From: Bacteroidales bacterium
Lineage (GTDB): Bacteria > Bacteroidota > Bacteroidia > Bacteroidales > VadinHA17
Direction of reading: 5' to 3'
Length of the DNA: 38,842 bases
NCBI GenBank assembly: GCA_025358645.1
Contig: JANYIW010000031.1
Location: 1 to 38,842, forward strand
Shown: one piece after another, positions 1 through 38,842 of the stretch
How positions within the stretch are numbered: the first letter of the stretch is position 1
Layout: the number at the start of each line of letters is the position of its first letter
Position numbers and translations under genes: made by a program
The notes under the pieces: model-generated
Told to the model about the DNA's origin: nothing
The model's input: only the letters and a program-made list of their open reading frames with translations
The model's database searches: none

Positions 1-126
1 CAATATCTTGAAGGCCTTGGATTCTCAATACTGAGGTTTGAAAACAGATTGGTATTCCAGGAACCTGAATTTGTAAAAAATGAAATAAGAAAAACCTTCA
101 AAAGAAAAGATCCTGAATTTGAATAA
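1..126 (+). CDS. DUF559-type endonuclease-like protein, C-terminal end (partial)
   Basis: The frame is open from the first base of the window to a TAA at 124-126, giving 41 residues of a gene that starts upstream. The tail contains LGFSILRFENRLVF followed by an acidic and basic helix. This is the usual end of DUF559 proteins, which are small Vsr-like, restriction-endonuclease-fold proteins of unknown substrate. The catalytic part lies outside the window, so the family call rests only on the last strand and helix. Confidence 0.55.
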   Translation, partial: QYLEGLGFSILRFENRLVFQEPEFVKNEIRKTFKRKDPEFE

Positions 127-186
127 ACAATCAACCACCCCGGCCGGAATCAGCATTTGTATCATATTTAAAAAGTGGTCCGGCCA

Positions 187-316
187 CCCCTCCTTCAAAA
201 GGAGGGGAAATGTATCGCATATATATTTAATACTTTACATTCTGTTTTGTACTAAACTCTCTCATTATTTTACTATATTTAACACCTTAGTTTGACGGCT
301 ATCCCCCATTTGGGGG
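187..316. repeat. Two intergenic palindromes between convergent genes
   Basis: The 209-base gap between the DUF559 tail and the oppositely oriented oxidoreductase gene holds two GC-rich hairpins in AT-rich sequence. One is CCCCTCCTT (187-195) against AAGGAGGGG (199-207). The other is CCCCC (303-307) against GGGGG (312-316), followed by another G run. Neither has a clean T tract. They may act as bidirectional transcription ends for the two converging genes; such C/G-rich intergenic hairpins are common in Bacteroidota. No gene is seen here. Confidence 0.45.
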
Positions 317-335
317 GTTAGGGGGTAAAAAGACT

Positions 336-890
336 TTATATAGCCCTTTGAACCTCTGTTATGATTTCTTTACCCCTCATTAGCGCCTTTTCATTTATAG
401 GAATAAGATTATGATATCTTTCAGGCAGGGATTTCTTTAAACCTTTAATAACATTCTCCAACTTAATGATCGGCTTCACTTTTAAGTATCCACCGAGAAC
501 AATTGTGTTGAATATTTTGGGGCTGTTCATCTTTGAAGCTTCTTCAGTTGCATCGACGCGATAGACGGTTATATCTTTTCTTTCAGGATGCCTGGTAATA
601 CCATTGGTATCGTAAATAAGTATACCACCCGGCTTAATTGAACTCTCAAATTTATCGAGCGATTGCTGGTTAAGGATGATTGCAGTGTCGAAATGTTTTA
701 TGATAGGTGAACTGATCCTTTCACTGCTGATTATAACAATGACATTTGCTGTTCCACCGCGCATTTCCGGTCCGTATGAAGGCATCCAGCTGACTTCCAT
801 ATCCTGAATCACACCTGAATATGCCATTATTTTACCCATTGAAAGGACACCTTGTCCACCAAAACCGGCTATAATTATTTCCTCAGTCAT
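336..890 (-). CDS. korC: 2-oxoacid:ferredoxin oxidoreductase, gamma subunit
   Basis: 184 residues, the usual length for a free-standing gamma subunit of the 2-oxoacid:ferredoxin oxidoreductase family (KGOR/VOR type). It begins with the family signature GFGGQGVLSMGK, followed by MPSYGPEMRGGTAN, which is typical of this subunit. It is the last gene of the operon, 32 bases after the beta subunit. With the alpha, beta and ferredoxin subunits it would form a cytoplasmic enzyme that oxidatively decarboxylates a 2-oxoacid to acyl-CoA and reduces ferredoxin. The neighbouring aminotransferase and phenylacetate-CoA ligase point to aryl or branched-chain 2-oxoacids, but substrate cannot be read from this subunit. 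The symbol is used generically. Confidence 0.88.
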   Translation of the reverse strand: MTEEIIIAGFGGQGVLSMGKIMAYSGVIQDMEVSWMPSYGPEMRGGTANVIVIISSERISSPIIKHFDTAIILNQQSLDKFESSIKPGGILIYDTNGITRHPERKDITVYRVDATEEASKMNSPKIFNTIVLGGYLKVKPIIKLENVIKGLKKSLPERYHNLIPINEKALMRGKEIITEVQRAI

Positions 891-922
891 TTTATTATGA
901 ATTTCTTAATTTTTGGAACTGA

Positions 923-1702
923 CTATTCTTCAGGAGTTTTTAAATCTCCCAGAGGATAATACGGGAACATATTTTCCTCCATCCATTTATTTGACTGAAC
1001 AGGTGTCATCTTCCATCCAGACGGGCAGTTAGAGACTATTTCAATCAGACAGGTTCCCTTGTTAAGCTTCTGATAATTAACTGCTTTCCTTATAGCTTTC
1101 TTTGTCTTTTTAACATTTGCAGGGGTATGCACACTCTGCCTGGTAACGTAGTACGATCCGGGAAGAGAAGCAACAATATCCGTCATTTTAAGCGGGTACC
1201 CCATTGTTTTGACATCTCTGCCATAAGGTGATGTAGAGGATTTCATTCCTGGGAGAGTTGTTGGTGCCATCTGTCCGCCTGTCATCCCATAGATACCATT
1301 ATTAATAAAAATTATCAGAATATTTTCTCCCCTGTTGCATGCATGTATTGTCTCTGCAGTACCTATTGCAGCAAGGTCACCATCACCCTGATAGGTAAAA
1401 ACAAATTTTTCCGGAAAAAGTCGTTTAATGGCAGTTGCAACCGCGGGTGCGCGACCATGGGCAGCCTCCTGCCAGTCAATGTCAAGATAGTAATATAAAA
1501 AGACTGAACAGCCGACAGGAGAAACTCCGATTGCTTCCGACTGAAGGCCCTCTTCATCAATTATTTCAGCAAGTATCCTGTGAGCCGTTCCATGGCCGCA
1601 TCCCGGACAATATGACAAAATGTTTTCTGTCATAATATTTGTTTTTTTATACACCAGATTTTCCGGCTTTATTATCTCTTTGATTCCTGAAAATTCAACC
1701 AT
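923..1702 (-). CDS. korB: 2-oxoacid:ferredoxin oxidoreductase, beta (TPP) subunit
   Basis: 259 residues. The thiamine-diphosphate binding motif is clear: GDGDLAAIGTAE followed about 20 residues later by NNGIYGMTGGQ. CPGCGHG near residue 32 supplies the first two cysteines of the single [4Fe-4S] cluster typical of this subunit. The start is 3 bases after the alpha-subunit stop, so the two are probably translationally coupled. This subunit carries out decarboxylation and passes electrons to the small ferredoxin subunit encoded upstream. Short size and absence of extra domains fit the four-subunit KGOR/VOR class rather than single-chain pyruvate:ferredoxin oxidoreductase. Confidence 0.92.
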   Translation of the reverse strand: MVEFSGIKEIIKPENLVYKKTNIMTENILSYCPGCGHGTAHRILAEIIDEEGLQSEAIGVSPVGCSVFLYYYLDIDWQEAAHGRAPAVATAIKRLFPEKFVFTYQGDGDLAAIGTAETIHACNRGENILIIFINNGIYGMTGGQMAPTTLPGMKSSTSPYGRDVKTMGYPLKMTDIVASLPGSYYVTRQSVHTPANVKKTKKAIRKAVNYQKLNKGTCLIEIVSNCPSGWKMTPVQSNKWMEENMFPYYPLGDLKTPEE

Positions 1703-1705
1703 TTC

Positions 1706-2776
1706 TTAACCTCCTATAAATTTTGATTTCAGACTTTCAACTACCTCTTCAGGAGTTGTAACAATGCCTCCCATTCTACCAAAATGGTACACAGGAACTT
1801 TACCATTTACAGACAGAAGTACATCCTCTATCATCTGCCCGGCGCTCATCTCAACCGATAGCATTCCCTTAACTTTACCGGCAAGTTCATTAATTCTTTT
1901 TGTGGGAAACGGGAATAGGGTTATTGGTCTCAATAAACCTGCTTTTATACCCTGTTCCCTTGCAAGCTGAACTGATTTCTGACACACCCGTGCACTAGTG
2001 CCATAAGCAACCAGAAGATATTCAGCATCTTCGCATTGAAACTCCTCGAATCTGACTTCTTTTTCCCTTATCTCATCGTATTTGGCAAGAAGTTTAATGT
2101 TAAACAATTCCTGCCGGTTGGAATCAAGATCAAGAGAAGTAATTATATTTCTTTCTCTTGTCGTTGGTTTACCTGTGGTCGCCCAGTCGGGAGAAGTTTT
2201 TGATCTCTCTTTATGTGGTTTTAAGTAAACTTTCTCCATCATCTGACCGATAGCGCCATCAGACAACATCATTACAGGATTTCTGTATTTAAAGGCTAAT
2301 TCGAAGCTTAGATCGACAAAGTCAGCCATCTCCTGAACCGATGCCGGAGCCAGTACTATAAGGTGATAATCTCCATGCCCTCCCCCTTTTGTCGACTGAA
2401 AATAATCTGATTGGGCAGGTTGGATTGTACCGAGACCCGGGCCACCTCTGACAACATTTACAATCAGGCATGGGAGCTCTGCTCCTGCAATATAAGAGAT
2501 GCCCTCCTGTTTAAGACTTATACCGGGTGAAGAAGAAGAAGTCATAACTTTTTTACCACATCCGGCGCCGCCGTAAACCATGTTAATGGCAGCAACTTCA
2601 CTTTCAGCCTGAAGTACTATCATTCCGGTTGTCCCGGCAGGATTTGCTTCCATAAGGTATTCAATGATTTCAGTCTGAGGCGTAATGGGGTATCCAAAGT
2701 AGCCGTCTACTCCTGCACGTATTGCAGCTTCAGCAACTGCTTCATTTCCTTTCATCAACCTTAATTCCTTTTCCAT
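1706..2776 (-). CDS. korA: 2-oxoacid:ferredoxin oxidoreductase, alpha subunit
   Basis: 356 residues, the usual length for the alpha subunit of VOR/KGOR enzymes. The N-terminal pyrimidine-binding domain shows GNEAVAEAAIRAGVDGYFGY and PITPQTEI. The middle contains SSSPGISLKQEGISY, a stretch conserved in VorB/KorA proteins, and the C-terminal transketolase-like domain contains LLVAYGTSARV. It sits between the ferredoxin subunit (7-base gap) and beta (3-base gap). It forms the active-site interface with the beta subunit. Assignment as 2-oxoisovalerate, arylpyruvate or 2-oxoglutarate specific is not possible from sequence alone. Confidence 0.92.
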   Translation of the reverse strand: MEKELRLMKGNEAVAEAAIRAGVDGYFGYPITPQTEIIEYLMEANPAGTTGMIVLQAESEVAAINMVYGGAGCGKKVMTSSSSPGISLKQEGISYIAGAELPCLIVNVVRGGPGLGTIQPAQSDYFQSTKGGGHGDYHLIVLAPASVQEMADFVDLSFELAFKYRNPVMMLSDGAIGQMMEKVYLKPHKERSKTSPDWATTGKPTTRERNIITSLDLDSNRQELFNIKLLAKYDEIREKEVRFEEFQCEDAEYLLVAYGTSARVCQKSVQLAREQGIKAGLLRPITLFPFPTKRINELAGKVKGMLSVEMSAGQMIEDVLLSVNGKVPVYHFGRMGGIVTTPEEVVESLKSKFIGG

Positions 2777-2783
2777 TACATGC

Positions 2784-3008
2784 TTATATTTTAGTTTTAT
2801 AAACTGTTATTACGCCGTCAGGACAAACCATAGCACAATTGGCGCAGCCAATACACAATTCGGGATTTGCAGGAAACGCATAATTATAACCTTTCCCGTT
2901 CACATCTTTTGCCATAGCGATGGTTCCTGTGGGACAAGAGACCATACATACTTCGCACCCTTTGCATCTTTCAACATTTACTACAATACTTCCCCTGATC
3001 TTTGCCAT
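2784..3008 (-). CDS. korD: 2-oxoacid:ferredoxin oxidoreductase, 2[4Fe-4S] ferredoxin subunit
   Basis: 74 residues with two complete ferredoxin motifs: CKGCEVCMVSCPTG and CIGCANCAMVCPDG. This is the delta subunit that collects electrons from the TPP subunit and hands them to free ferredoxin. It starts 11 bases after the aminotransferase stop and ends 7 bases before the alpha-subunit gene, giving the order delta-alpha-beta-gamma common in Bacteroidota. Confidence 0.93.
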   Translation of the reverse strand: MAKIRGSIVVNVERCKGCEVCMVSCPTGTIAMAKDVNGKGYNYAFPANPELCIGCANCAMVCPDGVITVYKTKI

Positions 3009-3019
3009 ATACTTATCAA

Positions 3020-4345
3020 TTAATTTTTTTCTATTGTATGATCTTCCCTGAATTTTTTTAATCGTCTTTCCAGGTCACCGAATTGTTCGCGCGGAACCTG
3101 TGAAACACATGCTCTCAAACCATCAGGTCTGTCACTTCCTGTGGTTTCAAGAGAGATAGCGCTGATTCCATAACAGAGGAGTTGCTCTATCAGGATATCT
3201 CCTGCCATTCCTGGATAAGCGATGGTAAAATAAAAACCATCTGCAAGCTTTTCATCTACGTCCATGTCATAGACTATCTGGAAATCATTTGAAACAAACA
3301 TATTTTTCATCAATCTGGCCTTTTCACCATATTCCAATACATCATCGCGGTACTTGTATTTTCCATCATTAACGGCTTTAAGTAAAGCAGCTAAACCGTA
3401 CTGAACGGAATGAGTTACTCCGGCTGACAACCCGTATAATGCCCCAAAGATAGCTGAATGTCCAAATTTATCAGTTGAATAATATCTTAAAAGGTCAGGA
3501 TAGGATCTATGAAAAAGCTGATCAGATATTGCCATGATACCGATTCGCTGGCCTGCATAGCTAAATATTTTGGAGCTCGAAATAAGCATTATATATTCAT
3601 CTGTGTAATGGGCAACTGTTGGCTGGAATGGCGCCTTTCCCGGTACTGAATAATCTTTCCGGAAATCCATGCCGAAATATGCCAGATCTTCAATCACGAT
3701 AACATCGTATTTCCTCGAAAGTTCGCCAATGATTGCAAGTTCCTCCTCCTTAAGACATATCCATGAGGGATTATTTGGGTTTGAAAAGAGCAAAGAGGAT
3801 ATCTTACCTGATTCCAGATGTGATTCAAGTTTATCTTTAAGTTTCTTCCCCCTGTAATTATAAATATCGAAAGAACAGTAATCGTGTCCAAGCATTTTAA
3901 CCTGTTGCTTCTGGACCGGAAATCCAGGATCGAGAAACAGAGTTCCCTCTTTAGTCTTGTCATTTCTATTAGCGACCAGAAAACTAACCATTGCACCCAT
4001 CATTGAACCAACTGTGGGAATACAGCCCTGTGGATCAATATCAACATCAAGAAAGAGCTTGATAAACCTGGAAGTTTCTTTTTTCAGAGATTTGAGACCT
4101 GAAATGTCGGGATAAAGTGATGCTACACCGCTTTTAAGTGCGGCTATTTCTGCTTCAATGCCAATAGATGGAGCTGGAAGGCCGGGGACACCCATTTCCA
4201 TCCTGATAAATTTAATACCTGTTTTTTCTTCAATTCTATTTACAAGCTGTGCAATTTCACGTATAGATGATCTACCCAGAGAAGGGATACTTATAGTGTT
4301 AGCCAGGGTCTTTATTATTTCAGATGATATTGGAATATCTGTCAT
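3020..4345 (-). CDS. PLP-dependent aminotransferase, class I/II
   Basis: 441 residues with the fold-type I aminotransferase pattern: SNPNNPSW (cofactor and substrate loop), the aspartate-containing VIVIEDLAYFGMDF, and the PLP lysine in ISSSKIFSYAGQRIG. It would transfer the amino group of an amino acid to 2-oxoglutarate and so produce the 2-oxoacid used by the adjacent oxidoreductase. Its position between a phenylacetate-CoA ligase-like gene and korD suggests an aromatic or branched-chain amino acid as substrate. That is inference from context. The start overlaps no neighbour and lies 15 bases from the ligase stop, consistent with one operon. Confidence 0.87.
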   Translation of the reverse strand: MTDIPISSEIIKTLANTISIPSLGRSSIREIAQLVNRIEEKTGIKFIRMEMGVPGLPAPSIGIEAEIAALKSGVASLYPDISGLKSLKKETSRFIKLFLDVDIDPQGCIPTVGSMMGAMVSFLVANRNDKTKEGTLFLDPGFPVQKQQVKMLGHDYCSFDIYNYRGKKLKDKLESHLESGKISSLLFSNPNNPSWICLKEEELAIIGELSRKYDVIVIEDLAYFGMDFRKDYSVPGKAPFQPTVAHYTDEYIMLISSSKIFSYAGQRIGIMAISDQLFHRSYPDLLRYYSTDKFGHSAIFGALYGLSAGVTHSVQYGLAALLKAVNDGKYKYRDDVLEYGEKARLMKNMFVSNDFQIVYDMDVDEKLADGFYFTIAYPGMAGDILIEQLLCYGISAISLETTGSDRPDGLRACVSQVPREQFGDLERRLKKFREDHTIEKN

Positions 4346-4360
4346 GTCGTTTTAAAATAA

Positions 4361-5662
4361 TTAAAATTTCCTCTTATCAATTACACGTTTGGATTTGCCT
4401 TCACTTCTTTCAATGATTTTTGGTTCAACGAGAGTTACTTTTATTGCCAGTCCAAGCGAATTCTCGAGGTTATTCTGAAGTTTCTGACGAAGTGATTCCA
4501 ATTGACTTATTTTATCCTGAAAGAAAGCTTCATCAACTTCTACTTTTAACTCAAGAGTATCGAGATTATTTACTCTGTCGACAATTAACAGGTAATGTGG
4601 TTTAATTTCACTCATTTCAAGAAGAACACTCTCCACCTGTGAAGGGAAAAGATTAACACCCCTGATAATGAGCATATCATCACTTCGTCCAAGGCATTTA
4701 TCCATTCTTACCATTGTCCTGCCGCATTTGCACTTATCATAAATAAGTCTGGTCAGGTCGCGCGTCCGGTAACGGATCAGGGGTAAACCCTCTTTTGTAA
4801 GTGTTGTAAAAACTAATTCCCCTGTACTTCCTGCCGGCAAAACCTTCAGAGTAACGGGATCAATAATTTCGGGGTAAAAATGATCTTCGTTTATGTGCAA
4901 TCCCTCCTGAACCAGACATTCGCTTGCAACCCCCGGACCAATTACTTCACTCAGACCATATATATCTATAGCTTTGATCTTCAGTTTATCCTCAATCTCG
5001 CGGCGCATGTTCTCTGTCCATGGTTCAGCGCCGAAAACTCCTACTCTTAACTTTAAATCATCACGTTTAATTCCACTCTCCTGTATTGCTTCCGCGAGGT
5101 ATAGTGCATAAGAAGGAGTGCATGCCAGAACAGTGCTCCCGAAATCTTTCATGAGTTGTATTTGTCTTGAAGTGTTCCCACCCGATATCGGTATTACAGA
5201 GGCTCCTATCTTTTCTCCTCCGTAATGCAGTCCCAGTCCTCCTGTAAACAGTCCATAACCATAAGCAACCTGGATGAAGTCATTTTTGTTTGCACCTGCA
5301 CTCGTCAAAGTACGAGCCATTACCTCTGACCATGTAGATATATCATTGCGTGTGTATCCTACTACTGTGGGTTTTCCGGTAGTGCCGGATGAAGCATGGA
5401 GCCGAACTATCTCGCTCATAGGAACTGCAAATAATCCAAAAGGATAATTATCTCTGAGGTCCGGTTTAGTGGTAAACGGTAATTTGGCTAAATCATCAAT
5501 TGTCTGAATATTTTCCGGTCCAAGGCCGGCTTCCTGCATCCGGTTCCTGTAGTAAGGCACATTAAAATATACTCTCTCAACAGTTTCTCTGAGTCTCTCA
5601 CTTTGAACATGTCTGATCCCATCCCTATCCATGCACTCGAAATGACGGTTCCAAATTTCCAT
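4361..5662 (-). CDS. paaK: Phenylacetate-CoA ligase family protein (AMP-forming)
   Basis: 433 residues, the usual PaaK length. It has the AMP-binding P-loop [16 protein letters not shown], the adenylate motif [12 protein letters not shown], the hinge region [10 protein letters not shown], and the C-terminal AMP-binding lid domain near 330-433. It would activate an arylacetate or similar carboxylate with ATP and CoA. In anaerobic amino-acid fermenters this family is commonly next to indolepyruvate/arylpyruvate:ferredoxin oxidoreductase genes. The ACT-domain gene begins upstream with only a 3-base gap. Whether it makes or releases the thioester in vivo is not visible. Confidence 0.88.
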
Positions 5663-5665
5663 ATC

Positions 5666-6091
5666 TTAAATTTTATATAGATCACTGGCCTTCAGCAACT
5701 CCATTTCATGACTTTTAAGCGCCTTAATTGCGTCCTCTGTATTGCTGCAACGAAGGATTATGATTGATTTGTCACCTACAGAAAACGCGTAGGTATATTC
5801 CACGCTGATATCCAGATCAGATAAAATTCGCAATATCTTTGCATAGTGTTTTGCTTCGTTAGGAGCCATCACGGAAATAACTTCCGTAAGATTCACCGTG
5901 AAGTTTTGCTTTTTCAGGAGCTCCCGCGCTTTCTCAGGTTCAGAGACAATAAGGCGTAAAATTCCGAATTCTGTTGTGTCAGCAACGCTTAATGCAGTTA
6001 TCCTGATATTCTCCTCTCCAAGAGCTTCAAGCACTTCTGTCAGACGTCCTGATTTGTTTTCAAGAAAAATTGATAACTGATGGATAATCAT
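5666..6091 (-). CDS. Tandem ACT-domain amino-acid-binding protein
   Basis: 141 residues made of two ACT domains (about 1-65 and 70-141) and nothing else. The first begins IIHQLSIFLENKSGRLTEV, with the GRLTE turn typical of ligand-binding ACT modules. This family is regularly adjacent to paaK in anaerobes and is presumed to sense an amino acid and regulate the partner enzyme. The stop is 3 bases from the ligase start. No catalytic residues are present, so a regulatory role is inferred from fold and neighbourhood. Confidence 0.8.
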   Translation of the reverse strand: MIIHQLSIFLENKSGRLTEVLEALGEENIRITALSVADTTEFGILRLIVSEPEKARELLKKQNFTVNLTEVISVMAPNEAKHYAKILRILSDLDISVEYTYAFSVGDKSIIILRCSNTEDAIKALKSHEMELLKASDLYKI

Positions 6092-6170
6092 ATTCTTAAC
6101 ATATTTTTGAGTAGAAAGAATTTTCGAATATAAATATAATATTTATCAGGTTGCAATAATATCGTTAAGA

Positions 6171-8228
6171 TTACCTCTCAATTCTGATCCTGGCATCAAC
6201 AACTGTAATGCCATCAGGGCTCCCTATCAGTGGATTAAGGTCCATCTCCTTTATTTCAGTAGCATATCGTAATAAACTTGAAAGACGTACAATTATCTCT
6301 GCAAATTTTGCCTCATTAATCCCGGGCTTTCCACGTGTCCCCTGTATGATGCTGTAGCTCCTGAGACTTCTTATCATCGATTCTGCTTCATTGAAAGTGA
6401 GAGGAGCAAGTCCGGATGACACGTCACCAAGAACTTCCACAAATATCCCTCCCAAACCACAAAGAATAATATGACCGAAACGGGGTTCATATTTTGCTCC
6501 GATAAAAAGTTCAGTACCCGAAAGCATCTCTTGCACAAGAACTGCCTTTACACCTTTTATTTGCATCATTCTTCTGAACTCAGCTTCAAGATGTTTCACA
6601 GATCTTATATTGAGTGTTACACCACCAACATCCGATTTATGAACCGGACCAACAACCTTCAATGCAAGAGGGAAACCGGTTATATTTGCCAGCGATAACA
6701 ACTCCTTTTTTGAAGTGACAACATTTTCTTTCACAACAGGTATATTCACTGCATTAAGAAGTCGGTGTATGACTGCCGGTTCCAGATAACCGTCCGGCGA
6801 TTCATCTATTATCTGCCTCACGAGTGAAACATCAATATTCTCAAGAAAAATCTTCTCTTCTGCCGGCGAGGGTGTATTGAATATTTTTGTTAACGCGCCT
6901 CCCAGAACAACTTCATCAGGAAAATTGACATGACCTTTATTAAGGAAATATTCAAGTTCTTTTGAAGAACTTGTTACAGATGGTAAGATAGGATAAAGAG
7001 GCTTGTTACAGTCTCTTATTTTTTTATGAAGAAGATCGTAAATCTCCGTCATGTCATTCAAACCATTACTGCCAAAGATCACACTCATGCCGTCAATAAT
7101 CGGTAGTTTTTTATCTACATATTCTATTACCCTGTCAAGCTGATCATTAGTAGCTGTTGCAATCATATCGATCGGATTAACAGCCGATGCTCCCGGATTC
7201 ATCATTGCAAGCAAATTATCGTGATGAATACCGGTCAGCTTTGGAATATTCATACCTCCGGCCGATAATGCGTCAGTAAGCATTACAGCTGGTCCACCGG
7301 CGTGTGTAATGATGGCAATATTTTTACCCTTAAGCTTTTTGTGAAAAAATACAGAAGCGACGGTAGTCAACTCTTCCCGGCCGGAACATCTTACTATTCC
7401 GGCTTTTCGGAATAGCGCTTCTACTGCTGAATCGGATGAAGCCATAGCTCCTGTATGCGATGAAGCTGCCCTGCTACCGGCTTCAGTAGTGCCGGCTTTA
7501 ATTGCTGCAATGCTGCATCCTTTGCGTATAAGAGAAGAGGCATGATGAAGTAGTTTATCCGGATTCCTGATACTCTCAACATATATCAGTTTTATTGGTG
7601 AGCTGATATCAGGTTCGTAAGTATTATCCCAGAATTCGAGAACTTCCTCCACTCCTGTCTGAGCGCTGTTGCCAACAGAAAACACACTTGAAAAGTTGAG
7701 TCCCTTTGGCATTGCTGATTCAAAAATAAAAACTGCAGTAGCGCCTGATCCGGAAACAAAATCACATCCTCTGCTATTTAGTTTTGGAACAGGAGATGTA
7801 AATACACCCTGATATGATTTGGTAATAACCCCGATACAATTAGGTCCTATCAGACAACCTCCAACATGATCAATAAGTTCAACAATTTTCTTTTCAAGCT
7901 TAAGTCCATCATCACCTGCTTCACTGAATCCGGCTGATATAATGATAAAAGCCCTGGTTTTTTTCTCCCGGACTAGTATTTCAACTGCAGCAAAGCAAAG
8001 TGAGGCGGAAATAGCCAGTATTGCAAGATCGGCATCCGGTATATCATTCAAATCTCTGTAAGATTTAATCCCCTGGATTTTATCTTTATTAGGATTTACT
8101 ACATATAGTTTTCCATTGTATTTTCCATCGATAATATTTTTAAGGACCTTACCTCCTGGTTTAAAAAGATCGTCTGATCCTCCTACAATAACAATGCTGT
8201 CAGGATTTATAAGTTTTTCATTTATCAT
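6171..8228 (-). CDS. Acyl-CoA synthetase (ADP-forming), fused alpha and beta subunits
   Basis: 685 residues. Residues 1-130 form a CoA-binding Rossmann domain (VIVGGSDD, GPNCIGV). Residues 150-450 are succinyl-CoA-ligase-like and contain SSHTGAMASSD, whose histidine is the phosphorylated residue in archaeal ACD enzymes. Residues 470-685 are an ATP-grasp domain (ALKVVGPVHKSDVGGV, EMDLNPLIG). The enzyme converts acyl-CoA, ADP and phosphate to acid, CoA and ATP, the energy-conserving end step of amino-acid fermentation. It is the first gene of the operon, 79 bases upstream of the ACT gene. Archaeal ACDs split these parts into two chains; the one-chain form is common in bacteria. Confidence 0.87.
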   Translation of the reverse strand: MINEKLINPDSIVIVGGSDDLFKPGGKVLKNIIDGKYNGKLYVVNPNKDKIQGIKSYRDLNDIPDADLAILAISASLCFAAVEILVREKKTRAFIIISAGFSEAGDDGLKLEKKIVELIDHVGGCLIGPNCIGVITKSYQGVFTSPVPKLNSRGCDFVSGSGATAVFIFESAMPKGLNFSSVFSVGNSAQTGVEEVLEFWDNTYEPDISSPIKLIYVESIRNPDKLLHHASSLIRKGCSIAAIKAGTTEAGSRAASSHTGAMASSDSAVEALFRKAGIVRCSGREELTTVASVFFHKKLKGKNIAIITHAGGPAVMLTDALSAGGMNIPKLTGIHHDNLLAMMNPGASAVNPIDMIATATNDQLDRVIEYVDKKLPIIDGMSVIFGSNGLNDMTEIYDLLHKKIRDCNKPLYPILPSVTSSSKELEYFLNKGHVNFPDEVVLGGALTKIFNTPSPAEEKIFLENIDVSLVRQIIDESPDGYLEPAVIHRLLNAVNIPVVKENVVTSKKELLSLANITGFPLALKVVGPVHKSDVGGVTLNIRSVKHLEAEFRRMMQIKGVKAVLVQEMLSGTELFIGAKYEPRFGHIILCGLGGIFVEVLGDVSSGLAPLTFNEAESMIRSLRSYSIIQGTRGKPGINEAKFAEIIVRLSSLLRYATEIKEMDLNPLIGSPDGITVVDARIRIER

Positions 8229-8613
8229 AGGCTACAATGATGGAGAAGGAATAAATTAGGAAATTCAATAATAAGGACTGACAGAAAACTATAAACCGGC
8301 AAACCGTTTGAGAAAGCCGACATTATGTGCGACGACAAATAAATACTTTTCTGATATATAATGACTTACAGACATTTTTTGATCTTAAATTCTGAAGGCA
8401 AGATAATAAAAAATAAATAGCACAAAACAAGATAATTATCATGGGATGGATACTATTATTTAAGGTATTTGAGTATTCGATTTTAAGATTGCAGTGACAA
8501 AGCATTCACATTCTCATAACACGAAATTTAATGAGAGAAGTTGGGCATCTGCCTTAAAAAATTACTTTTGTAATATAAGCCAGGTCAAAATAATGACCTT
8601 TAATCAATATCGT
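8229..8613. other. Divergent intergenic region, acyl-CoA synthetase operon / C69 peptidase
   Basis: This 385-base AT-rich gap separates divergent genes and should contain both promoters. On the plus strand a good promoter-like pair is present (listed separately). On the minus strand a weaker -7-like box lies at 8284-8291 (TAGTTTTC on that strand), about 55 bases before the synthetase start. No convincing small gene, hairpin with T tract or Rex-like operator was found here. Confidence 0.5.
8540..8570 (+). promoter_or_regulatory. Bacteroidota-type promoter for the C69 peptidase
   Basis: TACTTTTG at 8563-8570 matches the -7 consensus TAnnTTTG exactly. GTTG at 8540-8543 matches three of four bases of the -33 TTTG box at the expected 19-base spacing. 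A transcript would begin near 8577, which rules out the longest possible start at 8494 and favours 8614 or 8593. Confidence 0.5.
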
Positions 8614-10230
8614 ATGAAAAATAGGAACCTCAGGTACAGTTGGATAATAATTTTCTTCTTTTGTTTTTCCCTGTTCACCCATGCTCAGTACTCTGATGTT
8701 GATAATGATGGGCCTGGTTATGGTGAGAATTGTACTACTATTATGGTAGGGAAACGTGCCTCAAGTGACGGGTCAGTGATGACTTCCCACAGCTGTGACG
8801 GGAATTACAGAACATGGCTTGAGATCTACCCCCATCAGAAATTTGATCATGGAACAATGCACCCTGTGTACTCAGGAATGCTTCATACCGAAGAGTCCTG
8901 GGGCATGACTAAGGTGACATTAAAGGGAGAAATACCTGAGCTCTCAGAGACCTATTCATTTCTGAATACAGCTTATCCCTGCCTTAATGAAAAGCAACTG
9001 GCTATAGGAGAAACAACAATTTACGGAAGGGAAGAACTTATAAATGCAGATGGAATGTTTTATATTGAGGAGCTTGAAAAGATAGCTCTCCAAAGGTGCA
9101 AAACAGCCAGGGAAGCAATAGCTCTTATCGGCAGGTTAGCAGAAGAATATGGATACGCGGATCTGGCGGAGTGTATAACCGTAGCTGATCCTAAAGAGGT
9201 ATGGCAACTGGAAATAGCAGGTTCAGGAAAAGGGAAACCATCGTCTATATGGTGTGCCCAAAGAATTCCTGATGAAAATGTAGGAGTGTGTGCCAATATT
9301 CCAAGGATCTCGATTATTGATTTTAAGAATCATGATTATTTCATGTATAGTGCTGATCTGCAAGATGTCGCTAAGAAACTTGGTTATTGGGATGGAAAAG
9401 AACCGCTAAAATTCTGGAAAGTCATAAATGACAAAAAACCATTCGCAATAAGGGAATTTTATATTCTCAGTACACTCGCTCCTTCATTAAATCTTTCTTT
9501 TGATGCTGAAGAACTGCCATTTTCAGTAAAGCCTGAAAAGAAGCAATCACCTCGTGATATTATGAGATTTTTCAGGGAGACTTATGAAGGAACAAAGTGG
9601 GATATGACTAGAAACCTGCTCATTACAGTTAAAGAAAAAGATAAAGATGGGAATGAAATTGAAAGACAGATCAAAACACCCGTCATCAGTAACTGGATGA
9701 ATAATGACCTGCGTACATTACTGAACGAAATAAAGCCCGGACTGATTGAACGCCAGAGAACCATAGCTATAGCAGGATGCTCTTATTCGCATGTTATTCA
9801 ATGCCGCGACTGGCTCCCCGACGAGGTGGGCGCCATAGCCTGGTTTTCATTTGATAACCCTGGTGAGAGCCCAAGAATTCCAATATTTTCAGGAGTCTTA
9901 AGCCTTCCTCCTTCTTTCAATATCTGTGGTCAGTCGCGTTATAGAACTGATGCTGCAATCTGGTCTTTCCGTGAGACAAACAGGCTCGCGACAGTAAACT
10001 GGTCAAAAGGACGGGCGCTTATTGAGCCTGCTATACAGGAATTTGAAGATAAGGCATTTGCAGAGTTACCATTTGTGGAAAAAAAGGTTGTTGAATTAGT
10101 AAAAGATGGGAAAAATGAAGATGCTAAGAAATATGTCACTTCTTATACAAATAGCTTTGCTGGCGCTGCAATTAGCAGGTGGGAAGAGATGAAAGTTACT
10201 TTGTGGGGTATGTTCGGGAGAGGGTTTTAA
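8614..10230 (+). CDS. C69-family dipeptidase (PepD-like), secreted
   Basis: 538 residues from the start chosen here. The frame is open from 8494, but the promoter lies inside that extension, and ATG 8614 puts the signal peptide first: basic KNRNLR, a hydrophobic stretch, then a likely cleavage after THA. The mature enzyme begins shortly before GENCTTIMVGKRASSDGS, where the cysteine is the autocatalytic N-terminal nucleophile of the C69/Ntn-hydrolase family. Known members are dipeptidases of broad specificity. Export suggests that it supplies amino acids from peptides outside the cytoplasm, which would suit the fermentation operon next door. ATG 8593 is an alternative start. The next gene begins 17 bases downstream. 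Confidence 0.85.
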   Translation: MKNRNLRYSWIIIFFFCFSLFTHAQYSDVDNDGPGYGENCTTIMVGKRASSDGSVMTSHSCDGNYRTWLEIYPHQKFDHGTMHPVYSGMLHTEESWGMTKVTLKGEIPELSETYSFLNTAYPCLNEKQLAIGETTIYGREELINADGMFYIEELEKIALQRCKTAREAIALIGRLAEEYGYADLAECITVADPKEVWQLEIAGSGKGKPSSIWCAQRIPDENVGVCANIPRISIIDFKNHDYFMYSADLQDVAKKLGYWDGKEPLKFWKVINDKKPFAIREFYILSTLAPSLNLSFDAEELPFSVKPEKKQSPRDIMRFFRETYEGTKWDMTRNLLITVKEKDKDGNEIERQIKTPVISNWMNNDLRTLLNEIKPGLIERQRTIAIAGCSYSHVIQCRDWLPDEVGAIAWFSFDNPGESPRIPIFSGVLSLPPSFNICGQSRYRTDAAIWSFRETNRLATVNWSKGRALIEPAIQEFEDKAFAELPFVEKKVVELVKDGKNEDAKKYVTSYTNSFAGAAISRWEEMKVTLWGMFGRGF

Positions 10231-10247
10231 GTCTGATAATTCAATAT

Positions 10248-11336
10248 ATGGCATTGACAATAAAAGAGATACTTGAGAAGGATATTTTTACAAGGGAAGA
10301 TATTATATTACTTCTGCAATCCAAAGGCGAAGAGAGAACTCGTTTATTTAAAAAATCTGCTGAAATCAAAGAAAAATATATAGGTAATAAGGTATGGTTC
10401 AGAGGGTTAATTGAATTTTCAAATATATGTAGTAAAGATTGTCTCTACTGTGGAATAAGAAAAGGAAATATAAATTTAACCAGATATAATCTCTCCGATG
10501 AAGAAATACTTACGGCTGCTAAATTTGCTTATACTAACCGTTACGGATCTATCGCTCTTCAATCAGGAGAGCTTGAGAGCACATTTGTAACAACCAGGAT
10601 TGAAAACCTTCTACATAAGATAAAAGAACTCTCGCGTGGAGAACTTGGTGTGACCTTATCAGTTGGAGAACAAGAGCCTGATGTGTACAAAAAATGGTAT
10701 GACGCAGGGGCACACCGTTATCTATTACGTGTTGAAGCGACCAGCCAGTCGCTTTACAACAAGATACATCCAAATGATCCAAAACATGATTTCAATCACA
10801 GGCTTAACTGCCTTAAAAGTCTTCAGGATATTGGTTATCAGACTGGCACCGGCGTCATGATCGGATTACCATTTCAAACAATGGATGATCTTGCAGGAGA
10901 CCTGCTCTATATGAAAAATTTTAACATCGACATGTGTGGAATGGGGCCATATATTGAACATGCCGACACTCCTCTTATTGAACATTCAGAAAAACTAATG
11001 TCTCTGAAGGATAGATTTGATCTCACACTTAAGATGATTGCCATAATCAGGATAATGATGAGAGATATTAATATTGTAGCTGCAACTGCTCTTCAGGCAA
11101 TTGATCCTATTGGCAGGGAAAAGGCAATTAAGATTGGCGCTAATATCCTTATGCCAAATATAACTCCGGGTAAATATCGTGACAGCTATAAACTATATGA
11201 TAATAAGCCTTGTACAGACGATTCAGCAGAAGATTGTCAGAGTTGCCTCGAGGCCCGCGTCGGCCTTGCTGATGCAGAAGTAATATATGGTGAGTGGGGC
11301 GATTCAAAACATTACAGTGAAAGAAGAGGTAATTAA
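10248..11336 (+). CDS. hydE: [FeFe]-hydrogenase maturase HydE (radical SAM)
   Basis: 362 residues from ATG 10248; a longer frame from 10179 would overlap the peptidase gene by 52 bases and adds 23 residues not typical of HydE. The radical-SAM cluster motif is CSKDCLYCGIRKGN, followed by the HydE-type barrel (LQSGELES, VGEQEPDVYKKWYDAGAHR). HydE acts with HydG and HydF to build the [2Fe] subcluster, working on the cysteine-ligated iron dicarbonyl cyanide synthon made by HydG. It follows the peptidase closely and is separated from the next gene by a promoter and attenuator, so it may belong to a separate transcript from the genes downstream. Confidence 0.92.
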   Translation: MALTIKEILEKDIFTREDIILLLQSKGEERTRLFKKSAEIKEKYIGNKVWFRGLIEFSNICSKDCLYCGIRKGNINLTRYNLSDEEILTAAKFAYTNRYGSIALQSGELESTFVTTRIENLLHKIKELSRGELGVTLSVGEQEPDVYKKWYDAGAHRYLLRVEATSQSLYNKIHPNDPKHDFNHRLNCLKSLQDIGYQTGTGVMIGLPFQTMDDLAGDLLYMKNFNIDMCGMGPYIEHADTPLIEHSEKLMSLKDRFDLTLKMIAIIRIMMRDINIVAATALQAIDPIGREKAIKIGANILMPNITPGKYRDSYKLYDNKPCTDDSAEDCQSCLEARVGLADAEVIYGEWGDSKHYSERRGN

Positions 11337-11387
11337 TTTAAAAAAATATTTTTTGAAAATAAATTATGTATTTTTAAGCATCCTTCC

Positions 11388-11418
11388 TTTCCTTTTGTAC
11401 AAAATTACAGTAATTTTG
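11388..11418 (+). promoter_or_regulatory. Promoter upstream of the Tyr leader
   Basis: TAATTTTG at 11411-11418 is an exact match to the Bacteroidota -7 box TAnnTTTG. TTTC at 11388-11391 matches three of four bases of the -33 box with 19-base spacing. Transcription would start near 11425, about 10 bases before the leader ATG at 11436. This spacing is what an attenuated leader transcript needs. Confidence 0.5.
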
Positions 11419-11435
11419 AACTCAGATATTAAGCA

Positions 11436-11495
11436 ATGGGCATTATTAAATTGAAAATTGATATTTATTATTATTATTATTGCAGACAGATTTAA
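11436..11495 (+). CDS. Tyrosine-rich leader peptide (putative attenuator)
   Basis: A 19-residue ORF, MGIIKLKIDIYYYYYCRQI, ends in TAA at 11493-11495. Five consecutive TAT (Tyr) codons occupy 11466-11480. It lies between a promoter-like box and an intrinsic terminator upstream of a tyrosine phenol-lyase-like gene. Runs of one codon near the end of a short leader are the signature of ribosome-mediated attenuation. The run is also a TTA/TAT microsatellite in AT-rich DNA, so chance cannot be excluded from one sequence. Changes in repeat number would stay in frame and alter only the number of Tyr codons. Confidence 0.6.
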   Translation: MGIIKLKIDIYYYYYCRQI

Positions 11496-11574
11496 GTAAG
11501 TCCTGTAATAAATAAGTGTCTACAATACACTTTGCAAAATATAAGGCTTACCGGAGAAATGGTAAGCCTTTTTT
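11496..11574 (+). promoter_or_regulatory. Antiterminator / terminator switch
   Basis: GTAAGTCCT at 11496-11504, immediately after the leader stop codon, can pair with AGGCTTAC at 11544-11551 with a single bulged T. The second strand is the 5' arm of the terminator, so the two structures exclude each other. A small hairpin, AAGTGT 11514-11519 with ACACTT 11527-11532, sits in the enclosed loop. A ribosome that reaches the stop codon would cover the first arm and allow termination. One stalled in the early Tyr codons would leave it free and permit read-through. A weak all-A/U pairing of 11462-11471 with 11505-11514 could serve as the protector helix. Confidence 0.55.
11543..11574 (+). terminator. 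Intrinsic terminator in the leader
   Basis: A perfect 10-base-pair stem, AAGGCTTACC (11543-11552) and GGTAAGCCTT (11561-11570), has an 8-base loop and runs into six T (11569-11574). It ends only 30 bases before the next start codon and about 200 bases after the hydE stop. It could simply end the hydE transcript, but the promoter-like box, leader peptide and alternative pairing in front of it favour an attenuator. Confidence 0.8.
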
Positions 11575-11604
11575 ATTAAACCATATAATCAACTTACAAT
11601 AATT

Positions 11605-13071
11605 ATGGAAAAAACTCAGAAAAAAGGTACTGTAAAGTTCTTCAATGGGAAACAGATCCCGCTTGAAATGCACAAAGTACGGATCGTACAATCTTTAAAA
11701 CTTGTTCCGGTTGAACGTCGTCTGGAAGCAATCGGCGAGGCAGGATACAACTCTTTCCTGATGGGAACAAAAGATATTTTTCTTGATATGCTTACAGACA
11801 GTGGTACAAATGCAATGAGTGATGAACAACTCTCAAAAATGTTCGTTGCAGATGATGCTTATGCAGGTTCACAGAGCTTTGTCAAATTTCAGAAAAGTGT
11901 ATCACATGTTTTCGGAAAAAACCTCTTATTACCTGTTCATCAGGGAAGGGCTGCTGAAAATATTATTTCACAAATTTTCGTCAGACAGGGATCTGTAATC
12001 CCAATGAACTATCATTTTACAACCACTCTTGCTCATATACAGCTTAACGGCGGCAGGGTAGTGGAACTTTTCACACCTGAGGCGATGAAGATTAAAAGCG
12101 CCCATCCCTTCAAAGGTAATATTGACGTTGTCCGTCTTGAGGAGCTGATTAAGAAGACAGGTACTGAAAATATTCCATTTATACGTATGGAAGCCTCAAC
12201 AAACCTTATTGGTGGTCAGCCATTCTCTATGGACAATCTTAAGAATGTCAGAAGAGTAGCTGATAAGTATAAATTAATTATAGTGTTAGACGCAAGTCTT
12301 ATAGGCGAAAACGCATTTTTCATTCAGAAACGTGAACAAGGTTACGAAGAGCGATCTATAGGATTCATCCTTAAAGAGATGTGCGACCTTTGCGACATGG
12401 TCTATTTTTCAGGACGTAAAGTCAGTTCTTCACGCGGTGGAGCCATCTGTACCAACAATATTGACCTATATAATAAGATGAAAGACCTTGTACCGCTTTA
12501 TGAAGGATTTCTTACTTACGGTGGAATATCAATCAGGGAAATTGAAGCAATGACTGTGGGATTATATGAAACTCTTGACGAGGATGTTGTAGGACAGTCA
12601 CCATCTTTTATCAATTACGCGGCAAATGAACTCGACAAGCTTGGTATTCCTGTAATTTTACCAGGAGGAGCGCTCGGATGTCATGTAGACGCTAAACAAT
12701 TTCTCGCGCATATTCCACAAGCTGATTACCCTGCAGGGGCATTGGTAGCTGCCTTTTATATTATCTCCGGTATTCGCGGTATGGAACGTGGTACAATGAG
12801 CAGCATACGTGACGAACAGGGAAATGATATACTTGCAGACCTTGAACTTATGAGGCTTGCATTTCCAAGACGGGTTTTTACTTTGTCGCAGGTTGAATAT
12901 CTTATTGACAGACTAAACTGGCTATTCCACAACAAGGAACTCGTTGGTGGAATAAAGTTTGTCGAAGAACCACCTGTTCTGCGTTTCTTTACAGGAAGAT
13001 TGGCCCCTATTGGAAACTGGCCTGAAAAACTCGTTGCAAAATTCAAGGCCGACTTTGGGGATAGCCTATAG
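11605..13071 (+). CDS. Tyrosine phenol-lyase / tryptophanase family PLP enzyme
   Basis: 488 residues, full length for the beta-eliminating lyase family. Compared from memory with Citrobacter tyrosine phenol-lyase (TPL), the pocket agrees at Tyr86 (Y71), Arg115 (R100), Asn200 (N185), Asp229 (D214), Lys272 (PLP lysine K257) and Arg422. The two residues that select phenol over indole are also TPL-like: Thr139 in HFTTT (T124) and Arg395 in MERG (R381). One important residue differs: Arg217 of TPL, which contacts the PLP phenolate, is Leu232 here. The sequence around the lysine, SGRKVSSSRGG, is also unlike SGKKD. TPL reversibly converts tyrosine to phenol, pyruvate and ammonia; the reaction here is uncertain. 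It lies between hydE and hydG behind a Tyr-codon leader. Confidence 0.75.
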   Translation: MEKTQKKGTVKFFNGKQIPLEMHKVRIVQSLKLVPVERRLEAIGEAGYNSFLMGTKDIFLDMLTDSGTNAMSDEQLSKMFVADDAYAGSQSFVKFQKSVSHVFGKNLLLPVHQGRAAENIISQIFVRQGSVIPMNYHFTTTLAHIQLNGGRVVELFTPEAMKIKSAHPFKGNIDVVRLEELIKKTGTENIPFIRMEASTNLIGGQPFSMDNLKNVRRVADKYKLIIVLDASLIGENAFFIQKREQGYEERSIGFILKEMCDLCDMVYFSGRKVSSSRGGAICTNNIDLYNKMKDLVPLYEGFLTYGGISIREIEAMTVGLYETLDEDVVGQSPSFINYAANELDKLGIPVILPGGALGCHVDAKQFLAHIPQADYPAGALVAAFYIISGIRGMERGTMSSIRDEQGNDILADLELMRLAFPRRVFTLSQVEYLIDRLNWLFHNKELVGGIKFVEEPPVLRFFTGRLAPIGNWPEKLVAKFKADFGDSL

Positions 13072-13130
13072 ACAAAGAAATTATTTTATTCAAGAATAAT
13101 CCACAGCTTTATTCAGGATATTGATTTTAT

Positions 13131-13148
13131 TGTTATTTTTGTAACACG
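13131..13148. promoter_or_regulatory. Candidate Rex operator over a promoter box
   Basis: TTGTTATTTTTGTAACAC matches 11 of the 14 fixed positions of the Rex consensus TTGTTAA-N4-TTAACAA. It overlaps TATTTTTG (13135-13142), a perfect -7 box, but no good -33 box was found. It lies about 80 bases upstream of the TM1266-type gene and hydG. Rex would be expected to block this promoter when NADH is low. Confidence 0.45.
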
Positions 13149-13229
13149 ACTTTTCTTAGAAACTGTAAGTACTGTTTCAAAGTATGTCGTAATCACTTTT
13201 ATCGTATATCCAATCCAAAAGAACATCTG

Positions 13230-13523
13230 ATGGAAAAGAGAATTGGTACAATTACAATCTTAATCAAAGGCAAAATCTCAGTATCTGCAGTCAATGCCTT
13301 ATTATCTGAATACAGCAGTATAATTCTTGCCCGCCAGGGGCTGCCTCTGCATAATCGGAATATCAATGTAATTTCTCTTGTAATCGAAGGAACAATCGAA
13401 ACAATCAGCGCTCTTACCGGAAAGATTGGACGTTTAAAAGACGTGGAAGTTAAATCTATTCTAACCAAATTCAAGGAGGAGCAAATTAATGAACAAGAGC
13501 GAACGGAACAAGGTATTTATTGA
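13230..13523 (+). CDS. TM1266-family iron-only hydrogenase system regulator
   Basis: 97 residues with the betaalphabetabeta ACT-like pattern of the small protein that accompanies hydEFG in many anaerobes (RIGTITILIKGK, NINVISLVIEGTIETISALT, GRLKDVEVK). The family is called a putative regulator from its genome context and ACT-like fold (related to NikR C-terminal domains); no DNA-binding domain is present. Its 3' end overlaps the hydG start by 35 bases, so the two are very probably co-translated. Confidence 0.85.
   Translation: MEKRIGTITILIKGKISVSAVNALLSEYSSIILARQGLPLHNRNINVISLVIEGTIETISALTGKIGRLKDVEVKSILTKFKEEQINEQERTEQGIY
13473..13480 (+). promoter_or_regulatory. Strong Shine-Dalgarno fixing the hydG start
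   Basis: AAGGAGGA lies 8 bases before ATG 13489 and inside the end of the upstream gene. Such a clear site is unusual in this window and supports the overlapping start for hydG. Confidence 0.6.
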
Positions 13524-14895
13524 CAGGGACAAGCTATATTCACTTATTGAAGGGAAGACACCTGGTGAAAGTGAAACAAATACAATTCTTAATAAAGCAT
13601 TGAAGCTTAAAGGCTTGAATCTTGAGGATGTAGCTTCACTTCTGCGTGTTTCGGATCCATCAGTCATTCATAAAATTATGGATACCGCACATACCGTAAA
13701 GGAGGAGATTTATGGCAGACGTCTGGTGATATTCGCACCTATATATACCGGGAATGCTTGTATAAACAATTGTACTTACTGCTCGTTCAGATCTGATAAT
13801 AAACTCATTAAGCGAAAAGTTCTTACAATGGAGGAGATTGCTGAAGAGACACGTTCTCTCCTTCAGGAAGGTCATAAACGAGTGCTTCTGATCTGCGGTG
13901 AAAGCAAACGTAACGACACCGGCTATATGGTAGAGGCTATAAGAACAACCTATAGTGTCAGAGAACATGAAGGCCGGGATTATGTGCGCCGGATCAATGT
14001 AGAGCTTGCACCTATGGAAGTAGAAGACTTCGCAAAACTGAAAGCTGAAAAAATTGGAACTTATGTATGTTTTCAGGAGACTTATGACCCGTTATTGTAC
14101 AAGGAGTTTCATCCGGCAGACACTAAAAAGGGAGACTATGAATATCGCCTTACTGTTATGGACAGAGCTATGGAAGGAGGAATAAATGATATTGGCATAG
14201 GGGCCTTGCTTGGTTTAATAGACTATCGTTTTGAGATTCTGGCGATAATGGAACATGCGCATCACCTTGAAAGTGCGTTTGGCTGCGGTCCTCATACAGT
14301 GAGCGTTCCCCGAATAGAGTACGCAGTTGGCGCACCCCATTCTGAAAATATTCCATCGAAGGTAAGTGATAATGATTTTAAAAAACTGGTGGCTATAATT
14401 CGTATTGCTCTTCCATATACTGGCATTATCCTGAGCACCAGGGAAAATGATACTATGCGAAATGAGTTATGCGATTATGGGATAAGTCAGGTTTCGGCTG
14501 GATCACGTACCAACCCGGGATCTTATTCTCATGAAGAGGAACAGTCAGGCAGCCAGTTTACCCTGGGTGATCACAGGACACTCGATCAGGTGATTTCATC
14601 ACTTGCCGACGGCGGATATATTCCTTCATTTTGTACAGGATGCTACCGTAAGGGAAGAGTCGGCCAGGATTTTATGGACCTCGCCAAACCCGGACTGATA
14701 AAACAATATTGTATGCCTAACGCCCTTTTTACCTTCAAGGAATATCTCGAAGACTTTGCATTACCGGAGACAAAGGCAAAAGGCTTTGCATTAATAAATA
14801 AACTTGTAGGAGAAGTTGAAAACAATGCACTTCAAACTAAAATATCCGGAAACCTGGTTTCAATCCAGGAAGGACAACGAGATATCTATTTTTAA
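13489..14895 (+). CDS. hydG: [FeFe]-hydrogenase maturase HydG (tyrosine lyase, radical SAM)
   Basis: 468 residues, full length. The radical-SAM motif CINNCTYCSF follows IFAPIYTGNA, and the C-terminal auxiliary-cluster region begins with CTGCYRKGRVGQDFM. HydG cleaves tyrosine to p-cresol and dehydroglycine, then converts the latter to CO and cyanide and releases an Fe(CO)2CN synthon for the H-cluster. It overlaps the regulator gene upstream and converges with the RibF-like gene, the two stops overlapping by 4 bases. No hydF is found in the window, so that gene must be elsewhere. Confidence 0.95.
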   Translation: MNKSERNKVFIDRDKLYSLIEGKTPGESETNTILNKALKLKGLNLEDVASLLRVSDPSVIHKIMDTAHTVKEEIYGRRLVIFAPIYTGNACINNCTYCSFRSDNKLIKRKVLTMEEIAEETRSLLQEGHKRVLLICGESKRNDTGYMVEAIRTTYSVREHEGRDYVRRINVELAPMEVEDFAKLKAEKIGTYVCFQETYDPLLYKEFHPADTKKGDYEYRLTVMDRAMEGGINDIGIGALLGLIDYRFEILAIMEHAHHLESAFGCGPHTVSVPRIEYAVGAPHSENIPSKVSDNDFKKLVAIIRIALPYTGIILSTRENDTMRNELCDYGISQVSAGSRTNPGSYSHEEEQSGSQFTLGDHRTLDQVISSLADGGYIPSFCTGCYRKGRVGQDFMDLAKPGLIKQYCMPNALFTFKEYLEDFALPETKAKGFALINKLVGEVENNALQTKISGNLVSIQEGQRDIYF

Positions 14896-15812
14896 TAAAT
14901 AAGGTCGGCGATCTCTTCTTTTGCCAGATTAATTTTTGAAGCGGACCTGCTATCTGATAGATCAAAAGCGCCATGGATCTTTTTATGAAAAGAAATAGTG
15001 ATTTTACTATCAGTATTAATGTTCTGTTCATCAAATATATTCAGAAGAACTTCTGATGTATCATCCGATCGTCTATGAATTATTGCCATCCCCTTCGAAT
15101 TACTCAACACTGAATCAACTGAAACTGCGTATATCCCTGAAGAGGGGAGAATTTTACATTCTTCCGTAAGTGGAATTTTCACCAGAGAAGGTAGATTTAG
15201 AGCCCCTTCAATCAGCATTTTCTCTGGTTTTCCTATAATTATATAATAGTGATCGAGGTATGCATTTGCTCTCTGAATATAGCCCTCACTTATAGCCTGC
15301 CTGATTTTTGTTGAACTTACAGTCTCGTGGTAAACCTCTTGTTCAGGTATCTCTTCGGCCTCAAAATGATATTTTTCCTGCCAGTCCCATAGTTGTTTAT
15401 AGTCACCTTCTTTATTGAATCCAAAATGATGATTAAACCCTGCAACGACTACTTTTGCATGAAGAATACCATGAAGAAAATCCCTTACAAATTGTTCACT
15501 TGTTATTTTAGAGAACTCTCTGGTGAATTCTACTATGATAACATTGTCGAGCCCCGCTTTTTCAAGAAGATCCAGCTTTTCTTCCTGTGAATTAATCAGT
15601 TTTAGATCTTTACCGGCTGTTTCAGGATAGAGAACTTTTCTGGGATGCGGATCAAATGTTATGAGTACCGATTCTCCTTCATATTTATCAGCCAGCATCC
15701 GAAGGCGGTTAAGTATGGTTTTATGTCCGATATGAACCCCGTCGAAGGATCCGGTAGTGACTACCGGGTTAATTATATTTTTCGCCTCCCCGAAGCTTCT
15801 GAATATTTTCAT
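14892..15812 (-). CDS. RibF-like FAD synthetase with degenerate flavokinase half
   Basis: 306 residues, the length of bifunctional RibF. The N-terminal nucleotidyltransferase is intact: TTGSFDGVHIGHKTIL (HxGH), ITFDPHPRKVLYP and VSSTKIRQAI. The C-terminal region (about 185-306) has the RibF kinase length, but the usual GxPTAN motif that binds ATP and metal is replaced by GALNLPSL, and the conserved catalytic-glutamate segment is not recognisable. It may therefore be an FMN adenylyltransferase paralogue rather than a riboflavin kinase. It starts 1 base after the rex stop, in the redox operon, where FAD/FMN supply for HydB-type proteins would make sense. Confidence 0.75.
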   Translation of the reverse strand: MKIFRSFGEAKNIINPVVTTGSFDGVHIGHKTILNRLRMLADKYEGESVLITFDPHPRKVLYPETAGKDLKLINSQEEKLDLLEKAGLDNVIIVEFTREFSKITSEQFVRDFLHGILHAKVVVAGFNHHFGFNKEGDYKQLWDWQEKYHFEAEEIPEQEVYHETVSSTKIRQAISEGYIQRANAYLDHYYIIIGKPEKMLIEGALNLPSLVKIPLTEECKILPSSGIYAVSVDSVLSNSKGMAIIHRRSDDTSEVLLNIFDEQNINTDSKITISFHKKIHGAFDLSDSRSASKINLAKEEIADLIY

Positions 15813-15813
15813 G

Positions 15814-16452
15814 TCAAACCTTACCCTGAATTTTATTCTCTTTTACAAAATAGGCAACTTTTTCTATTGAAGTTATCATATCATATTCTTCGAGGTAGAC
15901 GCCGGAAGGTACATTTAAAGGAATAGTTGTAAAATTCAGTATACCTTTTATGCCGAAACGGACAACTTCTTCAGATATTTCTCTTGCGAAATCGGGAGGA
16001 ACTGTCAGAATTCCTATTCTTATGTCAAGCTCTTTTACCAGTCTTTCCATATCAATGTACGGATAACATCTAACCCCTGAAATAACTTTATTAATTTTCT
16101 GCGGATCGTTATCGAATGATGCCACAAGATTCAGCTTTGATCTTTTTCCCTTAAAATAACCTGCGACAGCTCTGCCAAGATTTCCAATCCCGATTACAGC
16201 TACATTCATTGTCGATTCAGAATCTATGATCTTACCAATAGTATCGATAAGCTCCCTGACGTCATATCCTTTTCTGAGAACACTTGAATAACCAATCAGC
16301 ATGAGGTCGCGTCTGACCTGTACAGCAGTGATATGAAGACGTGCGGCCAGATCGTGAGAATAGATAAAGTTTCTTTTTTCGTTAAGGCATTCCAGAAGTG
16401 TTCTTCTGTACTCGCTAAGCCTTTCTATTGTTTTTCCTGGTAATTTCATCAT
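15814..16452 (-). CDS. rex: Redox-sensing transcriptional repressor Rex
   Basis: 212 residues, the standard Rex length. The N-terminal winged helix includes YSHDLAARLHITAVQVRRDL and GYDVREL. The Rossmann domain has GIGNLGRAVAGYF, FDNDPQKI and the C-terminal swapped helix with YFVKENK. Rex binds TTGTTAA-N4-TTAACAA-type operators when NAD+ is high and leaves them when NADH rises. Two candidate operators in this window (24278-24312 and 13131-13148) suggest it controls the local hydrogenase genes. It is 68 bases from the kinase gene upstream and 1 base from the RibF-like gene. Confidence 0.94.
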   Translation of the reverse strand: MMKLPGKTIERLSEYRRTLLECLNEKRNFIYSHDLAARLHITAVQVRRDLMLIGYSSVLRKGYDVRELIDTIGKIIDSESTMNVAVIGIGNLGRAVAGYFKGKRSKLNLVASFDNDPQKINKVISGVRCYPYIDMERLVKELDIRIGILTVPPDFAREISEEVVRFGIKGILNFTTIPLNVPSGVYLEEYDMITSIEKVAYFVKENKIQGKV

Positions 16453-16520
16453 AAAATAATCGATTAAAATAGATTGAAGGAACTTGTACCTATACGCCTG
16501 AGGCTATAATCCTCATTATT

Positions 16521-17657
16521 TTAAGCTGAAGTTATTGTTTTTTTGGGTAATCTGATTGTAAATACGGTTCCAACATCCGGAGTACTGTCAACTTTAATTG
16601 TGCCATGATATAATTCCACAACTTTCTTAACAATTGATAATCCGAGGCCGCTTCCTGAAATATTCCTGGTCTTTTCGTTTTTTATCCTCACAAACTCAGT
16701 AAAAAGATTTTCAGTATCATTTTTTGTTATACCGATTCCGGTATCCGAAATGACCAGAATCGCCTCACTGTCGGAACTATCTATTGTAATCTCTGCCTTA
16801 CCGCCTATCTTGTTGTACTTAACAGCATTTGAAATGAGATTATTAAAAACAATCTCCATATCACCCGGGTCGGCCATAATAATCACATTTGACTTAACAT
16901 TGAGATTGATGGTTACATCCATCTGAATTGCATAAGGCTGTACAGTAATGATTGCCTCTGAAGCCACTTCGGCAAGATTGACCTCCTCGATCTTCTCTTC
17001 TTTTCGTTCAAGTCGTATTTTTGTAAAATCAAGAAGATCCATAATAAGGCTTCTCATTCCCTGTATCCGCTGAAGCGATCTTTCAATTGGAGTTGCATAA
17101 TCATCAATCAATTCTCCAGCCTGCTTTCCCTGCATCATTCTAAGATAACCTTCAAGTGCATTAAGCGGAGCTTTCAATTCATGGGAAAGAACAGAAAGAA
17201 ACTGATATCTGATTTTTTTCCCTTCCTGCTTCATCTTATGTGTTATCCTCTTAAGATACTGCTGTTTGGTAATGTTTTCAATACTCGATTTCAGTTCCTG
17301 AGGTGTAAATGGCTTGGGAATGAAATCAATAGCGCCATCGCGGGTTGCCCTTATTGCCACATCAAGAGAAGCATAAGAAGTGATCATTGCCACAACAATA
17401 TCATAATTTCTTTTCCTGATATATTCCAGAACTTCAATCCCCTGTATACCAGGCAATTTGTTGTCAAGCAAAAGAATATCCGGCATGTCTCTTTCAAGGA
17501 TTGTTATACCTTCCTCCCCTGTTGCAGCTTCGGTTACATCAAACGTATAATCCTCATCCATAAAAGGATATGTAACATGGAAGTTTTTAAGAATCCTGGA
17601 AACACCCGATCGTATCCCGGGTTCATCATCAATGACGAGTACTTTTAGAACAGCCAT
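16521..17657 (-). CDS. Receiver-histidine kinase (REC-HisKA-HATPase)
   Basis: 378 residues with the receiver domain first. Residues 1-125 are REC: VIDDEPG, phospho-acceptor Asp in DILLLDNKLPG, and Lys in FIPKPF. HisKA follows with FLSVLSHELKAPLNALEGY, then the ATPase with NNLISNAVKYN, DTGIGI and SGSGLGLSIVKK. There is no membrane segment and no sensor domain, so it probably receives phosphate or protein contact from a partner. The partner is likely the H-cluster-domain kinase two genes upstream, through the lone receiver between them; the gap to that receiver is 1 base. No DNA-binding output domain is present. Confidence 0.88.
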   Translation of the reverse strand: MAVLKVLVIDDEPGIRSGVSRILKNFHVTYPFMDEDYTFDVTEAATGEEGITILERDMPDILLLDNKLPGIQGIEVLEYIRKRNYDIVVAMITSYASLDVAIRATRDGAIDFIPKPFTPQELKSSIENITKQQYLKRITHKMKQEGKKIRYQFLSVLSHELKAPLNALEGYLRMMQGKQAGELIDDYATPIERSLQRIQGMRSLIMDLLDFTKIRLERKEEKIEEVNLAEVASEAIITVQPYAIQMDVTINLNVKSNVIIMADPGDMEIVFNNLISNAVKYNKIGGKAEITIDSSDSEAILVISDTGIGITKNDTENLFTEFVRIKNEKTRNISGSGLGLSIVKKVVELYHGTIKVDSTPDVGTVFTIRLPKKTITSA

Positions 17658-17658
17658 C

Positions 17659-18054
17659 TCAAAGTTTTAATAATTTCATAACCTCCTGGTCGAGTTGCTC
17701 AGGTCTGATTCCTTTTTCAAGATATCTGTCAGCCCTGATCCATGACTTTTCCTGGTCAGAATCAATACTGAAGGATAATCCTGTTTCGTGAGATACCGCG
17801 GTAGCCAGAATAACAGGCACATCAGGGTATTTTCTCTTTATCTTGTAACATAATATGAAGCCACTGTCATCACTTTCCATCATAAGGTCAAAGATTGCGA
17901 GGTCAGGTTTGAATCTGGCGATGACTGATTCCGCCTCCGCCTGGCTCTCGACAGCCACAGTTTTGTAACCTGCTTTCTCAAGATTAAATACTGTCTGAAA
18001 AAGGTAATCCGGATCATCGTCAGCAACAAGTATTGTTATATCGCTCTTCTTCAT
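17659..18054 (-). CDS. Stand-alone response-regulator receiver domain
   Basis: 131 residues, one CheY-like receiver and nothing else. The acidic pocket is ILVADDDPDYL, the phospho-acceptor is in DLAIFDLMM, the Thr position follows in VILATAV, and Lys is in YLEKGI. It lies 44 bases after the H-cluster-domain kinase and 1 base before the REC-kinase, so a phosphorelay among the three is the natural reading. With no output domain it must act by protein contact. Confidence 0.87.
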   Translation of the reverse strand: MKKSDITILVADDDPDYLFQTVFNLEKAGYKTVAVESQAEAESVIARFKPDLAIFDLMMESDDSGFILCYKIKRKYPDVPVILATAVSHETGLSFSIDSDQEKSWIRADRYLEKGIRPEQLDQEVMKLLKL

Positions 18055-18098
18055 CTTTCCACAAGTTACTAAAAAAAACTTAAATCAAATATTATACT

Positions 18099-20060
18099 CT
18101 ACTCCTTCCTTCTCGGCAATACAATCTTAAAGCTCGTTCCGGTTGCACCTTTGGAAGGATTATCATTCGAATCAGCTGTTATCTGACCCTTATGCATCTT
18201 AACAATGCCGTAAGCAGTCGCCAGTCCAAGACCGGTGCCCTGCCCGATGCTTTTGGTAGTAAAAAAGGGTTCAAAAATCTTAGCCCTGTCTTCTTCTTTT
18301 ATACCAATACCGGTGTCACGTATAACTATTATTACATCACTGAGTGTGTCTTCCAGTTTTATATTGACTGATCCTCCGTTCGGCATTGCATCAATGGCAT
18401 TTTTGATCAGGTTTGTCAATACCTGCATCATTTGTTCCAGGTCGAGCATTGCTTCAGGGTTTGTAGTCCTGTCCTCAATATTGATTTTTACTTTTGCAGG
18501 AATGATCAGACTTTCGAGGCTATGATCTACCAGGTCTTTGATACTTACCAACTGATGGTTCACCTGACTCTTGCGCGCAAAATTCAACAATCCTGCGACA
18601 ATCTTCTTACATCTGCCAGCCTGATCAACAATAAGTTTAAGATCTTCTCGGACAGGATCTCCTTCTTTCGATTCCTCAAGCAGGATATTGCTATACATTA
18701 TCACCACGCCAAGCGGATTATTAAGCTCATGTGCTATACCTGCTGAAAGCTGACCCATGTGAGCCAGTTTTTCAGATTGTTTCAGAGCCTGTTTCATTGA
18801 TGATAGCTTATCGTTTGATAATGCAAGGTCCCTGACCGATTTGTGAAGTTTTTCTATAGTATATGGCAGGCACATCTCAACTTCAGCCAGTCCCTTCTTA
18901 ATGGCTATTGCATGTTCGACACAACTTTCATAGCCACAGGCGCCGCAATCGAGCTGATCTTTCTTTGTTTTTTTACCGATCTTGATAAGAATGTCGTTCA
19001 CGTCATTCTCATTAAGAGTCTCTATCCATGGATCTTCCGGTTTATGCCTGATAGAAAGGTCTAACTCCGCGAACTCTTCAAATGATTTTTGCCAGCTTTC
19101 GGAATCAATATACTGCATTTTGCTGCTTGCATAAGAACTTACCAATGACCGCCTGTTGTATTGCTTCCCGTTTTTTGACAAGCCGGGTCCCATAATACAT
19201 CCTTCACAACAAAGTAGTTCCATGTGCTGGTTCTTTATCAAACCGGCTTCAAATTCCTTTAATGCTCCCTGAAAGTCGATTCGCCCTTCAGCAGCTATAA
19301 TATTCCCGGTTATGGCATTGTCGCTTATTTTAGCTGTCTGGAGCAATCCGCGGGCAACAGGAAAGATAGCGCCTCTTCCACCAACAGGTTGATCAAAATC
19401 TACCGGGTTGATTGTCTCCTGTGTGATACCTCTTTCAGCCAGCATATCTCTTAATTCTGTAAAGGTTATTGCTTCATCAATTTCACTGCTTTCGGCTTTT
19501 TTGGCGATACATGGACCAATGAATACTATTTTGGTTTCTTTTCCATATTTTTCACGTACTACCCTGCTCATTGCCACCATGGGAGAGACAATCGGAGCCA
19601 GGTTATCAACAAGCGCCGGATGATAGAATTTGATATAATTAACTATTGAAGGGCAATCGGATGATATATAAAAGTTTTTTCCCTCCGATACAAGTTTTTT
19701 GTACCTGTCAGCAACCAGGTCAGCGCCGAATGAGACTTCTGCAACAAATTCAAAACCTAATGCCTTGATCATACCTGTAAGAACATGATGATCAGGAATA
19801 TCATAAAACTCTGCCGGGAAACTGGGAGCAATAATAGCTGCCACTTTTGAACTGGCATCGAGAAGCTTTACTACTCTGTCCGTAGTATTAAGGAAGACCT
19901 TTGCTCCCTGACTGCATACTTTTGTACAATTACCGCATGCTATGCACCTTTCATCAATTACTTCAGCCTGTCCTCCCACAATCCGAATTGCTTTGGCAGG
20001 ACATTCCCGTACACAGGTATAGCATGTACGGCATAGCTCCTTTATGGTATAGACCAACAT
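18099..20060 (-). CDS. [FeFe]-hydrogenase-like sensory histidine kinase
   Basis: 653 residues, cytoplasmic. Two ferredoxin clusters come first (C10/13/16/20 and C39/42/45/49). An H-cluster-type domain spans 70-330 with Cys136 (SSDCPS), Cys184 (IGPCIAKK, Lys187 kept) and Cys284/288 (LLCCEGC), so all four cubane ligands are present. The proton-relay Cys of catalytic enzymes is Asp135. A further [4Fe-4S] motif has C372, C375, C380 and C397. HisKA (His444 in GIAHELNNPLG) and HATPase (DTGIGI, GQGTGLGLA) finish the protein. It resembles group C/D sensory hydrogenases. It lies 18 bases downstream of hydA in the same operon and probably reports H2 or ferredoxin redox state to the receivers that follow. 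Confidence 0.85.
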   Translation of the reverse strand: MLVYTIKELCRTCYTCVRECPAKAIRIVGGQAEVIDERCIACGNCTKVCSQGAKVFLNTTDRVVKLLDASSKVAAIIAPSFPAEFYDIPDHHVLTGMIKALGFEFVAEVSFGADLVADRYKKLVSEGKNFYISSDCPSIVNYIKFYHPALVDNLAPIVSPMVAMSRVVREKYGKETKIVFIGPCIAKKAESSEIDEAITFTELRDMLAERGITQETINPVDFDQPVGGRGAIFPVARGLLQTAKISDNAITGNIIAAEGRIDFQGALKEFEAGLIKNQHMELLCCEGCIMGPGLSKNGKQYNRRSLVSSYASSKMQYIDSESWQKSFEEFAELDLSIRHKPEDPWIETLNENDVNDILIKIGKKTKKDQLDCGACGYESCVEHAIAIKKGLAEVEMCLPYTIEKLHKSVRDLALSNDKLSSMKQALKQSEKLAHMGQLSAGIAHELNNPLGVVIMYSNILLEESKEGDPVREDLKLIVDQAGRCKKIVAGLLNFARKSQVNHQLVSIKDLVDHSLESLIIPAKVKINIEDRTTNPEAMLDLEQMMQVLTNLIKNAIDAMPNGGSVNIKLEDTLSDVIIVIRDTGIGIKEEDRAKIFEPFFTTKSIGQGTGLGLATAYGIVKMHKGQITADSNDNPSKGATGTSFKIVLPRRKE

Positions 20061-20078
20061 ATTAATTCAGCAAATTAA

Positions 20079-21800
20079 TCAAAGTAATACATTTCTTTTT
20101 TCAAAATGAGTAAAGAATATCTTCTTATCTGCAATATCAGCATTATCTTTTAGAAGCTTATCATATAAGGTGATTAGAGAGAGCGATTTGCATGGCAGAT
20201 TAATTGCTTCTGTATCATCAGCCTGGTAGACAAGTCTGGATCTGTTCTTAATTTCCTCCTTTGAAGTATTGAATGAGAGCCCTGCTCCATGTACACATCC
20301 ACCCGGGCATGTCATCACTTCAATGAGATCATACTTTTTACCGGCAGCCATAGAAACCTTTAACCTTTCCAGTCCTGTAAGTCCATCGACAACTGCAACT
20401 TTGACCTCCACCTCACCTACCATTACTGAAATTTCCCTGAATACTCCAGCCGATCTCAGCTTTTTAAAAATCTGCTTATCGGGCTCTTTCTTCATTTTCT
20501 GATAATGATATGTGCGGATGACACCTTCTGCCAATCCCCCCGATACCTCAGCCAGAATTGCGGCGGAACTTCTCCCTGACATAGGTTCATCTGCCGGTTC
20601 CTGTTCAATGTTTGAAGTATCGATTCCATATAACCTAATTAGTCTGGCCAATTCTCTCACCGTCAAAACAGAATCTACATCGCTTATCCCTTTCCTCATC
20701 ATACCGTCACGACGGGCTTCAAATTTCATTGCCATACATGGAGTTGCCGATACAGAAAAGATCTCTTCAGGTTTAACTCCCAGCTGATCGGCTACCAGAG
20801 TTTTTATCAGTACCCCTGTAATCTGTTGAGGGGATTTTACTGTCGAGAGATAGGGAATAAGCGAAGGAATAAATTGCTCGGCATATTTGACCCATGCAGG
20901 ACAAGCAGAAATATACAAAGGGTTATCTGACTTATTTTCAATTCTTTGAGAAAGCTGGCCTGCAATTTCGGATATACAAACATCGGTGCCTAAACCTGTT
21001 TTATAAACCTTATCAAAACCAATTTTACGGAGTATGGTATTGAGAACTTTATCAAATTCCCTGGTATATCTCATCCCAAGTTCTTCGGCTATTCCGTAAA
21101 CCACCATTGAAGAATACTGAATGACCTTTACTATCTCAGGTTTATTAAGGTATTCCTGTACTTCTGTAATATTGTGTTTTTCATGAAGTGCACCTGTAGG
21201 ACAAACCAGAACACACTGGCCACAATGAATACAGCTTGAAAAGTTAAAATCCCTGTCCATTGCTGCACCAACATGTGTCTCTCTTCCTTTATTAATAAAA
21301 TCAAGTGAAGTCGCCGTTATAACCTCCTCACAAACTCTGACACATCTCCCGCAAAGTATACATTTTGATAGTTCCCTTATGATAGCCGGGCTTGATTGGT
21401 CAAGACGTGGTTTGATTTTTCGGCCGCGTATTCGTCGTTCTCTTATATTAAGTTCTTCCGCGAGTCGCTGAAGCTCACAATTTAGATTCCGGTCACAATA
21501 AAGACAATCGTCGGGATGGTTTGAAAGAAGCAGCTCAACAATTGTTTTTCGCGCTGTGATAACTCTGGGTGAGTGAGTTTTAATTTTCATCCATTCCTCA
21601 ACAGGTTGGGAGCAGGCTGTTACGAGGCGGTCACGTCCCTCTACTTCAACAACACACATCCTGCAGGCGCCGGTAGGTGTAAATTCCTTCATCCTGCAGA
21701 GCGTCGGTATAATAATTCCGTTGCGATTAAGGGCCGAAAGGATTGTTTCGCCCTTTTCGGCTTTGATCTTTTTATTATTTACCTGTATCGTAAAAAGCAT
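20079..21800 (-). CDS. hydA: HydA-like [FeFe]-hydrogenase catalytic-type subunit, atypical pocket
   Basis: 573 residues, collinear with clostridial CpI. It has [2Fe-2S] (C35/46/49/63), the His-Cys cluster (H95, C99, C102, C108), two [4Fe-4S] clusters (C147/150/153/157 and C190/193/196/200) and the H-cluster domain. The cubane cysteines C300, C355, C498 and C502 are present. However, the residues matching CpI C299, E279, E282, M353 and K358 are Ala299, Ile279, Gln282, Thr353 and Met358, giving ISACPAW and TPCMAMK instead of TSCCPxW and MPCTAKK. Ser319 and Arg286 remain. In family terms it is the H2-active subunit of the HydABC NAD-linked hydrogenase; these changes make normal turnover doubtful. 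It lies 5 bases after hydB. Confidence 0.85.
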   Translation of the reverse strand: MLFTIQVNNKKIKAEKGETILSALNRNGIIIPTLCRMKEFTPTGACRMCVVEVEGRDRLVTACSQPVEEWMKIKTHSPRVITARKTIVELLLSNHPDDCLYCDRNLNCELQRLAEELNIRERRIRGRKIKPRLDQSSPAIIRELSKCILCGRCVRVCEEVITATSLDFINKGRETHVGAAMDRDFNFSSCIHCGQCVLVCPTGALHEKHNITEVQEYLNKPEIVKVIQYSSMVVYGIAEELGMRYTREFDKVLNTILRKIGFDKVYKTGLGTDVCISEIAGQLSQRIENKSDNPLYISACPAWVKYAEQFIPSLIPYLSTVKSPQQITGVLIKTLVADQLGVKPEEIFSVSATPCMAMKFEARRDGMMRKGISDVDSVLTVRELARLIRLYGIDTSNIEQEPADEPMSGRSSAAILAEVSGGLAEGVIRTYHYQKMKKEPDKQIFKKLRSAGVFREISVMVGEVEVKVAVVDGLTGLERLKVSMAAGKKYDLIEVMTCPGGCVHGAGLSFNTSKEEIKNRSRLVYQADDTEAINLPCKSLSLITLYDKLLKDNADIADKKIFFTHFEKRNVLL

Positions 21801-21805
21801 AAAGC

Positions 21806-23740
21806 CTATTTAACGTTTATTGCACTAAATTTACATATATCGAAACAGATACCACAGCCAATACATTTTTCCTCAACAATAAAAAAAGGCTGAAGCCGTG
21901 TTCCATAAATCGCATTTACAGGACATTTACCAGCACATGCAGTGCATCCTGTACATTTGTCAACATCAATTGAAAATGTTCTGAGTCCTCTGCAGATATT
22001 AGCTCTGCATTTCCTGTCGAATATATGCTCTTCAAACTCATCCCTGAAGTTTTTAAGAGCGCTTATAAATGGGTTTGGAGCTGTCTGTCCAAGTCCGCAC
22101 AGAGAAGTGTCTTTCATAACTGATGCAATTGTTTCGAGCTGCATGACTCCTTTAAACCTCTCGAGGGTTGTCCCTGATTCTTCATTCAGAGGTTTCTTTA
22201 TAACACTTTCAAGGATCTCAAGCATCCTTCCGGTACCTTCGCGGCAGGGAATACATTTCCCACAACTTTCATTACGTATGAATTCCATATAATATCTGAC
22301 AAGATCAACCATACAGGTATTCTCATCGATTATAACGAATCCGCCTGCTCCCATTCCAATTCCCTTTTCCTTAAGATCATCGTAATCAATTTTTATATTA
22401 AGGTTTTCCGCTGTAATGAATGAACCGGATACCCCCCCAAGCTGGATTGCTTTAAACTCCTTCCCCTCTTTTATTCCATCAGCAATATCTTCAAGAATTG
22501 TCCTTATTGTTGTACCCATCTCAATCTCAACCACCCCCGACATACGGCCTTTTCCGGCTACTGCGAATACTTTTGTACCCGGACTGTTTTCTGTTCCAAG
22601 TGTCCGGAACCATTCTGGTCCGTTCTGCATAATAAGCGGTACATTCATCAAAGTCTCCACATTGTTAATGACAGTGGGTTTTCCGAATAGTCCTGCTGTT
22701 GTGGGATAAGGAGGTTTAAGCTGAGGCATTCCCCGTTTTCCTTCAAGAGTGTTAATCAGGGCAGTCTCTTCACCACAAACGAATGCTCCCGGTTCGATAC
22801 GGATTAATATCTCGAGATTATAACCACTTGAGAAAATATTATGTCCGAATAGCCCATATTCTCTGGCTCTGTCGATTGCTTTCTGAAGCCTGTTCTTTGC
22901 ATGGTCGGATCCCGATCGCATGAAAATAATAGCATTCGAGGCTCCGATACCATAGGCAGCAATTGCTATACCTTCAATTAAGCGATGCGGATCACTTTCA
23001 AGGATTGTTCTGTCTGTGAATGCACCCGGATCACTCTCCTTTGCATTGCAGATAAGATACCTTCCATTTGAAGTCGTATTAAGTGCATGCTTCCACTTTA
23101 ATCCTGTCAGATATCCTCCTCCACTTCTGCCTCTCAAGCCACTCCTTTCAATTATATCACAAACTTCTTCAAAAGTATAATGTCTGATTGCTTTGATATA
23201 AGCCCGGTAACCGCCACGGGCAATGTATTCCTCAATGCTTTCGGGATCGTAGCATCCACAATTGCCAAGAATAACTCTTTTCTGTTTAGCAAAAAACGGC
23301 AGCTCATCCATAAAAGGAATCCCTGACCACAATTCAAATCCTCTGGTTCCTGTCTGTCCAGCCAGATCATCCACATTTATATCATTATGAAATACACCGT
23401 TCAGAAGAGGTTCCACCTTCTCTTCAGTTATGTTTCTGAAAAAAAGTTTATTTTTCCCCGGAATCTGGATACATACCAGCGGTTCAAAAGTCGCCGGTCC
23501 TGTACACCCTACATGTACTAATCCTGCTGATGGTTCATTTTCCTTTATATATGTTTCGATTGCTGAACAGGTTTTTTCCGAACCAGCAATTACACTGCTC
23601 GTTCCTGAAGAGATAAAAATTACAGGCTTGTCGGTTTTTTCCCTACGCACCTGTTGCAATATCTTCTCTGTTTCCGGGGCCAATGTATCGGATTCAAAAG
23701 TAAGAACCTTATCAATCAGAAATGTTTTTAAATCTTCCAT
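21806..23740 (-). CDS. hydB: HydB-like flavoprotein subunit (NuoF family), altered NADH site
   Basis: 644 residues with the HydB layout: thioredoxin-like N-terminus, NuoF-type FMN domain, SLBB, the N3-type cluster (ESCGKCIPCREG plus a Cys in SLCGLG), a C-x4-C pair near residue 580, and two C-terminal [4Fe-4S] motifs (CTGCTACAGKCP, CIGCGICFDICK). The FMN loop GRSGGGYLTGLKW is recognisable. Three departures stand out. The N-terminal [2Fe-2S] site keeps only Cys79 of four ligands. The NxDE(S/G)(E/D)PG motif is NAKESDPG, with Lys234 for Asp. The YxRGEY motif that contacts NADH is FMRSGS (273-278). It would bind FMN but may not use NADH in the usual way. It starts 18 bases after hydC. Confidence 0.85.
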   Translation of the reverse strand: MEDLKTFLIDKVLTFESDTLAPETEKILQQVRREKTDKPVIFISSGTSSVIAGSEKTCSAIETYIKENEPSAGLVHVGCTGPATFEPLVCIQIPGKNKLFFRNITEEKVEPLLNGVFHNDINVDDLAGQTGTRGFELWSGIPFMDELPFFAKQKRVILGNCGCYDPESIEEYIARGGYRAYIKAIRHYTFEEVCDIIERSGLRGRSGGGYLTGLKWKHALNTTSNGRYLICNAKESDPGAFTDRTILESDPHRLIEGIAIAAYGIGASNAIIFMRSGSDHAKNRLQKAIDRAREYGLFGHNIFSSGYNLEILIRIEPGAFVCGEETALINTLEGKRGMPQLKPPYPTTAGLFGKPTVINNVETLMNVPLIMQNGPEWFRTLGTENSPGTKVFAVAGKGRMSGVVEIEMGTTIRTILEDIADGIKEGKEFKAIQLGGVSGSFITAENLNIKIDYDDLKEKGIGMGAGGFVIIDENTCMVDLVRYYMEFIRNESCGKCIPCREGTGRMLEILESVIKKPLNEESGTTLERFKGVMQLETIASVMKDTSLCGLGQTAPNPFISALKNFRDEFEEHIFDRKCRANICRGLRTFSIDVDKCTGCTACAGKCPVNAIYGTRLQPFFIVEEKCIGCGICFDICKFSAINVK

Positions 23741-23758
23741 CCGGAATTTCTAATAGAA

Positions 23759-24229
23759 TTAGTCGTTTTCAATAACGTACTTTAATCTTTTAATCAGCTC
23801 AGGAAGTTGTTCAGCTTTAACGTGGGTATGATATTGACCGTTCACATTTATAACCGGGCCATTGCAACAACCACCCATGCATGATACAATCTCATAGCTG
23901 AAATTGCCATCTCTTGTTGTGTGTCCTGGCATTACTCCGGTCTCTTCTTTAATTTTATTGATGATTGACTGTGATCCGTTGAGAAAACATGATGTCCCAT
24001 GGCAAATCATTATCTGAATTTTTCCGGAAGGCAGAAACCTGAATCTGTCATAAAAGGTAGCAAGTCCATATATCTTTGTAGTGCTTAGCCCCAGGAAACT
24101 TCCTGTCTTTACTATAGCTTCTTCAGAAAGATAACCCAGATCGTTCTGTATTTCCTGTAGTAAAGGAATGAGATCCTCTCTTTTTCCCTGTTTGTATTTT
24201 CTCAGAATTATATCAAGATCAGTACTCAT
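23759..24229 (-). CDS. hydC: HydC-like [2Fe-2S] subunit (NuoE family)
   Basis: 156 residues from the ATG at 24229. The frame extends to 24262, but a perfect minus-strand -7 box at 24260-24267 places the transcript start near 24253, so the shorter start (MSTDLDIILRKY) is chosen. It is a NuoE-type protein: helical N-terminus (LLQEIQNDLGYLSEEAI), then a thioredoxin fold with complete [2Fe-2S] ligands in CHGTSC and SCMGGC. Unlike HydA and HydB it shows no loss of key residues. It is the first gene of the operon that continues through hydB, hydA and the sensory genes. Confidence 0.88.
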   Translation of the reverse strand: MSTDLDIILRKYKQGKREDLIPLLQEIQNDLGYLSEEAIVKTGSFLGLSTTKIYGLATFYDRFRFLPSGKIQIMICHGTSCFLNGSQSIINKIKEETGVMPGHTTRDGNFSYEIVSCMGGCCNGPVINVNGQYHTHVKAEQLPELIKRLKYVIEND

Positions 24230-24259
24230 TCTGACAATATAAAGTAAAGAATTTTGACA

Positions 24260-24267
24260 CAAATATA
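24260..24267 (-). promoter_or_regulatory. -7 box of the hydC operon promoter
   Basis: On the minus strand this reads TATATTTG, an exact TAnnTTTG match, about 30 bases upstream of ATG 24229. The -33 region falls inside the tandem Rex-like operator, as expected for repression by occlusion. Confidence 0.5.
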
Positions 24268-24277
24268 ACTGATTTTA

Positions 24278-24312
24278 TTGTTAATAAATAAACATTGTTA
24301 TTTTATTAACAA
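24278..24312. promoter_or_regulatory. Tandem Rex operator between divergent hydrogenase-locus operons
   Basis: Two 18-base sites abut, sharing one base. The stronger is TTGTTATTTTATTAACAA at 24295-24312, 13 of 14 fixed positions of TTGTTAA-N4-TTAACAA. The weaker is TTGTTAATAAATAAACAT at 24278-24295, 12 of 14. They lie upstream of the hydC -7 box on one side and about 70 bases before the divergent -7 box (24379-24386) on the other. The rex gene is 8 kb away in the operon that starts at hydC, which would close a feedback loop. Confidence 0.7.
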
Positions 24313-24378
24313 TAAAATGATAAATATATAATAAAGCTAATTTGCTTGCAAGATATTAATTATTAAAACCTTAAGATC

Positions 24379-24386
24379 TATATTTG
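24379..24386 (+). promoter_or_regulatory. -7 box of the divergent ferredoxin/sensor operon
   Basis: TATATTTG is an exact TAnnTTTG match; no good -33 box was found. The predicted transcript start near 24393 is about 20 bases before the small ORF at 24414. Confidence 0.4.
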
Positions 24387-24413
24387 AAATTATAACTATG
24401 AAAATTTCAGTAC

Positions 24414-24533
24414 ATGAATTACATATTAAGAGCACTTGAACATGGAAAAACTGGTAATTTAAGATTCAAAGAGGTTAATGACAGCTCGGAAATAATTATT
24501 ACTTTTGACGTCGTGTTTATTATTGAACAGTAA
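24414..24533 (+). CDS. Small ORF of 39 residues, unrecognised
   Basis: The ORF begins MNYILRALEHGKTGNLRF and ends in FDVVFIIEQ, stopping 5 bases before the ferredoxin start; the frame is open only from 24402. It directly follows a promoter-like box, so it is likely transcribed. I do not recognise the product. In related hydrogenase operons of other anaerobes an HATPase-type anti-sigma-like gene often sits at this place. A short frame just upstream (ATG 24398, MKISVHELHI) and the GNLRF...ITFDV ending faintly recall the two ends of that family, so this could be a deletion remnant. That is a weak guess. Confidence 0.3.
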   Translation: MNYILRALEHGKTGNLRFKEVNDSSEIIITFDVVFIIEQ

Positions 24534-24538
24534 GAAAA

Positions 24539-24790
24539 ATGGCTCATAGAATTGAGATGCAAATCTGTTTGGGAAGTTCCTGTTTTTCCCGGGGAAATAA
24601 AGATGTTGTAATGTTCATAAGAGAATACCTCAGAAAAAATCATCTGGACGACAAAGTCATTTTCAAAGGAGGCCGCTGCATGGGCCGATGCAGTAATGGA
24701 CCAAATCTTAATATAAACGGAGTAACTCGTGAGGGGGTTACGCTTTCAAAAATTGAGGGTATTCTGGAAGAAGAGTTTGGAGTGAATTAA
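24539..24790 (+). CDS. Thioredoxin-like [2Fe-2S] ferredoxin
   Basis: 83 residues, a single NuoE/HydC-type thioredoxin-fold ferredoxin. The four cluster cysteines are complete: CLGSSC (C-x4-C) and RCMGRC (C-x3-C), followed by the SNGPNLNING turn. Such small ferredoxins recur in hydrogenase loci next to HydABC and H-cluster sensors, and may carry electrons between them. It is the second ORF of the plus-strand operon. Its last codons (EFGVN and stop) are the apparent seed of the repeat array that follows. Confidence 0.85.
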   Translation: MAHRIEMQICLGSSCFSRGNKDVVMFIREYLRKNHLDDKVIFKGGRCMGRCSNGPNLNINGVTREGVTLSKIEGILEEEFGVN

Positions 24791-24950
24791 GGTAAAAGAA
24801 AGTTAGGAGTGACTAAAGTTAAAGAAAAGTTTGGAGTGAACTAAAGTTTGGAGTGCCTAAAGTAAAAGAAAAGTTTGGAGTGAACTAAAGTTTGAAGTGC
24901 CTAAAGTTAAAGAAATGTTTGGAGTGAACTAAAGTTTGGAGTGACTAAAG
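24776..24950 (+). repeat. 44-base tandem repeat grown from the ferredoxin 3' end
   Basis: The motif AAAGAAAAGT / TTTGGAGTGAAC recurs with an exact 44-base period (starts 24821, 24865, 24909). TTTGGAGTGAATTAA at 24776-24790 is the end of the ferredoxin gene and matches the repeat, so the array seems to have expanded from the stop-codon region. Units contain GCCTAAAGT and GACTAAAGT, the reverse complements of the units in the array that follows. Confidence 0.75.
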
Positions 24951-25006
24951 TTGTGAAGAAAATTAATTTAAAAATATTGACCATAGATTTAAGTACTCCT
25001 TTAGTC

Positions 25007-25141
25007 ACTTTAGGCACTCTAGGCACTCCAGGCACTTTAGGCACTCCAGGTACTCTAGGCACTTTAGTCACTTTAGGCACTCTAGGCACTTTAGTCACTT
25101 TAGGCACTTTAGGCACTCTAGGCACTCTAGGCACTCTAGGC
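25007..25141 (+). repeat. 15 tandem copies of a 9-base unit (ACTYTAGGC)
   Basis: Fifteen contiguous 9-mers, nearly all ACTTTAGGC, ACTCTAGGC, ACTCCAGGC or ACTTTAGTC, run up to 17 bases before the next start codon. They are the complement of motifs in the 44-base array upstream, so the 367-base gap between the ferredoxin and the sensor gene can fold into a long imperfect hairpin. Frames reading LGTLGT or VPRVPK through it are artefacts of the repeat. No gene is seen in the gap. Confidence 0.85.
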
Positions 25142-25157
25142 ACTTATTTTTTTTAAT

Positions 25158-27044
25158 ATGATAAACAGAAAACCTGTTCTTTATATAAATGATGAAAAAT
25201 GCAGAAATTCATATTCATGCGTTAGGGTCTGTCCTGTCAATGCCATTGAAGTCAAACCACAGAAGGCGCATCCATATATACTTCCTGACAGATGCATCGG
25301 GTGTGGGCTTTGTTATGTATCATGCACACCACACGCCATTGAATTCCGCGATTCTAAAGATGATGTGAAGAAACTCCTGGCATCCGATAGAAAAACGGCA
25401 GCCCTTATTGAGCCAAGCATTGCTTCAGAGTTTGATGATATAACTGATTACAGGAAATTCGTTGCAATGATCAGGTCACTGGGTTTTGATTATGTTCATG
25501 AAGATTCGTTCGGTGTAGATCTTATTGCTGCAGCTTATGCAAAACTATTTTTAAAAGCTGAAGGCAAGTATCTTATCACTGCAAACTGCCCATCAATTGT
25601 TAAACTGATCGAGAAGTTTCACCCAGAATTGGTTCCCAACTTAGCTCCACTGGTCTCACCTATTGTTGCCACTGCAATGGTAGTAAAAGAGTTATACGGG
25701 CCTGAAGTTGCAACAGTACAGATCGGTCCATGTATCGATGCGAAAGATGAATCACTTATTTATAATTCAGGGAATCTGATTGATGGTGTTCTGACATTCG
25801 TGGAACTCAGACAACTTTTTGATGAATTCAAGATACAGGAAAGGCTCGTAAAAATTTCTGATTTTGATCCTCCACATGGAAACTGGGGGGCTCTCTACCC
25901 TCTTCCAGCAGGAATTATACAGGCGGGCGGAATTAAACGTGATATGGTTTCAAGCAGGGTAATAACAGCTTCGGGAAAAGAAGAAATACTGGAAGCTATT
26001 AATGATTTTGATAAATATATTGATACCATACAACACCATTTTAACCTCTTCTTTTGCCATGGATGCCTGCTGGGCCCTGGAATGCAACATCACAATGAAC
26101 GGTTCAGGAGAAGAGCATTGGTACGCAGATATGCTGAAAAGAGAGTCGGCAAACTTGATAAGGTATTGTGGCAGAAAAATATGGAGAAATGGTCAAAGCT
26201 CGATTTTTCAAGAACCTTCACTCCAGACGATCAAAGAATTCCTGATCCTCCGGAAGAAGCTGTATTAGAAGTACTTAAAATAATCGGCAAAGATAATCCG
26301 GATGAAGAAATTAACTGCGGCGCCTGTGGCTATCTCTCCTGCCGCGATTTCGCTTCAACAGTTGCCAAGGGACTGGCGGTTCCTGAAATGTGCCATACTT
26401 TTAACCTCCGTAATAAACAGGAATACATTGAGACACTCAGGCAGACAAACAGAAAACTGGCTGAAACGAAAACGGCTTTAAAAGATTCGGAAGAACTTGC
26501 CCGGAGGGAAAAAGAGATTGCCCAGAGCGCTTCCGACATGATGAATAACATGCTCGAAAAGCTTCCAACAGGAGTGGTAATTGTTGATAATAATCTTAAA
26601 ATACTTCACTCAAATCAAAGCTTTATCAACATTATTGGTGAAGATGCCAGAGCTATTGCAGATGTAATTCCCGGACTTGCAGGCGCTGACGTTAAAACTC
26701 TTATCCCTTTTAATGTCTATAATATGTTCACGTTTGTCATAAAGGAAGATGAGCCGGTTGTGAGCAAAGATGTCCATTTTGAAGATAAAATGCTTAATAT
26801 CTCCATTTTTCCCATCAGAAAGAATAAAATTTGCGGGGCAATAATCCGCGACCTTTATTCGCCTGAGGTACAAGGCGAAGAGGTGACTAACAGGGTCAGT
26901 GAAGTGATTGATAAAAACCTTGAAATGGTTCAAAAGATAGGATTCCTGCTTGGAGAAGGCGCATCAGAAACTGAGCAGATGCTAAACTCTATTATTGAGT
27001 CGTATAAAACAAAAATAGTGAACAAGAAAACCAACCTGAAATAA
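25158..27044 (+). CDS. [FeFe]-hydrogenase-like PAS sensor protein
   Basis: 628 residues, paralogous to the H-cluster-domain kinase at 18099 but without kinase domains. The first ferredoxin motif has Ser18 for its second Cys (C15, S18, C21, C25); the second is intact (C46/49/52/56). The H-cluster-type domain (70-330) keeps Cys144, Cys192 and Cys303, but the position of the first Cys in the last loop is Phe299, with a Cys next to it (FFCHGC). The loop IGPCIDAKD has Ala where Lys is usual. A [4Fe-4S] motif (C387/390/395/412), a coiled segment and a PAS domain (about 455-570) follow. It ends 6 bases before the phosphatase gene, its likely output. Confidence 0.82.
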   Translation: MINRKPVLYINDEKCRNSYSCVRVCPVNAIEVKPQKAHPYILPDRCIGCGLCYVSCTPHAIEFRDSKDDVKKLLASDRKTAALIEPSIASEFDDITDYRKFVAMIRSLGFDYVHEDSFGVDLIAAAYAKLFLKAEGKYLITANCPSIVKLIEKFHPELVPNLAPLVSPIVATAMVVKELYGPEVATVQIGPCIDAKDESLIYNSGNLIDGVLTFVELRQLFDEFKIQERLVKISDFDPPHGNWGALYPLPAGIIQAGGIKRDMVSSRVITASGKEEILEAINDFDKYIDTIQHHFNLFFCHGCLLGPGMQHHNERFRRRALVRRYAEKRVGKLDKVLWQKNMEKWSKLDFSRTFTPDDQRIPDPPEEAVLEVLKIIGKDNPDEEINCGACGYLSCRDFASTVAKGLAVPEMCHTFNLRNKQEYIETLRQTNRKLAETKTALKDSEELARREKEIAQSASDMMNNMLEKLPTGVVIVDNNLKILHSNQSFINIIGEDARAIADVIPGLAGADVKTLIPFNVYNMFTFVIKEDEPVVSKDVHFEDKMLNISIFPIRKNKICGAIIRDLYSPEVQGEEVTNRVSEVIDKNLEMVQKIGFLLGEGASETEQMLNSIIESYKTKIVNKKTNLK

Positions 27045-27050
27045 TCTTAA

Positions 27051-28235
27051 GTGAACAGGAATTTTTTTATAGAGATTAACAGTCAGCAGAGGAACTACGA
27101 CGGTGAGAGAATAAGTGGTGATGTTTTTCTGTACAGGTATATTAAAGAAGAAAACAGGGTTATAGCTGTATTGTCAGATGGGATGGGACATGGTGTTAAG
27201 GCAAATATACTTGCTACCCTTACCTCGACAATGGCTTTGAATTTTACACGCGAACATAAAGAGGTTGACCGAATAGCTGAGATAATTATGAATACACTGC
27301 CGGTATGCAGTGAAAGAAAAATCAGCTATTCAACTTTTACAATAATTGATATTGAGAGCAGCGGAAGGGCTACAATTCTTGAATATGATAACCCATCATG
27401 TGTTATTTTAAGAGGAAACCAGATATTTGATCCTTCATGGAAAAAAGTCGTGCTTGAAAAAGGGAAAAACTCCGGTAAAGTACTCAAAACCTGTTCATTT
27501 ATGCCTGAAAAGGAAGATAGGATCATCTTTTGTTCAGATGGCGTATCACAAAGCGGAATGGGCAGTGAAATGTTTCCATTTGGATGGGAAAGGGATAACA
27601 TATCAACTTATGCTGCATCTCTGGTATCAAATGAAGCTTCAATTTCAGCCATAATGCTCGCCGGCAAGATTGTCACAATGGCACATAAAAACGACAACTA
27701 TAAAGCACGTGATGATATCAGCTGTGCAACAATTTATTTCCGTGAGCCACGAAAACTGATTATCTGCACAGGTCCTCCGTATGAAAAAGAAAAGGATAAG
27801 GACCTGGCTGCAAAAATTCTTGCTTATAAAGGAAAAGTGATACTCTGCGGCGGTACGACAGCAGACATAATTGCCAGGGAATTAAACAGGACAATAATAG
27901 ATGAATTAATTTTCGAAGATCCTGAGCTTCCACCTGAAAGCTTTCTGGAAGGCATTGATCTTGTGACTGAAGGGATACTTACTCTTCAGAAGGTCAACGA
28001 AATATTGAAAACTTATAATAACAGTATAAAACTTGGCAAAGGACCGGCAGATAAGATAGTCAGACTGATAATGGAGAGCGATGAGATTCATTTTATCATC
28101 GGTACGCGGATCAATATTGCGCATCAGGATCCAAATCTGCCTGTTGACCTTGAAATAAGAAGAACAGTCGTAAAAAGAATAGCCCGTTTGCTTGAGGAAA
28201 AGTGGCTTAAGAAAGTTACCTTCGAGTACATATAA
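27051..28235 (+). CDS. SpoIIE-type PP2C protein phosphatase
   Basis: 394 residues from a GTG start. Residues 5-230 are a PP2C/SpoIIE domain: GERISGDVFL, VLSDGMGHG, IIFCSDGVSQSG and DDISCATIYF supply the metal-binding aspartates. Residues 235-394 form a second domain (ILCGGTTADIIARELNR) that commonly follows this phosphatase in hydrogenase loci and whose role is unknown to me. It has no membrane segment. Such phosphatases usually act on serine-phosphorylated anti-anti-sigma proteins. Its pairing with the H-cluster/PAS protein suggests H2- or redox-gated dephosphorylation. The target is not in the window. Confidence 0.83.
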   Translation: MNRNFFIEINSQQRNYDGERISGDVFLYRYIKEENRVIAVLSDGMGHGVKANILATLTSTMALNFTREHKEVDRIAEIIMNTLPVCSERKISYSTFTIIDIESSGRATILEYDNPSCVILRGNQIFDPSWKKVVLEKGKNSGKVLKTCSFMPEKEDRIIFCSDGVSQSGMGSEMFPFGWERDNISTYAASLVSNEASISAIMLAGKIVTMAHKNDNYKARDDISCATIYFREPRKLIICTGPPYEKEKDKDLAAKILAYKGKVILCGGTTADIIARELNRTIIDELIFEDPELPPESFLEGIDLVTEGILTLQKVNEILKTYNNSIKLGKGPADKIVRLIMESDEIHFIIGTRINIAHQDPNLPVDLEIRRTVVKRIARLLEEKWLKKVTFEYI

Positions 28236-28245
28236 TAAAATGTAC

Positions 28246-28674
28246 TCACCCCCTCGTGAGATACTCAACTGTCCTCTTAAAAAGATGAGGTTGAATATCA
28301 GGATGAGTAAGGTTTTCAGGCAGATGATCCAATAATTTCATTTCAGCAATTTCTGATATATCAGGTATCGGCCCGATTTCAGATACTTTTGCAAAGTAAA
28401 GTCTTCCCCATCCGGTTTCTCCCTCAATTGTAACAGAATATGTTGCAATACAAACGAGGTTGAATTTTATTGCGCCTGTCTCTTCCATTAATTCTCTTCC
28501 TGCTGCTTCAAATGAAGTCTCCCCTTCCTCAATATGCCCTCCGGCAATCTCCCATGTTGAACGTTTATTATGCCGGACAAATATCCATTTCTCTTCAAAT
28601 TTTGCTGATATGACTGAATATGTCAGTTTTGAATCAGGAACAAATAAAGGATCATAAAAATTAACTTCTGTCAT
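28246..28674 (-). CDS. Nudix hydrolase
   Basis: 142 residues with a complete Nudix box: GGHIEEGETSFEAAGRELME plus ETGAI. Members hydrolyse nucleoside diphosphates linked to another group; the short chain and RSTWEIAGG context resemble 8-oxo-dGTP-type or general house-cleaning enzymes. It converges with the phosphatase gene with a 10-base gap. The exact substrate is not visible. Confidence 0.87.
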   Translation of the reverse strand: MTEVNFYDPLFVPDSKLTYSVISAKFEEKWIFVRHNKRSTWEIAGGHIEEGETSFEAAGRELMEETGAIKFNLVCIATYSVTIEGETGWGRLYFAKVSEIGPIPDISEIAEMKLLDHLPENLTHPDIQPHLFKRTVEYLTRG

Positions 28675-28760
28675 TTTAAATAAATCTCTTGATTGTTGCG
28701 AATGTAAGAATAATCAGGATAATTATTTATTGAGTACTTTTATATCTTAAAATCTTTTCA

Positions 28761-29942
28761 ATGGGTATATTGATTATTCTTATAATTACCGAGATTCTTA
28801 CGCCAATTGTTCTTAAACAGCACTTTTTTAACAATTCAAAGGCAAAATATTCTATTTCTATTATTATTCATGTTATTCTCAGTCTATGGGTCTGGATCAT
28901 ATTTATTGAAACGACTTCTTATAACAGCTTTTACGATAACCCCAGGCATGTCTGGCTAATGATGAACATGACAGCTATAATAATAGCGATAGTTATCCCA
29001 AGATTCATCTTAATTGTTTTTCATTTTTCAGGTAAATTAGTAAATATTAAAAATGGAAGTCATATAAGGGGATTAACAAATGCCGGGTTGATCATAATGA
29101 CTGCAATACTTATAATAATTTCTATCAGTGCATTTTACGGAAGATTTAATTTTAAGACTGAAGAGGTTACTATAAAAATAGCAGGATTAAACAAAGATCT
29201 TGATGGTTTGAAGATAGTCCAACTGTCAGATATGCATCTCACTTCATTTTATCATCATAAAAAACTACTTCAAAAGGTTATGGATGATGTAAATCAAATT
29301 AATCCTGATCTTCTTATCAATACAGGTGACTTTATCAGTTTTGGATGGCGCGAATTTGAAAGAGACGACACTATCCTTGCTAAAGCAAAAAGCAGGTATG
29401 GCAATTATGCTATCATGGGCAATCATGATGAGGGAACCTACGATCCATATTTCACAGAGGCTGACAGGGAAAATAATATATTGATTATGAATAACCTGAT
29501 AAAAGCTTCAGGATATCAGATACTGAATGATGAATTTAAAACAATAAAAATTGGAAAGGCAAGAATAGCGCTCATCGGCGTTACCACAGAAGGGCGGCAT
29601 CCTCACATGATTCACGGGGATCTTAATAAAGCAATTGCAGGACTTGACAGTGTTGATCTTAAAATACTTCTCACACATGATCCTAATCATTGGGCCGAGG
29701 CTGTCACAGGAAGGACCGATATTGAAATAACACTTTCAGGGCATACTCATGGCATGCAAATGGGGATAATCACAAAAAAATTCAGATGGAGCCCTTCAAA
29801 ATATTTTTATCCACACTGGAATGGACTTTACAAATCCGGGCATCAGTATCAATATGTTAACCGCGGACTTGGAGTTCTTGCTATCCCTTTCAGGATATGG
29901 ATGCCTCCGGAAATTACAGTTATAACAGTTAAAAAGGAATAA
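28761..29942 (+). CDS. Membrane-anchored metallophosphoesterase (YkuE-like)
   Basis: 393 residues. The first 125 contain about four hydrophobic helices. The catalytic calcineurin-like domain follows: LSDMHLTSF, NTGDFISFG, GNHDEG, LTHDPN and LSGHTHGMQMG give all the usual dinuclear-metal ligands. Relatives include YkuE-type phosphodiesterases of the cell envelope; the substrate is unknown. It is monocistronic, and a hairpin lies about 45 bases after its stop. Confidence 0.87.
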   Translation: MGILIILIITEILTPIVLKQHFFNNSKAKYSISIIIHVILSLWVWIIFIETTSYNSFYDNPRHVWLMMNMTAIIIAIVIPRFILIVFHFSGKLVNIKNGSHIRGLTNAGLIIMTAILIIISISAFYGRFNFKTEEVTIKIAGLNKDLDGLKIVQLSDMHLTSFYHHKKLLQKVMDDVNQINPDLLINTGDFISFGWREFERDDTILAKAKSRYGNYAIMGNHDEGTYDPYFTEADRENNILIMNNLIKASGYQILNDEFKTIKIGKARIALIGVTTEGRHPHMIHGDLNKAIAGLDSVDLKILLTHDPNHWAEAVTGRTDIEITLSGHTHGMQMGIITKKFRWSPSKYFYPHWNGLYKSGHQYQYVNRGLGVLAIPFRIWMPPEITVITVKKE

Positions 29943-30301
29943 GACTATTATTTAACTAATGCTTCTTCTAAGTTCTGACTAAAAAGAGACGGGTGGCAGA
30001 TAACTGCCACCCGTAGTATTACCCTCCCCTTATCTTTATACTAACCTATAAACCTACTAACCTGTAAGATATGGTCGAAAATAATTATTGGGAATAATTT
30101 ACTAACCATTTCAGTTCGGGTAACATATACTTGATAGACAATGTAAAACACAACAATATTCCTTAAAATCTGACCTATTGATATATTTTACTATAAACAA
30201 TTAAACATTTGAAAAGTTTAAAATGATGTTCAAGAAGTACCAATTCGATACTTCATTCTATTTTAGTAAATTGCTACCTGTAAGATAAGAGTAAATAGTG
30301 T
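29943..30301. other. Intergenic region with hairpin and a separated 12-base repeat
   Basis: This 359-base AT-rich gap holds no gene. An 11-base-pair perfect hairpin (listed separately) follows the phosphoesterase. ACCTGTAAGATA occurs twice, at 30060-30071 and 30276-30287, the second copy ending 14 bases before the GH9 start. The best promoter-like box for the GH9 gene is TATTTTAG at 30259-30266, one mismatch from TAnnTTTG. Confidence 0.5.
29989..30014. terminator. Hairpin after the metallophosphoesterase
   Basis: ACGGGTGGCAG (29989-29999) pairs perfectly with CTGCCACCCGT (30004-30014) around a 4-base loop. There is no T tract on the plus side, though an A run precedes it. It probably ends the transcript or stabilises its 3' end. 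Confidence 0.55.
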
Positions 30302-32785
30302 ATGAAAAATGTGCGTAAATACTTAATTTTCTTTGCTTTGATTCCTGTTTTATCCTGCAGTGCCAAGAAAAATGAATGGATAAGGATCAACCAGCTTGGC
30401 TACAGGAATTATGATATCAAAGTCGCAGTATTATTAAGCAGGAAAACCTTAAATCTTAACTCATTTAAAGTAATCGATGTAAAATCAGGCAAAGTGGCAA
30501 TGGCATTTGATAACGTTGTAAGGACTGAACCATTAGAACCATTTATAAGTTGTTACCGGCTTTCATTCACAAACCTTAATAAGAGCGGTGTTTACAGAAT
30601 TATCGCGGGGGAAGCGGTCTCTCCCGAATTCCGTATTGCGGACGATGTGTATGATGGTACCGCTGATTTTCTTCTGAACTATATGCGACAGCAACGGTGC
30701 GGATTTAACCCTTATGTAAAAGATTCATGTCACATGCATGATGGATTTGAGATATATGGGAAATCAACTGATTCCGCTCATATAAATGTAACCGGTGGAT
30801 GGCATGATGCTGCTGATTATCTTCAATATGTAGCAACATCAGCCAATGCAACATACCAGATGCTCTTCGCCTATTCAGAGAATCCCGCATCATTCAGTGA
30901 TAAATATCTTCCAAATGGCTTGCCCGGACAGGACGGAATACCGGATATTCTTAACGAAAGCAAATGGGGTCTCGACTGGCTTCTCAAAATGAATCCCGGA
31001 CCAGGAGTTATGTACAACCAGATAGCGGATGACCGTGATCATATCGGGTTCAGGTTGCCAAATAACGACACGGCTAATTACGGGAAAGGCCGGGAAAGAC
31101 CTGTTTATTATTGTACAGGAAAACCCCAGGGGCTTTTTAAGTATAAAAACAGAACTACAGGAATAGCTTCAACTGCCGGAAAGTTTGCGTCTGCTTTCGC
31201 AAAAGGGGCAGCAGTCTTTGAAAAAGTTGATCCTCAGTTTTCAAAATTACTTTTAGATAAAGCAACATCAGCCTTCAGTTTTGGACTCGATAACCCAGGG
31301 GTATGCCAGACAGCGCCTGGAACCGCTCCGTACTTTTATGAAGAGGATAACTGGACTGATGATATGGAACTGGCGGCAGTTGAATTATACAACCTGACAA
31401 AAGAACAAAAATATCTCAGTTATTCATTGGAATTCGGACGAAAAGAGACAGTTACTCCATGGATTGGAAGTGATACTGCACGCCATTATCAGTGGTATCC
31501 ATTTGTAAATATGGGTCATGCTGCTCTTGCAAGGGAACAGAAAAACCAAAATAAAACTGAATTTGCTGGGTACATGAAAAAAGGACTTGATCTTACAGAA
31601 CTGAAGGCCAGGAAAAATCCTTTTCATATTGGCATTCCATTTATCTGGTGCTCTAATAATCTTATTGCCGCCATATTAACGCAGGCACATCTTTATTCTG
31701 AAATAACCGGAGACAATTCATACGCCGAACTTGAAGCTGCTCATAGGGATTGGCTCTTCGGGTGTAATCCATGGGGTACGAGTATGATAGTCGGTCTTCC
31801 TGGAAATGGGGATTGGCCTGAAAACTCCCATTCATCGTTTGTTGTTAAAGGAGGTCAGGTTTATGGCGGTCTTGTTGATGGCCCGGTCTATCCAACAATC
31901 TTCAATTCCCTTAAATATATCTACCTGTCTGAAAAAGATGAATACGCGCAATTTCAAACTAAGCTTGCCGTTTATCACGATGACTTTGCAGATTATTCTA
32001 CCAATGAGTGCACAATGGATGGTACAGCCAGCCTGACATATTATCTTTCAGCATTTCAGTCTCAATCGGAGAACCTGTATCTGAATCCAAATATCACTAT
32101 GAACAGAGGAGCTATAGTAAGGATGGATAAAACAAAAAGGAACATTTATCTCTGTTTTACAGCGCACGACTTTTCTGATGGCTTCGATACAATTACCATA
32201 ACATTAAACCATCATAATATAAAAGCTTCTTTCTTTCTTACAGGCGACTTCTGCAGAAATCCTACTAATAAAAAAGTAATAAACAAGCTGAGAGCAGATG
32301 GTCATTATATTGGCCCACATTCGGATAAACATCTTCTCTATTGTACCTGGGAAAAGAGGGATTCACTGCTTATTACAAAAAATGAGTTTTTATCGGACCT
32401 CAGGGATAATTATAATGCACTTGCGAATTCGGGTATCTCTAAAAAGAATGCATTAGTCTTCCTGCCTCCATATGAATGGTATAATGACACAATCGCCAGT
32501 TGGTCAGGCATAGCGGGTGCCAGACTTATTAATATCTCAAGTGGTACCATAATTAACCAGGACTGGACATTTCCCGACAAAGGGAAACCTTACTTTTCAA
32601 GTGATTCACTGATGAAAAATTTAATTTCATATGAAAAACTGAAAAATATGAATGGATATATTCTTCTTATTCATCCGGGAACTGATCCCAGAAGAAAAGA
32701 TAAATTTTATCTTCGACTGGACTCCATTTTAAACTACCTTGAAAATATGAAATACAGCTTTCATTCATTTTCAGAAATTAATTAA
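30302..32785 (+). CDS. GH9 endoglucanase-like lipoprotein fused to a NodB deacetylase-like domain
   Basis: 827 residues. A signal peptide ends in VLSC with Cys19 as the likely lipid anchor. Residues 25-112 form an Ig-like CelD_N domain (INQLGYR). Residues 115-595 are GH9: GGWHDAADY supplies the aspartate pair (Asp169, Asp172), HSSF lies near 511, and the acid Glu is in TNECTMDGTA near 564. Residues 605-827 are NodB-like: HHNIKASFFLTGDF, GPHSDKHLLY (metal histidines), LPPYEWYN and ILLIHPGTDP. The first NodB motif TFDDG is TAHDFSDG, a variant I associate with Bacteroidota members. A surface enzyme for beta-glucan or a substituted, acetylated polysaccharide is inferred. No SusC/D genes are adjacent. 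Confidence 0.87.
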   Translation: MKNVRKYLIFFALIPVLSCSAKKNEWIRINQLGYRNYDIKVAVLLSRKTLNLNSFKVIDVKSGKVAMAFDNVVRTEPLEPFISCYRLSFTNLNKSGVYRIIAGEAVSPEFRIADDVYDGTADFLLNYMRQQRCGFNPYVKDSCHMHDGFEIYGKSTDSAHINVTGGWHDAADYLQYVATSANATYQMLFAYSENPASFSDKYLPNGLPGQDGIPDILNESKWGLDWLLKMNPGPGVMYNQIADDRDHIGFRLPNNDTANYGKGRERPVYYCTGKPQGLFKYKNRTTGIASTAGKFASAFAKGAAVFEKVDPQFSKLLLDKATSAFSFGLDNPGVCQTAPGTAPYFYEEDNWTDDMELAAVELYNLTKEQKYLSYSLEFGRKETVTPWIGSDTARHYQWYPFVNMGHAALAREQKNQNKTEFAGYMKKGLDLTELKARKNPFHIGIPFIWCSNNLIAAILTQAHLYSEITGDNSYAELEAAHRDWLFGCNPWGTSMIVGLPGNGDWPENSHSSFVVKGGQVYGGLVDGPVYPTIFNSLKYIYLSEKDEYAQFQTKLAVYHDDFADYSTNECTMDGTASLTYYLSAFQSQSENLYLNPNITMNRGAIVRMDKTKRNIYLCFTAHDFSDGFDTITITLNHHNIKASFFLTGDFCRNPTNKKVINKLRADGHYIGPHSDKHLLYCTWEKRDSLLITKNEFLSDLRDNYNALANSGISKKNALVFLPPYEWYNDTIASWSGIAGARLINISSGTIINQDWTFPDKGKPYFSSDSLMKNLISYEKLKNMNGYILLIHPGTDPRRKDKFYLRLDSILNYLENMKYSFHSFSEIN

Positions 32786-32802
32786 CTGTATTATAAAAAT
32801 TA

Positions 32803-33510
32803 ATGTTAAAAGACCAAAAATTTCTCAAAATAGAGGATATAGAATTCAAAGTAATTTATTCAGGAAGAAGGACAATTGGAATCAGCGTACTGCCTGATTC
32901 ATCGGTGATTGTAAGAGTCCCATACCTTACCTCATTAAAAACAATCATCAGGATTGCAAATGAAAAGTACGGATGGGTCCTGAAACATCGTGATAACTAC
33001 AGAAAACTCGATAATAGTTCCATGAACAGATCATATACATCGGGCGAGGCTCATCTATTCCGCGGTAATGAGTCTATTCTCCGGATTGAAAAATCAGGAA
33101 AATCTTACATCCGTTTTTATGATAATACAATTGAACTCGGAACAGAAAGAACAGATGATGCCCGGATAATAAAGAGTTTGCTGTATAAAGGGTATAAGAA
33201 TGAAGCTCTGATTCATTTTCCTGATTTGATGAATAAAGTTCTAAGTGAACATGAAAATCAGATGTTTAAGCCGAAAGGGCTGGTTATCAGAACCATGAAA
33301 AGACGCTGGGGAAGCTGCTCAAATAAAGGCATAATAACATTAAGTACAGAACTTATAAAGCTCGCCGACCTGTTTATTGAATATGTTATTACCCATGAGC
33401 TTTGCCACCTTAAGCACCATAACCACGGTAAGGAATATTACAAATTACTTTCTGAGTTATTCCCTGATTATAAACAGATTAGAAAAGAGTTAAGAAAGTA
33501 CATTCAATAA
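32803..33510 (+). CDS. YgjP/DUF45-type zinc metallopeptidase-like protein
   Basis: 235 residues. The M48/SprT-like zinc site is THELCHLKHHNHGKEYY (HExxH plus a downstream His), and the DUF45 hallmark RRWGSCSNKGIITLS precedes it. YgjP-family proteins are predicted metal-dependent hydrolases often linked to type I restriction genes; the physiological substrate is unknown. It starts 17 bases after the GH9 stop and could be co-transcribed. Confidence 0.85.
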   Translation: MLKDQKFLKIEDIEFKVIYSGRRTIGISVLPDSSVIVRVPYLTSLKTIIRIANEKYGWVLKHRDNYRKLDNSSMNRSYTSGEAHLFRGNESILRIEKSGKSYIRFYDNTIELGTERTDDARIIKSLLYKGYKNEALIHFPDLMNKVLSEHENQMFKPKGLVIRTMKRRWGSCSNKGIITLSTELIKLADLFIEYVITHELCHLKHHNHGKEYYKLLSELFPDYKQIRKELRKYIQ

Positions 33511-33569
33511 AAGCACAGGTATCCAGTAAGATTTCTTCGTTGCTTCGCTTCACTCAAAGACTCTATAAC

Positions 33570-33586
33570 CAGGAATGATATTCCTG
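33570..33586. terminator. Short palindrome between convergent genes
   Basis: CAGGAAT-GAT-ATTCCTG forms a 7-base-pair hairpin in the 87-base gap between convergent genes. It lacks a T tract on either side, so a role as terminator is possible but weak. Confidence 0.3.
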
Positions 33587-33597
33587 ATTTGTAATTC

Positions 33598-34998
33598 CTA
33601 AATTTCGTATTCCTGCCCTTTAGCCGGTATTTCAATGTTTATAAATCCTTCATTCAAAAGCGTAGAAACATATTTCTTCTGTGTTTCATACTCACCATGA
33701 ACTATAAACATCTTAGAGAGCGCTTTCTTATCCTGACATCCAAGAAAGCTGATCAATTCTTTATAATCAGCATGACCACTGAATGATTCGATTTTTTTCA
33801 CTTCAGCTTTTACAGGATAAACGGTTCCGAAAATAGAAACTTCTTTTTCTCCTCTTCCTATTCTTGCACCAAGAGTTGTTGGTGCACAATATCCCACAAT
33901 AAGAATGGTGTTTTTCGGATCTGAGATATTATTAACAAGATGATGTTTTACGCGCCCTGCCTCCATCATACCTGATGCTGAGATAATTACACAAGGGTTT
34001 TTATGATCATTAAGCTTTTTTGAATCTTCTACCTTGTTGATATAATACAGATTATCAAATCCGAACGGATCAGGATCTTTTTCCATAACATCACTGAAAT
34101 TTTTATTAAAACACTCAGGGTGCATCCTGAAAACAGCTGTTGCATTTACTGCAAGAGGGCTATCGACAAAAATATCAATTTTAGGTAATCTTCCCTGGTT
34201 AAAGAAGTTATTCAATGAAAATACAATTTCCTGAGTACGGCCCACACTAAAGGCAGGAATTATAAGTTTTCCGCCTTTGTTAACACAGGTATCCACCACT
34301 ATCTTCAGGAGATCTTCTACTGCCTCTTTTGGGTCCTGATGCAATCTGTCACCATAAGTTGATTCGGTGATAAGGATATCAGCTTGTGGAAAAGGTTGTG
34401 GATTGGCGAGAATCTGGTCAACGGGCCGGCCTATATCTCCTGTATAAGCAATTCTTTTAATCTTACCGTTTTCGGTTATTTCGATATTGGCAACGCCACT
34501 GCCAAGCATGTGACCTGTATTTGTGAACTTAACTTTTATGTTTTCATCAATCCTGAATTTCATCTCATCAGGCACTCCGATAAAAAGGCCCATGCAGGCT
34601 TTAGCGTCTTCCTGTGTATAAAGGGGAGTCACCTGGGGCAATCCTTTCTTTGTTCTGCGCTTATTGAATGTAATTGTATCATGCTCCTGAATAAAAGCAG
34701 AATCAGCGAGCATTATTGCACACAGGTCGCGCGTGCCGTTTGTACAGATAACAGAACCCCTGAAGCCCAGTTTAAATGCATAGGGTATCAAACCGGCATG
34801 ATCTATGTGTGCATGTGTGAGGATAATATGATCGATCTGTGAGGGGTCGAACATAAGGTCTCTGTTCATACTATCAGTTTCGAGGCCCTTACCCTGGAAC
34901 ATCCCGCAATCAAGAAGAATTTTTTTACCTGAATCTGTAGTAATGAGATGTTTACTTCCGGTAACCTCTCTGGCAGCGCCTATAAATTTTATTTTCAT
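33598..34998 (-). CDS. Metallo-beta-lactamase/beta-CASP RNase-like protein
   Basis: 466 residues. The MBL zinc motif THAHIDHAG, the second motif ESTYGDR, the beta-CASP region (SPLAVNAT, ISASGMMEAGRVKHHL) and the C-terminal RNA-specificity motif FSGHADYKEL are all present. This is the bacterial CPSF73-like family (for example Thermus TTHA0252), with endo/exoribonuclease activity in characterised members. N-terminal FIGAAREVTGSKHLI is typical. It is likely a single-gene unit; the next gene upstream ends 99 bases away. Confidence 0.9.
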   Translation of the reverse strand: MKIKFIGAAREVTGSKHLITTDSGKKILLDCGMFQGKGLETDSMNRDLMFDPSQIDHIILTHAHIDHAGLIPYAFKLGFRGSVICTNGTRDLCAIMLADSAFIQEHDTITFNKRRTKKGLPQVTPLYTQEDAKACMGLFIGVPDEMKFRIDENIKVKFTNTGHMLGSGVANIEITENGKIKRIAYTGDIGRPVDQILANPQPFPQADILITESTYGDRLHQDPKEAVEDLLKIVVDTCVNKGGKLIIPAFSVGRTQEIVFSLNNFFNQGRLPKIDIFVDSPLAVNATAVFRMHPECFNKNFSDVMEKDPDPFGFDNLYYINKVEDSKKLNDHKNPCVIISASGMMEAGRVKHHLVNNISDPKNTILIVGYCAPTTLGARIGRGEKEVSIFGTVYPVKAEVKKIESFSGHADYKELISFLGCQDKKALSKMFIVHGEYETQKKYVSTLLNEGFINIEIPAKGQEYEI

Positions 34999-35050
34999 TT
35001 TTATGTCAGTTTAGTATGTAAAGATAACTAATAAAATCATGAAAAATTGA

Positions 35051-35095
35051 ACCAGGAACGCGAAACGAGGACCGGGGAACGCGGGCCGCGAAACG
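35051..35095. repeat. GC-rich imperfect direct repeat
   Basis: The short intergenic stretch holds repeated GGAACGCG and CGCGAAACG elements, rich in GC against AT-rich surroundings, just after the stop of the propeller sensor gene. It may be a small tandem expansion like that at 24776-25141. No promoter or hairpin with a T tract was recognised. Confidence 0.4.
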
Positions 35096-35097
35096 AT

Positions 35098-38000
35098 TTA
35101 AATTCTGATACCTAAAATAGTAACATCATCGATCTGGTCAAAAGGACCCTTCCACTTTTCGAACTCATTCTCAATGATACTTCGTTGTTCTGACAAGGGT
35201 CTGTAGTAGATCTCTGCAAGAAGCTTTTTAAGTTTTGCTTTTTTATACTTGACACCTTTCGGTCCACCAAACTGATCCGACAACCCATCTGAAAAGATGT
35301 ATATAGTATCACCCTTTTTTAAATTGATCTCGTAATTTGTGAATTTATCTTTTTCACCATAGTAGATACCTATCGGCATCCTGTCGGCTTTATATTCTTT
35401 AAATTCACCTCCCTGGAAAATGAAGAGTGGATTAAACGCACCAGAAAATTCAAGGATCTTCCTGTTTTTATGAAGAACACAAAAAGCAATATCCATTCCG
35501 TCGGCTGCCTCCCCATCTTTACCTGTCTGATGAAGTGCTGTTTTAATTTTATCGCGTAACAGCTCAAGTATGGTATTTGCATGAAGGTTATCATTATTGG
35601 TAATTATCTCATTAAGTGTAGATATCCCGAGTGTACTCATAAATGCGCCGGGAACGCCATGACCAGTACAGTCGGCAACTGTAAAGAAAACATTCTTTTC
35701 ATCTTCCCCTATCCAGTAAAAATCACCACTTACAATATCCCTTGGCTTGAAAATAATAAAATAGTCGGAAAAAGATGTTTTAAAATGTTCATCCACTGGC
35801 AGCATAGCCATCTGTATCCTGCTGGCATATTCAATACTTGACGTTATCTCTTGTTTCTGGGCCTCAATTTCAGCTGTGCGCTGCTTTACCTTCTCTTCAA
35901 GTAACCTGTTTGTCTTCTGAAGCTGTTGCTCCCTTAAACGGACAATAAAGAAAAGGAAAATTAATATAAAAGAACCTGAAAGAACATAGAAAACCGGAGT
36001 CTGGGTAAAAGAAGCTTTTATTGTAAATTTAACTGATTCTGGCACACCTATATTACCCCACAGATCTTTTGCTCTTACTTTAAGTGTATATTTACCAGGT
36101 ATTGGTATTATTATGTTGTAATTTGTACGAACGGACCAGGGCGACCAATCGGGATAGAGTTTATTAATTGTATACTGATATTGTGTAGTATTTTGTTTCA
36201 CGTAGCCTGGTGCAACAATATCAAAATTAATGATATTATCTCCCCTGTTGAAGATAATATTTGATAAATTAAATGTTGTTTCCTTTTCATCGTAAATCCT
36301 TTTTACGAAAACATCACTTTCCGAATTGATTTTTGATGGTTTGATAAGATCGATCCTGAAAATCCGGTTTTCTCCATCTATCACCCATAGGTTATTATTT
36401 CCAGCATTTATTGATATAGCATCATTAAATATTTTAAAGAGTGATATCTCTTTTTCAACCAATTTGTTAACTGGGTGCAAGTAGATCCATTCATCACCAC
36501 GTCTTATCCATGGCATATTTGAAAGAGGATAGAAATATTTCACCTTTGACCCGGTTGAGCTTTTATCAGATCTCGATTGAATAAATTTCTCTGACAGTTT
36601 ATTATAATAATAAATTCCCGATTCAGTGTACAGGTAAACAGAATCGTTAATTAAATCGACTACATAACGCTGCGGAAAATCATTTTTAATGCTTACCCTG
36701 GTATATTTCACTGCATCAGACCCCTTGCTGATATCTGCGCGAAGGGCCGCATTATCTATCCCAAGCCATAAAGTATTATTATTGGTTTTAATAATTGAAT
36801 ATACAGCATCGGTAAATCCGCGATCGAAAGATTCTGATAACCATCTGCCATTCTGATACTTCACTGAAAAATATCCATCTCTCGCTGCAATATAATATTT
36901 CTTATCCACAGGTTGCCAGCTGATAAAATTTATATATCTGTTTCCTGCTATTATTTCTGCTTTATGATTATTAATCACCAAAAGTCCTTTATTAGTTGCA
37001 GCCAATACCCCATTTCCAGTAGATACCAGTTGTCGGCATTTTTCATTAGATCCTTCAACTTTTTTGAAAATATAATTAATAGAATTAAGCTTGCTAATGG
37101 CTCCTTTGATGTATTTATCCCCTGATAATTTTTCTTTATTAGCAGTTTCTGTTCCTATGGAAGTAGCATTTTTGTCCTTTACAATTTTCTTGCCGAATAT
37201 CCTGGTGAAAATATTTTTACGGTTGCTCTTTGCCTCCCTGGTCTTTTCTGACTGATTGACCGGCGCTGAGATATTATCTGCCGGATTGTTATTAGTAACC
37301 ATCTGAGCTTCAGAATAATTTTCAACCTTTGTCAGATAAAAGACTCCTTCACTGGTTCCAACATATAGTTCATTATTATACATCAGAGATGTTGTCAGAT
37401 TCCCCTTAAGTCCGGGATATATACTGAAATTTTCTACAGGCAGGTTAAGGTCAGCCCGTGTAAGTCCATATTGATGGGAAAGCCATAAACCGCCGCTTTT
37501 ATCGAATCCCATAGCAAAGATCTCATTATCGGGAAGTTTATTCTGATTATTGATTGTAAACCGAATATTACCACTCATTCTATCGACAACAAGTGCTCCA
37601 CCATCAAGCGTTGAAAAAGCATAAAGGCTATCACCTATTGCAATCCCCTCCGACAAAATATTCTCCCTCAGGTATCCGTCATCGTTGATTTTATAATCAT
37701 AGAATTTTATCCCATCGAAAAGTGATAGTTTTCCATTGCTGAGACCCACCAAAACCTTACTTTTATTATAAGGCAGGGAGAACAGAACATCAATTTTTTC
37801 AGTAAGATAACCAGTAACAACCCGGGACAGTGAATCGCTTACGAGCCTGTACAATCCCTTATTCATTACATTGATAAATGTATTCTTAGGAGTAACGAAC
37901 ATGCCTGCAAATGGAGTCTCATCTTTTGAGTTCAGACGAAGTTCAAGTTTGCCATTCACCAGATTTTGACGGCTTATTGATTTCTCTCCATAAAACCAGG

Positions 38001-38391
38001 CCACAGAATCATTAAAGACAATTTGAGTAATTATACCAATATCTGAAGCATCTCCGGATAGTGATACATATTTATATGATCCTGTAAGGTCTTTCTCCAG
38101 TAATCCGTAACTATTATCACCCCCGACATAGATCTTCCCATTTCGTGGATTTGCCTGCATTGAGAAAGGTATATTAGGTATCCGGATAGAAAGCCAATCC
38201 TGCCCGTCAAATGACAAGATTCCCTTTCTATTTGCAAATAGCATCACATGGTTAATATCCTGACAGATAGCCCAATTCTGATTTTCAATATCCCTGCTTT
38301 CCTTAAAATGAGTGAGGAGAGGTGCGCCTTCCTGTGCCCAAAGTGCGGGGAGAATGAATAAAAGATAAACCAGTGAAAATATTTTTTTCAT
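35098..38391 (-). CDS. Propeller/Y_Y_Y sensor fused to SpoIIE-type PP2C phosphatase
   Basis: 1097 residues from ATG 38391, which starts a signal peptide (KKIFSLVYLLFILPALWAQ) and overlaps the upstream stop by ATGA. A longer frame to 38466 would run into the permease gene. The periplasmic part is a beta-propeller-like region (residues about 25-690) followed by a Y_Y_Y domain (APGYVKQNTTQYQYTI). One membrane helix (VFYVLSGSFILIFLFFIVRL) and a coiled coil lead to the PP2C domain: GDFYWIGED, VADCTGHGVPGAFMS, FSDGLSDQFGG and IDDVTILGIRI. The external half resembles hybrid two-component sensors of Bacteroidota, but the output is a phosphatase rather than a kinase. A low-complexity Asn/Lys/Glu insert lies near 370-430. 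The signal and target are unknown. Confidence 0.85.
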   Translation of the reverse strand: MKKIFSLVYLLFILPALWAQEGAPLLTHFKESRDIENQNWAICQDINHVMLFANRKGILSFDGQDWLSIRIPNIPFSMQANPRNGKIYVGGDNSYGLLEKDLTGSYKYVSLSGDASDIGIITQIVFNDSVAWFYGEKSISRQNLVNGKLELRLNSKDETPFAGMFVTPKNTFINVMNKGLYRLVSDSLSRVVTGYLTEKIDVLFSLPYNKSKVLVGLSNGKLSLFDGIKFYDYKINDDGYLRENILSEGIAIGDSLYAFSTLDGGALVVDRMSGNIRFTINNQNKLPDNEIFAMGFDKSGGLWLSHQYGLTRADLNLPVENFSIYPGLKGNLTTSLMYNNELYVGTSEGVFYLTKVENYSEAQMVTNNNPADNISAPVNQSEKTREAKSNRKNIFTRIFGKKIVKDKNATSIGTETANKEKLSGDKYIKGAISKLNSINYIFKKVEGSNEKCRQLVSTGNGVLAATNKGLLVINNHKAEIIAGNRYINFISWQPVDKKYYIAARDGYFSVKYQNGRWLSESFDRGFTDAVYSIIKTNNNTLWLGIDNAALRADISKGSDAVKYTRVSIKNDFPQRYVVDLINDSVYLYTESGIYYYNKLSEKFIQSRSDKSSTGSKVKYFYPLSNMPWIRRGDEWIYLHPVNKLVEKEISLFKIFNDAISINAGNNNLWVIDGENRIFRIDLIKPSKINSESDVFVKRIYDEKETTFNLSNIIFNRGDNIINFDIVAPGYVKQNTTQYQYTINKLYPDWSPWSVRTNYNIIIPIPGKYTLKVRAKDLWGNIGVPESVKFTIKASFTQTPVFYVLSGSFILIFLFFIVRLREQQLQKTNRLLEEKVKQRTAEIEAQKQEITSSIEYASRIQMAMLPVDEHFKTSFSDYFIIFKPRDIVSGDFYWIGEDEKNVFFTVADCTGHGVPGAFMSTLGISTLNEIITNNDNLHANTILELLRDKIKTALHQTGKDGEAADGMDIAFCVLHKNRKILEFSGAFNPLFIFQGGEFKEYKADRMPIGIYYGEKDKFTNYEINLKKGDTIYIFSDGLSDQFGGPKGVKYKKAKLKKLLAEIYYRPLSEQRSIIENEFEKWKGPFDQIDDVTILGIRI

Positions 38392-38842
38392 GGCTTTACA
38401 AAAAGACTCAATACCATCACTCCAATTAACCCGCAGATACCAATTGATGTTTCCATTACACTCCATGTTTTCAATGTATTTTTTATACTAAGATTGAAAT
38501 ACTCTTTAAAAAGCCAGAATCCACCATCATTCACGTGCCCGAACATAAGACTCCCTGAACCGATTGCAAGTACCATCAGTTCCGGTTTTACCAATCCCCC
38601 GGTTACTAATGGCAGAACTATGCCTGCCGTAGTAATACCCGCCACTGTAGCTGAACCGACACAAAACCTCAGAATTGTTGCAATCAGCCATCCCAGAAAC
38701 CGAGGTGAAAGAGTAGATTGACTCAGCAGTTCACCTATATAATTGCTTACACCGCTATCTACCAGAACCTGTTTCAAAGCTCCGGCTCCGGCAATCAGCA
38801 ACATAATCATAGTGATTGTTGTCACTGAATGGGCCAGTGAAT
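38388..38842 (-). CDS. GntP-type gluconate/H+ symporter family permease, C-terminal part
   Basis: The gene runs off the window end; 150 codons are visible and the frame is open to the last base. The sequence is strongly hydrophobic with about four helices and includes MIMLLIAGAGALKQVLVDSG and HVNDGGFWLFKEYF, which are typical of the GntP/gluconate:proton symporter family. It overlaps the start of the propeller-phosphatase gene by 4 bases, so the two are probably co-transcribed. The transported sugar acid or hydroxy acid cannot be told from this part. Confidence 0.85.
   Translation of the reverse strand, partial: SLAHSVTTITMIMLLIAGAGALKQVLVDSGVSNYIGELLSQSTLSPRFLGWLIATILRFCVGSATVAGITTAGIVLPLVTGGLVKPELMVLAIGSGSLMFGHVNDGGFWLFKEYFNLSIKNTLKTWSVMETSIGICGLIGVMVLSLFVKP

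Follow-up and report, generated by a model that had tools for sequence, protein, structure and literature searches.

The attenuators of the his, thr, ilv and phe operons share as general features runs of regulatory codons, alternative RNA helices and an intrinsic terminator. Leader peptides act in another way in the tryptophanase (tna) operon of E. coli, which is controlled by nascent-peptide arrest: TnaC senses free tryptophan, prevents Rho termination and induces the degradative enzyme. T-boxes bind tRNA directly, without translation, and the Tyr T-box (tyrS, Firmicutes) senses the charging of tRNA-Tyr. Tyrosine phenol-lyase (TPL) is reversible and can form tyrosine from phenol, pyruvate and ammonia. 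In Bacteroidota, clues of leader-peptide attenuation before amino-acid biosynthesis operons of Flavobacterium psychrophilum, together with new 5' elements at Flavobacterium pheA and hisG that lack an Rfam match, are given in the accessible part of PMC9723704, and leader-like short ORFs of B. thetaiotaomicron in that of PMC7366714; these parts of the two papers name neither a tyrosine-specific leader nor a TPL-like target. The accessible text of PMC1262725 lists tyrosine genes as T-box-controlled and states that no conserved RNA element was found for the tyrosine operons of Actinobacteria. A paper on L-tyrosine synthesis with TPL is cited in the accessible part of PMC12058496. In the open-access literature, covered mostly as titles and abstract openings, we found no tyrosine-only leader peptide and no tyrosine-codon attenuator on a TPL-like gene.

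The leader described here is, as judged from its sequence, a real and conserved tyrosine attenuator, with a known mechanism and an unexpected target. Like the his, thr, ilv and phe attenuators, it combines a codon run for the regulated amino acid and an arm 2 just downstream of it with alternative antiterminator and terminator helices and an intrinsic terminator before the first gene. In contrast to them, it uses Tyr codons only, and its target is a member of the TPL/tryptophanase family rather than a classical pathway enzyme. With the tna operon it has in common that a leader peptide acts on a member of this enzyme family; however, the intrinsic terminator and the codon-run geometry found here imply starvation control. 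The proposed sensing of tRNA-Tyr charging with control of transcription resembles the Tyr T-box, and the Rfam search gave no T-box match in the window.

The window, that is, the whole stretch of 38,842 nucleotides that was analysed, is contig C142 of genome G000 (4.06 Mb, 414 contigs), to which, among named records, Bacteroidales MAGs are most closely related. The parts listed in the initial annotation (a promoter-like box, a 19-residue ORF with five Tyr codons, an antiterminator arm and a terminator with T6) were confirmed in the sequence together with their coordinates (Table 1). The box agrees with TAnnTTTG, which we take to be the Bacteroidota-type -7 consensus; by eye, no obvious -33 element lies at the expected distance from it in the window, and a sigma-70 scan gave 8 promoter-like sites compared to 7.1 in shuffles, as expected for Bacteroidota. 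The terminator reads AAGGCTTACC-GGAGAA-ATGGTAAGCCTTTTTT (11543-11574), with a stem at 11543-11570, a T run to 11574 and a stem-loop energy of -16.5 kcal/mol. When the 217-nt region was subjected to 3000 dinucleotide shuffles, Tyr runs of at least four and at least three in a short ATG ORF appeared in 1 and 21 of them, respectively, and a run of at least five in none. Among 667 short ORFs on both strands of the window (ATG start, 8-45 aa, nested starts counted), the leader ORF alone has a Tyr run of at least three. Neither the window nor any of 11 tested loci has a match at the gathering score of an Rfam family; two sub-threshold matches are at chance level.

Table 1. Features of the leader region and its surroundings in the window, and the pheA leader of the same genome.
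Feature	Position	Strand	Remarks
hydE	10239-11336		Upstream of the leader region
-7 promoter box, Bacteroidota type (TAnnTTTG), here TAATTTTG	11411-11418	+	Seen by eye at the same place in 19/19 leader loci
Predicted leader peptide ORF, MGIIKLKIDIYYYYYCRQI and stop codon	11436-11495	+	ATG start, 19 codons; A Tyr-rich ORF occupies this place in 19 loci
Five regulatory Tyr codons (TAT x5)	11466-11480	+	Run codons mostly Tyr over the 19 leaders
Arm 2, GTAAGTCC	11496-11503	+	Directly after the ORF stop; antiterminator pairing with arm 3
Arm 3, AAGGCTTACC	11543-11552	+	5' half of the terminator; also partner of arm 2
Arm 4, GGTAAGCC, and T6	11561-11574	+	3' half of the intrinsic terminator
Gene of the TPL-like PLP enzyme	11605-13071	+	Regulated gene; PRK13238 subfamily, under the TIGR02618 (TPL) cut-off
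ORF of a TM1266-family iron-only hydrogenase regulator	13230-13523		Between the TPL-like gene and hydG; overlaps the hydG start
Phe/Tyr-rich pheA leader	L159 (G000:C188), between a hisI-like ORF (ends 3295) and pheA (starts ~3040)	-	

For translation, stalling, read-through and the direction of the response we infer the following course. Transcription would start a few nucleotides past the -7 box, and a ribosome would translate the leader peptide behind RNA polymerase. With ample Tyr-tRNA, the ribosome would proceed to the stop codon (in relatives with longer ORFs, through arm 2) and cover arm 2, so that arm 3 would pair with arm 4 and transcription would end at the T run. When Tyr-tRNA is scarce, the ribosome would stall on the Tyr codons and leave arm 2 free to pair with arm 3 before arm 4 is made; no terminator would form, and the gene would be transcribed.

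Among 110 fetched loci of TPL/tryptophanase relatives, a Tyr-rich ORF about 150-175 nt before the gene was found in 18 rows that represent 13 distinct loci; six duplicate loci (L031-L036, which repeat L003, L004, L002, L005, L011 and L010) were dropped before counting, and four unrelated Tyr-containing short ORFs (L047, L048, L051 and L061) were set aside. A covariance model (R1) was built from the 13 distinct loci and applied to overlapping sets of 62 genus, 117 family, 295 order and 296 phylum genomes. It added six genus genomes with a leader (G060, G067, G068, G075, G076 and G085), each directly before a TPL-like gene. The TPL-like gene is present at 61% identity or more in 23 of the 62 genus genomes, being truncated in one (G023), and 16 of these 23 have the leader before it. 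G062 was left out of this number and has only a 46-aa gene remnant with a stop codon; the broken pieces in G062 (G062:C4:6351-7467 and 21130-21267) comprise this remnant and fragments of the tryptophanase/TPL family with in-frame stops. In the 39 genus genomes without the gene, R1 found no such leader, and its two matches there (G010 and G064) are ilvD leaders. Outside the genus, the leader occurs in three Bacteroidota records (L038-L040, 74% identity) and in none of the other fetched TPL-like homologues, including those from Alistipes, Marinilabiliaceae and Verrucomicrobiota. Altogether this gives 19 leader loci with 18 distinct sequences, L038 and L039 being identical over the leader. On this comparison of sequences, the leader is a real and conserved feature.

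The leader is missing in 7 of the 23 genus genomes: G009, which is degenerate, G014 and G069, which keep the promoter box, as well as G024, G070, G030 and G023 with its truncated gene; the homologues of G009, G014, G069, G024 and G070 are close ones. Since R1 searches over more than 40 genomes used stricter filters that lose weak matches, absence from these searches is not proof. G024 (L012) and G070 (L188) lack the Tyr ORF but retain the promoter box and terminator remnants; in L012, an inverted repeat is seen by eye where the Tyr ORF would be. G069 has a second partial copy at a contig end (G069:C318:3-188). In a protein tree of 55 chosen rows, G070 not among them, the leader is associated with 18 of 22 members of one fully supported clade; the numbers of changes counted on this tree vary with the choice of rows. 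The leader gene of G060 (L150/L139, G060:C56) falls outside this clade and groups with a Verrucomicrobial gene; thus two TPL-like lineages stand behind the same leader, as after gene displacement.

Over the 19 leaders, 94 of 102 run codons specify Tyr (76 TAT and 18 TAC), and the remaining eight encode His, Phe, Cys and Arg. The main run has only two or three Tyr in L141 and L140, and the leader ORF of L141 has a GTG start. The C-terminal parts of the leader peptides vary among relatives. A comparison of the intergenic region across relatives, proposed in the initial annotation as a check on the Tyr run and the stop position, found the run to be kept and the stop to vary in position, from upstream of arm 2 to within or downstream of it.

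Over 12 distinct alignment rows, 98.3% of cells keep the terminator pairing, compared to at most 70.0% in slid versions, and 94.0% keep the antiterminator pairing (arm 2:arm 3), compared to at most 59.5%. Double changes affect two pairs in the terminator and none in the antiterminator, neither number being above shuffles, with variation scarce. Arm 2 begins 10-17 nt past the last Tyr codon in all 19 leaders. A reach of the ribosome of about 12 nt downstream of the codon is given in the accessible part of PMC4833913. Transient folds were computed for RNA that ends after arm 3, with the leading edge of the ribosome assumed to lie 13 nt beyond the first nucleotide of the last Tyr codon; under this set-up, arm 2 is left uncovered in 19/19 leaders and forms its duplex with arm 3. 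When placed at the stop codon, the ribosome extends to or beyond the start of arm 2 in all 19 as well, by 2 nt only in L002, which has an early stop codon and a mismatch in arm 3. A stricter test (at least five pairs, arm 2 at 10-17 nt) was passed by 18/19 leaders and by 15.9% of linker shuffles, the exception being L007 with just four arm 2:3 pairs; since the leaders are related, the 19 results are not independent of one another. For single leaders, the energy of the arm 2:3 duplex is often unexceptional when compared to shuffles (in L002, 204/300 shuffles were as good). The mutual exclusion of antiterminator and terminator noted in the initial annotation is borne out by the folding and by the pairs kept in relatives.

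Beyond the TPL leaders, R1 matched 11 loci, all of which precede amino-acid biosynthesis genes with leader codons that match the product. These are seven ilvD loci with Ile/Leu-rich leaders (G010, G064, G379, G380, G382, G383 and G396; L144, L145 and L181-L185), three hisG loci with His-rich leaders (G189, G226 and G319; L146-L148) and one aspartokinase gene with a Thr-rich leader (G487; L186); the gene identity was assigned by HMM on partial proteins at seven loci and by eye at four. G000 itself has a cluster of pheA, an aminotransferase gene and tyrA after his genes (pheA and tyrA by HMM, the other genes by eye), and its pheA is preceded by the leader MNIVYKYFISFYYFYFYFKNR and a terminator-like hairpin. 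Of 16 pheA loci, 15 have a leader rich in Phe and Tyr before the gene, and the remaining one is interrupted by a contig end. In this genus, Phe/Tyr biosynthesis thus appears to be governed by such a switch, of which the TPL-like gene has a Tyr-only version. Rfam gave no match at L144-L148, L181 and L186, nor at the pheA leader locus.

Because the leader codons match the product at every other model match, and because of the Phe/Tyr leader at pheA, we favor ribosome-mediated attenuation over two other explanations. The enzyme family includes tryptophanase, and induction of a lyase by its substrate is the usual logic, so that a TnaC-like control could be considered, in which the nascent Tyr-rich peptide would arrest the ribosome at high free tyrosine and turn on a catabolic lyase. 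However, the leader peptides show no conservation at their C-termini; in 19/19 leaders, a ribosome arrested at the stop codon would hide arm 2 at least in part and thereby favor termination; and the feature is a codon run like that of the His, Ile/Leu and Thr leaders from the same model; we regard such an induction as very unlikely. Still harder to credit is a simple hydE terminator with a chance ORF on an (ATT)n microsatellite and no attenuation at all. It would agree with the perfect (TAT)5 repeat of the window and with a terminator downstream of hydE, but diverged relatives preserve Tyr despite switches between TAT and TAC, and a mere ATT microsatellite is excluded by synonymous runs such as that of L143 (TAC TAT TAC TAT TAC). 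Moreover, each of the 19 loci has the -7 box just upstream of the ORF, both leader and terminator are retained in the seven genus loci (of 16) where hydE does not directly precede them (G007, G012, G021, G060, G068, G075 and G076), and the shuffles of the window region never reproduced the run. Sequence comparison therefore gives good support to the initial proposal of attenuation at Tyr codons, with read-through when charged tRNA-Tyr is scarce. We hold with high confidence, which covers the attenuator and not the direction of the enzyme, that a ribosome-mediated transcription attenuator sensing charged tRNA-Tyr controls the TPL-like gene. The gene would very probably be on when Tyr-tRNA charging is low, that is, switched on only at tyrosine shortage.

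The fold of the regulated enzyme is clear from its sequence. The window protein passes PRK13238 (576 bits, cut-off 285) and scores 436.6 bits against TIGR02618 (TPL), below the cut-off of 720.7; elsewhere, TIGR02618 scores are 484.5 for L139, 462.8 for L041 and, above the cut-off, 900.2 for L018. Both tryptophanase equivalogs failed (for TIGR02617, 351.4 bits compared to a cut-off of 825.8), and the closest solved relatives by sequence are TPLs (E 2.3e-113). Residue positions were transferred via alignment to a solved TPL, in what we take to be TPL numbering, and counted after proteins under 400 aa and identical ones had been left out (149 to 108 rows). Thr124, Met379, Arg381, Phe448, Arg404, Asp214, Tyr71 and Lys257 are kept in 95/95 homologues of more than 55% identity; of these, Thr124, Met379, Arg381 and Phe448 are presumably phenol-ring-binding, and Lys257 is presumably the PLP lysine. 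At positions 124, 381 and 448, the window family thus has Thr, Arg and Phe and not the Asp, Ile and His of tryptophanase, which are found in 12 of 13 paralogues of less than 45% identity. The pocket is therefore predicted to bind a phenol ring. In the same homologues, Arg217 is replaced by Leu (95/95) and Lys256 by Arg (94/95), with roles and numbering assumed to be as in TPL, and the chemistry around PLP may differ from that of TPL; a literature search on these two residues in TPL returned nothing relevant among the matches listed. The TPL-like subfamily occurs in several phyla, and eight neighbor proteins of TPL-like genes outside the genus have no common theme. A gene of about 850-920 aa adjoins the TPL-like gene on the same strand, downstream in L116, L117, L119, L120 and L149 and upstream in L118 and L151; the two that were tested (L116 and L119) match zinc carboxypeptidase, Peptidase_M14.

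In the window, the TPL-like gene lies between hydE and the TM1266-like ORF with hydG. A TATTTTTG box without a good -33 element is seen by eye between the TPL-like gene and the TM1266-like ORF, and co-transcription of the TPL-like gene with this ORF and hydG may occur in the window; co-regulation of hydG in one operon with the TPL-like gene is only weakly indicated. hydE is directly upstream in 9 of the 16 genus leader loci. In nine leader loci, the next ORF of at least 70 aa is convergent, which leaves the TPL-like gene as the sole target there. At about the same place, L112, L116, L117 and L118 have a HydG of only 41-43% identity in the opposite orientation, compared to 94-96% in L111 and L113, which suggests a replacement of hydG in these relatives. 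Our literature search found no paper on TPL together with HydG.

Since every other occurrence of this architecture found in the genomes scanned is at a biosynthetic gene, the analogy suggests that the TPL-like enzyme helps to supply tyrosine. An enzyme running in the synthetic direction, as considered in the initial annotation, fits the regulation best and stays at the level of a proposal. tyrA (PF02153) is present in 59 of the 62 genus genomes, including G000, and among the leader-bearing genomes only G076 (83% complete) is without PF02153; PF00800 (pheA) was found in 16 of 19 genomes searched, the others being G034, G068 and G076. Replacement of TyrA by the TPL-like gene as the sole tyrosine route was rejected on the PF02153 counts. 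Because tyrA is already present, the enzyme, if it does supply tyrosine, would constitute a second, salvage-type route. Our tentative reading, held at somewhat less than even confidence, is that this clade of the TPL/tryptophanase family is an anabolic tyrosine synthase under a Tyr-specific attenuator, which would salvage phenols at tyrosine starvation from phenol or a phenolic donor together with pyruvate and ammonia, or serine; the Tyr attenuator of the TPL-like gene would then parallel the Phe/Tyr attenuator of pheA-tyrA.

Two other roles of the enzyme were weighed against a tyrosine supply. With the attenuator real, as is compatible with this alternative, tyrosine starvation could serve as an amino-acid stress signal for an enzyme that acts on another phenolic or beta-substituted substrate. 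The replacement of TPL Arg217 and Lys256 by Leu and Arg points to altered chemistry, tyrA is present, and homologues elsewhere have no leader; on the other hand, regulation relies specifically on Tyr codons and TPL's ring-binding residues are kept throughout, and we consider this alternative rather unlikely, albeit a serious one. Far less probable is an attenuator that spares tyrosine for HydG, or provides it, during H-cluster assembly. The position of the window gene speaks for it, but HydG scores above its cut-off in 12/16 leader genomes compared to 34/46 other genus genomes, several leader genomes have no hydE/hydG neighbors, and for homologues outside the genus no hydE or hydG match was found at E 1e-8 in the fetched flanks of up to about 5-8 kb. 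The link to [FeFe]-hydrogenase maturation drawn in the initial annotation found no support in these counts, the leader tracking the TPL-like gene; its suggestion that tyrosine is guarded for HydG was rejected on the same counts and loses its basis because the leader follows the TPL-like gene and not hydE/hydG.

Apart from the TPL leaders, the model uncovered His, Ile/Leu and Thr leaders, and a Phe/Tyr leader stands in the same genome as the window; the 11 tested loci are below Rfam gathering scores. The target of the Tyr leader belongs to an enzyme class that is regarded as degradative. For this TPL-like subfamily, the regulatory logic alone would predict a part in supplying tyrosine, in this genus at least.
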